Below are positions 1-64,000 of a stretch of 64,000 nucleotides of DNA, piece after piece (within the stretch, counting starts at the first letter, position 1; each line of letters begins with the position of its first letter). Below the pieces are notes generated by a model. That model did no database searches and was not told the origin of the DNA. It saw only the letters and a list, made by a program, of their open reading frames with translations. The translations under genes were made by a program, and so were the position numbers. Where the stretch lies: contig NZ_CP033580.1 of the NCBI RefSeq assembly GCF_003722315.1, positions 1,487,001 to 1,551,000 on the forward strand. The letters are read 5' to 3'. This stretch comes from Thermoanaerobacter ethanolicus JW 200. GTDB lineage: Bacteria > Bacillota > Thermoanaerobacteria > Thermoanaerobacterales > Thermoanaerobacteraceae.

Positions 1-12
1 AGAGGTGTTAGT

Positions 13-618
13 ATGCCTTATTTTTCAAAAAAACAGCAATATGCTATAGTTGTTATATTATGCTTTATATTGGCATTTTCAGGATATGTAATTTACAAAA
101 ATTATAAATTAAAAAATGAATTTGTCGTCAATGCAAGCAATGAGAGTGTGCCAGTGGAAAGAATTGTAGAGAGTGAAGAGAAGAAAGAAAAGCCTTTGGA
201 AATAAAAGTATATGTAACAGGATTAGTAAAAAATCCAGGAGTCTACACTATGAAAGAAGGAGAAAGGATTATAGATGCTATAAATAAAGCAGGAGGACCT
301 TTGGAAGAAGCAGACCTCACAAATATAAATCTCGCGCAAAAAGTTAAGGATGAACAAATGATAATAGTTCCAAAAAAGGGTGAAACAAATAATATTTCTC
401 CTACTAGTACAATACAGAAAAATGAAAAAATAAATATAAATACTGCGACTAAAGAAGAATTGCAAACTTTGCCAGGAATAGGACCTGTGACGGCTGAAAG
501 GATAATCGAATTTAGAGAAAATAAAGGTTCTTTTAAAAAAATTGAAGACATAATGAATGTTCCGAGAATAGGTCCTAAAATGTTTGAACAGATAAAAGAC
601 AAGATTACTGTGGACTAG
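13..618 (+). CDS. comEA: ComEA-like competence DNA-binding protein
   Basis: Membrane-anchored DNA receptor for natural transformation; it binds incoming double-stranded DNA outside the membrane and feeds it to the ComEC channel. The 201-aa protein has one N-terminal membrane segment (about residues 9-27), an SLBB-type domain (about 64-120) and a C-terminal pair of helix-hairpin-helix motifs (about 138-201, with ININTATKEEL and LPGIGPVTAERI). The order and length are typical of ComEA. The start is preceded by AGAGGTG a few bases upstream. comEC lies about 10.5 kb downstream rather than in the same operon as in Bacillus, so the competence genes are split here. No comEB is seen in the window. 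Confidence 0.93.
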   Translation: MPYFSKKQQYAIVVILCFILAFSGYVIYKNYKLKNEFVVNASNESVPVERIVESEEKKEKPLEIKVYVTGLVKNPGVYTMKEGERIIDAINKAGGPLEEADLTNINLAQKVKDEQMIIVPKKGETNNISPTSTIQKNEKININTATKEELQTLPGIGPVTAERIIEFRENKGSFKKIEDIMNVPRIGPKMFEQIKDKITVD

Positions 619-674
619 TTAATGTTAAATAGTTCCATGTAGAACAAAAAATGCTATATTAAATGAGGGGTTTT

Positions 675-1733
675 ATGAAAAAGTTGATAGCTATTATAAT
701 TGGGAGTATATTTTTATTTAATTTTATACTAGTACCAGCGCAAAGTGATACTTCTTCGGATTTTGATAAGGCGAAGGAGGAGGAACAAAAGCTTGTATTA
801 GAGCTATTAAATCTTGAGGTAGAAAGGCTTAAAACCCAAAAGTCTTTAGAAGATTTAGCAATAGAGATTGAAAATTTAACTGTAGCTATTCAGGAAAAAT
901 CTAAAGAAATACAAATGGTAGATAAAGACATAGAAAAGGAAAAAGAAATAATAAAGACTTGGTTTAGGTTTTTGTATATGGATGGAACAAATGCTATATT
1001 ATCACTTCTGCTTATGTCACAAAATTCCAGCGAATTATTGCATAGGCTTATTTACATAGACATTGTAACCAATTATTTTTACAATAAACTAGAAAATTTA
1101 AATAAGCTTGTAAACTATAAAAGAGAAGAGGAAAATAGATTAACCTCTCAAAGATCGCAGCTTATAGAAAAACAAAAAGAACAAATAGAATTGCTAAAAA
1201 AAATAGACGAATTAAAGTTAGCTAAAAGCCAAATGTTAGAAGAGATAAAAAAGAAAATTGCCAATTATCAAAAAATATTTGCAATGGCTGATAATTTGGA
1301 CAAAATGTTTCCTTCTTTAGATTATTTATTAAGCCACCTTTCTCAATTTCCATGGGATACTTTGGAGTATAAGGATTTGAGTTTTTCCTTTTTTAGCGTA
1401 TCAGCTTCTTTTACTGATGTTGATGTAACAAAGATGATACGCTCTTACAGTGACAAGTTAAAAGATGTAACAGTATCTTTTAGTAGAGAAAGTTTTGAAA
1501 TAAAAGATGATGATTCATACACTTTAAAAGGCAATTTTGCGATAGAAGATAACAAAATTAAATTGTTAATAAATTCTCTAAATATAGGAGATATAAAAAT
1601 TGGCGGCCAGTTGCTTCAAAAAATTCTTTATGGCTATGACACGACTATAAACATTAAAATTCCTGTTGAAGGATTTAAATTAAAAAAGGTGGAGGCAGAA
1701 AAAGGCTATGTAAAGTTTACTTTAGAAAAATAG
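675..1733 (+). CDS. secreted coiled-coil protein, PcsB-like N-terminal domain only
   Basis: Function unknown. The 352-aa product has a signal peptide or membrane anchor (about residues 3-20), then a long charged heptad-rich coiled coil to about residue 200, and a C-terminal beta-rich region of unknown fold. The coiled coil, with a KTWFRFLYMDGT-like segment in its middle, resembles the regulatory coiled-coil domain of PcsB/EnvC-type murein hydrolases and their activators, but no CHAP, NlpC/P60 or LytM catalytic domain follows. The start at 675 is chosen because GAGGGG at 667-670 is well placed for it; an ATG at 663 overlaps that site. The gene is convergent with the next one, only 4 bp apart. 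Confidence 0.7.
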   Translation: MKKLIAIIIGSIFLFNFILVPAQSDTSSDFDKAKEEEQKLVLELLNLEVERLKTQKSLEDLAIEIENLTVAIQEKSKEIQMVDKDIEKEKEIIKTWFRFLYMDGTNAILSLLLMSQNSSELLHRLIYIDIVTNYFYNKLENLNKLVNYKREEENRLTSQRSQLIEKQKEQIELLKKIDELKLAKSQMLEEIKKKIANYQKIFAMADNLDKMFPSLDYLLSHLSQFPWDTLEYKDLSFSFFSVSASFTDVDVTKMIRSYSDKLKDVTVSFSRESFEIKDDDSYTLKGNFAIEDNKIKLLINSLNIGDIKIGGQLLQKILYGYDTTINIKIPVEGFKLKKVEAEKGYVKFTLEK

Positions 1734-1737
1734 TTTT

Positions 1738-2211
1738 TTATAAAACTTCTTTTTTAGAATGGGCAATTCTGGCACAAGCCGCGGCGATTATTGCAGCTAC
1801 TAAGTCATCAATAAAAGTATTACACTTTTTTTCTTTATTTTCATTAAGTTTTCCTATTATGCCGGGTTTTACTTTATCAAGATATCCAAAATTAGTAAGA
1901 CCTATAGAACCATAAACATTTGTAATGCTTAAGGCTAAAATTTCGTCAATGCCGTATAAGGGTTCATCTTTTTTTAAAATGGACAAAAGAGGTTCTTCTA
2001 ACATGTCTTTTTCTGCTAATTTGTCTAAAGCGATTCCTGTCAAGATTGCATTTTGAACTTCCCTTTTCTCAAGTACATGATGTAAATTTTCTATACATTC
2101 CTCTATTGTTAAATCATCATAATACTTTTTTTGTAAGTCTAATACTAATACTGCCATATCTTCTAAAGTAACTCCTCTTTCTTCTAAAAGGTTTATAGCA
2201 ATATCTTTCAT
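1738..2211 (-). CDS. PgpA-family protein (phosphatidylglycerophosphatase A-like, YutG-type)
   Basis: The 157-aa protein matches the short PgpA/YutG family in length and in its C-terminal half, where the NTFIDDLVAA segment carries the conserved acidic motif. Family members hydrolyse phosphatidylglycerophosphate to phosphatidylglycerol, but the short soluble Firmicute versions lack clear membrane segments and have less certain roles, so the exact substrate is inferred. The ribosome binding site AAAGGAG stands upstream of the ATG at 2211. The gene is divergent from the gltX promoter and its 3' end faces the coiled-coil gene. Confidence 0.78.
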   Translation of the reverse strand: MKDIAINLLEERGVTLEDMAVLVLDLQKKYYDDLTIEECIENLHHVLEKREVQNAILTGIALDKLAEKDMLEEPLLSILKKDEPLYGIDEILALSITNVYGSIGLTNFGYLDKVKPGIIGKLNENKEKKCNTFIDDLVAAIIAAACARIAHSKKEVL

Positions 2212-2278
2212 TTTAACAGCTCCTTTTTTAAGTTTATAGTATGATTATATCACAAATTTTTGATGAAATACTTCTTTG

Positions 2279-2307
2279 TTGAAAAAACACTTCAATTAAA
2301 GTATAAT
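2279..2307 (+). promoter_or_regulatory. probable native gltX promoter, now cut off from gltX by an IS
   Basis: TTGAAA at 2279-2284 and TATAAT at 2302-2307 are separated by 17 bp, a near-consensus housekeeping promoter pointing right. The insertion element begins 16 bp after the -10 box. The next rightward gene is gltX, 1.7 kb away across the element. Confidence 0.7.
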
Positions 2308-2311
2308 CAAA

Positions 2312-2323
2312 ATAGTTTAAACT
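2312..2323 (+). repeat. left target-site duplication of the IS1182-like element
   Basis: The 12-bp sequence ATAGTTTAAACT here recurs at 3968-3979, directly abutting both ends of the element. It contains the palindrome AGTTTAAACT, consistent with a duplicated palindromic target. Confidence 0.75.
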
Positions 2324-3967
2324 AGGGATGTGCAAAATTAATTAAAATAATCATAATCAAAAACCAAAATATGTATTACATACAATATATAGTAATCAAC
2401 ACTGACAATCAAACATAAAGGAAGTGGTAAGGGAAAAGAAAAGACAAAAAGAGGAGCTAAAAAAGGGCATAAATATCCTGTAGAAGTCAAATGTTAAAAA
2501 ATGGCATGAAATAGATTCAATAAAAATTAGGCCGATTGCATCAAAGCAACAAGAGATCTAAACTCATCATATTTGCCCAATTTAATAGCTACAATAGCGA
2601 CAGTAAGCAAAGTAATATGGCCAAAAGTATTAAGGTTGCTCACAGAATTAATATTTCTAACATAAGCCTTTTCAAAATCCAGAGCTTTAAAGCGGGAATT
2701 ATATCTTTCTGATTCAATTCTCAATTTGTAGACGGCCTTAAAATATAGGGAGTCTCTATTAATAGAGGACCTATAATCAGAAGATATAATAGCATACTTA
2801 GTACAGCCTCTATGCTTTTTGCCATTAAAATATTTAGGATGATTTATAGGGCAGGCAGAATCATCCTTAGAATTACAGAACTTGCAAACAAATTTTTGCT
2901 TAATAAAACCATCAAAATATTGCTTGCCATCTTTAAGCATTTTAATACCCGCTTCACAGACCATATAACCATCATCAGTCAGAGGGGGATTTTTAGAATT
3001 ACGCTTGTTAAGAGGAATAAAGCAATGACCGTGGAGAATATTTCTAACATAATTATAAAGTTTCTTAACATCATAGCCTTTATCAGCAATAAAATTAACA
3101 TACTTAAGGTTAAACCACTTATTAGTCTTCTCAAGCAAAGATAAAGCGGCTTCAAAATCAGGGGCATCAGCGGGGGTAGTAGTTTCAGCGATGGGTAAAC
3201 CAGAGATAGCATCAACAATAATGTGATTTTTATAGCCCCAATAAAACTTATAGCGTTTATTAGAAGAATCGTTAGAAGCAGAATAAACGCCTAATTTACA
3301 ATCCTTATCTGACTTAGGCTGATTATCTTTAGAGAATTTATTTTTAGAAAAAGACTTAGGGTTATTTAACTTAGTGTTAGCTTTAATAGGGGTAGAATCC
3401 ATGGAAATAAACTCACCGGAGATAATACCCATATTTTTGAGGATATTGACCTGATTTTGAAAAATAGAGGTCAAATAATCATGAGAGAAGTCATTAATAA
3501 AACGGCGAAAAGTCCAATAAGAAGGAAGAGGTTTAGAAATGTCGAAGCCACAAAGATGAGCAATGATAAGATTATTGCGGAGATAATCTAAAAGGTCAGA
3601 AATTGTGCCGAATCTTTCAGCTTTCATGACAATAAAAGCTCTAAAAAGTGCATGGTGAGAATAACCCTTACGGCCAGGACTAGAGGAAGGGAATTCAGGT
3701 ATTGAAGACAGGTCAAGATTTTCAAACATAGAAGAATAGAAATCAATTTTAGACTGAGAGGTAAAGAGTTCAGGTATATTTAAAAGCAATTGAAGCTGGT
3801 ACATGTAGGATTTCCTCCTTCTTAAAAAATTTTTTATAGTGTATATATAATAATTCGACAAATGGGAGGGGAAATCCTACATAAAAGATAAAAAATTCAA
3901 GAGTGATAGGAAAAAAGTATGTCTGTAGAATGGCTTAAATTAAGGCTTCTGAATTTTGCACAAGTCT
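2324..3967. mobile_element. IS1182-like insertion sequence, 1644 bp
   Basis: An apparently complete element: short imperfect terminal inverted repeats sharing TGTGCAAAATT (left 2330-2340, right 3952-3962), one intact DDE transposase on the minus strand, and 12-bp direct repeats outside both ends. About 200 bp at the left end (2324-2526) holds no gene; I see only the terminal repeat there. The element sits between the gltX promoter and the gltX ribosome binding site. Family assignment rests on the transposase and has not been checked against an IS database. Confidence 0.8.
2527..3804 (-). CDS. DDE transposase of IS1182-like element
   Basis: The 425-aa transposase has an N-terminal DUF772-type region (about residues 25-115) followed by a DDE (RNase H-fold) catalytic domain. 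FISMDSTPIKAN gives the first catalytic Asp, NFIADKGYD the second Asp, and a Glu in the C-terminal RIESERYN segment fits the third. A cysteine-rich insert (CKFCNSKDDSACP) is typical of this group. The start at 3804 (MYQLQLLLN) is chosen because AAGGAGG lies about 9 bases upstream; a longer in-frame extension to 3861 has no such site. No frameshift or stop is seen, so the element may still be active. Confidence 0.85.
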   Translation of the reverse strand: MYQLQLLLNIPELFTSQSKIDFYSSMFENLDLSSIPEFPSSSPGRKGYSHHALFRAFIVMKAERFGTISDLLDYLRNNLIIAHLCGFDISKPLPSYWTFRRFINDFSHDYLTSIFQNQVNILKNMGIISGEFISMDSTPIKANTKLNNPKSFSKNKFSKDNQPKSDKDCKLGVYSASNDSSNKRYKFYWGYKNHIIVDAISGLPIAETTTPADAPDFEAALSLLEKTNKWFNLKYVNFIADKGYDVKKLYNYVRNILHGHCFIPLNKRNSKNPPLTDDGYMVCEAGIKMLKDGKQYFDGFIKQKFVCKFCNSKDDSACPINHPKYFNGKKHRGCTKYAIISSDYRSSINRDSLYFKAVYKLRIESERYNSRFKALDFEKAYVRNINSVSNLNTFGHITLLTVAIVAIKLGKYDEFRSLVALMQSA

Positions 3968-3979
3968 ATAGTTTAAACT
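3968..3979 (+). repeat. right target-site duplication of the IS1182-like element
   Basis: Exact copy of the 12-bp ATAGTTTAAACT found at 2312-2323. It lies 17 bp upstream of the gltX start codon, immediately before its ribosome binding site. Confidence 0.75.
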
Positions 3980-3996
3980 TATGAAGAGGTGATAAG

Positions 3997-5436
3997 ATGA
4001 GTGAAGTGAGAGTAAGATTTGCTCCAAGTCCTACAGGGAGTTTACATATAGGCGGTGCCAGAACTGCTCTCTTTAATTGGCTTTTTGCAAGGCACAATGG
4101 AGGAAAATTTATTTTAAGGGTGGACGATACTGACCTACAAAGGTCTACAGAAGAATCTATGAAAGGAATACTTGAAGGACTTAGATGGTTAGGTATTGAT
4201 TGGGATGAAGGACCTATTTACCAATCGCAAAGGATAGAAGAATATAGAAAATTTGCAAATAAATTATTAGAGGAAGGAAAGGCTTACTACTGTTTTTGCA
4301 CAAAAGAAGAGTTAGAGGAAATGAGAAAACAGGCAGAAAAAGAAGGTAGGCCTCCAATGTATACGGGAAAATGTAGAAATTTGACCAAAGAGCAAATAGA
4401 GGAGCATTTAAGGCAAGGGAGAAAACCTGTAATAAGGTTAAAAGTGCCTCAACAAGGGAAGACAGTAGTTCACGACGTAATAAGAGGGGATGTAGAGTTT
4501 GATAATTCCACCTTTGATGACTTTATAATTATGAAATCAGACAATATGCCTACTTATAATTTTGCTACTGTGGTGGATGATTACCAAATGGGAATAACTC
4601 ATGTTATACGGGCAGAGGAACATTTGTCAAATACTCCAAAGCAAATATTAATTTATGAGGCTTTAGGCGTAGAAATTCCTCAATTTGCCCATGTGTCTAT
4701 GGTTTTAGCTCCTGATAGGAGTAAACTTAGTAAAAGACATGGAGCGACTTCTGTGCAGGAGTTTAGAGACCAGGGGTATCTTCCTGAAGCAATTGTAAAT
4801 TATATAACCTTGCTGGGATGGATGCCAAAAGATGGGGAAGAAATTTTTGATGTGTCAAAAAGCATAAAAGAATTTACTTTAGAAAGGGTATCAAAAAATC
4901 CAGCTGTTTACGATGTACAAAAGCTGACTTGGATAAACGGCCATTACATAAGGAATTATGATCTAGATAAATTAACTGAAGCAGTTATCCCATTTCTGAA
5001 AGCTAAAAACTTAATTAGGGAGGATTTCGATTATGATTATATCAAAAAAATAGTAAGTGCAGTAAGAGAAAGGGAAAAAACTCTTGTGGATATAGCTGAT
5101 GCCATGAGCTATTATTTTACAGAAGTTAACGAATATGAGGAAAAAGGAGTTAAAAAGTATTTTACTAAAGAAAAAGTTGTGGATATCCTAAAAAAAGCAG
5201 TAGTGACTTTAAAAGAAATCGAGCCTTTTAATAAATTTACAACTGAGGAAGCCTATCGCAAACTTGTGGAGGAATTGCAAATATCCAGTGGTGAACTTTT
5301 CCATCCTACGAGATTAGCTATTTCGGGTAGAACTTTTGGACCAGGACTATTTGACATAATGGAACTTTTGGGAAAAGAAAGAACTATAGAGAGAATTGAA
5401 AAAGCCATAGATTTTATTGAAAAGATGAGGAAATAA
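3997..5436 (+). CDS. gltX: glutamyl-tRNA synthetase
   Basis: Class I aminoacyl-tRNA synthetase that charges tRNA-Glu (and possibly tRNA-Gln in organisms using the amidotransferase route). The 479-aa length fits bacterial GluRS. The HIGH-type motif is in [12 protein letters not shown] (His17) and the KMSKS-type motif is KLSKR at about residues 243-247. The GAAGAGGTG ribosome binding site lies just upstream of the ATG. The promoter most likely serving it lies on the far side of the IS1182-like element, so its transcription must now read through the element or use a promoter inside it. No T-box leader is present in the short remaining 5' region. tRNA-Glu itself is encoded nearby on the other strand. 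Confidence 0.97.
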
Positions 5437-5477
5437 CAAAAATATTGCCATAGTGTATAATTTTTACTACTATAGAC

Positions 5478-5514
5478 AATAGTATTACCCTTATAAGGGT
5501 GATACTATTATTTT
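5478..5514 (+). terminator. intrinsic terminator after gltX
   Basis: Arms 5478-5492 and 5495-5509 (AATAGTATTACCCTT and its complement with one G-U pair) form a 15-bp stem with a very tight loop, followed by ATTTT. It lies 42 bp after the gltX stop. Confidence 0.8.
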
Positions 5515-5537
5515 AACCCATGAAAGGGTGATACCAC

Positions 5538-5727
5538 GTGTATACAGTGATAACAGGCGACATAATTGGTTCAAGAAAACTGTTGGCAAAGGGGATTAAA
5601 TTCCATCGCAAGATATAAAGAGTTAGATGATAAAAATTTTGCAGAATACTATTTAATAGGGACAATGAGTAGCATGCTTATAGCTATTTTTGGAGGTTTA
5701 CTGATAAAAGCTATATTAAAAATATAA
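5538..5727 (+). pseudogene. deletion scar: SatD-like N-terminus fused to the tail of another gene
   Basis: A GTG at 5538 behind AAAGGGTGAT opens a frame reading VYTVITGDIIGSRKL, which resembles the N-terminus of SatD-family proteins, but it drifts after about 20 residues and stops at about 5618. A second frame, overlapping from about 5605, runs to a stop at 5725-5727 and reads like the last ~40 residues of another protein, ending in a membrane helix (MLIAIFGGLLIKAILKI). The simplest reading is an internal deletion that removed most of two adjacent genes. The identity of the second gene is not established; in related genomes satD often neighbours a DUF3307 membrane protein, which is a guess here. 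Confidence 0.5.
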
Positions 5728-5763
5728 AAGGCATCCACAGATGCCTTTTTCTCAATTTGATAT

Positions 5764-5839
5764 TGGTAGCCCCAAGGGGACTCGAACCCCTGTCTTCGCC
5801 GTGAGAGGGCGATGTCCTAGGCCGCTAGACGATGGGGCC
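5764..5839 (-). tRNA. tRNA-Glu (anticodon CTC)
   Basis: 76 nt with encoded CCA. On the minus strand the acceptor stem GGCCCCA pairs with TGGGGCT (one G-U), the T loop carries GGTTCGAGTCC, and the anticodon loop CTCTCAC gives CTC. The overall sequence is close to the classic bacterial tRNA-Glu pattern (TCGTCTAGCGGCCTAGGACA). Confidence 0.95.
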
Positions 5840-5843
5840 AAAA

Positions 5844-5917
5844 TGGCTGCCGAACTAGGACTCGAACCTAGACTAGATGATCCAGAGTCACCTGTGCTAC
5901 CATTACACCATTCGGCA
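5844..5917 (-). tRNA. tRNA-Gln (anticodon CTG)
   Basis: 74 nt with encoded CCA, first gene of a two-tRNA minus-strand unit with tRNA-Glu 4 nt downstream. The acceptor stem TGCCGAA pairs with TTCGGCA, and the anticodon stem GGTGA/TCATC encloses CTCTGGA, giving CTG. T arm contains GGTTCGAGTCC. Confidence 0.95.
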
Positions 5918-5934
5918 GCGCCTCGACGAAAGTA

Positions 5935-5963
5935 ATTATAACATAGGTTTTATAATTTGACAA
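5935..5963 (-). promoter_or_regulatory. promoter of the tRNA-Gln/tRNA-Glu unit
   Basis: Read on the minus strand, TTGTCA (5958-5963) and a perfect TATAAT (5935-5940) are 17 bp apart, 17 bp before the tRNA-Gln 5' end. Confidence 0.85.
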
Positions 5964-6016
5964 TACCCCTCACATTTTTTTAAATTTTGTTTAATTCTTA
6001 AAATTTAATTTGATTA

Positions 6017-6045
6017 TTTACAATTCTGTGTAAATGATTTATAAT
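6017..6045 (+). promoter_or_regulatory. promoter of the ferredoxin gene
   Basis: TTTACA (6017-6022), 17 bp spacer, TATAAT (6040-6045); the ferredoxin ATG is 40 bp downstream. Confidence 0.8.
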
Positions 6046-6085
6046 TTTTGTGGAGCTACATACTGTATACAGGGAGGGAAAATTG

Positions 6086-6256
6086 ATGGCACATTATATC
6101 ACTGATGAATGTATAAGCTGCGGAGCTTGTGCGGCAGAATGCCCGGTAGATGCTATTCATGAAGGGGATGGAAAATACGAGATTGACCCTGATACTTGCA
6201 TTGACTGTGGTGCTTGTGAAGCTGTGTGTCCAACTGGTGCTATAAAAGCTGAATAA
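6086..6256 (+). CDS. 2[4Fe-4S] ferredoxin
   Basis: Small clostridial-type ferredoxin (56 aa) that carries low-potential electrons between, for example, pyruvate:ferredoxin oxidoreductase and hydrogenase. Two cysteine clusters are complete: CISCGACAAECP (about residues 9-20) and CIDCGACEAVCP (about 37-48), each CxxCxxCxxxCP. The start at 6086 follows GGGAGGG by a normal distance and gives the standard N-terminus MAHYITDEC; an upstream in-frame extension would be atypical. It is monocistronic, with its own promoter and terminator. Confidence 0.96.
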   Translation: MAHYITDECISCGACAAECPVDAIHEGDGKYEIDPDTCIDCGACEAVCPTGAIKAE

Positions 6257-6266
6257 ATTTGAAGAA

Positions 6267-6290
6267 AGCCTCACTTTGTGGGGCTTTTTA
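6267..6290 (+). terminator. intrinsic terminator after ferredoxin
   Basis: AGCCTCAC (6267-6274) pairs with GTGGGGCT (6278-6285) around a TTT loop and is followed by TTTT. Confidence 0.85.
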
Positions 6291-6298
6291 CATTTCAA

Positions 6299-6327
6299 TT
6301 GACTAAAGCTATTTAAAGTGATAAAAT
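6299..6327 (+). promoter_or_regulatory. promoter of ilvE
   Basis: TTGACT (6299-6304), 17 bp spacer, TAAAAT (6322-6327), 42 bp before the ilvE start. Confidence 0.7.
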
Positions 6328-6368
6328 CTTACTAAATTAATTTTGCGATAAAGGAGGAGTCATAAGTT

Positions 6369-7244
6369 ATGGGGTTAGTATATGTGAATGGAGAATTTGT
6401 AGACAGTGAAAAAGCTTCAGTCTCGGTTTTTGACCATGGCTATCTTTATGGGGATGGTATTTTTGAGGGCATAAGGGCTTATGATGGAGTTATATTCAAA
6501 CTTGATGAGCACTTAAAAAGGCTTTATAGTATGGCAAAAGCTCTTCTTCTCGACATTCCTATGACGATGGAGGAGATGAAAGAAAAAGTTGTTGAAACGG
6601 TAAGAGTTAATAATTTAAGGGATGCCTATATAAGGCTTGTAGTATCAAGAGGAAAAGGTGATTTAGGCCTTGACCCATATAAATGTCCTAAACCTACTGT
6701 TGTTATAATTGCTGATAAGATTACTTTGTATCCTGAATCTATGTATCAAAACGGTTTAAAAATTATTACTTCTACTTATAGAAGAAATTCTATTCAGGCT
6801 TTAGATCCCCAGATAAAGTCATTAAATTATTTAAACAATATTCTTGCAAAAATTGAAGCAGTAAAAGCAGGGTATCCTGAAGCTCTTATACTAAACCAAG
6901 AAGGATATGTAGCTGAATGTACTGGTGACAATATTTTTATAGTTTCAAATGGCACCTTGTATTCTCCTCCTTCGACAGTAGGAGCATTAGGAGGAATTAC
7001 AAGGGCTACTGTAATTGATATAGCAAAGCAATTAGGAATCCCTTTTGAAGAAAGGTATTTTTCCTTGTTTAACGTGTATACTGCAGATGAATGTTTCTTG
7101 ACAGGTACAGCTGCTGAAGCAATACCAGTGGTAGAAGTAGATCATAGGGTAATAGGAGATGGAAAACCTGGTCCCATAACGAAAAAGATAATAGAAGAGT
7201 TTAGAAAACTTACTCCTGTTTTAGGAACAAAAGTTTATGAATAA
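6369..7244 (+). CDS. ilvE: branched-chain amino acid aminotransferase
   Basis: Class IV PLP-dependent aminotransferase (291 aa) that interconverts branched-chain 2-oxo acids and valine, leucine or isoleucine using glutamate. The N-terminus has the family pattern YVNGEFVDSEKASVSVFDHG followed by GDGIFEGIR; the PLP lysine lies in IKSLNYLNN; the C-terminal ECFLTGTAAEAIPV motif binds the cofactor phosphate. Strong AAAGGAGG upstream of the ATG. Not linked to other ilv genes here. D-amino acid aminotransferases share the fold, but the motifs favour IlvE. Confidence 0.93.
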   Translation: MGLVYVNGEFVDSEKASVSVFDHGYLYGDGIFEGIRAYDGVIFKLDEHLKRLYSMAKALLLDIPMTMEEMKEKVVETVRVNNLRDAYIRLVVSRGKGDLGLDPYKCPKPTVVIIADKITLYPESMYQNGLKIITSTYRRNSIQALDPQIKSLNYLNNILAKIEAVKAGYPEALILNQEGYVAECTGDNIFIVSNGTLYSPPSTVGALGGITRATVIDIAKQLGIPFEERYFSLFNVYTADECFLTGTAAEAIPVVEVDHRVIGDGKPGPITKKIIEEFRKLTPVLGTKVYE

Positions 7245-7277
7245 GAATTGCATGGATGACTTCCATGCAATTCTTAT
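7241..7277 (+). terminator. perfect 16-bp hairpin overlapping the ilvE stop
   Basis: ATAAGAATTGCATGGA (7241-7256) is followed after a 5-nt loop by its exact reverse complement (7262-7277). The left arm begins inside the last codons of ilvE. There is no T-run after it, so it could be an RNA 3'-end stabiliser or a weak terminator rather than a classical intrinsic terminator. Confidence 0.6.
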
Positions 7278-7295
7278 AAAGAAGGGATGATTTTT

Positions 7296-8498
7296 ATGAC
7301 TGAAAAGCTTTTTTATGAGGATAGTTATATTACTGAATTTGATGCTAATATCGTAGATAAAAGAAAAATAAATAACAAATGGGAACTAGTATTAGATAAA
7401 ACTTATTTTTATCCTGAAGGTGGAGGTCAACCAAGTGATACGGGCCTAATTGATGGTATTAAAGTTTACAAAATATACGAGGAAAATGATACAGTATACC
7501 ACCTTGCAGATAAATGCCCTAAGGGTATAAAAGTTCATTGCCAAGTTGATTGGGAGAGAAGATTTGACCATATGCAACAGCACACCGGACAACATCTTTT
7601 ATCAGCCGTTTTGGAGAAAAAATATGGAGCTCATACGCAAAGTTTTTCTATTGGGGATAAATCTTCCCACATAACTATAACAAAAGATACTTTTAACGAA
7701 GAAGAGGCTTTTGAAGTGGAGAAAGAAGTTAATAGCTTTGTTTATAAAAATATACCTGTTAAAACTTATTTTGCAGATGAAGAAATGTTAAAAAAGCTGC
7801 CCCTTAGAAAGCAACCACAAGTCAGTGAAAATATAAGAATAGTAGAAATAGAAGGGATAGATTATTCTCCTTGTGGGGGCACTCATGTTATGACTACAGG
7901 AGAAATAGGAATTGTAAAAATAAAGAAGTGGGAGAAAACGAATAAAGGCATAAGGTTGGAATTTGTAGCTGGATTTAGAGCACTTTATGATTATCACATA
8001 AAAAATAATTATGTGAATGCTCTTTGTCATCTTCTTTCCGAACAAGAAGAGAATATTTTAGAACATGTGTTAAAGTTACTTGAAGAGAATAAAGAGGTTA
8101 AAAAAGAAGTTAATATTTTGAAAGAAAACATATTGTTGGAAGAGTCTAGAAACCTGATAAAAAGTTCAGAGTTGCATGGAGGTATACACATAGTATACAA
8201 GCTTTATGAAAATAGAACGACAGAAGAGCTAAAAATATTAGCTAAATACATAGTTTCTAATGACAAATGTATAGCTATACTTGGGAATAAAAGAGGAGAA
8301 ACAGGAGATTTAGTGGTTTCAAGGTCTGGCGATGTAGACATTGTGGTGAATGGATTTTTTAAAGAGGTATTGAGGGTTTTTGACGGAAAAGGTGGAGGAA
8401 ACGCTTATATGTGTCAAGGCGGAGTCTCCCTAGACAGATTAGAATTAGCAATGGACAAGGCGTTGAGTATTGTTATAGACGAAATAAATAAAAGATAA
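7296..8498 (+). CDS. alanyl-tRNA editing protein (AlaX-L type, DHHA1 domain)
   Basis: Free-standing editing factor that hydrolyses mischarged Ser- or Gly-tRNA-Ala. It resembles the C-terminal editing part of AlaRS. The zinc-binding motif HxxxH is in MQQHTGQHLLS (about residue 94), the paired CxxxH is in CGGTHV (about residues 193-198), and the C-terminal DHHA1-type domain ends in GGGNAYMCQGG. At 400 aa it fits the long AlaX class. The start at 7296 is preferred over the ATG at 7287 because GAAGGG ends one base before the latter. Likely has its own transcript after the ilvE hairpin. Confidence 0.9.
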   Translation: MTEKLFYEDSYITEFDANIVDKRKINNKWELVLDKTYFYPEGGGQPSDTGLIDGIKVYKIYEENDTVYHLADKCPKGIKVHCQVDWERRFDHMQQHTGQHLLSAVLEKKYGAHTQSFSIGDKSSHITITKDTFNEEEAFEVEKEVNSFVYKNIPVKTYFADEEMLKKLPLRKQPQVSENIRIVEIEGIDYSPCGGTHVMTTGEIGIVKIKKWEKTNKGIRLEFVAGFRALYDYHIKNNYVNALCHLLSEQEENILEHVLKLLEENKEVKKEVNILKENILLEESRNLIKSSELHGGIHIVYKLYENRTTEELKILAKYIVSNDKCIAILGNKRGETGDLVVSRSGDVDIVVNGFFKEVLRVFDGKGGGNAYMCQGGVSLDRLELAMDKALSIVIDEINKR

Positions 8499-8580
8499 AA
8501 ATTTTTAAAATTTTAGCAGGAAATTTATAACATATATAGAATATATTATAATAAATATTTAAAATGGGGAGAGTAGGGAG

Positions 8581-8799
8581 ATGGGTGTAGTAAAAAAAGT
8601 AGATGAAGAATTAAAACGAAGCATGGAGGGTATTAAGGAAAAAATAAAAAGTGACGATATCTTGAATAGGATACTAACTAATGAAGCTGGACAGGTAAAT
8701 GAGGGAGAAAATGATTGGAAAGTAGAGTGTGGACGAGAAATTGTAGAAATTTATAAGAAATTGGTTAATATAGTAGATAAATTAAGGGTTGTTTCTTAA
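8581..8799 (+). CDS. small charged protein of unknown function
   Basis: 72 aa, no recognisable domain, no membrane segment, predicted mostly helical. Behind GGGGAGAGTAGGGAG, an excellent ribosome binding site, and a plausible -10 TATAAT at 8547-8552. It overlaps no other gene and is directly upstream of a Spo0E-like gene, so the two may form a small unit. Coding status rests on the start signal and a sensible amphipathic composition. Confidence 0.6.
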   Translation: MGVVKKVDEELKRSMEGIKEKIKSDDILNRILTNEAGQVNEGENDWKVECGREIVEIYKKLVNIVDKLRVVS

Positions 8800-8872
8800 T
8801 AAAGCCTATTGTAATTTTTGTATTATGATGGTAAAATTGTATATACGAACTCTCAAAAAAGGGGTAAACAAA

Positions 8873-9058
8873 ATGAAAAGTAATGAAGCATTAGAAAGAC
8901 AGATAAGTGTTTTGAGGAAAGAACTGGATAACCTCGTTACTAAGGAAGAGATTGACTATGAAAAAGTGCTTGATATAAGTCGTAAACTGGATGATTTGAT
9001 TGTTTCATATATAATCAACAAAAAAGATAGGTATTCCACAGTTGGAAACTATATCTAA
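8873..9058 (+). CDS. Spo0E-like aspartyl-phosphate phosphatase family protein
   Basis: 61-aa helical-hairpin protein of the Spo0E family, which dephosphorylates Spo0A-P to delay sporulation. The signature is SRKLDDLIVSYI, matching the SxxLDxLIxxY core of the family, preceded by a first helix with ISVLRKELDNLV. The start at 8873 is chosen from AAAGGGG about 10 bases upstream; in-frame ATGs further upstream lack such a site. Whether this copy acts on Spo0A is inference from the family. Confidence 0.82.
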   Translation: MKSNEALERQISVLRKELDNLVTKEEIDYEKVLDISRKLDDLIVSYIINKKDRYSTVGNYI

Positions 9059-9090
9059 AGCCTTTTAAGAAACAAGGGCTTTTCTTTTTT
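9056..9090 (+). terminator. terminator after the Spo0E-like gene
   Basis: AAAGCCTT and AAGGGCTTT form a short stem with one bulge, followed by TCTTTTTTTG. Confidence 0.7.
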
Positions 9091-9109
9091 TGTTATTATA
9101 TTGTTATGA

Positions 9110-9137
9110 TTGCACCATTACAATTGTATGTTATAAT
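9110..9137 (+). promoter_or_regulatory. promoter of the ECF transporter gene
   Basis: TTGCAC (9110-9115), 16 bp spacer, TATAAT (9132-9137), 36 bp before the ATG. No obvious riboswitch fits in the short leader. Confidence 0.65.
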
Positions 9138-9173
9138 ATAACTATCCTACATACATTTATTGGAGGTGGAAAT

Positions 9174-9674
9174 ATGGAACAAAACAATGTTAAAAAAATA
9201 GTATATGGGGCTTTTATGATGGCATTGGTTACTATTGGTACTATGGTAATTCAGATACCCACTCCGGCTACAAAAGGCTATATAAACGTAGGCGATTCTT
9301 TTATATTCTTAAGTTCTGCTTTATTTGGCCCTGCAATGGGATTTGTAACTGGAGGCATTGGTTCTGCTCTTGCGGACTTATTATCAGGTTATGCATATTG
9401 GTCTCCATGGACCTTTATAATTAAAGGGATAGAAGGGTTGATTGTTGGACTTATGTATAAAAAATATACTAAGGAATATTTAAAAGTTGTATCTCTTATA
9501 ATAGGAGCTTTATGGATGGTGTTAGGATACTATATAGCAGGAGGAATCATGTACGGTTTTAAGGCTTCCTTAGTTGATGTGCCAAGTAATTTAGTGCAAG
9601 GTTTTGCAAGTATAATAATAGGGTATATTTTGATACGTTTGATATCTCGATTGGAACTATTTAACAAAGTGTAG
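9174..9674 (+). CDS. ECF transporter substrate-binding (S) component
   Basis: 166-aa integral membrane protein with about five to six hydrophobic segments, starting MEQNNVKKIVYGAFMMALV. The features FVTGGIGSALADLL and SPWTFIIKGIEGLIVGL are typical of vitamin-type ECF S components (riboflavin/HMP/pantothenate superfamily, Pfam ECF-ribofla_trS-like). Such subunits capture a vitamin or precursor and work with shared EcfA/EcfT energising subunits, which are not in this window. The substrate cannot be read from the sequence and no riboswitch precedes it. Start at 9174 follows TGGAGGTGG. Confidence 0.85.
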   Translation: MEQNNVKKIVYGAFMMALVTIGTMVIQIPTPATKGYINVGDSFIFLSSALFGPAMGFVTGGIGSALADLLSGYAYWSPWTFIIKGIEGLIVGLMYKKYTKEYLKVVSLIIGALWMVLGYYIAGGIMYGFKASLVDVPSNLVQGFASIIIGYILIRLISRLELFNKV

Positions 9675-9702
9675 CAGGGTTTTTTAAACCTTGCTTTTTT
9701 TT
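9673..9702 (+). terminator. intrinsic terminator after the ECF S component
   Basis: AGCAGGGTTT pairs with AAACCTTGCT (one G-U) around TTT, followed by eight T. Confidence 0.88.
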
Positions 9703-9750
9703 ATGTAAAAATATATCATTATATAGGAAAGAGAAATTGAGGTGATGAGA

Positions 9751-10476
9751 ATGATTGATACATTTCTATTTGACTTGGACGGTACCTTACTTCCTGTTGA
9801 TACGGACAAGATGTTGGATGAGTATTTTTTAAGTCTCACAAAAAAGCTTTCTTCTCTATTTGACCCCCATTTTTTATTTAAAAGTCTTTATAGTGCCAGT
9901 ATGGACATGATAAATAATTTAGATCCAAACAAAACTAATGAAGAAGCATTTTTTGATTCTTTTTTAAAAAAAGTCAACTATCCAAAAGAGGAATTGGATG
10001 TACTTTTTGAAGACTTTTATTTAAATGATTACAAAGAGTTAGGAAAAAATATTAAGGCCAATGAATACGTCAAGAAATCCTTAGAAATTTTGAAAGAAAA
10101 AGGCTATACACTTGTTTTAGCAACCAATCCTGTATTTCCAAGAATTGCAATCTTAGAGAGGCTTAGATGGGCAGGCCTTAATGAAAGCTATTTTGATTTT
10201 ATAACTACTTATGAAAATATGCATTTTTGTAAGCCCCATATACAATACTATGAAGAGATATTAAAAGTTATAAATAAAAAGCCGGAAAATTGTTATATGG
10301 TGGGAAATGATGTGGAAGAGGACTTGATAGCTTTTAAGTTGGGTATGAAGACTTTTTTGATTGAGGACTATATGATAAATAGAAATTCAAAAGATATAGT
10401 AGCGACACAAAAGGGTAGTTACAAAGATTTATATGAATTTGTCTGTAGCTTTAAGGAGGGAGGCAAAAATTTATGA
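9751..10476 (+). CDS. HAD-superfamily hydrolase
   Basis: 241-aa haloacid-dehalogenase-type phosphatase. Motif I is FDLDGTLL near the N-terminus (nucleophile and acid Asp), motif II lies in LVLATNP, and motif III/IV is MVGNDVEEDL. A helical cap is inserted after motif I. The substrate is unknown. The start at 9751 is chosen because GAGGTG lies 7 bases upstream. It overlaps the following gene by 4 bp (ATGA), so the two are translationally coupled, and comEC and holA follow closely. Confidence 0.88.
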   Translation: MIDTFLFDLDGTLLPVDTDKMLDEYFLSLTKKLSSLFDPHFLFKSLYSASMDMINNLDPNKTNEEAFFDSFLKKVNYPKEELDVLFEDFYLNDYKELGKNIKANEYVKKSLEILKEKGYTLVLATNPVFPRIAILERLRWAGLNESYFDFITTYENMHFCKPHIQYYEEILKVINKKPENCYMVGNDVEEDLIAFKLGMKTFLIEDYMINRNSKDIVATQKGSYKDLYEFVCSFKEGGKNL

Positions 10477-11195
10477 AAGTCACAGTGTTAGGGTGTCATG
10501 GACCTTTCCCTGGGCCTTATGGGGCTACTTCCGGATATTTAGTAGAAGAGGAAAATACTCATATTTTACTGGACTGTGGCAGTGGAGTAATAAGCAGATA
10601 CCAAAGGTATTACGAGTTAAATAAATTAAAATACATAATTTTGTCTCATTTGCACTCTGATCATGTGGCAGACATGATGGTTTTAAGATATGCTCTTGAT
10701 ATTATGGAGTCAAGAGGCATGATAACTGAACCTGTGAATGTATATTGTCCACAAACACCAGAAAATGTTTTTGAAGATTTTAAGTTTAAAGATGTTTTTA
10801 ATTTACACATTATAAATGAAGAGGCTACTTTAAATTTAGAGGGAATAGAGATTTCTTTTAAAAAGATGACGCATCCTGTAGAGACTTATGCTGTGAAGAT
10901 GAAAAAGGGAGAAAAAATCTTTGTATATAGTGGTGATACCACCTATAATGAAGATTTAATATCTTTTGCAAATAAAGCTGATTTATTCCTATGTGATGGA
11001 AATTTCTTGACAGGAATGCAAGGACCACACTTAACTGCTGCGGAAGCTGCTGAAATTGCTAAGAAAGCCGAGTGCAAAAGATTAGTTTTGACTCATTTGT
11101 CACCGCTTATTTCTATCAAGGATTATTATGATGAAGCAATTAAAGTCTTTGGAAATACAGAAATTGCAAGAGATTTTGAAGTTTATGTGATATAA
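10473..11195 (+). CDS. MBL-fold metallo-hydrolase (RNase Z-like, YhfI type)
   Basis: 240-aa metallo-beta-lactamase-fold enzyme. It has the N-terminal GCHGPFPGPYGATSGYLV pattern, the metal motif HLHSDH (about residues 56-61), a later HPVET and YSGDTTYNED, and a C-terminal LTHLSP histidine. This arrangement is like YhfI and the RNase Z/arylsulfatase-like branch, but it lacks the exosite arm of true tRNase Z, so the substrate is unknown. The ATG overlaps the preceding stop and comEC begins one base after its stop. Confidence 0.88.
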   Translation: MKVTVLGCHGPFPGPYGATSGYLVEEENTHILLDCGSGVISRYQRYYELNKLKYIILSHLHSDHVADMMVLRYALDIMESRGMITEPVNVYCPQTPENVFEDFKFKDVFNLHIINEEATLNLEGIEISFKKMTHPVETYAVKMKKGEKIFVYSGDTTYNEDLISFANKADLFLCDGNFLTGMQGPHLTAAEAAEIAKKAECKRLVLTHLSPLISIKDYYDEAIKVFGNTEIARDFEVYVI

Positions 11196-11196
11196 A

Positions 11197-13470
11197 ATGG
11201 AATTTCCATTTTTATATCTTACTGTAGCTCTTTCTTTAGGAATAATAATTGGAAGATATGTTTTTCATCCTTTTGCTTTTTTGCTTTTATTAGCAATTTC
11301 AGTGGCTATTTCTTTGTGGCGGTATTTGAAAAATAAAAATGTCAGTTTACTTCTTTTAATTTCTTTTATTTTTGTAGGTGCAATTTTAAGTGGCAATGCT
11401 TTTAATTCTCCCAATCCTTATCTAAAGTTTGAAGACAAATTTATAACTATAAATGGCAAGGTGTACGAGGTAAAAGAATATGAGGGATATGCTAAATACA
11501 TAGTTAAACCGCCTAAATTACCTAAAGTATTGGTTACTCAATATGGGGGCAAATATCCTTCAGAGGGAGATATTGTAAGTATAAGAGGGATAATTTCAAT
11601 TCCCCAAAAAGCTACAAATCCAGGAGGCTTTGACTACAAGCTCTTTTTAAAGAAAAAAGGAATTTATGCAGTTATGAGAGTGCAGGGGTATGCCGTTGAC
11701 ATTGTGGGCAAAGGCAATTTAAATTTTATTGAGAAGGTTATATATGCTGCAAAGCAAAAAACAGAAGTTAATTATATAAATTCAATGCCCGAAAGAGATG
11801 CTAAGTTTGTTATATCGATTTTTTTAGGAGATAAACTTGTTGACGATGAGACTTTGGGACAATTTAGGACAGCAGGTATTTCACATATTATTTCCGTATC
11901 AGGAATGCACGTAGCAATTATAACAGGTTTTATACTTTATATGTTAAGTCTTTTTAACATTAGAAGGTACAAAGTTCCTATCATTATAATTGTATTGACC
12001 TTCTATGCAATTTTAACAGGAGCAAATCCGCCAGTTATAAGGGCAGCTCTTATGGCTTCTATCGCTTTAATTGGCACTACTTATGGCAAAAAACATAATT
12101 CTATAAATTCTTTGTCTTTTGCGGCTTTTGTGATATTAATATTTAACCCTTTGATGCTGTGGGATGTAGGTTTTCAACTTTCATTTGTTGCCACTTTAGC
12201 CATTTTGTATTTCTATAAGCCGATACGAGAAAAATTATCAATGCTAAATCCCAAAATACGAGATTTAGTCGCTTTAACTCTTTCTGCTCAAATTGGCACA
12301 ATCCCCTTTACCATGTATTATTATCATTATATATCCATAATTTCGCTTTTGTCCAACATTGTAATAGTGCCATTGGCGAATATAGCAGTTGTTTTGGGAT
12401 TTTTATCGGCTATGATAGGGCTGATTTTTCCTCCCTTGTCCTATTTTATAAATTATATAAATATACCTGTAGTAGAAGCTATTTTGTACATAACGAAATT
12501 GTTCAATAGCTTTCCTTATGCCAGTATAAATACTATTGTTCCGCCTTTGTATGTGATTGTTTTGTATTATGGAATTTTAACAGTCCTACTTAGCAGTTTT
12601 GATAAAAAAACTAAAAAGATTTCTATTGCAATCGCCTTGACTTTTGTTATAGCAATTTTCTTTTATAATTATCTATTGCCTAAAGATTTAGAAGTGACTT
12701 TCCTGGATGTAGGACAAGGGGACAGCACGTTTGTCAGGACACCACACGGCAAAACTTTTTTAATAGATGGAGGAGGCAAACCTTTATTTGCGACTTCTTC
12801 TTTTGATGTTGGAGAAGATCTAGTACTTCCATTTTTGTATTACAAAGGTGTTATGAAGCTTGATGGAGTATTTATATCTCATACAGATATTGACCATATC
12901 GGTGGAATAATTACTGTTTTGCAGCAGATAAAGGTAGATAAAGTTTTTATTGGAGTCCAAAAAGTTACTGATGAGAATTTTAAAAAGATGATTAAGGTTG
13001 CAAAAGAGAAAAACATCCCTGTTATTTTTCTGAAAAAAGGAGATAAGGTTGAAATAGATAATATTGAAATATACGTTTTACACCCTGACCCTCAAAATTT
13101 AATAGAGGAAAATCCTATAAATAACAATGCACTTGTTTTTAAGATGAAGTACAAGAAGATGGAATTTTTATTTACAGGTGATATAGAAAAGCCTGCAGAA
13201 GAGGTTTTGAAAAATTTAGACATAAAGACTGATATTTTAAAGGTGGCTCACCACGGGTCAAATACTTCTTCTACACAAGAATTCATTGAAAAAGCCAATC
13301 TGAAAGTATGTATTGTCCAAGTAGGTAAAAACAGTTATGGACTACCTGATGAGAGAGTGCTAAAATATCTTCAAGAGAAGGCGAAGGTATATAGGACGGA
13401 TAAAAATGGAGCAATTATCGTAAAAACAAATGGAGAAAGGGCTTATATAACTACTTTTCTCAAGGAGTGA
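11197..13470 (+). CDS. comEC: ComEC/Rec2 DNA uptake channel protein
   Basis: 757-aa integral membrane protein forming the channel that passes single-stranded transforming DNA into the cell. Domain order is standard: N-terminal membrane helices and soluble OB-like region (to about 180), the Competence domain with SHIISVSGMHVAIITG (about 227-242) and several more helices (to about 490), then a C-terminal metallo-beta-lactamase domain with FLDVGQGDSTFV, SHTDIDHIGG and VAHHGSNTSS. No frameshift. There is no good ribosome binding site, so translation probably relies on coupling to the preceding gene. comEA is far upstream at the window edge. Confidence 0.95.
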   Translation: MEFPFLYLTVALSLGIIIGRYVFHPFAFLLLLAISVAISLWRYLKNKNVSLLLLISFIFVGAILSGNAFNSPNPYLKFEDKFITINGKVYEVKEYEGYAKYIVKPPKLPKVLVTQYGGKYPSEGDIVSIRGIISIPQKATNPGGFDYKLFLKKKGIYAVMRVQGYAVDIVGKGNLNFIEKVIYAAKQKTEVNYINSMPERDAKFVISIFLGDKLVDDETLGQFRTAGISHIISVSGMHVAIITGFILYMLSLFNIRRYKVPIIIIVLTFYAILTGANPPVIRAALMASIALIGTTYGKKHNSINSLSFAAFVILIFNPLMLWDVGFQLSFVATLAILYFYKPIREKLSMLNPKIRDLVALTLSAQIGTIPFTMYYYHYISIISLLSNIVIVPLANIAVVLGFLSAMIGLIFPPLSYFINYINIPVVEAILYITKLFNSFPYASINTIVPPLYVIVLYYGILTVLLSSFDKKTKKISIAIALTFVIAIFFYNYLLPKDLEVTFLDVGQGDSTFVRTPHGKTFLIDGGGKPLFATSSFDVGEDLVLPFLYYKGVMKLDGVFISHTDIDHIGGIITVLQQIKVDKVFIGVQKVTDENFKKMIKVAKEKNIPVIFLKKGDKVEIDNIEIYVLHPDPQNLIEENPINNNALVFKMKYKKMEFLFTGDIEKPAEEVLKNLDIKTDILKVAHHGSNTSSTQEFIEKANLKVCIVQVGKNSYGLPDERVLKYLQEKAKVYRTDKNGAIIVKTNGERAYITTFLKE

Positions 13471-13474
13471 AATA

Positions 13475-14491
13475 ATGAATTATAAAGAGTTAGTGGAGAG
13501 TTTAAAAAAAGATAAGATTGACAATGTATATCTTTTTTATGGAGAAGAGAGGTTTTTATTGTTAGATGCTTTAAAAAGGATAAAAGCAAAAATATTAATG
13601 CCTGAGACTATGGATATGAACTATGTGGTTATTGAAAAAGATAGTCCAGAAGAATGTATGGAAGCTATTATCGAAAATTGTGAGACATTACCTTTATTTT
13701 CTGATTACAAATTAGTAGTAGTAAAAAATGAAGAGGAACAGCTTTCTAAGCTAGGGGATAAAGAGTTAAAAAGACTTACGAACTATCTAGAAGAAAAAGT
13801 TACTTCTCCTCAAAGCAGCATTGTACTAGTAATTATAGGAGGAGAAAAAATAGATTTAAGGAAAAAGCTTTATAAGTTTATTGAAAAAATAGGTAAAATA
13901 GTTTATTTTCAAAGACTTTCTTTTGAAGAGGCAGTAAATTACGCCGGCTATTTTTTAAAAAAGAGTGGCAAAAAAGTAAAAAAATCTGATGTGGAATATA
14001 TTGTGAAGAGCGTTGGAACGGATTTATACGCAATTGTAAATGAAATACATAAATTAGTTTCCTATTCTGACAGTGAAGAAATAGAAATGGAAAAGATGAA
14101 AGAGGTTCTTACTATAAACCTGCAACAAAACATTTTTAATCTTGTCAATGCTATAGGAATGAAAAAAGAAAAAGAGGCTTATAAAGTTTTACACACCCTT
14201 TTAGAAAAAGGAGAAGTACCCCTTATTATATTGTCGATGATTGTAAGACAAATGAGGTTGATTACTAAGATAAAAAGCTTTGAAGGTAAATTTGGCGATA
14301 AAAAGACTATTGCATCTTCTTTAGGAGTACCATACTTTGCAGTAGAAGAGTTAATGAGACAGAGTAGACTTTTTAAAAAAGAAGAGTTGGAAAGAGCTTA
14401 TAAAGAGTGTTTGAAATGTGATATTGCATTGAAATCAGGAGCAGATAGTAGTTTGGCATTGGAGGGGCTTGTAAAAAAATTGTGCAAATGA
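13475..14491 (+). CDS. holA: DNA polymerase III delta subunit
   Basis: 338-aa clamp-loader delta subunit that opens the beta sliding clamp. The N-terminal pattern VYLFYGEERFLL is typical of HolA, and the gene position directly downstream of comEC and beside rpsT is the conserved Firmicute order. The last gene of the unit that begins with the HAD hydrolase; it ends at a bidirectional hairpin shared with rpsT. Confidence 0.95.
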   Translation: MNYKELVESLKKDKIDNVYLFYGEERFLLLDALKRIKAKILMPETMDMNYVVIEKDSPEECMEAIIENCETLPLFSDYKLVVVKNEEEQLSKLGDKELKRLTNYLEEKVTSPQSSIVLVIIGGEKIDLRKKLYKFIEKIGKIVYFQRLSFEEAVNYAGYFLKKSGKKVKKSDVEYIVKSVGTDLYAIVNEIHKLVSYSDSEEIEMEKMKEVLTINLQQNIFNLVNAIGMKKEKEAYKVLHTLLEKGEVPLIILSMIVRQMRLITKIKSFEGKFGDKKTIASSLGVPYFAVEELMRQSRLFKKEELERAYKECLKCDIALKSGADSSLALEGLVKKLCK

Positions 14492-14494
14492 TAA

Positions 14495-14519
14495 AAAGCG
14501 TACTTTTAAGGTACGCTTT
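14495..14519. terminator. bidirectional terminator between holA and rpsT
   Basis: AAAGCGTAC (14495-14503) and GTACGCTTT (14511-14519) form a perfect 9-bp stem with a 7-nt loop and A/T tails on both sides; the right arm overlaps the rpsT stop codon. Confidence 0.85.
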
Positions 14520-14802
14520 ATTCATTACTTGCTGCTGATTTTAAAAGATTGTTAAATTTTGCATAAAGTCTGGACTTTTTTCTTGCCACTGTGTTTTTGT
14601 GGAGAACTCCTTTTGTGGCAGCTTTGTCCAATTCTTTGACAGCAAGTCTTAATTTTTCTTTTATTGTTTCTATATCTCCTGTAGCTAAACTTTCGTTAAA
14701 CTTTTTAATAAATGTTTTAACTCTTGATTTTATCATTTTATTGCGTAAAGTCCTTTTTGCGATAACAGAAATCCTCTTCTTTGCAGATTTTGTGTTTGCC
14801 AA
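14518..14802 (-). CDS. rpsT: 30S ribosomal protein S20
   Basis: 94-aa basic helical protein of the small ribosomal subunit that binds 16S rRNA. The N-terminus LANTKSAKKRI and the segment AATKGVLHKNTVARKKSRL are diagnostic. The start is a TTG at 14802, directly behind GGAGGTGAAGCTT; a longer in-frame ATG at 14838 would place this ribosome binding site inside the gene. Lies on the strand opposite to its neighbours. Confidence 0.96.
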   Translation of the reverse strand: MANTKSAKKRISVIAKRTLRNKMIKSRVKTFIKKFNESLATGDIETIKEKLRLAVKELDKAATKGVLHKNTVARKKSRLYAKFNNLLKSAASNE

Positions 14803-14828
14803 AAGCTTCACCTCCTCAATCGAATTTA

Positions 14829-14857
14829 ATTTTACCACGAAAGAAATAGTTTTTCAA
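14829..14857 (-). promoter_or_regulatory. promoter of rpsT
   Basis: On the minus strand TTGAAA (14852-14857), 17 bp spacer, TAAAAT (14829-14834). Confidence 0.7.
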
Positions 14858-14935
14858 GGATTAATACACTTTTTACTTTACCACAGAGGTATAAAATTTG
14901 TCAATTTGTTCATCATAATTAAAGGAGGTGATTTA

Positions 14936-15262
14936 ATGTTACAAACAGTTATTCGCTTTATTGTGTCAGCTATTGTGCTGTTAGTGGTAGGATATCTTGT
15001 TCCAGGGTTTAGCGTCGCAGGATTTTGGGGAGCTCTTATTTCAGCGGTGGTAATAGCTTTGTTAGGCTATATTGTAGAATTAATATTAGGGAAAGATATT
15101 TCACCAAGAAGCCGTGGCTTTGTAGGATTTATTGTTGCGGCGGTAGTGATATACGTTTCTCAGTTTATTGTTCCTACCATTCACGCAACAATAGTTGGTT
15201 CGTTGATTGCTGCTTTTGTGATAGGATTGGTTGACGCCTTTGTACCGACAGAGTTGAGGTGA
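14936..15262 (+). CDS. holin-like small membrane protein (Phage_holin_4_2 / YvlD-type)
   Basis: 108 aa with four hydrophobic segments (starting MLQTVIRFIVSAIVLLVVGY), of the Pfam Phage_holin_4_2 family, which includes YvlD and is widespread outside phages. Despite the family name there is no phage context here. AAAGGAGGTG lies 7 bases before the ATG at 14936. It is followed 5 bp later by gpr and is probably cotranscribed with it. Function unknown. Confidence 0.85.
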   Translation: MLQTVIRFIVSAIVLLVVGYLVPGFSVAGFWGALISAVVIALLGYIVELILGKDISPRSRGFVGFIVAAVVIYVSQFIVPTIHATIVGSLIAAFVIGLVDAFVPTELR

Positions 15263-15267
15263 TGTAG

Positions 15268-16233
15268 ATGTACAGTATAAGGACAGACCTTGCAGTAGAA
15301 GCGAGAGAATTATACAAAGGAAGAGAGATTCCAGGGGTGAGTGTGGAGGAAAAACACTTAGAGGGTATAAAAGTGACAAAGGTCAAAATTTTAAATGAAG
15401 AAGGAGAAAAAGCAATGGGGAAGCCAGTGGGGGACTATATAACTATTGAAGCCCCCGGCCTCATTGAAAGGGACTTGGATTTAGAGGAAGAAGTTGCGAA
15501 AGTTTTAGCAGATATAATTAAAGAAATAGCTAATTTGACGGAAAATACACAAGTTTTAGTAGTAGGGTTAGGCAATTGGAATGTCACCCCTGATGCTTTA
15601 GGGCCACGGGTGGTGTCTAACATTGTGGTGACAAGGCATTTAAAGGAATATGCACCTCAACAGTTTGGCGATGAAATTCGGTCTGTCAGCGCAATTTCTC
15701 CCGGAGTTTTAGGCATAACCGGGATAGAAACAGCTGAAATTTTAAAAGGTGTAGTTGACAGAATAAAACCTGACTTAATAATTACAATTGACGCTTTGGC
15801 TTCGAGAAGATTAGAGAGGTTGTCTACTACTATTCAAATTTCAAATACAGGTATAAGTCCAGGGTCTGGAATAGGTAATAGAAGGCTTTCCATTACTGAG
15901 CAAAGCTTAGGGATACCTGTAATAGCCATAGGAGTTCCTACAGTAGTAGATGCGGTCACAATTGCTAACGACACCATCGAATATTTAACAGAAGAGTTAC
16001 TAAAACAGACCAAAGAAGAAAGCCCTTTTTATGAAGTACTTAAGAATATGAGTCAACAAGAGAAATACAGTCTCATTCAAGAAGTTTTAACACCTTATGT
16101 ACATAATCTTGTAGTTACTCCTAAAGAAATAGATTTATTGGTAAAAAATATATCTTCAATTATTTCCAGAGGGATAAATCTTGCACTACAACCTGGGCTT
16201 ACGGAAAAGGAAATGAATCAATTGCTTCATTAA
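15268..16233 (+). CDS. gpr: GPR germination endoprotease
   Basis: 321-aa protease that degrades small acid-soluble spore proteins at germination. The N-terminal propeptide-like segment MYSIRTDLAVEARELY matches GPR, whose precursor is cleaved at a site resembling its substrates. GLGNWNVTPDALGPRVV and ALASRRLERLSTTIQ are conserved segments of the aspartic-like active site. The gene order rpsT-gpr-spoIIP is the usual one in sporulating Firmicutes. Regulation by a forespore sigma factor is likely from family knowledge; I did not identify the promoter. Confidence 0.96.
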   Translation: MYSIRTDLAVEARELYKGREIPGVSVEEKHLEGIKVTKVKILNEEGEKAMGKPVGDYITIEAPGLIERDLDLEEEVAKVLADIIKEIANLTENTQVLVVGLGNWNVTPDALGPRVVSNIVVTRHLKEYAPQQFGDEIRSVSAISPGVLGITGIETAEILKGVVDRIKPDLIITIDALASRRLERLSTTIQISNTGISPGSGIGNRRLSITEQSLGIPVIAIGVPTVVDAVTIANDTIEYLTEELLKQTKEESPFYEVLKNMSQQEKYSLIQEVLTPYVHNLVVTPKEIDLLVKNISSIISRGINLALQPGLTEKEMNQLLH

Positions 16234-16246
16234 ACATAAAGTACTA

Positions 16247-16306
16247 AAGCACCTCTTGATGGAATATTTATAAAATATAAAAACCAAAGAGAGGTGCTTC
16301 TTTTTG
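16247..16306 (+). terminator. gpr terminator whose right arm is the spoIIP ribosome binding site
   Basis: AAGCACCTC (16247-16255) pairs with GAGGTGCTT (16291-16299), with extra T-A and T-G pairs possible, enclosing a 35-nt A/T-rich loop, and is followed by CTTTTT. The right arm contains AGAGAGGTG, the only ribosome binding site in front of the spoIIP TTG at 16304. Confidence 0.65.
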
Positions 16307-17497
16307 TACAGGTATTATAGTTTTTCAAAGATAAGCAGAATAATGTTTCTAATTTTGTTATTGATAAACGTTTTTCTTTATAATTGGATGACACAACCTT
16401 ATAAGGGTGAATATAGACAAATAATTGGTGATTCTTTTTCAGAGGAGTATGATAAATTAGACAGTTTATTTGTAACTTCAATAAATTATACCCTGCCGAT
16501 AATAGAAGTAGCATTTACTTCTCAAGGGTATACAGGAAAGGATTTAACCTTTTCCTCTTTGTTAAATGCTAAAGTTAAAGACCCTATTAATATATTGAAA
16601 TTTCAACTTCCAATTTTAGCACAGATAGATTTGGAAAAAGTAAGTGCTAATAATATACAGAATAATGATGCACAAACAAATCCTCCTTCTAATAACAATG
16701 TGAATTTGTCTGATACTAATGCACAAAGTGACAAAAACACACCGCAGACACAAGGAGAGGAAGAAAAACCAGTTTCGAAAAATATAGATAATAGTAAACC
16801 CTATCTTTTGATATATCACACTCATACTATGGAAGCTTATGCTGCTACAGAAAAGAACAAATACATAGCAAGGTACGGCTATGATAGGACAGATGATTTA
16901 AATTATACTGTTGCAAAAGTAGCAGATTATCTTACGGAATATTTTAAAAAAGAAGGAATTTCTGTATTGCACGATAAAACTATCCATGATTACAACTATG
17001 ACAAATCCTATGTAAACTCTTTTGCAACGGTCAGTAAAATTTTAAAAGAGTATCCTTCTATTAAAGCAGCGATTGACTTGCATAGAGATGGCTATGGTGC
17101 TGTTATGAAACCAGGGGTAGAAACTATTCCTGCTTTGAGCAATTTGCCAAACCAAGATTTTAGAAAAAAATATGTGATGGAAATAAACGGGGAAAAAGTA
17201 GCAAAAGTTTCTTTCATAATAGGTTCAAGAAGGACACCGGAAATGAAAGAAGATTGGAGAAGAAATTACGAATTTGCCAAAAGAATAAGTGATAAATTAA
17301 ATGAACTTTATCCCGGCCTATCTTTAGGAGTACAGGTAAAGCCCTACAGTGAATATAATCAGCATCTTCTTGAAAAGTCGATACTGATAGAATTAGGAAG
17401 TAACTATAATACTTTAGAGGAGGCAATTGCAACTACAAAGTATCTGGCTAAAGCCATTAGTGAAGTGATAAAGCAGCAACAAGATTTTGGGCAGTGA
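16304..17497 (+). CDS. spoIIP: stage II sporulation protein P
   Basis: 397-aa membrane-anchored amidase/endopeptidase that works with SpoIID and SpoIIM to thin septal peptidoglycan so the mother cell can engulf the forespore. One N-terminal membrane segment (about residues 12-30), a low-complexity Asn/Gln-rich linker (about 110-160), and a C-terminal Amidase_3-like domain with LLIYHTHTMEAY supplying a metal-binding His and Glu, and KAAIDLHRDG. The TTG start is set by GAGAGGTG 9 bases upstream, itself part of a hairpin. Confidence 0.94.
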   Translation: MYRYYSFSKISRIMFLILLLINVFLYNWMTQPYKGEYRQIIGDSFSEEYDKLDSLFVTSINYTLPIIEVAFTSQGYTGKDLTFSSLLNAKVKDPINILKFQLPILAQIDLEKVSANNIQNNDAQTNPPSNNNVNLSDTNAQSDKNTPQTQGEEEKPVSKNIDNSKPYLLIYHTHTMEAYAATEKNKYIARYGYDRTDDLNYTVAKVADYLTEYFKKEGISVLHDKTIHDYNYDKSYVNSFATVSKILKEYPSIKAAIDLHRDGYGAVMKPGVETIPALSNLPNQDFRKKYVMEINGEKVAKVSFIIGSRRTPEMKEDWRRNYEFAKRISDKLNELYPGLSLGVQVKPYSEYNQHLLEKSILIELGSNYNTLEEAIATTKYLAKAISEVIKQQQDFGQ

Positions 17498-17527
17498 AGA
17501 CTGCTTTTTATTTTATAGCGATAAATG

Positions 17528-17556
17528 TTGATATTAATTTAAAAAAAGGTTAAAAT
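17528..17556 (+). promoter_or_regulatory. promoter before the large membrane protein gene
   Basis: TTGATA (17528-17533), 17 bp spacer, TAAAAT (17551-17556), 38 bp before the ATG. This separates the gene from spoIIP and suggests vegetative expression. Confidence 0.6.
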
Positions 17557-17593
17557 AAATTACTGTAATTATCAAAGATTTAGGAGGTTTTTT

Positions 17594-19768
17594 ATGAAAT
17601 TTGCAGCAAGGATAATGGGATTGGCCTTGGCGTTTTTAATCCTCTTTAGCACTGTTTCTTATGGACAAGTAAATAATATAAAAGATAGAAAAATAGTTAT
17701 TTTTATTGTAGACAGGGTTAATTTAAATGACTATGTTGCAAATGACCTTCCTAATATAAAATACCTCATGGAAAATGGTACATATGGACTTATGACGGTA
17801 AATTCTGATGGAGGCAGGACCCCTGAAAACGTGTATATGACAATTGGTTGTGGGACAAGAGCTGTAGGTTCTGAAAAAGCTTCCCTTAATTTTAACGCTT
17901 CTGAAATAGTAAATGGAGAACAAGCCTCTATAATTTTCAAAAGAAATACAGGTATTAAGCCACAAGTATTTAATATAGTAAATTTAGATTTTGCGCAAAT
18001 AGAGAGAAATAACCTAACTCGAAATCACATTGTAGTACCTGGCTTATTAGGTGCTCTTTTAAAACAAAATGGAAAAACTGTTGCTGTGTTTGGCAATGAA
18101 GATACTGATGTAGAACAAAGAAGATATGCGCCTCTTATAGTAATGGATGAAAAAGGAATTGTAGATTTTGGCGATGTGAGTGATAATATTTTAAAAAGAG
18201 ACCCTTTAAGCCCTTTTGGCATTATGACAGATTATAATTTGCTTTATCAAAAATATGCAGAGATGAAAGAAAAACCTGACTTAACTATTTTTCAATTGGG
18301 AGATACGATAAGAGCGAATGATTACCATAAATATGCGATGGATAAAATTAATGAGAGAAATAAAAAAAGGGCTTTATACGAAGCAGATGAATTTATTGGC
18401 AAAGTCATAAGAGAAGGCAGTCCCAACACCTTATACATTGTCTTAACTCCACTTCCTCCATCTAAAGATATGGGGCAAAAGAGTTATTTAACCCCCATAA
18501 TACTTTTTGGACCAGGCTTTACTAAAGGCTATGTTACTTCAGACACAACAAAAAGAGAGGGGATTGTCACAAATACAGATTTAATGCCAACAATTTTACA
18601 GTATTTTGATATTCCTATACCAACTTTTTTGACGGGACATCCCCTTTATAATTCTGGTTACAAAGGAAATGTAGACAAATTATTAGCTGAGAGTCATAAA
18701 CTAGTTTTTAATTACACTTATAGGCCTATTTTCTTAAAAACTTATGTGGTTTTAGAGATAATAATTTTAATTTTTGCCCTATTAGTTTTGCTGCTTTTGA
18801 AAAAGTATGCGGTCTATTTAAAACCTCTATTGTTTTTTGTTTCTACTATTCCTTTGACTTTTTTGCTATTACCTTTGTTTAATTATACTAGCCTATCAAA
18901 TAGCATCGTGGGAATATTATTTTTGACAGCAGTGGCGATTATAGCGATTCATGAAATTAACCCTTATGGTTATTATTTCTATGCTATAATAGGTTTAGTT
19001 ACTTCCCTTGTTTTGCTAATTGACCTTGTGACAGGGCAATATTTGCTAAAAAATTCTTTTTTAAGCTATGACGTCATCGGAGGTGCCCGTTTTTATGGCA
19101 TAGGAAACGAGTATATGGGGGTATTGATTGGAGCCGTCTTATGTTTTACTACAATGGCTTTTGAAATTTTTTCGAATAAAAAGCTGCTTTTAGCTATAAC
19201 TACAATAATATACGCACTGGTATTCTACTTTATTGCAGCTCCAAGTATAGGTACAAATGTTGGAGGATCGATAACAGCCTTTGGAGCTTTTGCTGTTTCG
19301 CTGCTGCTTTTGTCTGGAAAAAAAATTAACATAAAAAATTTAATATATATTGGTGCCGGGATAGTTTTAATGCTTTTGGGCTTGTTTTACTTGGATTCTT
19401 TAAGGCCAGTTTCACAACAAACTCACATAGGACAAACTTTTGCTTTAGTAAAAAGTCACGGTATAAAATCTTTATTACAAATTTTTGAAAGAAAGCTTTT
19501 AATGAATTATAAGCTCATAAAATATTCTATATGGTCGAGAGTATTGTTGACACTTATAGTTGTTTTACTAATTCTTTTCTTCAAACCTGTTGGAGTGTTG
19601 AGTGAAATTTTCAAAAAACACACCCACATTCGAATATGCTTTGTTGCGACGATTATAGGAAGCATTCTTGCTCTAATTTTTAACGATTCAGGAATTGTAG
19701 CGGCAGCTACAATGATGGTGTTTGTAGGACCTATGTTAATACATTTTGTTATTGATGAAATGTCTTAA
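17594..19768 (+). CDS. membrane protein with alkaline-phosphatase-superfamily-like ectodomain
   Basis: 724 aa, no established function. A signal peptide (cleavage after about VSYG) leads an extracytoplasmic domain (about 28-380) that looks like the alkaline phosphatase/phosphopentomutase superfamily: IVIFIVDRVNLNDY at the N-terminus and TPIILFGPGF with VTNTDLMPTIL at its C-terminal end. About ten to eleven membrane helices follow (about 385-715). The position where active members carry a metal-binding SDHG-type motif reads VLTPLPPSKD, and no nucleophile Thr/Ser is evident, so it may be a non-catalytic family member. It is followed 11 bp later by a glycosyltransferase, hinting at a role in envelope glycans. 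Confidence 0.65.
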   Translation: MKFAARIMGLALAFLILFSTVSYGQVNNIKDRKIVIFIVDRVNLNDYVANDLPNIKYLMENGTYGLMTVNSDGGRTPENVYMTIGCGTRAVGSEKASLNFNASEIVNGEQASIIFKRNTGIKPQVFNIVNLDFAQIERNNLTRNHIVVPGLLGALLKQNGKTVAVFGNEDTDVEQRRYAPLIVMDEKGIVDFGDVSDNILKRDPLSPFGIMTDYNLLYQKYAEMKEKPDLTIFQLGDTIRANDYHKYAMDKINERNKKRALYEADEFIGKVIREGSPNTLYIVLTPLPPSKDMGQKSYLTPIILFGPGFTKGYVTSDTTKREGIVTNTDLMPTILQYFDIPIPTFLTGHPLYNSGYKGNVDKLLAESHKLVFNYTYRPIFLKTYVVLEIIILIFALLVLLLLKKYAVYLKPLLFFVSTIPLTFLLLPLFNYTSLSNSIVGILFLTAVAIIAIHEINPYGYYFYAIIGLVTSLVLLIDLVTGQYLLKNSFLSYDVIGGARFYGIGNEYMGVLIGAVLCFTTMAFEIFSNKKLLLAITTIIYALVFYFIAAPSIGTNVGGSITAFGAFAVSLLLLSGKKINIKNLIYIGAGIVLMLLGLFYLDSLRPVSQQTHIGQTFALVKSHGIKSLLQIFERKLLMNYKLIKYSIWSRVLLTLIVVLLILFFKPVGVLSEIFKKHTHIRICFVATIIGSILALIFNDSGIVAAATMMVFVGPMLIHFVIDEMS

Positions 19769-19779
19769 AAGGTGGTTTT

Positions 19780-20898
19780 ATGGGAAAAATGAAGGTATTG
19801 CAAATTGTAAGAAAATCAGAAGGAGGAATGAAAAAGCATTTATTATCATTGGTTAGATTGTTAGACAAAGATAAGTATGAAATTGCTGTTTTGTGCTCTT
19901 TTGACAAAAAAACTCAAGAATATCTCAAAAAATTAGGGATTGCAGTATATGACATTGACATTGGGGACGGAATTAGTTTAAAAAAAGATTACAGGACAAT
20001 TAAGTTTATACGAAAGGTAGTAAATGAGTTTAAGCCAGATATTGTTCACATGCATGGGGCAAAAGCTTCATTGGTAGGAAGAGTCGCATGTTTTGCTATG
20101 CCTGTAAAAACAGTAGTGACAGTCCACAACTTTGCAAATTACAATAATATGAGTTTTTACAAAAAGAAACTTTTATTGAGTTTAACAAAAATTCTAGACA
20201 AAAAAACCCATCAGTTTATTGCTGTCTCTCAAGCATTAAAAGATGATTTAGTTCTAAATCAAAATGTAAAAGAAAATAAAATAAAAGTGGTGTACAATTG
20301 TATTGATACCTCTTTCTACGAGGAAACAACTCTTAATTTAAAAGAAGAATTCAATTTGCCACAAGATTCTTTTATTGTAGGAAGTGTAGCAAGGCTTATA
20401 CCTGCTAAAGGTGTTCAAGATTTAATAAAAGCGGCTTCAATTTTAAAAAATGTAAATGCCTACTTTTTTGTAGCAGGAGATGGCCCTTTTAGAGAAGAAT
20501 TACAAAAAATGATTGATAGTTTAAATTTAAAGGACAGATTCTTTTTATTGGGGTATAGAAATGACATCCCTTCTTTCTTGAGAAATCTCAATGTATTTGT
20601 GCTTCCCTCACATGAAGAAGGATTTGGAATTTCTGTAATTGAAGCTTTAAGTGAAGGAGTCCCTGTCGTAGCTACAAAAGTAGGAGGCATTCCAGAAATT
20701 ATACAAGATGGCGTTGAAGGAATTTTGGTAGAAAAAGAAAGTCCTGAAGAGTTGGCAAAAGCTATAGAGAAATTTTTGAAAGATGAGGAATTGAGAAAAA
20801 ATATAAGCTTAAGAGGAAAAGAAAGTGTGGGAAAATATAGTTGCAATAAAATGATTGAAGAAATATACAAGATTTACGATACCTTGAAGGGAAGATAA
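19780..20898 (+). CDS. glycosyltransferase family 4 protein
   Basis: 372-aa GT-B fold glycosyltransferase. The N-terminal domain has KVLQIVRKSEGGMKKHL and VHMHGAKASLVGR; the C-terminal nucleotide-sugar domain has VGSVARLIPAKGVQDLI and the GT4 signature PSHEEGFGISVIEALSEG followed by PVVATKVGGIPEII. It probably adds a sugar to a lipid or cell-wall precursor at the membrane face; donor and acceptor are unknown. Likely cotranscribed with the membrane protein before it and the small membrane protein after it (3 bp gap). Confidence 0.9.
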   Translation: MGKMKVLQIVRKSEGGMKKHLLSLVRLLDKDKYEIAVLCSFDKKTQEYLKKLGIAVYDIDIGDGISLKKDYRTIKFIRKVVNEFKPDIVHMHGAKASLVGRVACFAMPVKTVVTVHNFANYNNMSFYKKKLLLSLTKILDKKTHQFIAVSQALKDDLVLNQNVKENKIKVVYNCIDTSFYEETTLNLKEEFNLPQDSFIVGSVARLIPAKGVQDLIKAASILKNVNAYFFVAGDGPFREELQKMIDSLNLKDRFFLLGYRNDIPSFLRNLNVFVLPSHEEGFGISVIEALSEGVPVVATKVGGIPEIIQDGVEGILVEKESPEELAKAIEKFLKDEELRKNISLRGKESVGKYSCNKMIEEIYKIYDTLKGR

Positions 20899-20901
20899 AA
20901 G

Positions 20902-21171
20902 ATGAGGCTTACAAGGACAAGAGAGAGAAAGAAACAGATTCAAAGAAAGAGACTTGTAATCTTTGCTCTTTTATTGTACATTGTTATTATGGTAGTAGGA
21001 CTTGTAATAGCTGATTCTTCCTTTAATGAAATTACTACTGGAGTGAGGAAAGTAAATATATTTGGTGTATATTCAAATAGCGAAAAGGTGATCGTTAAAA
21101 TTTTTGGTAAGGAGTCAGTTATTGACATAGGAGGGTTAAGCCAATACTTTAAAGGGCGATTTTGGAAATGA
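20902..21171 (+). CDS. small single-pass membrane protein of unknown function
   Basis: 89 aa: a very basic N-terminal 20 residues (MRLTRTRERKKQIQRKR), one membrane helix (about 20-38), then a short external domain of about 50 residues. The positive-inside pattern predicts the N-terminus in the cytoplasm. It sits 3 bp after the glycosyltransferase and 33 bp before lepA, so it belongs to the glycosyltransferase unit. I do not recognise the family. Confidence 0.65.
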   Translation: MRLTRTRERKKQIQRKRLVIFALLLYIVIMVVGLVIADSSFNEITTGVRKVNIFGVYSNSEKVIVKIFGKESVIDIGGLSQYFKGRFWK

Positions 21172-21204
21172 GATCTAAGTCTTTAATTTTTGAGGAGGTA
21201 CAAA

Positions 21205-23016
21205 ATGTCAGAGAGGATGCAGTATATTAGAAATTTTTGCATTATTGCTCACATAGACCATGGTAAATCTACTCTTGCAGATAGACTTATTGAGAAAACA
21301 GGTTTTCTTTCTGAAAGGGAAACAGATAAGCAAATTTTAGATAATTTAGAATTAGAAAGGGAGAGAGGAATTACTATAAAGTTAAAGCCTGTAAGAATGA
21401 TTTATAAAGCTAAAGATGGAAATGAATATGAGCTTAATCTCATTGATACCCCTGGACATGTAGATTTTACTTACGAGGTATCCCGAAGTATTGCAGCTTG
21501 TGAAGGGGCCCTCCTTGTAGTAGATGCTACACAAGGGATTGAGGCGCAAACCCTTGCTAATGTGTATATGGCTTTAGAACATGATTTAGAGATAGTACCT
21601 GTGATAAATAAAATAGACCTTCCTTCAGCAAATCCTGAACTTGTAAAAAAAGAAATTGAAGACGTGATTGGGATTGACGCAGAAGATGCTTTGCTTACCT
21701 CTGCTAAAGAAGGCATAGGTATAGAAGAAGTTTTAGAAGCCATTGTAAATAGAATTCCCCCTCCAAAAGGAGATGAAAATAAGCCTTTAAAAGCGCTAAT
21801 TTTTGACTCTTTTTATGATAACTACAAAGGTGCAATAAGCTTTGTAAGGGTAGTAGATGGAATTGTTAAACCAGGAATGAGAATAAAAATGTTTTCTACT
21901 GGCAAAGTTTTTGAAGTTACAGAAGTGGGTATGTTTAGACCTAACCTTTATCCAGTAGAAGAGCTTAAAGCAGGTGAAGTTGGATATATTGCTGCCAGCA
22001 TAAAAAATGTAAAAGACACTCGCGTAGGAGATACAATAACAGATGCAGATAATCCAGCCGATTCTCCACTTCCTGGCTATAAAGAAGTAGTGCCAATGGT
22101 CTTTTGTGGAATTTATCCTGCGGATGGACAAGATTATGAAAATTTAAAAGAAGCTTTAGAAAAACTTCAGCTAAATGATGCGTCACTTGTATTTGAACCT
22201 GACACCTCTGCTGCCTTAGGTTTTGGATTTAGGTGTGGCTTTTTGGGACTTTTGCACATGGAAATAGTTCAAGAAAGGTTGGAAAGAGAGTACAACTTAA
22301 ATCTTGTCACTACTGCACCAAGTGTAATTTACAAAGTTTACAAAACTAATGGAGAGGTATTGGATTTGGACAATCCTACAAAAATGCCGCCTCCTACGCA
22401 AATAGATCATATTGAAGAGCCAATTGTGGAAGCTACTATTATGGTGCCTACTGAATATGTAGGGGCAGTTATGGAGCTTTGCCAGGATAGACGGGGAGCA
22501 TATTTAGGAATGGAATATTTAGAACAAACTCGCGTACTTTTAAAATATGAAATGCCTTTAAATGAGATAATATATGACTTTTTTGATGCTTTAAAATCAC
22601 GAACAAGGGGTTACGCCTCTTTCGACTATGAGCTTAAAGGGTATAAAGAATCTAATTTGGTAAAGCTTGATATTTTAATAAATGGCGAATTGGTAGATGC
22701 TTTATCCATGATAGTTCATAAAGATAAAGCCTATGAAAAAGCGAGAAAAATTGTAGAAAAGTTAAAAGAAAATATTCCAAGGCATCTTTTTGAGATTCCA
22801 ATCCAGGCTGCAATAGGCTCTAAGATTATTGCAAGAGAGACTGTAAAAGCTTTGAGAAAAAACGTTCTTGCCAAGTGTTATGGAGGAGACGTAACTCGTA
22901 AGAAAAAACTTTTGGAGAAGCAAAAAGAAGGTAAAAAGCGCATGAGACAGGTGGGAAGTGTTGAAATACCTCAAGAGGCTTTTATGTCAATATTGAAGCT
23001 AGATGATGAAAAATGA
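21205..23016 (+). CDS. lepA: elongation factor 4 (LepA)
   Basis: 603-aa translational GTPase acting on stalled or misplaced ribosomes. G1 is [14 protein letters not shown]3 DTPGHVDF, G4 NKIDLPSA; the LepA-specific C-terminal domain ends in [24 protein letters not shown]. The start at 21205 follows GAGGAGGTACAAA. lepA-hemW-hrcA is a conserved Firmicute order. Its stop overlaps the hemW start (ATGA). Confidence 0.97.
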
Positions 23017-24140
23017 GGGAGATAGGACTATACATTCACATTCCTTTTTGTAAAAGAAAATGCTATTATTGTGATTTTAATTCTTATGCAGGCTATGATT
23101 ATCTTTTTGACGACTATATTCGGGCACTACTTATGGAAATAGAATCAAATTCTACAAAAGATTATAATGTGGTTTCGGTTTATATAGGAGGAGGGACCCC
23201 TAACCTTTTGCCTCCTTTTTATATAGAGAAGATATTGAAATCTGTATTTAAAAATTATAAAATACTTGATGGTTGCGAAATTACTATTGAAATGAATCCC
23301 GGCCTTATAACTGAAGAAAAACTAAAAATTTATAAAGACAACGGGATAAACCGAGTAAGTATTGGACTTCAAGCTTTTCAAAATAGGCTTTTAAAATATA
23401 TAGGTAGAATTCATACAATAGAAGATTTTTTTGGAAATTATGAGTTAGTGAAAAAGTTCTTTGACAATATAAATATTGACCTGATGTATGCTCTTCCTAC
23501 TCAAACCTTTAAAGAGTGGCAAGAAACTTTAAAAGAAGTAGTAAAATTACAGCCGACGCATGTTTCTACTTATAGCTTGATTTTAGAACCTAACACCTCC
23601 TTTTACAGACTTTATGAAAAGGGTCAGTTGCCTATAGTTGATGAGGAAGAAGAGCTTAAAATGTATCATTGGGGTATAGAGTTTTTAAAAGAAAAAGGTT
23701 ATCACCATTACGAAATATCTAATTTTGCATTGCCCACATTTGAATGTCGCCACAATATTTTATACTGGGAATGCAAAAATTATTTGGGATTTGGTGCAGG
23801 AGCCCATTCTTATATGGAGGGTGTGAGATATAGTAATATTGAAAATATAAAAGACTATATTAAGAGCATTTTAGAAAGAAAAAGTGCAGTTAAGGAAAAA
23901 ATAAAGTTGGCAAAAGAAGATAGAATGGCTGAGTTTATGTTTTTAGGAATGAGAATGACAAAAGGAGTGTGTGACAAGGATTTTAAGAAAAGATTTGGTA
24001 TCAGTTTGTTTGAATTTTACAAAAAAGTAATACAAAAATACTTAAATGAAGGTCTAATTGAGATTGATAATGAGTGTGTAAAACTTACCGAGAGGGGTAT
24101 TGATGTCTCTAACGTCATTTTTGAAGAATTTCTGCCCTAA
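23013..24140 (+). CDS. hemW: HemW-type radical SAM protein (heme chaperone family)
   Basis: 375-aa radical SAM protein, long annotated as oxygen-independent coproporphyrinogen oxidase. The cluster motif is [11 protein letters not shown] (CxxxCxxC, about residues 12-19), followed by [11 protein letters not shown]. HemN-specific N-terminal and C-terminal extensions are absent, and the length favours HemW, which binds and transfers heme rather than oxidising porphyrin. Starts inside the lepA stop codon and ends just before the heat-shock promoter. Confidence 0.92.
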
Positions 24141-24147
24141 ATGAGTA

Positions 24148-24176
24148 TTGACAAAAAATTATAAGAGTGGTATTTT
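24148..24176 (+). promoter_or_regulatory. heat-shock operon promoter
   Basis: TTGACA (24148-24153), 17 bp spacer, TATTTT (24171-24176), directly upstream of the CIRCE operator. Confidence 0.85.
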
Positions 24177-24187
24177 AAAAACATGAA

Positions 24188-24214
24188 TTAGCACTCAATC
24201 GAGTAGAGTGCTAA
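24188..24214 (+). promoter_or_regulatory. CIRCE operator (HrcA binding site)
   Basis: Perfect CIRCE inverted repeat TTAGCACTC-N9-GAGTGCTAA. It overlaps the likely transcription start of the hrcA-grpE-dnaK-dnaJ cluster and ends 20 bp before the hrcA start, so HrcA represses its own operon. Confidence 0.98.
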
Positions 24215-24234
24215 TAATACATGGGGTGGTGAAA

Positions 24235-25266
24235 ATGCCGTTAGATGATAGGAAGAAAAAAATACTATACGCGGTTATTACTGATTATATTATGACGGCA
24301 GAGCCAATAGGGTCGAGAACAATAGCTAAGAAGTACAATATAGGATTAAGTTCTGCTACTATAAGAAACGAAATGGCGGATTTAGAAGAAATGGGATATT
24401 TGGAGCAACCTCATACTTCCGCAGGAAGAATACCTTCAGATAAAGGATATAGATTTTATGTAGACAGCATTCTTCGAAATTATATAAACAATGACCCTCC
24501 AATTAGCTATAATACTCGCGAGGAAATAATAGCGGAGTTTGATGAAATTGTAAAGAAATATGCAAGAATTTTGGCTAACATAACTCACCATACTACAGTT
24601 GCTAAAATGCCAAAGTTGAACCCTGATAGAATAAGGAAAATCCAACTTATACCTGTTGCTTCTAATAAAATGATCTTTTTAGTAGTGACAGACACAGGAA
24701 TTGTAAAAAATTACTTGCTAAATTTATGCCAAAATGTAGATAGAACTATCTTTGAGTTTTTAAACAATTTGTTAAATGACAAAATTGCTGGCAAAAGCGA
24801 AAAAGATATTTTTGAGTTTTTACAAAAAGATTTAAGGCAGATGTTGGGAGAGGTAGCTTTTATAGCCGACGAATTGATAAACACTATACTTTTGAGCTTG
24901 AAGCAGTTACAAGAAACGGACATTTATGCGGATGGAACTTTCCATATTTTAGATTTTCCTGAATACAAGGATTTAGGCAAAGCAAAAAATTTTTTCAATC
25001 TTTTGGACAACAAGTCGTTATTGAACGAAGTTTTAGAGCCTGAAGTAGATTTTATAGATGTGAGAATAGGAAGTGAAAACAAGTTTGAAGAGATGAAAGA
25101 CTTAAGCGTAATAAAAACCACTTATAAGATTAACGGTCGTGTGGTGGGTACAATAGGAATTATAGGACCTACAAGAATGGATTATAGAAGGTTGATTAAC
25201 GAAATCAATATGATGACAAAAGAGCTTTCAAATCTTTTGTCGAGTATATACAATGATGAAATATAA
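24235..25266 (+). CDS. hrcA: heat-inducible transcription repressor HrcA
   Basis: 343-aa repressor that binds CIRCE and is inactivated on heat stress. The N-terminal winged helix contains SSATIRNEMADLEEMGYLEQPHTSAGRIPSD-type residues diagnostic of HrcA; a GAF-like domain and dimerisation region follow. The start at 24235 is chosen because an upstream in-frame ATG would begin inside the CIRCE element; GGGGTGGTG is correctly spaced for 24235. First gene of the chaperone operon. Confidence 0.97.
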   Translation: MPLDDRKKKILYAVITDYIMTAEPIGSRTIAKKYNIGLSSATIRNEMADLEEMGYLEQPHTSAGRIPSDKGYRFYVDSILRNYINNDPPISYNTREEIIAEFDEIVKKYARILANITHHTTVAKMPKLNPDRIRKIQLIPVASNKMIFLVVTDTGIVKNYLLNLCQNVDRTIFEFLNNLLNDKIAGKSEKDIFEFLQKDLRQMLGEVAFIADELINTILLSLKQLQETDIYADGTFHILDFPEYKDLGKAKNFFNLLDNKSLLNEVLEPEVDFIDVRIGSENKFEEMKDLSVIKTTYKINGRVVGTIGIIGPTRMDYRRLINEINMMTKELSNLLSSIYNDEI

Positions 25267-25279
25267 CGAGGTGATATAA

Positions 25280-25870
25280 GTGGAAGAGATGGAAAAAGAA
25301 ATTAACAAAGAGGAGGAAAAGGATGTAAATAATTTAGAATCAAATGAACAAATGGAAGGGCCTCCTGAAGAGGAAGAACAAACACAGCAGGAGCATAAGC
25401 AACAAACGATTGATGAAATAGAGGAATTAAAGCAAAAACTTCAGCAAAAAGAGGCTGAAGCTCAAGAATATTTAGATATTGCACAAAGATTGAAAGCAGA
25501 ATTTGAAAATTACAGAAAAAGAATAGAAAAAGAAAAAGCTGAGATGATCGATTACGGGCAAGAAACAGTGATTTTAGAACTTTTGACTATTATGGATAAT
25601 TTTGAAAGAGCTTTGGCAAGCAGTGGAGATTATAATTCTCTAAAAGAAGGGATAGAATTAATTTACAGGCAGTTTAAAAAAATATTGGATAAATTTGGTG
25701 TGAAAGAAATTGAAGCAGAGGGGCAGATTTTTGACCCCTATAAGCACCATGCTGTAATGCAGGAAGAGGTAGAAGGAAAGCAACCAAATGAAATTATTGA
25801 AGTTTTCCAAAAAGGGTATTATCTAAAAGATAAAGTAATAAGACCAAGTTTGGTTAAAGTAGCAAAATAA
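25280..25870 (+). CDS. grpE: GrpE nucleotide exchange factor
   Basis: 196-aa cochaperone that releases ADP from DnaK. A long acidic disordered N-terminus (about 1-45), the dimerising coiled coil (about 46-100, with [17 protein letters not shown]) and the C-terminal beta domain ([18 protein letters not shown]). GTG start with GAGGTGATAT ahead of it. Second gene of the CIRCE operon. Confidence 0.97.
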
Positions 25871-25887
25871 AAAGGAGGTTGAAAAAT

Positions 25888-27723
25888 ATGGGGAAAGTTA
25901 TAGGAATTGACTTAGGAACTACTTTTTCTTGTGTTGCTGTTATGGAAGGAGGCCAACCTGTAGTAATACCTAACGCAGAAGGAGCTCGTACTACGCCTTC
26001 AGTCGTCGCTTTTACTAAAGAAGGAGAAAGGTTAGTAGGGCAAGTTGCAAAAAGGCAGGCAATTGTAAATCCTGACAGGACTATAATGTCCATAAAAAGA
26101 CACATGGGAACTGATTACAAAGTAAAAATTGACGATAAAGAGTATACACCTCAAGAGATTTCTGCAATGATTTTGCAAAAGCTTAAGGCTGATGCAGAAG
26201 CTTACTTGGGCGAAAAAGTTACACAGGCGGTAATTACTGTTCCTGCTTATTTCAATGACAGCCAAAGGCAGGCTACAAAAGACGCAGGTAGGATTGCAGG
26301 TCTTGAGGTTTTGAGAATAATAAATGAGCCGACAGCTGCTGCTTTGGCATATGGACTTGACAAAGAAGGAAATCAAAAGATAATGGTTTATGACTTAGGT
26401 GGCGGTACTTTTGATGTTTCTATTTTGGAAATAGGAGATGGAGTATTTGAAGTTTTGGCTACAAGTGGCAATAACCATTTGGGTGGGGATGACTTCGACC
26501 AAAGGATAATAGATTGGCTTGCTGACAACTTCAAAAAAGAATATGGAATTGACTTAAGAAATGACAGGATGGCATTGCAGAGACTAAAAGATGCTGCAGA
26601 AAAAGCAAAAATAGAGCTTTCTTCTGCAACGGTTACTAATATAAACTTGCCATTTATTACTGCTGATGCTACAGGTCCAAAACATATAGATGTAAATCTT
26701 ACAAGGGCAAAATTCGAAGAGCTAATCTCCGACCTTGTAGAATCAACTGTAGGTCCTGTTAACCAAGCATTAAGCGACGCAGGTTTAAAACCTTCTGATA
26801 TTGATAAAGTCATTCTCATTGGTGGTTCTACAAGAGTGCCTTTGGTACAGGAGACAGTAAAGAGAATAATGGGTAAAGAACCTCACAAAGGAATTAACCC
26901 AGATGAGGCAGTGGCTATAGGTGCAGCTATACAGGCGGCAGTATTGGCCGGAGAAGTGAAAGATATTCTCTTACTGGACGTAACACCTTTGTCCTTGGGT
27001 ATAGAGACATTAGGTGGAGTATTTACTAAGATTATAGAGAGAAATACTACAATACCTACAAGAAAGAGCCAGATATTTACTACTGCGGCGGATAATCAGA
27101 CTTCTGTTGAAATACACGTGTTACAAGGCGAAAGGCCTATGGCAAAAGACAACAAAACTCTTGGAAGGTTTATTTTGTCAGGGATTCCACCAGCTCCAAG
27201 AGGAGTACCTCAAATTGAAGTTACTTTTGACATAGATGCCAATGGAATTGTACATGTTTCTGCAAAAGACTTAGGTACTGGCAAATCTCAGGATATAACT
27301 ATTACTTCTACAACTAATTTGTCAGAAGAAGAGATACAAAGAATGATTAATGAGGCTAAGCAGTATGAAGAACAAGATAGGAAGAAGAAAGAAGAAATCG
27401 AAATAAGGAATAAAGCAGATTCTCTCATTTATCAAGCTGAAAAAACAATGAAAGACCTTGGAGATAAGATGACGCAAGCTGAAAAAGATGAAATAAATAG
27501 AGAAATAGAAAATGTGAGAAAAGCTCTTGAAGGAAGCGATATAGAAGCGATTAAAAATGCTTCTGAGAAACTTTCACAAGCCTTCTACAAAGTTTCTACA
27601 AGAATATACCAACAAGCGGGAGGACAAACGGGAGGAGCTACAAATAGTGGTAGTGCTGGACAAGGTACAACACAGGACAATGTTTATGAAGCCAATTACA
27701 AAGTGGAGGATGATAATAAATAA
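25888..27723 (+). CDS. dnaK: chaperone DnaK (Hsp70)
   Basis: 611-aa Hsp70. The ATPase domain starts [17 protein letters not shown] and contains [14 protein letters not shown] and IGGSTRVP; the substrate-binding domain follows the [18 protein letters not shown] linker, then the helical lid and a Gly-rich tail. The length is the short Gram-positive type. The start at 25888 follows AAAGGAGGTTG. A hairpin follows the stop codon, before dnaJ. Confidence 0.98.
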
Positions 27724-27725
27724 TA

Positions 27726-27750
27726 TAGAACCAGGTTTTACCTGGTTCTA
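27726..27750 (+). terminator. intercistronic hairpin between dnaK and dnaJ
   Basis: TAGAACCAGGT and ACCTGGTTCTA form a perfect 11-bp stem with a TTT loop, starting just after the dnaK stop. Only ATTT follows, so it is more likely a partial terminator or an RNA stabiliser that lowers dnaJ relative to dnaK. Confidence 0.7.
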
Positions 27751-27778
27751 ATTTACGTAATGAAAGGCAGGTGAGAAA

Positions 27779-28939
27779 GTGGCTAAAAAAGATTTATATG
27801 AAATATTAGGAGTAGATAGAAATGCCACAGAAGAGGAAATAAAAAAGGCTTATAGACGGCTTGCTAAGAAATATCATCCTGACTTGAACCCAGGAGATAA
27901 AGAAGCAGAGCAAAAATTTAAAGAAATAAACGAAGCTTACGAAATTCTCTCCGACCCTCAAAAAAGAGCCCAATATGACCAATTTGGAGACGCAGCCTTT
28001 GAGCAAGGCGGTTTTGGCCAAGGTGGATTTGGTCAAGGAGGTTTTGGAGAGGGCGGTTTTGATTTTGGAGGCTTTGGAGGATTTGGCGATATATTTGGCG
28101 ATATTTTTAATGATTTCTTTGGTACTGGCAGGAGAAGAGCAGAAACAGGCCCTCAAAAGGGTAATGACATAAGATATGACCTTACTTTAACTTTTGAAGA
28201 AGCTGCTTTTGGGGCAGAAAAAGAAATAGAGGTTGAACGATTTGAAGAGTGTGATACGTGTAAAGGAACAGGGGCCAAGCCGGGTAGTAAACCAGAGACT
28301 TGTCCTGTATGTCATGGAACTGGTGAAGTGAGAACTGCACAGAATACTCCTTTTGGAAGAATTGTAAATATAAGAACTTGCCCTAAGTGCCATGGTGAAG
28401 GAAAAATTATTACTGACCCTTGCAACAAATGCGGTGGCACAGGTAAAATTAGGAGGAGGAGAAAAATTAAAGTTACTATACCAGCGGGAATAGACGAAGG
28501 ACAAATGCTTACCTTAAGAGGAGAAGGAGAGCCAGGCTTAAGAGGAGGTCCAAGGGGAGACCTGTATATTGTAATTCACGTAAAACCCCACGAGTTATTT
28601 ACAAGAGAAGGATACAATGTACATTTGAAAATGCCCATAAGTTTTGCTGATGCAGCTTTAGGTGGAGAAATAAAAATTCCTACGCTGGATGGAACAGTTA
28701 GCTTTACAATACCAGAAGGGACCCAGACAGGGACTAAGTTTAGGTTAAGGGGAAAAGGGATTCCTCACATAAATGGAAGAGGACGCGGAGACCAAATTGT
28801 AGAGGTTTATATTGATGTGCCTAAAAAATTGACAGAAAAGCAAAAAGAATTGCTAAGAGAATTAAAAAAATTAGAAGGAAATACTACGACAGAATCAAAA
28901 TCATTTTTTCAAAGGATGAAGGACGCTTTTGGCGGATAA
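27779..28939 (+). CDS. dnaJ: chaperone DnaJ (Hsp40)
   Basis: 386-aa type I J-protein that stimulates DnaK ATPase. J domain with HPD (about residues 33-35), a Gly/Phe-rich region of repeated GGFGQGGF units (about 75-110), four zinc-finger repeats ([32 protein letters not shown]) and two C-terminal beta domains. GTG start behind AGGCAGGTGAG. Followed by prmA 28 bp later. Confidence 0.97.
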
Positions 28940-28966
28940 TAAATTTGAGTAAAGGTGTGGAAAAGA

Positions 28967-29893
28967 ATGAAATGGATTGAAGTACAAGTGACAACTTCAC
29001 AAGAGGCAGAAGATGCTGTGTCAAATATCATGCACGAATTAGGGGCTGGCGGTGTAGTTATAAAAAACCCTAATGATGTAAAACTGTTGGCGCAAAGTGA
29101 TAATTGGGATTACTTTGACCCTTCTCTTTTTGAAGAAGAGGGAAATATTAAGGTTTTTGCCTATTTTCCTATTGCTTCAGATACTATAGATAGAATAAAT
29201 ATTTTAAAAGATAGAATTGTAGAACTTAAATCTTTTGGAATTGATATAGGCAATTTTGACTTAAAAGTCTCAGAAGTAGATGAAGCGGACTGGGCAAGCA
29301 ATTGGAAACAGTACTATAAGCCTTTAAAAATAGGGAAGAAAATAGTGATTAAGCCTTCTTGGGAAGAATATGTATCTCAAGGAGAAGAGATAATTATCGA
29401 ATTAGACCCCGGAATGGCTTTTGGCACAGGCACCCATGAGACTACAAAGATGTGTCTGGAATTTTTAGAGGAGATTGTGATACCAGAAAGGATAGTTTTT
29501 GATGTAGGTTGTGGTTCAGGCATACTTAGCATTGCTAGTAGCAAATTAGGAGCAAAGGAAGTTTATGCGGCAGATATAGACGAAGTTTCCGTGGAAGTAG
29601 CCCGACAAAATGTAGAATTAAATAACTTACAAAATGTAAAAGTATTTAAAAGTGATTTATTAGGCGAATTTAGAGGAAAAGCGGATATTATAGTGGCAAA
29701 TATAATTGCTGATGTGATAATTAGGTTGTCGGCAGAGGCTCCTAAATACTTAAAAGAAGAGGGCTTATTTTTAGCTAGTGGTATAATAAAAAGTAGAAAA
29801 GAAGAAGTTTTGCAAAAAGTTGAAGAATTTTTTGAAGTGTTGCAAATTAGAGAAGAAGGAGAATGGTGTGCAATATTATCAAGGAAAAAGTGA
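28967..29893 (+). CDS. prmA: ribosomal protein L11 methyltransferase
   Basis: 308-aa SAM-dependent methyltransferase that trimethylates ribosomal protein L11. N-terminal substrate domain, then the Rossmann fold with DPGMAFGTGTHETTKMCL and the SAM motif FDVGCGSGILSIA; NIIADVI follows, matching the NIxA/NPP-type active-site motif of PrmA. The start at 28967 follows AAAGGTGTGG. Its position after dnaJ and before rsmE is the conserved Firmicute order. Confidence 0.95.
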   Translation: MKWIEVQVTTSQEAEDAVSNIMHELGAGGVVIKNPNDVKLLAQSDNWDYFDPSLFEEEGNIKVFAYFPIASDTIDRINILKDRIVELKSFGIDIGNFDLKVSEVDEADWASNWKQYYKPLKIGKKIVIKPSWEEYVSQGEEIIIELDPGMAFGTGTHETTKMCLEFLEEIVIPERIVFDVGCGSGILSIASSKLGAKEVYAADIDEVSVEVARQNVELNNLQNVKVFKSDLLGEFRGKADIIVANIIADVIIRLSAEAPKYLKEEGLFLASGIIKSRKEEVLQKVEEFFEVLQIREEGEWCAILSRKK

Positions 29894-29899
29894 GAGCTT

Positions 29900-30637
29900 A
29901 TGAGAAAAATTTTTATTGATAGGCAAAATATTAAAGGAGAATTTGTCTATATAGAAGGAGAAGACTTTCATCATCTGGTAAATGTCTTAAGGCTTAAAAG
30001 AGGAAATGAAATTGTTGCATCGGATGGATTAAAAGAATATGCTGCTCGCATTGAAGAGATAAAAAAAGACAAGCTTATTTTATTTTTAGAAAGAGAATTA
30101 GAATCAAATACAGAGAGTGCCTTAGAAATTTCATTATTTCAAGGCTTGCCTAAGTCAGATAAAATGGAATTGATTATTCAAAAATGTGCAGAAATTGGAG
30201 TTAAAAAATTTATCCCAGTTGTGACTCGTTATACGGTTGTAGACATAACTAAAAGCAATATAAATAAAAAAATTGCTAGGTGGAGAAAAATTAGTGAAGA
30301 AGCTTGTAAACAATCGGGCAGAACTGGGGTGCCCGAAATTTGTATGCCTATTTCCTTTGAAGAGGCTATAAATCAGGTTGATAAGTTTGATCTATGCATA
30401 ATTCCATATGAAAAGGAACAAACTTCAAAATTAAAAGAGGTGTTGGAAAAGGCAAAAGGCGTAAAAAAAATTGGAATTTTTATAGGCCCTGAAGGAGGTT
30501 TTTCTCAAGAGGAAATTGAATTAGCCTTAAACAAAAGTATTAAGCCTGTAAGCTTAGGCCCCAGGATTTTGCGAACTGAGACAGCAGCCATCGCAGTTTG
30601 TTCAATAGTAATGTATGAATTAGGAGATATGGGTTAA
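29900..30637 (+). CDS. rsmE: 16S rRNA m3U1498 methyltransferase RsmE
   Basis: 245-aa SPOUT-class methyltransferase. N-terminal PUA-like domain with EDFHHLVNVLRLKRGNEI and a C-terminal knotted SAM-binding domain with GIFIGPEGGFSQEEIELA and LGPRILRTETAAIA. Last gene of the heat-shock cluster; a hairpin and a dispersed repeat follow it. Confidence 0.95.
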   Translation: MRKIFIDRQNIKGEFVYIEGEDFHHLVNVLRLKRGNEIVASDGLKEYAARIEEIKKDKLILFLERELESNTESALEISLFQGLPKSDKMELIIQKCAEIGVKKFIPVVTRYTVVDITKSNINKKIARWRKISEEACKQSGRTGVPEICMPISFEEAINQVDKFDLCIIPYEKEQTSKLKEVLEKAKGVKKIGIFIGPEGGFSQEEIELALNKSIKPVSLGPRILRTETAAIAVCSIVMYELGDMG

Positions 30638-30673
30638 ATTATTAATAAACAAAGAACAAAAAGATATTTTCTA

Positions 30674-30689
30674 ATGCCCTTTAGGGCAT
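30674..30689 (+). terminator. hairpin after rsmE, left flank of the dispersed repeat
   Basis: ATGCCC and GGGCAT form a 6-bp stem with a TTTA loop. A similar hairpin (ATGCC...GGCAT) with a T-run stands at the other side of the repeat (31026-31048), suggesting the original terminator was duplicated. Confidence 0.6.
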
Positions 30690-30696
30690 GTCAAAT

Positions 30697-31024
30697 TGTA
30701 GATAAACTTTCGTAAAGGAGATATTTTGCATAAGGAGCAACTTGTTACAAAGCGACCCGGCACTCAAGTAAGAGAGTTTGATAAAGCAAAAATAAAAAAA
30801 ACAAGTATACTTACTTGAGTGCCGGGAAACTTAGCAAGACCGAGGGTGGAGGCAGGGCCGAAGCCAAGGAGGGCGGAGGCGGGCACCTTAAGGCATGGAT
30901 GCCACCTGACGTAGGTACCCTGCCGGAACCTGAAGGGGAAGCTTATGTTTTGTCGCTTTGGAACATCGGAGCGACGATGCAAAATATCTCCTTTGAATAT
31001 TTTTTTAACTTTGTCAACAAACTG
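30697..31024. repeat. dispersed structured repeat, copy 1 (328 bp, MITE-like or structured RNA)
   Basis: Shares its ends and core with 60313-60575. Terminal arms contain a perfect 17-bp inverted repeat (30714-30730 with 30978-30994, AAAGGAGATATTTTGCA). Inside it a second stem pairs CAAAGCGAC with GTCGCTTTG. The centre is GC-rich, unlike the surrounding DNA, with GGCAGGG (30851-30857) facing CCCTGCC (30918-30924) and a small hairpin GGCATGGATGCC (30892-30903). No convincing gene is inside. Copy 1 also carries an extra 71-bp hairpin at 30756-30826 that copy 2 lacks. This accounts for the whole 485-bp gap between rsmE and mtaB. Confidence 0.8.
30756..30826. repeat. nested hairpin insertion inside repeat copy 1
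   Basis: CCCGGCACTCAAGTAAG (30756-30772) has its exact reverse complement at 30810-30826, a 17-bp perfect stem around a 37-nt A-rich loop. Copy 2 of the repeat has only a few bases at this place, so the hairpin is either an insertion in copy 1 or a loss from copy 2. Confidence 0.75.
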
Positions 31025-31025
31025 A

Positions 31026-31048
31026 ATGCCTTCGGGGCATGTTTTTTT
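31026..31048 (+). terminator. terminator-like hairpin, right flank of repeat copy 1
   Basis: ATGCC and GGCAT around TTCGG, followed by GTTTTTTT. It is a good intrinsic terminator for rsmE read through the repeat. Confidence 0.7.
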
Positions 31049-31122
31049 GTGTACAATAGCATGTTATAATATGTGATATAATATGAAAAAAAAAGAGATT
31101 TAATAGGAGGAGCATTTTTAAA

Positions 31123-32490
31123 GTGGCAAAAGTAGATTTAACTCTTAGTAATGAGGAATTTTATGAAAGATATGGTCATAAAAAAACTGTTGCTTTTTAT
31201 ACTTTGGGGTGTAAGGTAAATCAATATGAGACAGAAGTCATGGCTGAGCTTTTTAAAAAAGCTGGTTATGAAGTAGTTGATTTTAATGAAAAAGCGGATG
31301 TTTACGTAATAAATACCTGTACTGTAACAAATAGAAGTGATATGAAGTCAAGGCAGGAGATACGAAAAGCTAGAAAGAAAAATCCTGATGCGCTGGTAGT
31401 AGCTGCTGGTTGCTATGTGCAAGTAAGTCCAGAGGAAGCTTTTTCTCTTCCGGAAGTGGACATAGCGATTGGTACGAAAAATAAGGACAAAATAGTGGAA
31501 TTAGTAGAGGAATTTACACAAAAAAATCAAAAGTTGAGTGTGGTAAATAATATAATGACTCAAAAGGAATATGAGGAATTTGGAGTAACAGCTTATACAG
31601 AAAGGACAAGGGCATATATAAAGATTCAAGACGGCTGCAATCAATACTGTACTTACTGCATAATCCCTTACGCCAGGGGACCTGTGAGAAGTAGAGACCC
31701 CAAAAAAGTACTAGATGAAGTAAAAAGGTTTGCTGATTCAGGGTATAAAGAAATTGTTCTCACAGGTATACACATAGCTTCCTATGGCAAAGATTTAAAA
31801 AATATTGGGCTTTTGGACATTATAAAGATGATTCATGAAATAGATGGCATAAAAAGGATAAGACTTAGTTCTATTGAGCCTACTTTTTTAACTGAAGAGT
31901 TTGTGAAAGAAATAGCTAACTTGCCTAAGATGTGCAGGCATTATCATGTATCCCTTCAAAGTGGATGTGATGAAACCTTAAAAAGAATGGGAAGAAGATA
32001 TACTACAAAGGAGTACAAAAGTGTAATTGATAGGTTAAGAGAATACATCAAGGATGTGGCGATAACTACAGATGTTATGGTGGGATTTCCTGGTGAAACG
32101 GAAGAGGAGTTTCTCAAGACTTACAAATTTGTGGAAGAGATTTGTTTTAGCAAAATGCATGTTTTTAAATATTCAAGGAGAAAAGGTACAAGAGCATACA
32201 ACTTTCCAAATCAAGTTGCAAATCATATAAAAGAAGATAGGAGTAAAAAGCTCATAGAATTGTCTAATAGGTGTGAATATAAATTTATGGAGAGTTTTAT
32301 AGGGAAAACTTTGGAAGTCCTCTTTGAACAACCGGTAAAGAATATGGAGGGTTATGTGGAAGGCTTGACTGATAATTATTTAAGTGTAGCTGTTAAAGGA
32401 GATAGAAAGTTACTTAGAAATGAGATTTTCCCAGTGAAAATAAAAGAAATAAAAGATAATTTATTAATTGGAGAAATTGAAGGAATTTAA
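31123..32490 (+). CDS. mtaB: tRNA t6A37 methylthiotransferase MtaB
   Basis: 455-aa radical SAM methylthiotransferase that converts t6A37 to ms2t6A37 in tRNAs. N-terminal UPF0004 domain with FYTLGCKVNQYETE and VINTCTVTNRSD, the radical SAM motif GCNQYCTYCIIPYARG (CxxxCxxC), and a C-terminal TRAM domain. TLGCKVNQ and the length separate MtaB from MiaB and RimO. GTG start behind AGGAGGAGC. Upstream is an extended -10 (TGATATAAT ending 31082). Confidence 0.94.
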   Translation: MAKVDLTLSNEEFYERYGHKKTVAFYTLGCKVNQYETEVMAELFKKAGYEVVDFNEKADVYVINTCTVTNRSDMKSRQEIRKARKKNPDALVVAAGCYVQVSPEEAFSLPEVDIAIGTKNKDKIVELVEEFTQKNQKLSVVNNIMTQKEYEEFGVTAYTERTRAYIKIQDGCNQYCTYCIIPYARGPVRSRDPKKVLDEVKRFADSGYKEIVLTGIHIASYGKDLKNIGLLDIIKMIHEIDGIKRIRLSSIEPTFLTEEFVKEIANLPKMCRHYHVSLQSGCDETLKRMGRRYTTKEYKSVIDRLREYIKDVAITTDVMVGFPGETEEEFLKTYKFVEEICFSKMHVFKYSRRKGTRAYNFPNQVANHIKEDRSKKLIELSNRCEYKFMESFIGKTLEVLFEQPVKNMEGYVEGLTDNYLSVAVKGDRKLLRNEIFPVKIKEIKDNLLIGEIEGI

Positions 32491-32526
32491 AGAGATTTGT
32501 AGAATATAAAAAGAGGAGGTGAAAAG

Positions 32527-32871
32527 ATGGCAGATTGCATTTTTTGTAAAATTATAAATAAAGAGATACCTTCCAATATAGTCTATGAAGATGATTTAGT
32601 AGTAGCATTTCGGGATATTAACCCGCAGGCACCTGTACATATCCTCATTGTACCCAAAGAACATATACCGACATTGTTAGATTTAAATGAGGATAACAAA
32701 CATTTAGTATCTCATGCTTATATGGTGGCAAAAGAATTGGCAAAAAAAGAGGGCATTGACGAAAAAGGTTATAGAATTGTATCAAACTGTGGAAATGACG
32801 GGGGACAAACGGTATATCACATACATTTTCATCTTTTAGGCGGTAGATTTATGACTTGGCCACCAGGTTAA
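32527..32871 (+). CDS. HIT-family nucleotide hydrolase (HinT-like)
   Basis: 114-aa histidine-triad protein of the HinT branch, acting on AMP-lysine-type or other nucleoside phosphoramidates. It begins DCIFCKIINKEIPS, and the catalytic triad motif is YHIHFHLLGG near the C-terminus. The CxxC near the N-terminus and the length are standard. AGAGGAGGTG precedes the ATG. Confidence 0.95.
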   Translation: MADCIFCKIINKEIPSNIVYEDDLVVAFRDINPQAPVHILIVPKEHIPTLLDLNEDNKHLVSHAYMVAKELAKKEGIDEKGYRIVSNCGNDGGQTVYHIHFHLLGGRFMTWPPG

Positions 32872-32874
32872 TCA

Positions 32875-32903
32875 TTGACACATTATGGTTTTAGGAGTAT
32901 AAT
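32875..32903 (+). promoter_or_regulatory. promoter of rpsU-yqeY
   Basis: Perfect TTGACA (32875-32880), 17 bp spacer, perfect TATAAT (32898-32903), starting 3 bp after the HIT gene stop. A leader of about 70 nt precedes rpsU. Confidence 0.9.
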
Positions 32904-32982
32904 AAAATGAGAGTTTCCAGCAGGACATCGCAGCAAAATACGCAGCTTAGTTTGAGCAGTTTATCTGGAGGGAGGGAGAGTA

Positions 32983-33168
32983 GTGTCTGAAGTAAGAGTC
33001 GGCGAAAATGAATCATTGGACAACGCTCTGAGAAGATTTAGGCGCCAATGTTCCAAAGCAGGCGTTTTATCAGAGCTTCGCAAAAGAGAACATTACGAAA
33101 GTCCCAGTGTAAAACGTAAGAAAAAATCCGAAGCAGCAAGAAAAAGAAAATATAAATATAATAAATAA
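32983..33168 (+). CDS. rpsU: 30S ribosomal protein S21
   Basis: 61-aa very basic ribosomal protein. [16 protein letters not shown] and [15 protein letters not shown] are conserved S21 segments. GTG start behind GGAGGGAGGGAGAGTA. Followed 14 bp later by yqeY, the conserved Firmicute pair. Confidence 0.97.
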
Positions 33169-33182
33169 AGGAAGTGCTTGCC

Positions 33183-33626
33183 ATGACCCTAAAAGAGCGA
33201 ATATACAAAGATATGGTAGAAGCTATGAAAAACAAAGATAATTTTAAAAAGAATATTTTAAGTATGGTAAGAGCAGCTATTCTCCAAGTTGAAAAAGATA
33301 CTCAAAAAGAATTAGACGATGAAGGGGTCATCAATGTAATTTCTAAGGAGATAAAGCAAAGAAAAGAAGTGTTGCCGGATTACGAGAAAAGTGGAAGGCA
33401 AGACTTAGTGGATAAAGCCAGAAAAGAAATTGAGATTATGCTTTCTTATTTACCGAAGCAGCTATCCGAAGAGGAAATAGAGGAAATAGTAAAAAAAGCT
33501 ATCGAAGAAACTGGTGCTAAAACTAAAAGCGATATAGGAAAAGTGATGGGAAAGGTAATGCCAATCGTAAAAGGGAGAGCAGATGGCAACCTTGTTAAAG
33601 ACATGGTAAACAAGTATCTACAGTAA
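33183..33626 (+). CDS. yqeY: GatB/YqeY domain protein
   Basis: 147-aa protein consisting only of the YqeY domain related to the tail of GatB, the tRNA-binding part of the aspartyl/glutamyl-tRNA amidotransferase. Free-standing YqeY has no settled function. KKNILSMVRAAI and DIGKVMGKVMPIVKGRADG are conserved segments. The start at 33183 follows AAAGGAAGTG; upstream in-frame codons overlap that site. Confidence 0.92.
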   Translation: MTLKERIYKDMVEAMKNKDNFKKNILSMVRAAILQVEKDTQKELDDEGVINVISKEIKQRKEVLPDYEKSGRQDLVDKARKEIEIMLSYLPKQLSEEEIEEIVKKAIEETGAKTKSDIGKVMGKVMPIVKGRADGNLVKDMVNKYLQ

Positions 33627-33628
33627 AC

Positions 33629-33662
33629 AAAGGACTTGATGCTATTAGGTATCAAGTCCTTT
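33629..33662. terminator. bidirectional terminator between yqeY and the asparaginase gene
   Basis: AAAGGACTTGAT (33629-33640) and ATCAAGTCCTTT (33651-33662) form a perfect 12-bp stem; the right arm contains the asparaginase stop. Confidence 0.85.
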
Positions 33663-34635
33663 CTTCTTTAAACAATTTTTTGATTTCATTGTAATTATTA
33701 GAATAAGCAAGAGCTGCCATGAGTTTTATACGAGCTTTTTGCCCTGAGAGATTACCTCCAAAGATTACCCCTAAGGACTCAAGATGCTTTCCGCCACCTT
33801 TATAACCGTAAGAGGCATCAACTCTTCCCATAGGACATCTTGAAACTAACACTACAATTACTCCCTTTGATATAGCATATTCTATACCCTCAGCCAATTT
33901 TGGAGGTACATTTCCCCTTCCTGTTCCTTCTATTACTATTCCTTTTTCTCCACTGTCAACAAGGAATCTGATAATTTTATCGTCCATACCAAAGGCAACT
34001 TTTAAAAGACTGACTCTTGGCTCTAAATGGTCTACTGGTATATAATCTCTTGCCTCAATGTTCCTATAAAAATACGCTCTGTTATTATCTACAACACCTA
34101 TTGGACCTGTTTCAAGGCTTTTAAAGGTGTCAATACTTGAAGTATGAGTTTTTGTGACATCTCGTGCAGCATGTATTTCGTTATTGAAAACTACTAACAC
34201 TCCTTTGTTTTTGGCTTTTTCTGAGGAAGCAGTAATTACAGAAGCAATTAAGTTGCTGGGACCGTCGTATCCAACTTCAGAAGAATTTTTCATGGCTCCA
34301 GTCAAGACTATTGGTTTTTCGGAATTTATAGTTAAGTCTAAAAAGTATGCTGTTTCTTCTATGGTGTCTGTACCGTGAGTAATGACGACTCCTTTTACTT
34401 GTTGTTTCATGATTACGTTTTCAACTTCTCGTCTCAAATTTATTAATAGCTCGGGAGTAAAGTAAGGACTTGGAAAATTACCAAATTGGATTATTTCAAT
34501 TTGGGCAATTTCTTTTATGTTGGGAACCATTTTTAGTATGTCATTTCCTGATAAAGAGGGTATAGCAGCATTTAAATTCGGGTCATTTTTCATGGATATA
34601 GTTCCACCAGTAAAAATTATTACTATTTTCTCCAA
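33652..34635 (-). CDS. type I L-asparaginase
   Basis: 327-aa asparaginase hydrolysing asparagine to aspartate and ammonia, probably cytoplasmic because no signal peptide is present with the chosen start. Both catalytic threonine motifs are present: IIFTGGTISM near the N-terminus and VVITHGTDTIEETAYFLDL (about residues 80-100). The start is the TTG at 34635, preceded by GGGGGGA; the in-frame extension to 34704 has no such site and is unlike the family. Convergent with yqeY and divergent from yqfC. Confidence 0.9.
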   Translation of the reverse strand: MEKIVIIFTGGTISMKNDPNLNAAIPSLSGNDILKMVPNIKEIAQIEIIQFGNFPSPYFTPELLINLRREVENVIMKQQVKGVVITHGTDTIEETAYFLDLTINSEKPIVLTGAMKNSSEVGYDGPSNLIASVITASSEKAKNKGVLVVFNNEIHAARDVTKTHTSSIDTFKSLETGPIGVVDNNRAYFYRNIEARDYIPVDHLEPRVSLLKVAFGMDDKIIRFLVDSGEKGIVIEGTGRGNVPPKLAEGIEYAISKGVIVVLVSRCPMGRVDASYGYKGGGKHLESLGVIFGGNLSGQKARIKLMAALAYSNNYNEIKKLFKEERT

Positions 34636-34800
34636 GGCAAATCCCCCCAAAAAATAATTTACAGCAACAGGAATATTCATTTTGTTACCTTCATTATAAT
34701 ACATATTTTCTAATTACTCAAAAGGTCTAATTGCCTAAAAAAGCAAGAGAATTTTTTTAATTTCTTCCTCATAAAATTTTAAGAGAAGGGAGGTTACAGT

Positions 34801-35070
34801 ATGAAAGATGGGATAAAAAACGAACTTGTAAATGCAATAGACTTTCCAAAAGAGGTACTGCTTAATCTCCCAAAAATAACTTTGATAGGGAAAACCCATG
34901 TTACTATTGAAAACCACAAGGGAATTATTGAGTATATTCCTGAAAGGATTAGGGTAAATACGACAATTGGAGTTGTTAGAATATTAGGTAAAAACATGAT
35001 TGTAAATTCTATAATGACAGAGATTATAACGATTAGTGGCGAAATAATGAATATAGAAATAATGGTATAG
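34801..35070 (+). CDS. yqfC: sporulation protein YqfC (YabP/YqfC family)
   Basis: 89-aa small protein with the PKITLIGKTHVTIENHKGI segment typical of the YabP/YqfC family, which is expressed in the mother cell during sporulation. Directly precedes yqfD and the phoH-ybeY-era cluster, the standard Firmicute order. GGGAGGTTACAGT lies before the ATG. Confidence 0.93.
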   Translation: MKDGIKNELVNAIDFPKEVLLNLPKITLIGKTHVTIENHKGIIEYIPERIRVNTTIGVVRILGKNMIVNSIMTEIITISGEIMNIEIMV

Positions 35071-35081
35071 GAGGAGTATTT

Positions 35082-36269
35082 TTGGTTGCAATAAAATTAT
35101 GGAATTTTTTAAAAGGATATGTTATTATTAAGATTGAAGGTTTGTCAATTGAAAAATTTTTAAATCTCATAATGGTAAATGATGTCTATATTTGGGATAT
35201 TGAGCGTAAGAATTATACTACTATAGTCGCAAAAGTAAGTTTAAAGGGTTTTAAAGAAATAGTGTCTTTTGCGAAAAAAACTAATTGTCGTGTTTCAGTG
35301 ATTTCTAAAAGAGGGTTGCCTTTTGTAATTTCTCGATTAAAAAGAAGAAAATCATTGGTTTTAGGGGCAGCAATTTCTCTTATACTGATTTATGCATTTT
35401 CTACTTTTATATGGGAAATTAATATAGAGACCGTCAACAATGTAAATGAAAAAGTAGTTTTAGAAAAGCTTTCACACTTAGGATTAAAGCCAGGAGTTTC
35501 TAAATTTGCTATAGATGTTAATAAAATAGAGACAGAATTTTTATTACAAAATAATGATATATCGTGGATAGGAATAAATATAAAGGGTACTAATGCTTTT
35601 GTAAAAGTTGTAGGTAAAACAAAACCTCAAGAGGTATTGTCAAAAGATGAACCATGCAATATAATAGCTAAAAAAGATGGTATAATTTATAAGATGACGG
35701 TTTTAGAAGGGGAAGCGGTAAAAAAAGTTGGAGATACAGTAAAAGCGGGAGATATAATTGTTACAGGGATAATTGAAAAGCCAGGACTAGAGACAAGATT
35801 TGTACATGCTGATGGCCAAATTATTGGGAGGACATGGTATGAAGTTTATGCTGACGCCGAACTCAAAAAAGAAGTCTTTGAGAGGACAAACAACAAAATA
35901 ACTGTTACAAAAATAATATTTGGCAATAATACTATAACTATATCGCCTAAAAAAGTAGACTTTAAGAATTTTGAAAAAGAGGAAAAAGAGATAATATCAA
36001 AAAATTTTCCAGTTAGAATAATAAAAGAAGTATACTATGAAACCAAACCTAAAACTATTGTTTTATCTAAAGAGGAAGCAAAAAATATTGCTTTTGAAAA
36101 AGCACTAAAGGAGTTGGAGAAGGTTTTAGGCCCTCAAAGTAAGATAGTAAATAAAAAAGAAAGTTATGTGATTATACAAGATAAAATATTAAGAGCCAAT
36201 ATTACTGCAGAGGTTTTAGAGGAAATAGGAATGAAAGAAAAAATTTCTTATATAGGAGGGGAACATTGA
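35082..36269 (+). CDS. yqfD: sporulation protein YqfD
   Basis: 395-aa protein of the YqfD family, which is linked in some clostridia to forespore engulfment and signalling. It has an N-terminal soluble region, one membrane helix (about residues 91-110, SLVLGAAISLILIYAFSTF) and a large external C-terminal domain. TTG start behind GGAGGAG; no ATG nearby fits. Its stop overlaps the phoH start. Confidence 0.92.
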   Translation: MVAIKLWNFLKGYVIIKIEGLSIEKFLNLIMVNDVYIWDIERKNYTTIVAKVSLKGFKEIVSFAKKTNCRVSVISKRGLPFVISRLKRRKSLVLGAAISLILIYAFSTFIWEINIETVNNVNEKVVLEKLSHLGLKPGVSKFAIDVNKIETEFLLQNNDISWIGINIKGTNAFVKVVGKTKPQEVLSKDEPCNIIAKKDGIIYKMTVLEGEAVKKVGDTVKAGDIIVTGIIEKPGLETRFVHADGQIIGRTWYEVYADAELKKEVFERTNNKITVTKIIFGNNTITISPKKVDFKNFEKEEKEIISKNFPVRIIKEVYYETKPKTIVLSKEEAKNIAFEKALKELEKVLGPQSKIVNKKESYVIIQDKILRANITAEVLEEIGMKEKISYIGGEH

Positions 36270-37261
36270 TTAAGGAGTTAGCTATTAATATTGAGGATAT
36301 GGAGCAAGCTGCCAATTTGTTTGGCAACTTTGATGAAAATATTAAGTTAATAGAAGAGGGATTAGATGTCAAGATAGTGTTAAGAGGAGGAATTATTAAG
36401 ATAACGGGGGAAGAAAAAAACGTGGAATCTGCTAATAAACTTTTTAACAAATTGATGGGAATGATTGAAAAGGGAGATGTGATTACTACTCAAAATGTTT
36501 TGTATACTATGAATATGATTGAGGCAGGAGAAGAAGAAAAACTAAAGTCTTTAATGTCTGATATTGTTTGTATAACAGCTAGAGGCAAACAGATAAGGTG
36601 CAAAACTTATGGGCAAATGAGGTATGTAGAAGCTATAAGAAAAAATCAGATTGTATTTGGAATAGGACCTGCCGGTACGGGCAAGACCTATTTGGCTATG
36701 GCAATGGCTATTACCGCAATGAAAAATAAAGAAGTAGGTCGTATAATTTTAACAAGGCCGGCTGTTGAAGCAGGAGAAAAGTTGGGTTTTTTGCCAGGAG
36801 ATTTGCAAGAAAAAGTTGATCCTTATTTAAGACCTTTATATGATGCGCTTTACGACATTTTAGGAGCAGAAGTTTTCCAAAAATACATGGAGAAAGGCTT
36901 AATTGAGGTAGCACCCCTAGCTTATATGAGAGGTAGAACTTTGGACGATTCTTTTATAATACTTGATGAAGCTCAAAACACCACTCCTGAGCAGATGAAA
37001 ATGTTTTTAACCCGTATAGGTTTTGGTTCTAAAGCAGTTATAACTGGTGACGTTACTCAAATAGATTTGCCAAGAGGTAAAAAATCCGGACTAAAAGAGG
37101 TTATGGAGATATTAAAAGGAATAGAAGGTATAGAGTTTGTAATGCTTTCTGAAGAAGATGTGATAAGGCATCCTCTTGTAGCTAAAATCATAAAAGCTTA
37201 TGAAATTTATGAGAAGAACATGGAGGAAAACAAATCAGAAATCCCAGAGCGAGGGGAATAA
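36266..37261 (+). CDS. PhoH-family ATPase (YbeZ-like)
   Basis: 331-aa P-loop ATPase with an N-terminal KH-like segment. Walker A is GIGPAGTGKTYLAMA and Walker B lies in SFIILDEAQNTT. PhoH/YbeZ neighbours ybeY almost universally and is thought to act with it in rRNA processing. TTG start overlapping the yqfD stop, behind GGAGGGG. Confidence 0.94.
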   Translation: MIKELAINIEDMEQAANLFGNFDENIKLIEEGLDVKIVLRGGIIKITGEEKNVESANKLFNKLMGMIEKGDVITTQNVLYTMNMIEAGEEEKLKSLMSDIVCITARGKQIRCKTYGQMRYVEAIRKNQIVFGIGPAGTGKTYLAMAMAITAMKNKEVGRIILTRPAVEAGEKLGFLPGDLQEKVDPYLRPLYDALYDILGAEVFQKYMEKGLIEVAPLAYMRGRTLDDSFIILDEAQNTTPEQMKMFLTRIGFGSKAVITGDVTQIDLPRGKKSGLKEVMEILKGIEGIEFVMLSEEDVIRHPLVAKIIKAYEIYEKNMEENKSEIPERGE

Positions 37262-37264
37262 TCC

Positions 37265-39331
37265 ATGAAAAAACTGGACAAACATATAAAAAATATAATT
37301 AAAAATGAGCAATTGATAATCATTTTTTTTGTTATTTTTTATTTTGTTTCTTCCTATGCCTTAGTTTATACTAGTGTAACGCCTCCAAAATTTGACTTAA
37401 AAGCTGGGGACGTAGCTACTCAAGACATAAAAGCTCCTAAAGATGTAGTAGATGTAGTTGCTACTCAAAAGAAAATAGAGGAAGCAGTAAATGCGGTAAA
37501 TCCCAAATATGATTATAATGAAAATATTGCCAAAGAATCTTATCTTAAGCTGGTTGATTTTTTTAATAAATTGAGAGATGTACGCAAATCTTCAGAAACA
37601 GAAGAAAAGAAATTGCAGGACTTTAAAGCTGTAAGTCCCATAGGTTTAGAAGATAATGACGTGGCTTTGCTTTTAAAAATAGATGATAATACCCTTATAA
37701 ACATGGAATCGGTGGTATTATCGACAGAAAAAGCAATTATGGCAAGGCAGATTACAGAAGATGCTTTGCCTACTGTTTTAAACGATGCCAAGAGTGTTGT
37801 AGAAAGTTCTGATATTTCTGAAGAAGTAAAACCAGTAGCTGTTAAGATTTTATCTTCTGTTATTGTTCCTAATATGATATATAATGCCTATGAGACAAAC
37901 CTTGCTAAAAAAGAAGCAGAGGAAAGAGTACAGCCGGTTATGTATAAAAAAGGACAAAATATCGTAGTCAGTGGAGAAGTGGTGACACAACAACAAATTG
38001 AGGTTTTGAAATCTTTAGGTCTCTTAAAAGGTAGCAGTAAGATTGACTATGGAATGATAATAGGCTTATTTTTGATTTTAGGCTTGTCACTTTTTTTATC
38101 AGTGTATTATATTATAAAATTGGACAAAAAGATTACTACAAAAAAAATGTACATTGAATTGTTGTGCTTAACAGGTATTTTTTATCTTTTATTAGCTGTT
38201 GCCTTTAAAGAGATTGAACCGCTTTTAATTCCTGCTGCTACTTTGCCTATGCTAATTTCTGTTTTAATAGATCCTTATATTGCTATTATGATTGACATAA
38301 TTTATTCTCTTTTAGTAGGCTTAATGGTTGGTTTTAACCAAGAATTTATTTTTATGTCATTGCTAGGGGGATTGATTGGTGCAGTAAAACTTTCTCATTC
38401 TAAGCAACGTTTAGATTTTGTAAAAGCGGGTCTTTACGTCAGTGGGGTAAATCTTGTAAGTATTGTAGGAATAGGGCTTTTAAATAGCAATGATATAATT
38501 TCTGTATTAAAAAGCAGTTTATGGGGAATTGTCAGTGGAACTTTTAGTATAATTTTGGTTATTGGTACTTTGCCTTTTTGGGAAACAGCTTTTGATATCT
38601 TAACTCCTTTAAAACTTTTAGAGCTGTCAAATCCAAATAATCCGCTTCTTAAAAAACTTATAATGGATGCTCCTGGGACTTATCACCACAGCATGGTAGT
38701 AGCAAATCTCGCAGAAGCTGCTTCTGATGCTATTGGAGCGAACAGTTTGTTAGTTAGAGTGGGGGCTTATTACCATGATATAGGTAAAATTAAAAGACCT
38801 TATTTTTTCAAAGAGAACCAGCTTTCAGGAGAAAATTTGCATGACAAAATTTCTCCTGATTTAAGTACATTAGTAATAATTTCCCATGTAAAAGATGGGG
38901 TGGAATTAGCTAAAAAGTATAAACTTCCTCAACAAGTCATTGATTTGATAAAAGAACACCATGGTACTTCCTTAGTGAAATACTTTTATACTAAGGCTTT
39001 ACAAAATGAAGAGGAATCTTGCGAAGAAGAATCTTTTAGATATCCAGGTCCAAAACCTTCTACCAAAGAGTCTGCCATTTTGATGTTGGCAGATTCTGTA
39101 GAAGCAGCTGTGAGGTCTATTCCTGAACCTACTGAGGAAAATATAAAGAATATGATTGAAAAAATCATGGCAGATAGATTAAATGATGGTCAGTTGGAAG
39201 ATAGCGATTTAACTTTAAAAGATATTAAAACTATAAAAAATTCTTTTTTGACTGCTTTAACTGGTATGTTTCATAAAAGAATTGAGTATCCTGATATTGA
39301 ACCAAATCAAAATAAAGAGGTGTTAGAATGA
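37265..39331 (+). CDS. 7TM-HD cyclic-di-AMP phosphodiesterase (PgpH/YqfF type)
   Basis: 688-aa membrane protein: an N-terminal membrane helix, a large extracellular 7TMR-HDED domain (about 45-260), seven membrane helices (about 265-450) and a cytoplasmic HD phosphohydrolase domain (about 475-640) with GTYHHSMVV, AYYHDIGKIKRPYFF and KEHHGT metal-ligand motifs. In Listeria and Bacillus the family degrades c-di-AMP to pApA. Its place between phoH and ybeY is conserved. The ybeY start overlaps its stop (ATGA). Confidence 0.93.
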   Translation: MKKLDKHIKNIIKNEQLIIIFFVIFYFVSSYALVYTSVTPPKFDLKAGDVATQDIKAPKDVVDVVATQKKIEEAVNAVNPKYDYNENIAKESYLKLVDFFNKLRDVRKSSETEEKKLQDFKAVSPIGLEDNDVALLLKIDDNTLINMESVVLSTEKAIMARQITEDALPTVLNDAKSVVESSDISEEVKPVAVKILSSVIVPNMIYNAYETNLAKKEAEERVQPVMYKKGQNIVVSGEVVTQQQIEVLKSLGLLKGSSKIDYGMIIGLFLILGLSLFLSVYYIIKLDKKITTKKMYIELLCLTGIFYLLLAVAFKEIEPLLIPAATLPMLISVLIDPYIAIMIDIIYSLLVGLMVGFNQEFIFMSLLGGLIGAVKLSHSKQRLDFVKAGLYVSGVNLVSIVGIGLLNSNDIISVLKSSLWGIVSGTFSIILVIGTLPFWETAFDILTPLKLLELSNPNNPLLKKLIMDAPGTYHHSMVVANLAEAASDAIGANSLLVRVGAYYHDIGKIKRPYFFKENQLSGENLHDKISPDLSTLVIISHVKDGVELAKKYKLPQQVIDLIKEHHGTSLVKYFYTKALQNEEESCEEESFRYPGPKPSTKESAILMLADSVEAAVRSIPEPTEENIKNMIEKIMADRLNDGQLEDSDLTLKDIKTIKNSFLTALTGMFHKRIEYPDIEPNQNKEVLE

Positions 39332-39807
39332 ACATTTTGATAGACAACAGACAAGATAAAGTTGATGCAATAAATTTGGAAGAATTGGTGGAAAAAGTTA
39401 TAAAAACAGTATTAGAGGTAGAAGAGGTTATTGATAATGTTGAAGTAAGTGTGTCCTTTGTGGATAATGAGGAAATTAGAAAATTAAATAAATATTATAG
39501 GGGCATAGATAAGCCGACAGATGTTTTGTCATTTCCTTTAGCAGAGTTTGAAGAGACTTATGGGGAAGTTGAGAAAATAGAGGAAGATTCAGAAGAGGTA
39601 CAGCCAATAGGAGATATAGTTATTTCTTTAGAAAAAGCATTAGAGCAGTCAATAGAATATGGACATTCCTTTGAAAGAGAAGTAGCTTATTTAACAGCTC
39701 ACAGCATGTTGCATCTTTTGGGTTATGACCATGAAACTGAAGAAGAAAGAAAAATTATGAGGGAAAAAGAAGAGGAAGTTATGGCAAGGCTTAATATTGG
39801 GCGGTGA
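39328..39807 (+). CDS. ybeY: endoribonuclease YbeY
   Basis: 159-aa zinc-dependent endoribonuclease for 16S rRNA 3'-end maturation and ribosome quality control. The metal motif is HSMLHLLGYDH (HxxxHxxxxDH) and the conserved substrate-binding region includes NKYYRGIDKPTDVLSFPL. Slightly longer than many YbeY proteins owing to an acidic insert near residues 75-92. Part of the phoH-pgpH-ybeY-dgkA-era cluster. Confidence 0.96.
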   Translation: MNILIDNRQDKVDAINLEELVEKVIKTVLEVEEVIDNVEVSVSFVDNEEIRKLNKYYRGIDKPTDVLSFPLAEFEETYGEVEKIEEDSEEVQPIGDIVISLEKALEQSIEYGHSFEREVAYLTAHSMLHLLGYDHETEEERKIMREKEEEVMARLNIGR

Positions 39808-39811
39808 TTTT

Positions 39812-40510
39812 GTGAAATCGAGAAATTTAATTGACAGCTTTAATTATGCGATAGATGGCATTTTACATGCTTTTAAAACCCAAAGAAACATGAAGATTCA
39901 CTTTGCCATAGCAATATTGGTATTATTCTTTTGCCTTTTTTTGGACCTTTCCAGGGTAGAATTTGTGGTAATTTTATTTACAATTTCTTTAGTTTTAATT
40001 TCTGAAATGATAAATACGGCTATTGAAACCACAATTGACATGATGGTTAAAAATTATAATCCTTTGGCTAAGGTTGCGAAAAATGTAGCTGCAGGAGCAG
40101 TTCTTATATCCGCGATAAATGCCATTCTTGTAGCTTATTTAATATTTTTTGATAGAGTAAATCCTTGGACAAAAATAATTTTATTAAAGCTTAGAGAGTC
40201 ACCCATTCATATCACAGTTATAAGTCTTTTAGTTGTAGTGTTTTTGACTGTAATTTTAAAGGTGCATTTTAAAGAAGGAACTCCTATGAGGGGAGGAATG
40301 CCCAGCGCTCATAGTGCTATTGCTTTTGCTACTGCGACAGCTATAACTTTTATGACAGCAAATGCTTTTATTGCCACTTTAGGTTTTTTACTTGCTCTTA
40401 TGGTGGCTGAAAGCAGAGTAGAAGGTAAAATCCACTCTTTTTCTCAGGTATTTTTTGGAGGTTTATTTGGGATATTGATTACAGTGTTGATTTTTCAAAT
40501 AATCAAATAA
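39812..40510 (+). CDS. diacylglycerol/undecaprenol kinase fused to a PAP2-like phosphatase
   Basis: 232-aa membrane protein with two parts. Residues ~1-120 are a DgkA-type kinase ([21 protein letters not shown] and the catalytic [15 protein letters not shown]). Residues ~130-232 are membrane helices with [17 protein letters not shown] and [15 protein letters not shown], a PAP2 phosphatase-type core (PSAH and the later His). A fusion of lipid kinase and lipid phosphatase suggests opposite steps on undecaprenol or diacylglycerol. The GTG at 39812 is chosen from GGCGGTGA just upstream. Followed by era. Confidence 0.88.
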
Positions 40511-40521
40511 GGAGTGATGAT

Positions 40522-41430
40522 ATGGGCCATAAAGCTGGTTTTGTAGCATTAGTTGGTAGAACTAATGTAGGTAAATCTACTCTTTTAAATGCAATTTTAC
40601 AAGAGAAGATTGCTATTACTTCTCCCAAACCCCAAACTACTCGAAATACCATTCATGGGATTTTGACAACAGATGAATACCAGGTTATTTTTGTTGACAC
40701 TCCTGGCATTCATAAACCTAAATCTAAATTAAGCGAATTTATGATTGAGGTAGCTAAAAGAACATTGAAAGAAGTTGACCTTATTTTGTATATGATAGAA
40801 CCAGATACGGAAGTAGGACCTGGAGATAGATACATAATCGAACATTTAAAAGAAGTAGATACACCTGTCATACTTGTAGTCAACAAAATAGATTTGGTGC
40901 CTGAGGAAAGAGTAGAAGAGACTATAAAAATTTTTAAAGAGCAATATGAGTTTAAAGATGTAGTAGCTATTTCTGCTATTGAAAATAAAAATATAGATTT
41001 GTTAAAAGAAAAAATTGTATCACTTTTGCCAGAAGGCCCCAAATATTATTTGGATGATTATATAACAGATCAGCCCGAAAAATTAATAGTGGCAGAAATA
41101 ATTCGAGAGAAGATGTTACACTTTTTAGAGGAAGAAGTACCTCACGGTGTTTATGTGGAAGTAGAATCTATTAAAGAGAGGGAAGATAAAGATATAATAG
41201 ACATTGAAGCATATATTTACTGTGAGAAAGAGTCCCACAAAGGAATTATTATAGGCAAAAATGGGCAAATGCTAAAAAAGATAGGTCAAAGTGCGCGACT
41301 TGATTTAGAAGAATTTTATGGAAAACAGGTTTTTCTTGACCTATGGGTAAAGACGAGGAAGGGGTGGAGAGACAATACAACGTTACTTAAAAAATTAGGA
41401 TATGCCATTGACAAGAAAACTTACGAATAG
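40522..41430 (+). CDS. era: GTPase Era
   Basis: 302-aa ribosome assembly GTPase that binds the 3' end of 16S rRNA. G1 [10 protein letters not shown]3 [10 protein letters not shown]4 NKIDLV and a C-terminal KH domain containing [13 protein letters not shown]. Length and order are canonical; AAGGAGTGAT precedes the ATG. Confidence 0.97.
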
Positions 41431-41465
41431 TAAAGTATTTAGTGAAAACAAAAGGAGGTTATATT

Positions 41466-42137
41466 ATGAACATAGCAAAAATGATTGACCACACTTTATT
41501 AAAACCAAATGCGACAAAAAGCGAGATAGAAAAGCTTTGTAATGAGGCAAAAGAGTATGGATTTGCTTCTGTCTGCATAAACCCCTGCTTTGTAGACCTT
41601 GCCTATAGTATGTTAAAAGATACAGATGTTAAAGTTTGCACAGTGATAGGTTTTCCATTAGGTGCAAATACTATCGAAACCAAAGTATTTGAAGCAGTTG
41701 AAGCGGTTAAAAAAGGTGCGACAGAAGTTGACATGGTATTAAATATAAGCATGTTGAAGAGTGGAGATTACGACTATGTAAAAAAAGAAATTGAAGAAGT
41801 TGTGAAAGCGGTAAAATCCTATGGAGATATAGTTGTAAAAGTAATTTTAGAAACCTGCTATCTCACTGATGAAGAAAAGGTAAAAGCATGTCAGATCACA
41901 AAAGAAGCAGGTGCTGATTTTGTTAAGACTTCTACTGGTTTTGGGCCAGGTGGAGCGACGGTAGAGGATGTAAAATTAATGAGACAGGCAGTTGGTGAAA
42001 ACTTTGGTGTTAAAGCCTCTGGCGGTGTAAGAACTGCTGAAGATGCTAAGGCGATGATTGAAGCAGGAGCTAATCGCATTGGGGCAAGTGCAGGCGTTAA
42101 GATTGTGGAGGAATGGAATAAACTAAAAATGAGTTGA
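41466..42137 (+). CDS. deoC: deoxyribose-phosphate aldolase
   Basis: 223-aa class I aldolase that splits 2-deoxyribose-5-phosphate into glyceraldehyde-3-phosphate and acetaldehyde. The N-terminus [16 protein letters not shown], the catalytic Asp in EVDMVLNI and the Schiff-base Lys in [14 protein letters not shown] are present, as is the second Lys in VKASGGVRT. The start at 41466 follows AAAGGAGG. It is located between era and recO. Confidence 0.96.
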
Positions 42138-42143
42138 TAAAAA

Positions 42144-42890
42144 ATGCGCTTGTTAAAAACAGAAGCAATAGTATTAAAAAACAATTTAATAGGTGAAACA
42201 GACAAAATAGCCACCCTTTTTACTAAAAGCTATGGCAAACTCCAGGCAGTGGCAAAAGGGGCAAGGCGATCAAAGAGCCGATTTGTGAATGCAATAAGGC
42301 CTTTTGTTGTTGCCAATTATGTTATTTTTGAGGGGCAAAATTATTACTATATTGACCAATGGGAGTTAATCGAAGCTCATAAAAATATAGAAAAAGACTT
42401 AGCTAAATTTTCTGTAGCTTCGTATATTGCCGAAACTATAAACAAAATTTTAGAGGAAAATCAAAAAAGCGAGAGGCTGTATCTGTTTTTAAAACATTCT
42501 TTAAAAGCAGTTGACGAGCTACAAATAGACCCTTTAATTTTTATTTCTTCTTATAACTTAAAATTAGTTTCTTTATTGGGATATATGCCTCAACTTGATA
42601 ATTGTGTTGTCTGTGGAAAAAGAGAGAATTTAAAATATTTTTCTAATTCCTGCGGGGGTGCAGTGTGTATAAACTGCAAAAATAAATGTTTTGACGCCAA
42701 GCCATTACATGAAGTAACATTAAAAGCTATAAAGTATTTTCTTAAAGGAGATTATGACAAGCTTCAAAATATTAAAGTTTCAGGAGTTATAAAAGAAGAA
42801 GTGGATAAAATAATAACAGCCTATATGAAAGAACATCTTGAAATAGAGTTTAAATCAAAAGATTTTATTGACAAGTTACAAAATATGTGA
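42144..42890 (+). CDS. recO: DNA repair protein RecO
   Basis: 248-aa recombination mediator that helps load RecA with RecR. N-terminal OB fold ([21 protein letters not shown]), helical domain, and a four-cysteine zinc site (CVVCGK ... CINCK). Downstream of era-deoC as in many Firmicutes. Confidence 0.94.
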
Positions 42891-42904
42891 AAGGAGGGTT
42901 TAAC

Positions 42905-43315
42905 GTGTTAGATGAAGAATTAGAAAAAATAGATATGATAGTAGAGAGAATGGGAGTAAGTTATAAAGAAGCAAAAGAAGCATTAGAAAAGTCAGGTGGC
43001 AGTGTTGTAGACGCATTGATATATATAGAAGAGAATAGAAAAAGTTGGACTGAGACCTTTACAGTCGCAGGTTCAGAAGTTATGGAAAAAATAAAAGAAT
43101 TAATTAAAAAAGGTAATGTTACAAAAATAAGAATAAAAAAAGACGATAAAGTTCTTTTGGAGATTCCTGTAACTGCAGGTGCTATTTCTGCAGTTATCAT
43201 TCCTCAGTTGACGTTAGTGGGAGCGGCAGTAGCGCTTTTAGCTAATTGCACAATTGAAGTTGAAAAACATGATAAAAGCGTAACCGTATTAAAAGAAGAA
43301 AAGAAAAAAGATTGA
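42905..43315 (+). CDS. DUF4342 protein with N-terminal UBA-like domain
   Basis: 136 aa. The N-terminal 45 residues form a UBA-like three-helix pattern (MIVERMGVSYKEAKEALEKSGGSVVDAL). The remainder matches DUF4342: an amphipathic segment, KIRIKKDDKVLLEIPVTAG and a hydrophobic stretch (about 90-113) that could insert into the membrane. Function unknown. The GTG start follows AAAGGAGGG. Its stop codon overlaps the -35 box of the glyS promoter. Confidence 0.82.
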   Translation: MLDEELEKIDMIVERMGVSYKEAKEALEKSGGSVVDALIYIEENRKSWTETFTVAGSEVMEKIKELIKKGNVTKIRIKKDDKVLLEIPVTAGAISAVIIPQLTLVGAAVALLANCTIEVEKHDKSVTVLKEEKKKD

Positions 43316-43340
43316 CAGAAACTTGTCTCTTTGGTATTCT
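43312..43340 (+). promoter_or_regulatory. promoter of glyS
   Basis: TTGACA (43312-43317) overlapping the previous stop, 17 bp spacer, TATTCT (43335-43340). Confidence 0.7.
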
Positions 43341-43354
43341 TAAATAAGTAACGT

Positions 43355-43392
43355 CAAAAACCTTTCTTCCCAAAAGGGATGAAGGGTTTTTG
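43355..43392 (+). terminator. hairpin in the glyS leader / DUF4342 terminator
   Basis: CAAAAACC...TTCTTCCC and GGGATGAA..GGGTTTTTG pair into a long stem with small mismatches and end in a T-run. It ends the DUF4342 transcript and, if the promoter at 43312 is used, also lies in the glyS leader. Confidence 0.7.
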
Positions 43393-43424
43393 TATAATTG
43401 CGAGAGAAAAAGGAGTGTTATTAA

Positions 43425-44813
43425 ATGTCACAAGCAGTCACAATGGATAAAATAGTTGCCCTTGCAAAAAACAGAGGGTTTGTTTTTCCGGGGTCTGAAA
43501 TATATGGAGGACTTGCTAATACTTGGGATTATGGACCTCTGGGAGTAGAACTTAAAAACAATATTAAGAGGATGTGGTGGAAAAGATTTATTCAACAAAG
43601 TCCTTATAACGTAGGAATTGATACTGCAATTTTGATGAATCCAGAAGTGTGGGTTGCATCAGGTCATGTTAGCAGTTTTAGCGATCCTTTAATGGACTGT
43701 AAAGAGTGCAAATCAAGATTTAGAGCTGACCAATTGATTGAAGACTACATTAAAGAAAAGGAATTAAATATTTCTATTGAAGGTTGGACAAATGAACAAT
43801 TGATGGAATTTATAAAAGAGCATAAAGTGCCCTGTCCAAAATGTGGTGCCTATAATTTTACCGATATTAGGAAGTTTAATCTCATGTTTAAAACCTATCA
43901 AGGTGTTACAGAAGATTCTAAATCAGAAGTGTATTTGCGACCTGAAACCGCACAAGGAATTTTTGTGAACTTTAAAAACGTTCAAAGGACAACTCGTAAG
44001 AAAATACCTTTTGGAATAGGGCAAATTGGTAAATCTTTTAGAAATGAAATTACTCCTGGTAATTTCATATTCAGAACGAGAGAATTTGAACAGATGGAAT
44101 TAGAATTTTTCTGTAAACCGGGAGAAGATATGGAATGGTTTAGTTACTGGAGAAAATATTGCATGGATTGGCTTTTAGAATTCGGCTTAAAAGAAGAAAA
44201 CTTAAGATTTAGAGACCATAAAAAAGAAGAATTGTCTCATTATAGTACTGCTACCACAGACATAGAATATAATTTTCCCTTTGGATGGGGAGAGTTGTGG
44301 GGAATAGCTAATAGAACAGATTTTGATTTAAGGCAACACATGGAACATTCTGGAGTTGACCTGTCTTATATGGACCCTGTAACAGGAGAAAAGTACATAC
44401 CATATTGCATTGAGCCTTCTGTTGGGGTAGATAGGTTAATGTTGGCATTTTTAATAGATGCCTATGAAGAAGAAGAGTTAGAAGATGGAGAAACTAGAGT
44501 GGTTTTAAGGCTTCATCCTGCTCTTGCTCCCATTAAGGCAGCAGTGCTTCCATTATCCAAGAAATTATCAGAAAATGCCTATAAGCTTTATGACCAGTTG
44601 AGAAATAAATTCGTAGTAGATTACGATGAGACAGGAAGCATAGGTAAAAGGTATAGAAGACAGGATGAGATAGGCACGCCTTTCTGTATTACTTATGACT
44701 TTGATTCGGAAAATGACCATTGTGTAACCATAAGAGATAGAGATACTATGCAACAAGTGAGAATAAAAATTGAAGAAGTAGAGAAATATCTTGAAGAAAG
44801 GTTAAATTTTTAA
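43425..44813 (+). CDS. glyS: glycyl-tRNA synthetase (homodimeric type)
   Basis: 462-aa class II synthetase of the alpha2 type, not the two-subunit GlyQ/GlyS form. [26 protein letters not shown] at the N-terminus, cysteine pairs CKECKSR and CPKCGAYNF, class II motif 2 ([26 protein letters not shown]) and motif 3 ([14 protein letters not shown]) are present. No T-box leader in the 110 bp upstream. Well-isolated single gene. Confidence 0.96.
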
Positions 44814-44814
44814 G

Positions 44815-44850
44815 GGAATCAGGCTTTTTAACTGATTTCCTTGATTTTTT
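44815..44850 (+). terminator. intrinsic terminator after glyS
   Basis: GGAATCAG and CTGATTTCC form a stem, followed by TTGATTTTTT. Confidence 0.75.
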
Positions 44851-44864
44851 ATGTTGCAATAATT

Positions 44865-44926
44865 TGTGATATAATAGGAAGGAAACGAAAAAGAAAGTTG
44901 GTTATCTTATAAAGTTGTGATATAAT
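44865..44926 (+). promoter_or_regulatory. tandem promoters/operators upstream of ccpN-ppsR-ppdK
   Basis: The 11-mer TGTGATATAAT occurs at 44865-44875 and again at 44916-44926. Each contains an extended -10 (TGATATAAT); the second has TTGGTT 17 bp upstream (44898-44903). The same 11-mer nearly matches the CcpN operator consensus known from Bacillus (TRTGHYATAYW), differing at one position, so autoregulation by CcpN is plausible. Confidence 0.6.
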
Positions 44927-45004
44927 TATACTAAAGTGATAAACCGATAGAAAACGTTTATGAAACGACAGAGGAAAGTATAAATTGTCAAAAACTTTAA
45001 AGGG

Positions 45005-45646
45005 GTGATAAAGATTCAACTGACAAACCGCCAGCATATAATTATTGACATTGTCAAGAAACATCAACCCATTACAGGGGAACAAATAGCTGAGAAATTA
45101 AATGTCACAAGAGCGACTTTAAGACCGGATTTGGCAATATTAACTATGTCTGGGATCTTAGAGGCGAGGCCAAAAGTGGGATATTTTTATACAGGAAAAT
45201 CACCCCTCAGTTTAGTAGAAGATTATATAAAGAGCATAAAAGTAAAAGATATCAAGTCTTTACCTGTAGTGGTAGAGGAAAGTACATCAGTGTATGATGC
45301 CATTGTAACACTTTTTTTAAAAGATGTCGGGACAATTTTTGTACAGGATGGAGGATTTTTAACCGGCGCTGTTTCAAGAAAAGACTTTTTAAAAATCGCA
45401 ATAGGCAACACTGATATTTATAAGGTCCCGGTGGGAATAATTATGACCCGTATGCCTAACATAGTTACAACTTATGATGATGAGCCTGTGTATAATGCTG
45501 CTGTTAAAATTATAGAGCACGAAGTAGACAGTCTTCCTGTAGTTGAGCCTGTAGTGGGAAGTGATGGAAAACAAGGATACAAAGTGACAGGAAGGATTTC
45601 AAAGACCAACATTACTAAATTGTTTGTAAAGCTTGGGGAAGGTTAG
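45005..45646 (+). CDS. ccpN: CcpN-type repressor (HTH plus two CBS domains)
   Basis: 213-aa regulator. An N-terminal winged helix ([23 protein letters not shown], about 19-41) is followed by two CBS domains (about 75-210). It parallels B. subtilis CcpN from the first residues, which represses gluconeogenic genes on glycolytic carbon. In clostridia this gene typically heads the ppsR-ppdK unit, as here. The GTG at 45005 gives the same N-terminal length as CcpN, but AAAGGG abuts it with no spacing; initiation at ATT 45014 would fit the ribosome site better. Confidence 0.88.
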
Positions 45647-45657
45647 GGGGATTTTTA

Positions 45658-46470
45658 ATGGAAGAAGGAGTATCAATTTACTTGGTTTCAGATTCTAATG
45701 TAGACACAGCAGAAAACATTGCGAGTATTGCTGCTGCCCACTTTGATACTTTTATAGAAAAAATAAAAAAATATTCTTATGTTGGAGATAAAAATCAAAT
45801 AGAAGAGATTATCATGGAGGCAGCTAATGATGCAAATAGCATAATAATCCATACTATGGTGGTCCCGGAATTAAAAGATTATCTTCTTAAAAAAGCACAG
45901 AAATTTGGCATAAAAATAGTAGATGTAATGGGACCAGTGATAAATGCTATTGAAGATAGTACTGGTATATCCCCCCATACCAATTTAGCAAAAAATAATA
46001 AAGAAGATTATTTGAAAAAAATCGAAGTAATAGAATTTGCCGTAAAATATGATGATGGTAAAGATGCAATGGGTATACTATTGGCCGATGTAGTTGTTAT
46101 AGGGGTTTCTAGAACATCCAAAACTCCTTTATGCATGTATCTTGCTCATAAATACATAAAAGCTGCTAATTTACCCTTAGTGCCAGAAATTGAACCACCT
46201 CAAGAATTATTTGAAATCAACCCTAAAAAAATATTTGGGTTAACTATAGACCCTGAAGTTTTGGTAAAAATAAGGAAAGAGAGATTAAAATCTCTTGGCC
46301 TTGATGCTAATGCCATATACGCTACTGAAGAAAGAGTTAAAAAAGAGATAAAATATGCTGAGGAGGTGATGAAGAGATTAGGGTGTACTGTAATCGATGT
46401 TACAAATAAAGCTGTAGAAGAAACAGCTAATGTTATATTAAACGTATTAAAAGGAGGAGAGATTTCATGA
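45658..46470 (+). CDS. ppsR: pyruvate, phosphate dikinase regulatory protein (DUF299)
   Basis: 270-aa bifunctional kinase/pyrophosphorylase that switches PPDK off and on by ADP-dependent phosphorylation of a threonine beside the catalytic histidine and its Pi-dependent removal. The P-loop-like motif [15 protein letters not shown] (about 149-163) is diagnostic. Starts 11 bp after ccpN, and the ppdK start overlaps its stop (ATGA), matching its role on PpdK. Confidence 0.94.
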
Positions 46471-49100
46471 GTAAAAAGTATGTGTATTTATTTAGTGAAG
46501 GCGATGCTTCAATGAGAGACCTCTTAGGAGGAAAAGGCGCAAATCTTGCTGAAATGACGAAGTTGGGTTTACCTGTTCCCCAAGGATTTACAGTCACCAC
46601 TGAGGCTTGTACAAGGTACTATCAAGATGGTAAGACTATAGCTCCAGAAATTGTTGAACAAATCTATGAATATATGGCTAAATTAGAAGAAATTACAGGT
46701 AAAAAATTTGGAGACCCAACAAATCCTTTATTAGTATCTGTAAGGTCTGGCGCGAGAGTTTCAATGCCAGGTATGATGGATACTATTTTAAACCTTGGTT
46801 TAAATGACGAAACAGTAGAAGGCCTTGCTAAAGCTACAAACAATGAAAGATTTGCCTATGACAGCTATAGAAGATTTATTCAAATGTTCTCAGATGTTGT
46901 AATGGGAATTGACAAGAATAAATTTGAAGCTATTTTAGATGAAGTAAAAGAGGAAAATGGTGCAAAATTTGATACAGATTTAACAGCTGAAAACCTCAAA
47001 GAGGTAGTAAAAAGATTTAAAGAACTTTATAAAAAAGAAATGGGAGTAGACTTCCCACAAGATCCAAAAGAACAACTTCTGGAAGCTGTAAAAGCAGTAT
47101 TTAGGTCTTGGGATAATCCAAGGGCTATAGTGTACAGAAGACTTAACGACATACCAAGTGATTGGGGTACAGCAGTAAATGTCCAATCAATGGTATTTGG
47201 CAACATGGGTAATGATTCAGGTACAGGTGTTGCTTTCACAAGGAATCCCGCGACTGGTGAAAAGGCTTTATTTGGCGAATTCTTGATGAATGCTCAAGGT
47301 GAAGACGTTGTTGCAGGTATTAGAACGCCTCAACCAATTTCAACTTTGAAAGAGACTATGCCAGAAGTTTATAACCAATTTGCAGAAATTGCTGAGAAAT
47401 TGGAGAAACACTACAAAGACATGCAGGACATAGAGTTTACTATTGAAAAAGGTAAACTCTACATGCTACAGACAAGAAACGGAAAGAGAACTGCTCAAGC
47501 AGCTTTGAAAGTAGCTGTAGACTTAGTGGCTGAAGGTTTAATAGATGAAAAAACAGCAGTCTTAAGAGTAGATCCAAAGCAATTAGATCAGTTATTGCAT
47601 CCAACCTTTGAACCAAATGCGTTGAAAGCTGCTAAGCCTGTTGCAAAAGGTTTACCTGCTTCTCCTGGTGCTGCATCAGGAAAAGTATATTTTACTGCTG
47701 ATGAAGCAATAGAAGCTGCGAAATCAAGAGGAGAGAGAGTAATTCTTGTAAGAACAGAGACATCTCCAGATGACATTGAAGGTATGTCTGTAGCACAAGG
47801 AATACTTACAACTCGTGGTGGTATGACATCTCACGCAGCTGTTGTTGCAAGAGGTATGGGTACAGCTTGCGTAGTAGGTTGTGGCGATGCAAAGATAGAC
47901 GAGCAAGCAAAAGTAATGAGAATTGGCGATATAGAAGTTCATGAGGGAGACTACATATCTATAGATGGTAGCACAGGCAATGTTTACATTGGTGAAATAA
48001 AGACTGTTACACCTGAGCTAACTGGAGATTTTGCAACTCTCATGAGCTGGGCAGACAAATATAGAAAATTAAAAGTAAAAACTAATGCAGATATACCAAG
48101 AGATGCAAAAGTTGCAGTTCAGTTTGGTGCTGAAGGAATAGGCCTTTGCAGGACAGAGCATATGTTCTTTGATGAAGATAGAATTCCTGCTATGAGAGAA
48201 ATGATTGTCTCAAAGACAGAAGAACAAAGAAGAAAAGCTTTAGAAAAACTATTGCCTATGCAAAGGTCAGACTTTGAAGGTTTGTTTGAAGTTATGGGTG
48301 AATTCCCTGTTACTATACGCCTTTTAGATCCACCATTGCATGAATTCTTACCTCATACAGATGAAGAAATTAAAGAACTTGCAGAAAACATGGGGATAAC
48401 TTTTGAAGAGCTAAAAGCAACAGTAGAAAGCTTAAAAGAGTTTAACCCAATGTTAGGTCATAGAGGCTGTAGATTAGCTATAACCTATCCAGAAATTGCT
48501 GAAATGCAGACAAGAGCTATTATAGAGGCTGCTATAAACGTAAAGAAGAAAACAGGCAAAGACGTAAAACCGCAGATTATGATACCACTTGTAGGTGAAC
48601 TTAAAGAGCTTAAATACCTCAAAGACATAATAGTAAAAGTAGCTGACGAAGTTATAAAACAAAACAATGTTGAAATAAAATACCTTGTAGGAACAATGAT
48701 AGAGGTACCAAGAGCAGCTCTTACAGCTGACCAAATTGCTAAGGAAGCAGAATTCTTCTCCTTTGGTACTAATGACTTAACTCAGATGACTTTCGGTTTC
48801 TCAAGGGATGACGCTGGCAAATTCCTTGAAACTTATTATGAAAAGAAGATATATGAATTTGATCCATTTGCTAAGCTTGACCAAGAGGGTGTTGGCAAGT
48901 TAGTAGAAATGGGTACTAAGCTTGGAAGGCAGACAAGACCTGACCTTGAAGTAGGTATATGTGGTGAACACGGTGGAGACCCATCTTCTATTGAGTTCTG
49001 CCACAAAGTAGGTCTTGATTATGTCTCCTGCTCACCATACAGAGTCCCTATTGCAAGACTGGCTGCTGCTCAGGCGGCAATAAAATACGATAATAAATAA
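46467..49100 (+). CDS. ppdK: pyruvate, phosphate dikinase
   Basis: 877-aa enzyme interconverting pyruvate + ATP + Pi with PEP + AMP + PPi. The N-terminal ATP-grasp domain has [10 protein letters not shown] and [16 protein letters not shown]; the central phosphohistidine domain has [15 protein letters not shown] with catalytic His456 and Thr454, the residue PpsR would phosphorylate; the C-terminal PEP-binding barrel has [12 protein letters not shown]. Fully intact. The codon and base composition look higher in expression-type codons than its neighbours. Its terminator is the landing site of a group IIC intron. Confidence 0.97.
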
Positions 49101-49108
49101 TTAATTTC

Positions 49109-49137
49109 AAAGGCAGCAAATCAAATTTGCTGCCTTT
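49109..49137 (+). terminator. ppdK terminator, target of the group IIC intron
   Basis: AAAGGCAGCAAAT and ATTTGCTGCCTTT form a perfect 13-bp stem with a CAA loop. The expected T-run is interrupted 4 nt later by the intron 5' end. Confidence 0.85.
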
Positions 49138-50358
49138 GTACGTGCGCCCGGCATGGGCGATAACTAGGCGGTGAAAGTCCGCTGTGGGCTTGGTAGTGGG
49201 AACCACTAGCCAAGAGCAAGGGTGTCCATCGTGAGGTGGAATCTGAAGGAAGCTTAAGGCAAAATCTCGGTCTGATGAACAAGAACCAGATAAGAGGCTG
49301 AATTGGGATGGATGAGTTTGCGTAACAAAACGAAGTCCAACACTACCCGAATCCCATACAGTAAATCTGGCAGATATATGAGATGAAAGTTATCGTTCTT
49401 ACCCGGGGAGGTCTCAAGGATAAGTCATGGAAGTAAAATCTGAAGTGACAACCCATGCAGTGATGTATGGCTGAACCTTGAGAAGTCAGCAGAGGTCATA
49501 GTACTTATCTAGACAATAATAGATAAGGAAGGACCGAACGTTAGGAGGTTTTGGAAATCTTATGGACTCGAAAGATATGCAGAGACTGCAGACAACTCAA
49601 CCAAGAGGCTATCCGTTGAATAGAGAAATGGAATTTCAAAAGACAACGGAAGTGCATAGTATATCATCGGCGTCGGAAGATGGAAGAAACGAGGTACAAA
49701 GATATACCGGCAAGATGCTTGAAATGATAGTAGAACGAGGGAACATGGAAGCAGCATACAAGCGCGTTGTTGCAAATAAAGGAAGCCATGGAGTCGATGG
49801 GATGGGAGTAGATGAACTTCTACCGTATCTCAAAGAAAACTGGGCAACCATAAAACAACAACTGCTGGAGGGGAAATACAAACCACAACCAGTGCGAAGA
49901 GTAGAAATTCCCAAACCTGATGGAGGAAAAAGACTACTAGGAATACCTACAGTACTAGACAGACTAATACAACAAGCAATAGCCCAAATACTAAATAAAG
50001 TCTACAACCATACATTTTCTGATAGCAGTTATGGATTCAGACCAGGACGCAGTGCAAAAGACGCAATAAAAGCCGCAGAAGCATACATAAATGAAGGATA
50101 CACATGGGTTGTAGATATGGACTTAGAAAAGTTCTTTGACAGAGTAAACCACGACGTAATAATGTCCAAACTAGAAAAGCGGATAGGGGACAAAAGAGTA
50201 CTAAAGTTAACACGAAAATAGACTATCTAAAAGGAGAATTTTGAACATTGACAACTGCATAGGCTTAAACATCCAGCCAGAAAAAAGGTAATAAATATTA
50301 AACCAATGCTTTAAAAGCATCAGCTGGGAATTTTTGTAAAGTTATCTAATTATACTAC

Positions 50359-51611
50359 TTAAATTTGGGACACTGTTACTTCTAAACCCAACTTGCGAGC
50401 TTCGTTAATAATCCGTTTAACGCGAATTATTTCCTGTTTCTTTCGCACTTCATCGAAAATTCTTTCATCATAGTCAGTGTTATTTTTAAGCATAGTATAA
50501 ATGATAACTAATATTTTCCTGGCAAGTGCTACTACCGCTTTTTTTGTACCACGGCGCTGCTTTACTTTCCAATACCATGTGGCAAGATATGAATCCCTTA
50601 TGCGGGTTATACTCCATGCTACTTCACACAGTATCCTCTTTATATAAGTGTTTCCTTTTGTTACTCGAGTGGACTTTTTTTTCCCGCACTTTCATTATTA
50701 CCGGGACTTAATCCTGCCCATGAGCAAATGTGCTCTGCAGTCTTGAATTTATCCATATCTGTACCTATTTCAGCAATTATTGCAGCAGCTGCCGTTACAT
50801 CTATGCCAGGTATTCCATCTAGCTGTTCAATCTGTCTCTTGTATTTTTCAATCTCAGCATTAATACTCTCTTCTATCTCATAAAGATGTTTATACGTTTC
50901 ATCTAAATGATTGAGTAAAAGCTTTAAAAATTCTCTTTGATGCTTATTCATTCTACCATTAATTGATAGCTTTATGTCTTCTATTTTACTGCGTGCTCTC
51001 CCTCTTACATAATTTTCAACTTCTTTAGCTGTTATACTTCCATGCTCTGCTATATGGTCTATTATCGCTCTACCTGATACGCCAAATATATCTGTCAAAA
51101 AATTTGAAAGCTTAAATCCACAGCTTTGTAAATGCTTCTCTATACGATTTTTTTGAGAAGATATCTCTTCAATTATGCTTTTGCGATATCTCGTAAGGTT
51201 GCGTAATTCTCGAATTTCTTGCGGAGGAATAAAGCTTCCACTTAAAAGACCAGCTCTTAATAAAGTAGCAATCCATTCTGCATCTTTCATATCAGTTTTT
51301 TTACCGGGTACATTCTTCATATGTTTTGCATTAGCTACTATGATTGATATGTTACCATCAAAAGCACTTTCGAGTACGTTATATACGGGTTGCCAGTATA
51401 TCCCTGTACTCTCCATGGCAACATGATGACAGTTTTCTGTTTCAAGCCATGTTTTTAATTCTTCAAGGTCTTTTAATAAAGTGGAAAATGTTCTTATCGT
51501 TTTTTCCGGCTTTTCATCATTGACAGAACCTTTAAGCAAACAAGCCACTATTGTTTCTTTGTGAACATCTAGTCCACAGCAAACTTCTAGTAAATCCTGC
51601 ATTTTCTTCAC
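50359..51611 (-). pseudogene. IS110-family DEDD transposase with a frameshift at an A8 run
   Basis: The N-terminal DEDD RuvC-like domain starts CCGLDVHKETIVACLL and includes ATLLRAGLLSG; the C-terminal Transposase_20 domain has LDGIPGIDVTAAAAIIAEIG and AGLSPGNNESAGKK with a serine nucleophile region. The frame ends prematurely at 50661 after a run of eight A (minus strand, 50676-50683). One extra A continues into STRVTKGNTYIKRIL and on to a TAA at 50359-50361, giving a ~417-aa protein of normal family length. It is therefore either a recent 1-nt loss or a slippage/-1 frameshift site. Confidence 0.8.
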
Positions 51612-51869
51612 TCCTGTTAAATTTATTACAGGGTTGATTACCTGAGAAAAATAAGAAACTTAACACCCGTGCTGTTCCCATATTGCCTTAATATGGGGCG
51701 ACAATTGGTTGTGCTCAAAGGTAATCAAGTTAGGTTAATTCACGAGGTATTAATCCATCAGCATTAAATCAACCTTTGACCCTGTTAATTTTAGTTTACC
51801 AAAAAACTAGTTTCTTGCAACTTGAAAATTTATTTTCATCTATGGTTGTGCTTTGTTAAGCATGGAGGG
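51612..51869 (-). ncRNA. candidate bridge RNA region of the IS110 element
   Basis: The non-coding leader upstream of the transposase. In the transposase sense it can fold a loop closed by CAAAGG/CCTTTG (51773-51778 with 51716-51721) and a second hairpin CCCATATT/AATATGGG (51690-51697 with 51677-51684). The first loop contains UUAAUAC, identical to the target sequence beside the insertion (51870-51876), and the second region shares the 10-mer AGCACAACCA with the element end (51843-51852). IS110 elements with long leaders are known to encode bridge RNAs; the assignment here is inference. Confidence 0.45.
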
Positions 51870-52796
51870 TTAATACGAAGATACTTAGAATCAGGAGTAA
51901 TGATAAACGGAATCAAAATATCAACAGAAGAAGGGACACCCCAAGGAGGGCCATTAAGTCCCCTATTAGCAAACATAATGTTGGACGAACTAGACAAAGA
52001 ACTTGAGAAACGAGGGCATAAATTCTGCCGATATGCAGATGACTGCAACATATATGTAAAAAGCAGGTCTGCAGGAAACAGAGTAATGAAGAGCATAAAG
52101 AAATTCATAGAAAGCAAATTAAAACTAAAAGTCAACGAAGCAAAAAGTGCTGTAGATAGACCATGGAGAAGAAAATTTCTTGGATTTTCATTCTATACAA
52201 AAGAAAACGAAGTAAGAATAAGAATCCATGAAAAATCCATCAAAAGGTTTAAGGAAAAAGTAAGAGAAATAACCAATCGGAACAAGGGAATAAGCATGGA
52301 AAACAGAATAAAAAGACTAAATCAAATAACAACAGGATGGGTCAACTATTTTGGATTAGCAGACGCGAAAAGCATAATGAAAACCCTTGACGAATGGATA
52401 AGGCGAAGACTAAGGGCATGTATATGGAAACAATGGAAGAAGATAAAAACGAAGCATGATAACTTAGTAAAACTAGGAGTAGAAGAACAAAAAGCCTGGG
52501 AATACGCCAATACAAGGAAAGGCTACTGGAGAATATCCAATAGCCCAATCCTAAATAAGACTCTTACAAATAAATACTTTGAAAGCATAGGTTATAAGAG
52601 TTTATCCCAAAGATATCTAATTGTACACAATTCCTAATGAACCGCCGTATACCGAACGGTACGTACGGTGGTGTGAGAGGACGCTGAATAAAATAATTAT
52701 TCAGCTCCTACTCGATATTTAAGATTATTGTTTTTTGACCATTCATGTTATAATATTAAGTAAAATTGGTAACTTTAATAGTAGGAGGAGAGTTAA

Positions 52797-53348
52797 ATGG
52801 ATAGAAACACGGCCTTAGCGCTTGTCAAAGAATATGTGTCAGATGAGACTTTAATAAATCACATGATAGCTACAGGTGCTATAATGGGAGGTTTAGCTGA
52901 AAGATTAGGACAAGATGTTGAAAGATGGGTAGTTACAGGGATATTACATGACATAGACTACCAAGAAACTAAGGATAATCCAGAGCTGCACAGTATAAGG
53001 GGGGGAGAAATTTTAAGAGAGCATGGTCTTGATGAGGAAATAGTACATGCAGTTATGGCACATAATGAAATTCATGGCATTGAGAGGATAACTCTTCTTG
53101 ACAAAGCTCTTTTTGCCGTTGACCCTTTATCAGGTTTAATTACTGCAACAGCTTATGTGATGCCTTCTAAAAAATTGGAGGAGGTGCAAGTAAAATCATT
53201 AAAGAAAAAGTTTAAAGATAAGACTTTTGCTAAAGGAGCAAATCGCGACCAAATCAAAACTTGTGAAGAATTTGGAATTTCTTTAGACGAATTTTTAGAG
53301 ATTGCCCTTAATGAAATGAAAAAAATCGCACCACAGATAGGATTGTGA
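52797..53348 (+). CDS. HD-domain phosphohydrolase
   Basis: 183-aa HDIG-type protein. Metal-binding residues are in NHMIATGAIM (first His), ILHDIDY (HD) and MAHNEIHG. Substrate unknown; such proteins often act on nucleotides. AGGAGGAGAG precedes the ATG. A TATAAT at 52749-52754 with a weak -35 lies just past the intron 3' end. RNase R follows within 10 bp, so they are probably cotranscribed. Confidence 0.87.
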   Translation: MDRNTALALVKEYVSDETLINHMIATGAIMGGLAERLGQDVERWVVTGILHDIDYQETKDNPELHSIRGGEILREHGLDEEIVHAVMAHNEIHGIERITLLDKALFAVDPLSGLITATAYVMPSKKLEEVQVKSLKKKFKDKTFAKGANRDQIKTCEEFGISLDEFLEIALNEMKKIAPQIGL

Positions 53349-53357
53349 GGAATGGGA

Positions 53358-55520
53358 ATGAATGTGAAGGAAAAACTTTTAGAATTAATGAATGAAGAAG
53401 ATTATAAGCCTTCTAAAATAGAGGAAATAATGAAAATATTAGGGATAGACTATAGTCAAAAAAGCATTTTAGAAAAAATATTAAAAGAGATGGAAAAAGA
53501 AGGACTTGTTTTTAAAACAAAACGAGGTAAATATGCTCTTCCTGAAAGATTAGATTTGGTCAAAGGTAAGATTGAATTTCATTCAAGAGGCTATGGCTTT
53601 TTAATTCCCGAAGATAGCAATATAAAGGACATATTCATACCTGTAAGCGGCATGAACGGTGCAATGCATGATGACACTGTTTTGGTAAGAGTTACAAAAA
53701 GGGTGGATGGAAAGAGTGAAGAGGGAGAAGTTGTAAAAATTCTCAAAAGGGCAAATACAACTATTGTTGGAACTTACGAAAAAAGTAAAAATTTTGGCTT
53801 TGTAGTACCAGACAACAAAAAGATCCATCAAGATATATTTATTCCTAAAGGAGAAGATAAAGGCGCCAAAACAGGCATGAAAGTTGTAGCCAGAATTACT
53901 AAATGGCCTGAAGGAAGGCGAAGTCCTGAAGGGGAGATTATAGAAATATTAGGGTATAAAGGAGACCCTGGTATAGATGTAATGTCCATTATAAGGGAAT
54001 ATGATATTCCTGAAATTTTTCCTAAAGAGGTTTTAAAGGAAACAGAAGAGATATCGACAGAAATTCCTGAAGAAGAAAAAAAGAGAAGAATTGATTTGAC
54101 TAACTTAAACTTTGTCACAATTGATGGAGAAGATGCAAAAGATTTAGACGACGCAGTATGTGTACAAAAACTTTCAGAGGAAAATTATCTTTTATATGTG
54201 AGTATTGCAGATGTGAGCCACTACGTAAAAGAAGGTTCTCATTTAGATAAAGAAGCATTAAAGAGAGGATGTAGTGTATATTTCATTGATAGAGTAATAC
54301 CAATGTTACCTCCTAAGTTATCTAATGGTATTTGCAGTTTAAATCCGCAGGAAGAAAGACTGACTCTCACTGTTAAAATGAAAATAAACTCTCAAGGAGA
54401 AGTTGTAGACCATGAAATTTTTGAAAGCATTATAAAGAGCAAAGAGAGAATGACATATACGAATGTTTACAAACTCTTAGAAGAAAATGATGAAGAATTA
54501 AAAAAGAGGTATCAGTATCTATTGGAAGATTTTAAACTAATGAAAGAGCTAGCTCTTGTTTTGCTAGAGAAGAGGAAAAGAAGAGGCAGTGTAGATTTTG
54601 ATTTTCCTGAAGCTAAAGTAATAGTAGACGAGAAAGGTAAGCCAATAGATATTGTAAAAGTTGAAAGAAATATAGCTCACAGGATAATTGAAGAATTTAT
54701 GTTAGCAGCTAATGAAACGGTAGCGGAGCACATGCATTGGTTAAATGTACCTTTTGTTTATAGAATTCATGAACATCCGGATATAGAAAAGCTGATTGCT
54801 TTTAATAAGTTTATTCACAATTTGGGGTATCATATAAAAGGAATTGAAGGAGGACAAATACATCCGAAGTCTTTGCAAGAATTAATAAGACAAGTGAGAG
54901 GAAAGAGTGAGCAAAGAGTTGTAGAAACTTTGCTTTTAAGGTCTTTAAAAAGAGCAAGATACAGTCCAGAAGACATTGGCCATTATGCTTTGGCGACCCA
55001 ATATTATACTCACTTTACTTCCCCCATAAGGCGATATCCTGACCTTATAATTCACAGGATAATCAAAGAATACATAAATGGAAAATTAACAAAAAAAAGG
55101 CAACGCCATTACAACAGAATTTTAAATGACATTGCTTTAAAATCTTCTGAGAGAGAAAGAGCAGCAGAAGCTGCAGAAAGAGAAATAGAAGAATTAAAGA
55201 AAGTAGAGTACATGGCAGATAGAATAGGGAATGTTTATAAAGGGATAATTTCCAACGTGACAAATTACGGATTTTTTGTAGAACTTGACAACACTGTGGA
55301 AGGGTTAGTAGATGTTGCTTCATTGGAGGATGACTATTACCATTTTGATCCAGAAAGATATGTTTTAATTGGTGAAAAGAGCAAAAAAGTTTACTCTATA
55401 GGTAAAGAGGTTTATGTAAAAGTTGTTCATGTAGATGTGGATAGGAGAGAAATAGACTTTGTTTTAGCAGAAGAAGAAAAAGATAATTTAGAGATTGGCT
55501 TAACCGAGCATAAAAGCTGA
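53358..55520 (+). CDS. rnr: ribonuclease R
   Basis: 720-aa 3'-5' exoribonuclease that degrades structured RNA and takes part in tmRNA-linked decay of non-stop mRNA. N-terminal winged helix, two cold-shock OB domains, catalytic RNB domain (DGEDAKDLDDAV with the Asp cluster, about 258-269) and a C-terminal S1 domain (YKGIISNVTNYGFFVELDN). The ATG at 53358 is preferred to 53352 because GAGG lies 7 bases before it. Neighbours smpB and ssrA, the usual arrangement. Confidence 0.96.
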   Translation: MNVKEKLLELMNEEDYKPSKIEEIMKILGIDYSQKSILEKILKEMEKEGLVFKTKRGKYALPERLDLVKGKIEFHSRGYGFLIPEDSNIKDIFIPVSGMNGAMHDDTVLVRVTKRVDGKSEEGEVVKILKRANTTIVGTYEKSKNFGFVVPDNKKIHQDIFIPKGEDKGAKTGMKVVARITKWPEGRRSPEGEIIEILGYKGDPGIDVMSIIREYDIPEIFPKEVLKETEEISTEIPEEEKKRRIDLTNLNFVTIDGEDAKDLDDAVCVQKLSEENYLLYVSIADVSHYVKEGSHLDKEALKRGCSVYFIDRVIPMLPPKLSNGICSLNPQEERLTLTVKMKINSQGEVVDHEIFESIIKSKERMTYTNVYKLLEENDEELKKRYQYLLEDFKLMKELALVLLEKRKRRGSVDFDFPEAKVIVDEKGKPIDIVKVERNIAHRIIEEFMLAANETVAEHMHWLNVPFVYRIHEHPDIEKLIAFNKFIHNLGYHIKGIEGGQIHPKSLQELIRQVRGKSEQRVVETLLLRSLKRARYSPEDIGHYALATQYYTHFTSPIRRYPDLIIHRIIKEYINGKLTKKRQRHYNRILNDIALKSSERERAAEAAEREIEELKKVEYMADRIGNVYKGIISNVTNYGFFVELDNTVEGLVDVASLEDDYYHFDPERYVLIGEKSKKVYSIGKEVYVKVVHVDVDRREIDFVLAEEEKDNLEIGLTEHKS

Positions 55521-55528
55521 AACATATA

Positions 55529-55556
55529 TTGACACTATTTAAAAATGTGTTATAAT
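55529..55556 (+). promoter_or_regulatory. promoter of smpB-ssrA
   Basis: Perfect TTGACA (55529-55534), 16 bp spacer, perfect TATAAT (55551-55556), 8 bp after the rnr stop. Confidence 0.88.
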
Positions 55557-55572
55557 ATAATAGCGATGAGGG

Positions 55573-55601
55573 TGCCCTATTTGTGACACACAAGTAGGGC
55601 A
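55573..55601 (+). promoter_or_regulatory. strong leader hairpin before smpB
   Basis: TGCCCTATTTGTG and CACAAGTAGGGCA pair over 13 bp (one G-U) with an ACA loop, followed by ATTTTCT. It begins about 10 nt after the predicted start site of the 55529 promoter, so it may be the rnr terminator, an attenuator for smpB, or both. Confidence 0.65.
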
Positions 55602-55629
55602 ATTTTCTCCTAAAGAGGGTGTTTAAAAT

Positions 55630-56100
55630 TTGGCGAAGGAAGAAATTAAAATAATCGCTCAAAACAAAAAAGCTTACCATGATTACTTCATTGAAGAGAC
55701 TTATGAAGCAGGAATAGTGCTTAGTGGAACTGAAGTTAAATCTATTAGGATGGGGAAAGTCAATTTAAAAGATAGCTTTGCAAGAGTTGAAAACAACGAA
55801 GTTTATCTTTATAATATGCATATAAGTCCTTATGAAAAAGGCAATATATTTAATAAAGACCCCTTAAGGACTAGAAAATTACTTCTCAATAGACATGAGA
55901 TTAATAAACTAATTGGTTATGTGACACGGAAGGGTTACACTTTAATTCCTACAAAGCTTTATTTAAAGCGAGGCCTTGTCAAAGTCGAATTAGCTGTAGC
56001 GAGAGGTAAAAAACTCTACGATAAGAGAGAAGATATTGCGAGAAGAGATGCAAAAAGAGAATTAGAAAAGCACTTTAAAGAAAAACAATTAGGCATATAA
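55630..56100 (+). CDS. smpB: SsrA-binding protein SmpB
   Basis: 156-aa RNA-binding partner of tm[32 protein letters not shown] is the diagnostic N-terminal block, and KRELEKHFK forms the C-terminal tail that mimics an mRNA in the decoding site. TTG start behind AAGAGGGTG. ssrA starts 3 bp after its stop. Confidence 0.97.
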
Positions 56101-56103
56101 CAT

Positions 56104-56456
56104 GGGGGTGTACTGGTTTCGACGGGGGCAGTCGAGGTAAAAGTAGCGAGCCGAGTTGTCCGCCAGCTCGTAAAAATGGTGGAGTAAAAATAAACGCAGA
56201 CAGAGAATTAGCTTACGCTGCCTAATTTAAGGTAGCCGTCCAACCTGAAATGCCCACGTTTCAGGATTGGGCGTCAAAAAAGTGGGGAACTGGTTTTGCT
56301 CAGGCTTCGGGGCAAAACCGGAACTTATGAAGCTACCGAGGCGGTTATCCTGTCGCTGGGAGAACCGCTGAGGGAAAGTTAAAACAGCGACTGCGCTCGG
56401 AGAAGCTTTTACTGTGACGCCTTCGGACCGGGGTTCGACTCCCCGCACCTCCACCA
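56104..56456 (+). ncRNA. ssrA: tmRNA
   Basis: 353 nt. The 5' end GGGGGTGTACTGGTTTCGAC and the 3' end with GGGTTCGACTCCCC and CACCTCCACCA form the tRNA-like domain (7-bp acceptor stem, one G-U, CCA encoded). The tag frame is 56196-56225: GCA GAC AGA GAA TTA GCT TAC GCT GCC TAA, giving ADRELAYAA. Pseudoknot-rich GC segments follow. Directly downstream of smpB. Confidence 0.98.
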
Positions 56457-56467
56457 AAAATAAATAT

Positions 56468-56543
56468 GGGGCTGTAGCTCAGTTGGGAGAGCGCCACAAT
56501 GGCATTGTGGAAGTCGTGGGTTCAAGTCCCATCAGCTCCACCA
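56468..56543 (+). tRNA. tRNA-Ala (anticodon GGC)
   Basis: 76 nt with CCA encoded. Acceptor stem GGGGCTG/CAGCTCC, D arm AGCTCAGTTGGGAGAGC, anticodon loop ATGGCAT (GGC), T arm GTGGGTTCAAGTCCCAT. It lies 11 nt after ssrA and shares its terminator. Confidence 0.96.
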
Positions 56544-56563
56544 GAAAATACTGAAAAATAGAT

Positions 56564-56601
56564 GCACTTAGGGTTCATTTGCCTAAGTGCTTTTCTTTTT
56601 T
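56564..56601 (+). terminator. terminator of the ssrA-tRNA-Ala transcript
   Basis: GCACTTAGG (56564-56572) and CCTAAGTGC (56582-56590) with a 9-nt loop, followed by TTTTCTTTTTT. Confidence 0.9.
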
Positions 56602-56745
56602 ACTACAAAATTGTTGTAATGGCCTAAAAAGATATAAAAGTTTATACATAAGTGTCATAGTAAAAATAGGATTTACAGGATTTATAAATAATTATGACTA
56701 AAAATTTATAAAATTGTAGCCGTGGCCACAGTTTTATTTATGTAT

Positions 56746-56756
56746 TGTGATATAAT
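56746..56756 (+). promoter_or_regulatory. extended -10 promoter of the DUF969 operon
   Basis: TGTGATATAAT again, with TGATATAAT as an extended -10, 37 bp before the ATG. A perfect palindrome GTGGCCAC (56722-56729) lies at the -35 region and could be an operator. The remaining 250-bp gap after tRNA-Ala holds only this and the terminator. Confidence 0.55.
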
Positions 56757-56793
56757 TACAAAAAAATAAATCCATTTTAAAGGGGGATAGTTT

Positions 56794-57486
56794 ATGATTA
56801 AGTTAATTGGTATTTTAATCATTATTGTGGGATTTATCTTGAAGCTCGATACTTTAGCAGTGGTTTTAATTGCTGGTATTGTGACTGGCCTGGTGGCAGG
56901 GGTACCTTTTCCTAAAATTGTAGAAATTTTAGGAAAAGCTTTTGTAGACAACAGATACATGTCTATATTTATTATCTCATTGCCTGTAATTGGAATACTT
57001 GAAAGGTATGGTCTCCGTGAAAGGGCTGCATATGTAATAGGAAAAATAAAAGCAGCTACAGTGGGAAAAGTAACTGCTTTATATTTAGTACTTAGGACAT
57101 TGGCAGCGATGTTCGGCTTAAGGATTGGGGGACATGTACAATTTATACGACCTTTGATATTACCTATGGCAGAAGGGGCAGCAATGAATAGATATGGCGA
57201 AATAAAAAGCGAAGACCATGAAAGGATTAAGGGCTTAGAAGCTGCAGTAGAAAACTATGGTAATTTCTTTGGGCAGAATGCTTTTGTTGCAGCAGGAGGT
57301 GTTTTGCTAATTGTTGGTGTATTAAAAGAATTAAACTATACTGTAGAAGCTTTAGATATCGCAAAAGCGTCAATACCTATCGCGTTAATAATAATGGTAG
57401 TTGGTACTTTGCAGTTTTTCTATTATGACAGAAAATTTGACCAAAAGTATGGGATAAGAACGAGGTCCAAAAAAGAAAATAGGTAA
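56794..57486 (+). CDS. DUF969 membrane protein, putative transporter subunit
   Basis: 230 aa with about six membrane helices (MIKLIGILIIIVGFILKL onward). It belongs to DUF969, always paired with DUF979 and usually with pyroglutamyl peptidase, as here. The likely role is uptake of 5-oxoproline or pyroglutamyl peptides, inferred from this context only. AAAGGGGG precedes the ATG; DUF979 follows 25 bp later. Confidence 0.87.
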   Translation: MIKLIGILIIIVGFILKLDTLAVVLIAGIVTGLVAGVPFPKIVEILGKAFVDNRYMSIFIISLPVIGILERYGLRERAAYVIGKIKAATVGKVTALYLVLRTLAAMFGLRIGGHVQFIRPLILPMAEGAAMNRYGEIKSEDHERIKGLEAAVENYGNFFGQNAFVAAGGVLLIVGVLKELNYTVEALDIAKASIPIALIIMVVGTLQFFYYDRKFDQKYGIRTRSKKENR

Positions 57487-57511
57487 AATGCTTAGGAAGG
57501 AGGAGTATTGA

Positions 57512-58468
57512 ATGCTTAAGGATTCTTTAACTGAAATCCTATACATTATGATGGGCATAGTTTCTTTTTACTCAGCGTATGCTACACTAAAAGAAAAAAA
57601 TCATCCTTCAAAAATCCCTACTGCTTTATTTTGGGGGTTATTAGGAATAATTTTTACATTTAGTCGAATAGGCTTATTGTGGGGTAATAAAAACATTTAT
57701 ATACCTGATATATATACAGGATACATGGTTATTGTATTGACTCTATTATCTGCATTTCGATTAGTCAAAATTGGAAAATTTGACGAATCAACCTCAGAAT
57801 TTAAAGAACAAATGTCACAAAAAATTGGCAATCTAATTTTTGTTCCAGCTTTGGCTCTTGGCATAGTTACATTTATTGTTGCTCAAATATGGACAAAACA
57901 ACTTGGCTCTCTTGTTGCATTTTGGATATCAACTGTAGTAGCTGCAATTTTAGCATTGGTGATTACAAAAGGGAAAGTTAAAGAAATGGCTGATGATGGT
58001 AGAAGATTACTTGAAGTAGTAGGACCTATAAGCATTTTACCGCAACTTCTTGCTGCTTTAGGAGCCGTTTTCACAGTTGCAGGTGTAGGTGAAGTAATAG
58101 CAAGTGGGATAAAGACAATTATTCCTCAGGGTAATATACTTTTAGGGGTAATTGCTTATTGTGTAGGAATGGCTCTATTTACAATGATAATGGGCAATGC
58201 TTTTGCAGCATTTGCGGTTATTACAGCAGGAATTGGAATTCCTTTTGTAATAGCTCAAGGAGGGAATCCGGTGATAGTAGCGGCTTTAGGTATGACAGCA
58301 GGATATTGTGGAACTTTAATGACACCAATGGCAGCAAATTTTAACATAGTTCCGACTGCAATATTGGAAATGGAAGATAAGAAATATGGAGTTATAAAAT
58401 ATCAAGTTCCTGTAGCTATTGCCATGCTCATTATTCACATAGTACTAATGTATTTTTGGGCGTTTTAA
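57512..58468 (+). CDS. DUF979 membrane protein, partner of DUF969
   Basis: 318 aa with nine or so membrane helices. Two glycine-rich stretches in helix-loop regions (FFALGAVFTVAGVGEVIASG-like and NPVIVAALGMTAGYCGTLMTPM) suggest a transport core. DUF969 and DUF979 together resemble a split secondary transporter. GAAGGAGGAG precedes the ATG. pcp follows. Confidence 0.87.
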   Translation: MLKDSLTEILYIMMGIVSFYSAYATLKEKNHPSKIPTALFWGLLGIIFTFSRIGLLWGNKNIYIPDIYTGYMVIVLTLLSAFRLVKIGKFDESTSEFKEQMSQKIGNLIFVPALALGIVTFIVAQIWTKQLGSLVAFWISTVVAAILALVITKGKVKEMADDGRRLLEVVGPISILPQLLAALGAVFTVAGVGEVIASGIKTIIPQGNILLGVIAYCVGMALFTMIMGNAFAAFAVITAGIGIPFVIAQGGNPVIVAALGMTAGYCGTLMTPMAANFNIVPTAILEMEDKKYGVIKYQVPVAIAMLIIHIVLMYFWAF

Positions 58469-58494
58469 TATTTTTATGAAAGGGTGATATGATA

Positions 58495-59106
58495 ATGAAA
58501 ATACTCGTAACAGCTTTTGATCCTTTTGGGGGGGAAAATATTAATCCTTCTTATGAAGTATTAAAAAACTTGAAAGATAATATAGAAGGTGCGGAGATAA
58601 TTAAGATTCAAGTTCCTACTGTTTTTTATCTTTCTGTTGAGAAAGCAATAGAAAAAATAAAGGAAGTTAAGCCGGATGCAGTTCTAAGTATTGGACAGGC
58701 TGGCGGACGATATGATATAACTGTTGAAAGAATAGCGATTAATATTGATGATGCTAGAATTCCAGATAATATAGGGCAACAACCAATTGATACCCCGATT
58801 GACCCTGAAGGTGCTCCAGCTTATTTTGCTACTATTCCCATAAAAGAGATAGTAGAAGAGATAAAAAAAGAAAATATACCGGCATCAATTTCTAATACAG
58901 CAGGTACGTTTGTGTGCAATCATTTAATGTATGGAATTCTCAATTATGTTCACAATAACAGATTAAATATTAAAGCAGGCTTTATTCACATACCTTATTT
59001 GCCAGTGCAAGTTTTGAATAAGCCTTATACTCCTTCCATGTCTTTAGGGGATATGGTTAAAGCTATAGAAACTGCTATAAAAGTAATTGCAAAAAAAAGT
59101 AGATAG
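58495..59106 (+). CDS. pcp: pyroglutamyl-peptidase I
   Basis: 203-aa cysteine peptidase (family C15) that removes N-terminal pyroglutamate from peptides. TAFDPFGGENINPSYEV at the N-terminus, the Glu in the ERIAINIDDARIPDN segment, the catalytic Cys in SNTAGTFVCNHLMYG and the His in AGFIHIPYLP complete the triad. The start at 58495 is preferred over 58489 because AAAGGGTG is better spaced. Its link to the DUF969/DUF979 pair suggests import and hydrolysis of pyroglutamyl peptides. Confidence 0.95.
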   Translation: MKILVTAFDPFGGENINPSYEVLKNLKDNIEGAEIIKIQVPTVFYLSVEKAIEKIKEVKPDAVLSIGQAGGRYDITVERIAINIDDARIPDNIGQQPIDTPIDPEGAPAYFATIPIKEIVEEIKKENIPASISNTAGTFVCNHLMYGILNYVHNNRLNIKAGFIHIPYLPVQVLNKPYTPSMSLGDMVKAIETAIKVIAKKSR

Positions 59107-59379
59107 CAGTTATTTAGAAGAAATAAAAAAATTATTTGTATATGGGGAGAGATTATTACTTTCTATGATGATGGCAGCGTTTTGCCAAGTATTGATGAAT
59201 TAGAGTCGTATTTTGGAGATAATCATGAAATTATGTATCTGAGAGAAAAAAGAGAAGTGTTTTATGAGGATGGCAAGAAAGAAGATGTAGATATTTATGT
59301 ATATAAAAAGGACATAAAAAACGAGCCTCATATTTATATTGCAACGGGTGATTGGAGGGTATTTTTACTAAATAGATGA
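59107..59379 (+). pseudogene. probable gene remnant or orphan small protein after pcp
   Basis: An open frame runs from the pcp stop to TGA at 59379 and reads WGEIITFYDDGSVLPSIDELE then a charged C-terminal part ending TGDWRVFLLNR. No ATG or GTG start with a ribosome binding site is present; a TTG at 59182 would give 65 aa. The regular, protein-like composition without a start suggests the tail of a truncated gene. I do not recognise the family. Confidence 0.4.
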
Positions 59380-59390
59380 AACTATTTTAG

Positions 59391-59420
59391 GCATGGGGAT
59401 TTTATGCTCCATGCTTTTTT
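59391..59420 (+). terminator. intrinsic terminator of the pcp operon
   Basis: GCATGGGG and CTCCATGC form an 8-bp stem (one G-U) followed by TTTTTT. The rest of the gap to 59574 is A/T-rich, and I see no clear feature in it. Confidence 0.85.
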
Positions 59421-59574
59421 GATATAAAAGATCAAAATATAGAAATATAATTTTGAAAATAGTATAATAAATTTTAAGGTTGACTTTTTTAATTAAACAT
59501 ATTGTAAAAATAGTAAAATTGTTGGTGCAATTTTTATTGTTTCAAACAGGAGAGAAGTGGGGAGCTGAAAGGGG

Positions 59575-60261
59575 ATGACTATAAGTTCGGTATATAATGA
59601 AATGTTTGATATAAATCGACAGAAAGATATGAGAAAATTTTTCCTTAATATAGCTATACAGGGATATAAAAAGAGTTTTTTGAAAAATGAAACTATAACA
59701 ATTAATTATAACAAACCATATATTGCCATAATAACAAAAGGGTTGATAAAGCAATTTATTTCAAATAAAAATGGAAAGATAAAAGTTCTTTATTTGCTGC
59801 AACCAGGGGAAATATTTGGAGAATTTTCCTATTTAGGAGGAGGATTTGATTTAATTGAAGGTCAAGCTATAAAAGATAGTGAAATATCTATTATTTTTGA
59901 AGATAAATTAAGTTCTATTCTGGAAACAAATCCTGATATGTATAAATATATTGCTCATAGCATGAGCAGAAAATTTAGAATTGTTACTATGCAGATGAGC
60001 GATTTGATTTTCAAAGATTCAATGGGAAGACTGTGCGATTTTCTAATTAGATTATTCTATCAACAAGGCAAGAAGATAAAAAAAGGTTATATAATAGATA
60101 TTCCTTTAACCCATGAGAATATTGCCAATTTAATAGGATGTGATAGAGTAACGGTTACAAAAGGACTAAATAAGTTAAAAAAAGAAGGTTTAATTGAGAT
60201 AGATGGAAAAAAGATTATAATAAAAGACCTTCGCTACCTTGAAAATTATGCGGATTCATAA
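59575..60261 (+). CDS. Crp/Fnr-family transcriptional regulator
   Basis: 228 aa. The N-terminal cupin-like cNMP-binding domain (about 20-140, IITKGLIKQFISNKNGKIKVLYLLQPGEIFGEF) lacks the arginine/serine signature of true cAMP binders and the cysteine set of FNR, so the effector is unknown. The C-terminal winged helix has LTHENIANLIGCDRVTVTKGLNKLKKEGLIE. AAAGGGG precedes the ATG. The gene stands alone; its targets are not evident. Confidence 0.9.
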   Translation: MTISSVYNEMFDINRQKDMRKFFLNIAIQGYKKSFLKNETITINYNKPYIAIITKGLIKQFISNKNGKIKVLYLLQPGEIFGEFSYLGGGFDLIEGQAIKDSEISIIFEDKLSSILETNPDMYKYIAHSMSRKFRIVTMQMSDLIFKDSMGRLCDFLIRLFYQQGKKIKKGYIIDIPLTHENIANLIGCDRVTVTKGLNKLKKEGLIEIDGKKIIIKDLRYLENYADS

Positions 60262-60286
60262 CATTTAAGCATGATATAATAAATAA

Positions 60287-60312
60287 CAACCCCGCCTTAA
60301 GTGGCGGGGTTA
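60287..60312 (+). repeat. left 26-bp direct repeat (hairpin) flanking repeat copy 2
   Basis: Contains the hairpin arms AACCCCGCC and GGCGGGGTT (60288-60296 and 60303-60311). An identical 26-bp copy stands at 60576-60601. It is probably the terminator of the Crp/Fnr gene, duplicated on insertion of the repeat. Confidence 0.85.
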
Positions 60313-60575
60313 CAGACTGTAGACAAACTTTCGTAAAGGAGATATTTTGCATAAGGAACGACTTGTGACAAAGCGGCAACAAAACTTAGCGAGACCAAGG
60401 GTGGAGGCAGGGCCGTAGCCACGGATGGCGGAGGCGGGCACTAAGACAAGGATGTCGAATGTGCCCGGTACCCTGCCGGAACCCGAAGATCGAGTTTAGT
60501 TTTGTCGCTTTGGAACATCGGAGTGACGATGCAAAATATCTCCTTTGAATATTTTTTAACTTTGTCAACAAACTG
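60313..60575. repeat. dispersed structured repeat, copy 2 (263 bp)
   Basis: Second copy of the element at 30697-31024, without the nested hairpin. The perfect 17-bp inverted repeat (60335-60351 with 60530-60546) and the CAAAGCG/CGCTTTG stem are kept, as is the GGCAGGG (60406-60412)/CCCTGCC (60471-60477) pairing. The small internal hairpin is GACAAGGATGTC (60445-60456) against GGCATGGATGCC in copy 1, a compensatory G-C to A-T change. GC-rich in an A/T-rich region; no gene inside. Confidence 0.85.
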
Positions 60576-60601
60576 CAACCCCGCCTTAAGTGGCGGGGTT
60601 A
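60576..60601. repeat. right 26-bp direct repeat (hairpin) flanking repeat copy 2
   Basis: Exact copy of 60287-60312. It can act as the terminator for the Crp/Fnr gene and for the convergent DJ-1 gene, which ends 22 bp away. Confidence 0.85.
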
Positions 60602-60622
60602 GTAATTTGTGAAACATATAGT

Positions 60623-61129
60623 TCACTTAACCTTTTCAATTATGGCTTTTACAAAAGCTACCAAATCATTTGGAGTTCTGGAGGTTATTAAATTTCCATC
60701 TACAACTACTTCTTCATCTACATACTGGGCTCCTGCATTTATTAAGTCATCTTTTATTGAGAAAAAGCTTGTCACTCTTTTTCCTTTTAAATTGCAAGCG
60801 GAAGCCATAATCCAGGGGCCGTGGCAAATAGCCGCTATGGGCTTTTGCAGTTTGTCCATTTCTTTGACAAAATTAATAGTGTCATTACATCTCCTCATGT
60901 AATCAGGTGAATAACCTCCAGGGACTATTACTGCATCATAATCTTTGGCTTTTACATCTTTTGAAGCATGGGTGCTTTTCATTGGATATCCATGTTTTCC
61001 TGTATATACTTTGTCTTTTTCTGGACCTATTAAATGTACTTCATATCCTTCTTCTTTAAGTCTATAGTATGGATATAGTAGTTCTGGTTCTTCATACATA
61101 TTCTCAATTAATATAGCAATTTTTTTCAT
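60623..61129 (-). CDS. DJ-1/PfpI-family protein
   Basis: 168 aa with the class I glutamine-amidotransferase-like fold. The nucleophile elbow is AAICHGPW (Cys, followed by His) and the conserved Glu lies in the N-terminal ENMYEEPELLYP. The family includes PfpI/YraA-type intracellular peptidases and DJ-1 deglycase-like proteins, so the reaction is uncertain. Minus strand, own promoter. Confidence 0.92.
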   Translation of the reverse strand: MKKIAILIENMYEEPELLYPYYRLKEEGYEVHLIGPEKDKVYTGKHGYPMKSTHASKDVKAKDYDAVIVPGGYSPDYMRRCNDTINFVKEMDKLQKPIAAICHGPWIMASACNLKGKRVTSFFSIKDDLINAGAQYVDEEVVVDGNLITSRTPNDLVAFVKAIIEKVK

Positions 61130-61165
61130 AAGAATTCACCTCTTAGGATTTTTATGGTTAATATT

Positions 61166-61194
61166 ATTGTAACATTTATGGCAACTTATGTCAA
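61166..61194 (-). promoter_or_regulatory. promoter of the DJ-1/PfpI gene
   Basis: On the minus strand TTGACA (61189-61194), 17 bp spacer, TACAAT (61166-61171). It starts 5 bp past the end of the truncated LysR gene. Confidence 0.8.
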
Positions 61195-61198
61195 GAAA

Positions 61199-61579
61199 TT
61201 AAAATTGTGAAGGGAATTCTTTAAGGTAAGACAGGAATTCATTAAATAAAGGGAAGGGGTATTTGTCTTTGTTTCCCACTGTTGTACTTGCCCCAATGCG
61301 AAGCTTTCCGGCTTTTAAGTTTGAAATATCTAAAAGAGTACTTTGGGCTTCCTCAACTAAAGAAGATATTCTTTTAGCGTATTCTTTTAAAACTTCTCCT
61401 GCATATGTCAACAAAAGTTTTTTGCTCATTCTTTCAAATAATTTTACATTTAGTTCCTGTTCTAATTCAGAGATTGTTTGGCTTATTGAAGGCTGTGTCA
61501 TATAAAGCTTTTTTGCTGCTTTTGACATGCTGCCACTTTCGCAAACTGTCAAAAAAATTTTCAGTTGCCTTAAATTCAT
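61199..61579 (-). pseudogene. truncated LysR-family regulator
   Basis: 126 residues containing the full LysR winged helix (MNLRQLKIFLTVCESGSMS, then AAKKLYMTQPSISQTISELE) and the linker helix, ending within the first strand of the effector domain (GKLRIGASTTVGN) after which about 25 unrelated residues lead to a stop. Full LysR regulators are ~300 aa, so most of the effector domain is missing, probably by deletion. The start at 61579 follows GAGGTGG. It diverges from the flavin oxidoreductase gene. Confidence 0.8.
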
Positions 61580-61591
61580 ATTAACCACCTC

Positions 61592-61607
61592 ATAAGTTTT
61601 CACTTAT
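61592..61607. promoter_or_regulatory. candidate LysR operator in the divergent promoter region
   Basis: ATAAGT-TTTC-ACTTAT, a 16-bp inverted repeat matching the T-N11-A style of LysR boxes, between the truncated regulator and the oxidoreductase gene. Confidence 0.45.
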
Positions 61608-61682
61608 ATGTTGTATAAAATTATATTATTTTACTTATGTCAATGCAAGTTTTAAAATATAACTATGAAAGAGGTGGTCAAT

Positions 61683-63503
61683 GTGTTATTAAAAGAAGGG
61701 AAAATAGGGAATATTAAGTTAAAAAATAGGATAATTATGTTGCCTACTGTTACAAATTTATCAAATGAGGGTTTTGTAAGCGAAAGAGAAGTAGAATATT
61801 ATAAAAGAAGATCAAAAGGTGTCTCATTGGTCATTGTGGGTGCAAGCTATGTAAATAAGCTGGGGAAATTCTTTGTAAATCAAATAGGAATAGATGATGA
61901 CGACAAAATACAGGGACTTAGAAAATTATCGGAGGTAATTCACCAAAATGGGGCACAAGCTGCTATTCAGCTTGCAATGCACAATCCAAAATACAAGCCA
62001 TCAGATTTTACAAAACAACAGATACAGGGCTTTGTACAAGATTTTGTAAGTGGAGCAATAAGGGCGAAAAAGGCTGGTTTTGATGCTGTGGAGTTGCACT
62101 TTGCCCATGGTTGGTTTGTAAATCAATTTTTATCGCCTGATACAAACAAAAGGACTGACGAATACGGAGGAAATTTTGAAGGAAGGACAAAGTTTGCACT
62201 TGATATATTGCGAGGAGTTAAAAAAGCTCTTCCGGATATGACAGTAATTTGCAGGATTAATGGCAGTGATTTTACAGATGGAGGCTTTTCAATCGAAGAG
62301 AGTGTAAGATTCGCAAAACTGTTAGAATACCATGGTGCTGATGCTTTAGATATATCGGGAGGTGTGTCTTCCACATCGGAATACCATATCTCTCCTATGG
62401 GAATTGGAGATAAGCCTTTAATTGGAATTGCAAAGAGGATAAAGGAAAATATAACTATACCTGTTATAGCGGTTGATAAGCTCGGCAGTGTTTATGATTG
62501 GGAAAAAATTTTAGAGGATGGCATAGCTGATTTTATAGGGATAGCTCGTGGTCTCATAGGAGATCCGGATTTGGCAGAAAAGTTGATAAAAGGACAAGAA
62601 GAAGATATAAGGTATTGCATTCACTGCAATCAGGCGTGTATTGCATACATTCAAAAAGGACTTTCTGTTTCTTGCATGATTAATCCAGAGGTAGGAAGAG
62701 AAAAAGAATTTGAAGTAAAGACCGATAAACCATTAAATATAGCTGTAATTGGCGGCGGGCCAGCAGGCATGTCTGCGGCCAAATATCTCGCAAAAAAAGG
62801 CCATAACGTTACTTTGTTTGAAAAAGAAAATAAACTTGGTGGACAACTAAATGTAGCAAAAGTGCCTCCTTATAAACAAGAGATAGGAAAAGTTATTGAA
62901 TATCTGGAAAATGATTTAAAGAAATACAATGTCAAAGTACATTTAAATAAAAAAATAAGTTTACAGGAAATAAAAGAAATGCCTTATGATAAAATTGTCA
63001 TTGCTACAGGCTCAAAGCCAGCTAAAATCAATTTGGATGCGGATATAAATCCTTATACGGCTATTGAGGTGTTAGAAGGAAATATTCCAAAAGGAAGAGA
63101 TATTGCAATAATTGGTGGAGGCCTTACTGGACTTGAAACAGCCGAATACCTTGCTGAAAAAGGGAAAAAAGTGACAGTTTTAGAAATGAAAGAAGAAGTT
63201 GGCGAAGGGATATACCCAATGGTTAAAAAACTGATTTTAAATAGATTAAAAGAACTTAAAGTTGATATAATCACAAATGCTTTAATAAAAGAAATATCTG
63301 GGGGGAAACTCATGTATACTTCCAAGGACACATATAAAGTAGTCAAAGTGGAGGATGTAGTTTTAGCAGTTGGAAATTTACCTGATACTGAATTTGAGGA
63401 ACTAAAAAATGAGAACAGATATTATTTCATTGGTGACTGCAAAACTGTTGCTTCTGCAGTAGAAGCGATAAGGGATGGAGCAGAGCTTTCACTCATTATA
63501 TAG
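61683..63503 (+). CDS. FMN/FAD NADH:flavin oxidoreductase (old yellow enzyme / dienoyl-CoA reductase type)
   Basis: 606-aa multi-domain oxidoreductase. Residues ~1-320 form an FMN-binding TIM barrel (KLKNRIIMLPT, VELHFAHGWFVNQFLSP, NKRTDEYGGNFEGR). A [4Fe-4S] site follows (CIHCNQACI ... CMINP), then FAD- and NAD(P)-binding domains (IAVIGGGPAGMSAAKYL and IAIIGGGLTGLETAEYL). This is the layout of 2,4-dienoyl-CoA reductase, trimethylamine dehydrogenase and clostridial enoate reductases; substrate unknown. The GTG at 61683 is chosen because AGAGGTGG is correctly spaced; the ATG at 61665 precedes that site. Confidence 0.88.
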   Translation: MLLKEGKIGNIKLKNRIIMLPTVTNLSNEGFVSEREVEYYKRRSKGVSLVIVGASYVNKLGKFFVNQIGIDDDDKIQGLRKLSEVIHQNGAQAAIQLAMHNPKYKPSDFTKQQIQGFVQDFVSGAIRAKKAGFDAVELHFAHGWFVNQFLSPDTNKRTDEYGGNFEGRTKFALDILRGVKKALPDMTVICRINGSDFTDGGFSIEESVRFAKLLEYHGADALDISGGVSSTSEYHISPMGIGDKPLIGIAKRIKENITIPVIAVDKLGSVYDWEKILEDGIADFIGIARGLIGDPDLAEKLIKGQEEDIRYCIHCNQACIAYIQKGLSVSCMINPEVGREKEFEVKTDKPLNIAVIGGGPAGMSAAKYLAKKGHNVTLFEKENKLGGQLNVAKVPPYKQEIGKVIEYLENDLKKYNVKVHLNKKISLQEIKEMPYDKIVIATGSKPAKINLDADINPYTAIEVLEGNIPKGRDIAIIGGGLTGLETAEYLAEKGKKVTVLEMKEEVGEGIYPMVKKLILNRLKELKVDIITNALIKEISGGKLMYTSKDTYKVVKVEDVVLAVGNLPDTEFEELKNENRYYFIGDCKTVASAVEAIRDGAELSLII

Positions 63504-63514
63504 AGGTGATTTAA

Positions 63515-64000
63515 ATGGTTATAAAAGGTGAGTATGTAAATATAAAAGGCAGTAAAATTCATTATTTAGAAATAGATAAAGAGAGTAGCAAAGATACAGT
63601 GATATTATTGCATGGCAAAAGATACAATGCTTATGATTGGATAAATTCAGGGATAGCTGAAAATTTATCTAATCAAGGATTTAAGGTGATATGCTTTGAG
63701 TTTCCCGGATATGGTTCTTCCGAAGAGTGCGATTTAGAAAAGGAAGAGGTTTTATTAGAATTTGTAAAAAAATTAAATATATCTTCTTTTCACCTTGTAG
63801 CTCCCTCTTTTAGTGGGGAGATATCTATAAAATTTGCTCTCAAATATGGCGATATGCTTAAAAGCTTGACAATTGTAGATAGCATAAATGTAGATAAATA
63901 CAAAGAAAAATTAAATGAAATATATGTAAAAACATTGATTGTATGGGGGAAGAAAGATGAAATTGCACCCTATGAATTTGCGGAAATATTGAAAAATAAT
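63515..64000 (+). CDS. alpha/beta hydrolase, 3' end beyond window
   Basis: The first 162 residues are visible. They match the alpha/beta hydrolase fold: VILLHGKRYNAYDW (oxyanion region), VICFEFPGYGSSEE, the nucleophile elbow and LIVWGKKDEIAP, which supplies the acidic residue. The elbow reads LVAPSFSGE rather than GxSxG, so Ser would sit in an unusual APSFS context. AGAGGTGAT precedes the ATG, 11 bp after the oxidoreductase stop, so the two are likely cotranscribed. Confidence 0.8.
   Translation, partial: MVIKGEYVNIKGSKIHYLEIDKESSKDTVILLHGKRYNAYDWINSGIAENLSNQGFKVICFEFPGYGSSEECDLEKEEVLLEFVKKLNISSFHLVAPSFSGEISIKFALKYGDMLKSLTIVDSINVDKYKEKLNEIYVKTLIVWGKKDEIAPYEFAEILKNN

Follow-up and report, generated by a model that had tools for sequence, protein, structure and literature searches.

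A MITE of Thermoanaerobacter that is probably mobilised by an IS1182-family transposase and appears to duplicate whole terminator hairpins on insertion

A hairpin-flanked element between convergent genes

The window analysed in this study is the whole 64,000-nucleotide stretch of Thermoanaerobacter ethanolicus JW 200. Within it, two convergent genes, at 59575-60261 on the plus strand and 60623-61129 on the minus strand (named Crp/Fnr and DJ-1, respectively, in the original prediction only), direct their 3' ends towards a 263-bp element at 60313-60575 on the plus strand. Identical copies of a 26-bp direct repeat, CAACCCCGCCTTAAGTGGCGGGGTTA, abut this element exactly on the left (60287-60312) and on the right (60576-60601), both read on the plus strand, and a repeat search confirmed both coordinates of this bracketing, which had been predicted from the sequence. 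The repeat folds as a single hairpin (DNA fold, z -4.6), and no further matches with three or fewer mismatches were found elsewhere in the window, with 0 expected from 100 shuffles.

The element is bounded by imperfect terminal inverted repeats that were absent from the original list of features, namely CAGACTGTAGACAAA on the left (60313-60327, plus strand) and a right repeat (60561-60575, minus strand) that reads TTTGTCAACAAACTG on the plus strand. A perfect internal inverted repeat, previously given as 17 bp, is indeed present and measures 18 bp, with its arms at 60335-60352 and 60529-60546. The description of the core as GC-rich holds only in relative terms, with a GC content of 47.5% against 34% for the window. 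Almost the entire core folds, with z -8.4 on the plus strand and z -9.9 on the minus strand, and it is overlapped only by two minus-strand open reading frames of 61 aa, which we took to be spurious. We classified the element as a MITE, on the basis that it is short, non-coding and multicopy, has ends in common with an insertion sequence (IS), and is accompanied by a target duplication.

A second, more diverged MITE copy of 333 bp was identified at 30692-31024 on the plus strand, between the diverged hairpins AATGCCCTTTAGGGCATGT and AATGCCTTCGGGGCATGT. This copy contains an extra internal foldback, an insert of approximately 71 bp with a 16-bp inverted repeat at its borders (CCGGCACTCAAGTAAG...CTTACTTGAGTGCCGG), and the same type of insert was found in a 332-bp copy at another locus (L020). 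Elsewhere in the window, we noted Rfam matches to group II intron domains at 49225-49534 and 52640-52716, near the tmRNA gene at 56104-56456.

Distribution of the MITE and its likely parent

We identified 49 pieces that match the element in its own genome (a 2.91-Mb contig), several of which are parts of one copy, and matches in all ten Thermoanaerobacter genomes of the genus set. Among the matches listed, near full-length copies occur in at least nine of the ten, and G007 is without one there. The hairpins at the flanks of different copies differ in sequence, usually with one on each side. In one genome (G006), at least 14 copies of equal score were present among the matches listed, as after a recent burst.

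Pattern and family searches of this genome additionally identified eight elements, each 1560 or 1566 bp long, with MITE-like ends, CAGACTGTTGACAAA and TTTGTCAACAAACTG, the first of which is the counterpart of the left MITE repeat and the second identical to the right one. The transposase of these elements scores 489.8 bits against the NCBIfam IS1182 equivalog NF033551 (cut-off 270), and contains the Pfam domains DUF772 and DDE_Tnp_1_6. The IS1182 family spans a size range of approximately 1.3-1.95 kb, into which these elements fall, and they carry terminal inverted repeats at both ends. All eight full-length copies of this genome lie between duplicated hairpins, with repeats of 20-32 bp, within the 2-60 bp of variable direct repeats that the accessible text of PMC7335449 gives, after ISfinder, for the family.

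From 15 IS loci, two of which repeated others, 13 distinct copies were taken, of which 11 were analysed (L061-L068, L304, L305 and L325) and two from G001 with a diverged left end (L303 and L324) were left out. A hairpin repeat was found in ten of the 11, the exception being L325. In all 11 copies the transposase frame leaves the IS before its stop codon is complete, and this codon, supplied by the target, ends 1-72 nt beyond the IS. An IS with 79% protein identity from another family of the same order (G308) has the repeat AGGACTTTTTAGTCCT. Another type of IS in this genome was judged by eye to have non-hairpin repeats of approximately 5-10 nt, indicating that hairpin duplication is not general to the insertion sequences of this genome.

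The element had been predicted to be non-autonomous, and the IS1182-family IS with the same ends is its likely parent and likely mobiliser. From the common ends and the common target rule, we infer that the transposase of this IS would mobilise the MITE in trans. The genomes G006 and G009 are rich in MITEs, yet the transposase was found there only as degenerate fragments, and the mobiliser is therefore not seen in every host.

Duplication of the target hairpin

We assembled 92 insertions with distinct flanks, both element ends and 60-nt flanks (84 MITE and 8 IS), drawn from the extracted loci, which are a subset of all genus matches. Elements with less than 60 nt of flank were left out, as, deliberately, were loci L212-L261, and rows with a common 20-nt flank were merged by keeping the best-scoring one. 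The 92 are distinct flank sequences and not necessarily independent events, L043 and L128, for example, being the same insertion in two genomes.

An abutting direct repeat with a score of at least 13 was identified in 78 of the 92 insertions (70/84 MITE and 8/8 IS), against 4 of 4539 pairings of wrongly paired flanks. The search for other copies proposed in the original prediction returned a multicopy core that mostly sits in a local hairpin pair. Nearly all of the repeats (98.7%) fold at -5 kcal/mol or below, against 6.2% of control segments, and the median fold energies are -12.2 and 0 kcal/mol, respectively.

The repeats range from 16 to 40 bp, and 72 of the 78 share their centre with the hairpin dyad. 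In 65 of 77 insertions, the repeat begins at its 5' end 1-3 nt before the outermost G-C pair; in 72 of 77, the distance to this G-C foot does not differ between the two sides. Repeat length is correlated with stem length measured between the G-C feet (r 0.78). An alternative measure, stem extent, gave a weak correlation (0.37 for MITEs), because the A/T borders pair past the cut, and was dropped in favour of the G-C-foot measure.

The 14 insertions below the repeat threshold mostly have related but diverged hairpins on both sides. No matching hairpin pair was found at the flanks of three loci, L018, L138 and L277, where a deletion, a rearrangement or a different event could account for its absence. 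We additionally identified three-copy arrays, in the order hairpin, element, hairpin, MITE, hairpin, at L130 (G002) and L137 (G003), two sites that are apparently orthologous; the left element of the L130 array is a 185-bp remnant. Evidence of two-copy (partial) arrays was found at L132, L136, L142 and L143.

Empty and occupied sites in related genomes

Empty sites were prepared for 18 insertions, nine of which were searched in the genus, and the window locus was also searched in named genomes. The count takes in continuous matches across the hairpin only, split matches being occupied or unclear sites, and three loci present under two names were counted once each. Exactly one hairpin was found within 500 bp in all 47 site-by-genome cases, covering nine sites, and a separate scan of 59 loci of relatives contained no tandem hairpin pairs. 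The original prediction had held that a single hairpin at empty sites would prove duplication upon insertion and that tandem pairs would refute it; a single hairpin was found at the window locus and at eight other sites, and these comparisons support its reading that the hairpin is duplicated when the element inserts.

At the site corresponding to the window locus, T. wiegelii has a single hairpin that differs at one base, and T. thermocopriae and a Clostridia MAG were seen by eye to have another palindrome at the same position. In Caldanaerobacter subterraneus DSM 13054 (L146), the orthologue of the gene at 59575-60261 is followed downstream by a degraded hairpin and then by sequence unlike that of the other genomes, as would be seen where a rearrangement or another mobile element begins. 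Some sites are occupied in other genomes: a terminator that carries an IS in G000 appears, as judged from hit spacing, to be split in G006 and G009 by 264-265 bp, which is the size of a MITE.

Position and predicted effect at host genes

We examined the gene context of 37 MITE insertions with long flanks, using simple ORF calls. In 34 of these, one or both neighbouring genes point their 3' end at the element, and none of the 37 elements lies between two 5' ends. No orientation bias was found among co-directional neighbours (10 versus 10).

The near copy of the hairpin runs into element sequence, which on the sense strand is CAGACTGT, with 2 T in 8, and on the antisense strand CAGTTTGT, with 4 T in 8. 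The far copy keeps its native flank, and has a mean of 5.1 T in 8 on the sense strand and 4.8 on the antisense strand, with at least 5 T on at least one strand at 70 of 78 sites. Near and far copies differ clearly in T content on the element's sense strand and weakly on its antisense strand. The original expectation that both neighbouring genes are left terminated calls for a qualification, as the native flank is kept at the far copy alone.

The neighbouring genes should terminate at the far copy if not earlier, with a predicted extra 3' UTR of up to approximately 289 nt at the window locus. Since a whole hairpin is left on each side, the MITE probably spreads with little harm, and the insertion sites fit this. 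With its far terminator copy in the native flank and its target regenerated, the element illustrates a way in which a selfish sequence could do almost no damage.

A core related to TwoAYGGAY RNA

No Rfam family matched the element at gathering level. In a relaxed Rfam search, positions 60362-60519 on the plus strand, with the loops ACGGAT and AAGGAT, resembled TwoAYGGAY RNA (RF01731) at an E value of 9e-4; its 34.6 bits fall short of the gathering score, 43, and the 21 remaining rows of this search were taken as chance. The best score of this genome among the matches listed is 40.1, and elements with similar ends in G119 (L214), G128 (L218) and G040 (L228) lie above the gathering score, at 73.6, 63.8 and 53.5, respectively. 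Structurally, the core contains the two hairpins with conserved GGA loops inside a long covarying helix that characterise this RNA (a table entry in PMC2864571; also PMC11701678, as far as the accessible text of both goes). The window copy is a close structural relative of RF01731 and, by the curated cut-off, not a member. TwoAYGGAY itself is listed among structured RNAs, under the Rfam type cis-regulatory, whereas here its relative lies inside a transposable element.

Matches to RF01731 were found in 45 of 299 genomes of a phylum sample, many with several. We aligned 29 cores, three from this genome and 26 from other genomes; L232 and L235 were deliberately excluded, as were the incomplete L219 and L236. 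The GGA loops are nearly kept in this alignment, and 14 of 15 consensus pairs have two-sided changes.

A first search for long direct repeats at the TwoAYGGAY loci of other genomes returned one clear hairpin repeat (L218) among 30. A further search, aware of the terminal inverted repeats, covered 46 loci outside Thermoanaerobacter and detected both ends in 15, a proportion that is not unbiased, since all 15 are in four of 28 genomes (G119, G128, G040 and G170) from which further copies were retrieved once these ends had been recognised. The 46 loci are what remained of 50 after removal of two cut by contig ends and two duplicates, and the search included five extra G255 loci, a genome that gave none. 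The right end at L246 is probably a chance match; one such end occurred in 10 of 600 shuffled windows.

A test independent of the terminal repeats covered 61 loci from 28 genomes and identified seven hairpin repeats, all of them in G128, G040 or G037, against none in 112 shifted controls. The repeats of G128 and G040 are clear and those of G119 diverged; the flank comparison for G119, G040 and G170 used one row each in unturned strand orientation. Most TwoAYGGAY loci tested outside Thermoanaerobacter had neither these ends nor the hairpin pattern.

In G037 (L339-L343), TwoAYGGAY cores lie within multicopy elements that are nearly identical to one another and have quite different inverted ends, TATCCTTGC...GCAAGGATA. 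The hairpin-repeat match in this genome is probably another element with these other ends. The non-matching ends elsewhere and the other ends in G037 indicate that the core also occurs outside this MITE, and the G037 elements suggest that TwoAYGGAY RNA is carried by elements of more than one type. Relatives of TwoAYGGAY inside transposable elements of several Bacillota offer a testable lead on the reason for the scattered, multicopy occurrence of this RNA.

Proposed mechanism and alternative explanations

We propose, with a probability of roughly 0.9, that the MITE is moved by an IS1182-family transposase, and that its target hairpin is chosen by shape and duplicated whole. The transposase would act in trans on the MITE via the common terminal repeats, and would pick hairpin-capable palindromes, mostly intrinsic terminators, irrespective of their sequence. 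The transposon ends would be joined to the two target strands symmetrically, at the hairpin feet or immediately outside them (on each strand, the 5' foot), and the dyad symmetry of the repeats and the tracking of stem length by repeat length argue that these joining points are set by the hairpin. Gap repair would then copy the entire hairpin, and yield a direct repeat as long as the hairpin itself. The insertion would regenerate the target hairpin on both sides, and a target that is duplicated would not be consumed, with which the tandem arrays agree. On each strand the near copy would be without the native T-tract, allowing read-through, and the far copy would retain it; neighbouring genes would probably still terminate, with the element as an extra segment of their 3' UTR. 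Of this scheme, the sequences themselves show that the hairpin is duplicated when the element inserts, that the repeats are symmetric about the dyad, that IS and MITE have common ends and that the elements lie at gene 3' ends.

The structure seen by the transposase might be single-stranded, a palindrome in duplex form or an extruded cruciform, the last of which we infer. The principal alternative is that a transposase dimer reads the double-stranded palindrome, through its sequence symmetry or bendability, and not an extruded cruciform or a single-stranded hairpin. What the data contain is dyad symmetry and not extrusion, and the A/T-rich borders of the sites would be readable as duplex DNA; the varied stem sequences, the wide range of stem lengths and the unpaired loops, however, suit a folded hairpin better, and we regard duplex recognition as rather doubtful.

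Less probable still is that the element is a functional TwoAYGGAY-like RNA gene with terminators of its own, whose mobility is incidental or past. The resemblance of the core to RF01731, the very stable fold and the stems that covary among distant genomes, with changes on both sides of nearly all consensus pairs, would all be expected of such a gene, but the high copy number, the presence or absence of the element between genomes and the target duplication point to mobility, and we consider an RNA gene with incidental mobility improbable. As a functional RNA and a mobile element, the sequence can be both. A broader reading would combine the two: a DDE transposase reads hairpin shape and not sequence, joins at the two feet, duplicates a target of any sequence whole without using it up, and also mobilises a covarying TwoAYGGAY-like RNA into the 3' UTRs of several Bacillota lineages, where the RNA may function itself. 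We put this forward tentatively, and give it somewhat less than even odds.

A canonical transposase with a fixed stagger of approximately 23 bp, and a mere preference for AT-bordered terminator regions, would agree with the median repeat lengths (MITEs, 23.5 bp; IS, 22 bp), and with the A-rich and T-rich sequence that borders the insertion sites. We rejected this as very improbable, as the repeats vary widely in length, follow the length of the stem and are centred on its dyad. That the terminator hairpins belong to the element, with no target duplicated, would equally predict identical copies at any one locus, but is refuted by the empty sites and retains next to no probability, the hairpins differing between sites and each site's own hairpin being present once in its element-free relatives (47/47).

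Returning to selection of the hairpin by its shape, a transposase guided in this way would, if the proposal is true, be of interest as a tool.

Relation to known elements

The original prediction considered such a target unusual for known small elements, which is in part mistaken, as targeting of hairpins and terminators by IS1182-family elements has been published (PMC3098183, PMC4923244 and PMC5678879, of which the accessible text is used here). ISCbo5, of the IS1182 family, is described from Clostridium botulinum group III and C. novyi-NT, and all of its sites but one are hairpin-forming inverted repeats at gene ends that are presumed to signal the stop of transcription (PMC3098183). The present elements share with it the transposase family and the hairpin targets at gene ends. 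They differ from the accessible part of that account in the direct-repeat lengths, the single-hairpin empty sites and the MITE reported here, although its wording of a "surrounding hairpin" suggests that a duplication may already have been seen there (PMC3098183).

IS1272/TnSha1, of the same transposase family, likewise targets hairpins without a common sequence, several of which are confirmed terminators, and the TnSha1 transposase gene is without a stop codon (PMC5678879 and PMC4923244, accessible text). In these accounts the hairpin is deleted wholly or partly and the target is not duplicated, whereas in the present elements the hairpin is duplicated. Stem-loop replacement of the IS1272 type was not what we observed, the hairpin being duplicated in 78/92 insertions and single at empty sites. 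Duplication of the whole stem-loop is drawn, in the accessible part of PMC5678879, as hypothetical pathway b of Fig 13, an alternative to the IS1272 deletion; the present insertions provide natural genome-wide evidence for this route, drawn as a possibility for IS1182-type transposases.

The long, variable repeats described here agree with the accessible record of the IS1182 family (PMC7335449), and differ from it in being resolved as whole, dyad-centred hairpins, which would explain why target repeats in this family are long and variable. The preference for gene 3' ends is likewise in agreement with the accessible text of PMC9208149, in which IS1182 is among ten families over-represented between convergent genes. 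ISCaa15, also of the IS1182 family, has 4-bp repeats (PMC3196728, accessible text) and IS1272 none, so hairpin duplication is not common to every IS of this family.

A literature search that took in few subscription papers, and lay outside the ISfinder and TnPedia pages, returned no paper on dyad-centred duplication of whole hairpins with empty sites, nor on an IS1182 MITE of this sort; a search likewise confined to few subscription papers returned none, among the papers listed, on TwoAYGGAY within a transposable element or in transposition. Hairpin targeting by IS1182 elements is already known; the duplication evidence on a genome-wide scale, the MITE and the likeness of its core to TwoAYGGAY look new. 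As judged from the accessible text of PMC10969869, the MITE resembles the SPRITE, RUP and BOX elements of pneumococcus, which are small non-autonomous repeats, some of them terminator-like; SPRITE resembles a terminator itself, whereas the present element targets and duplicates terminators.
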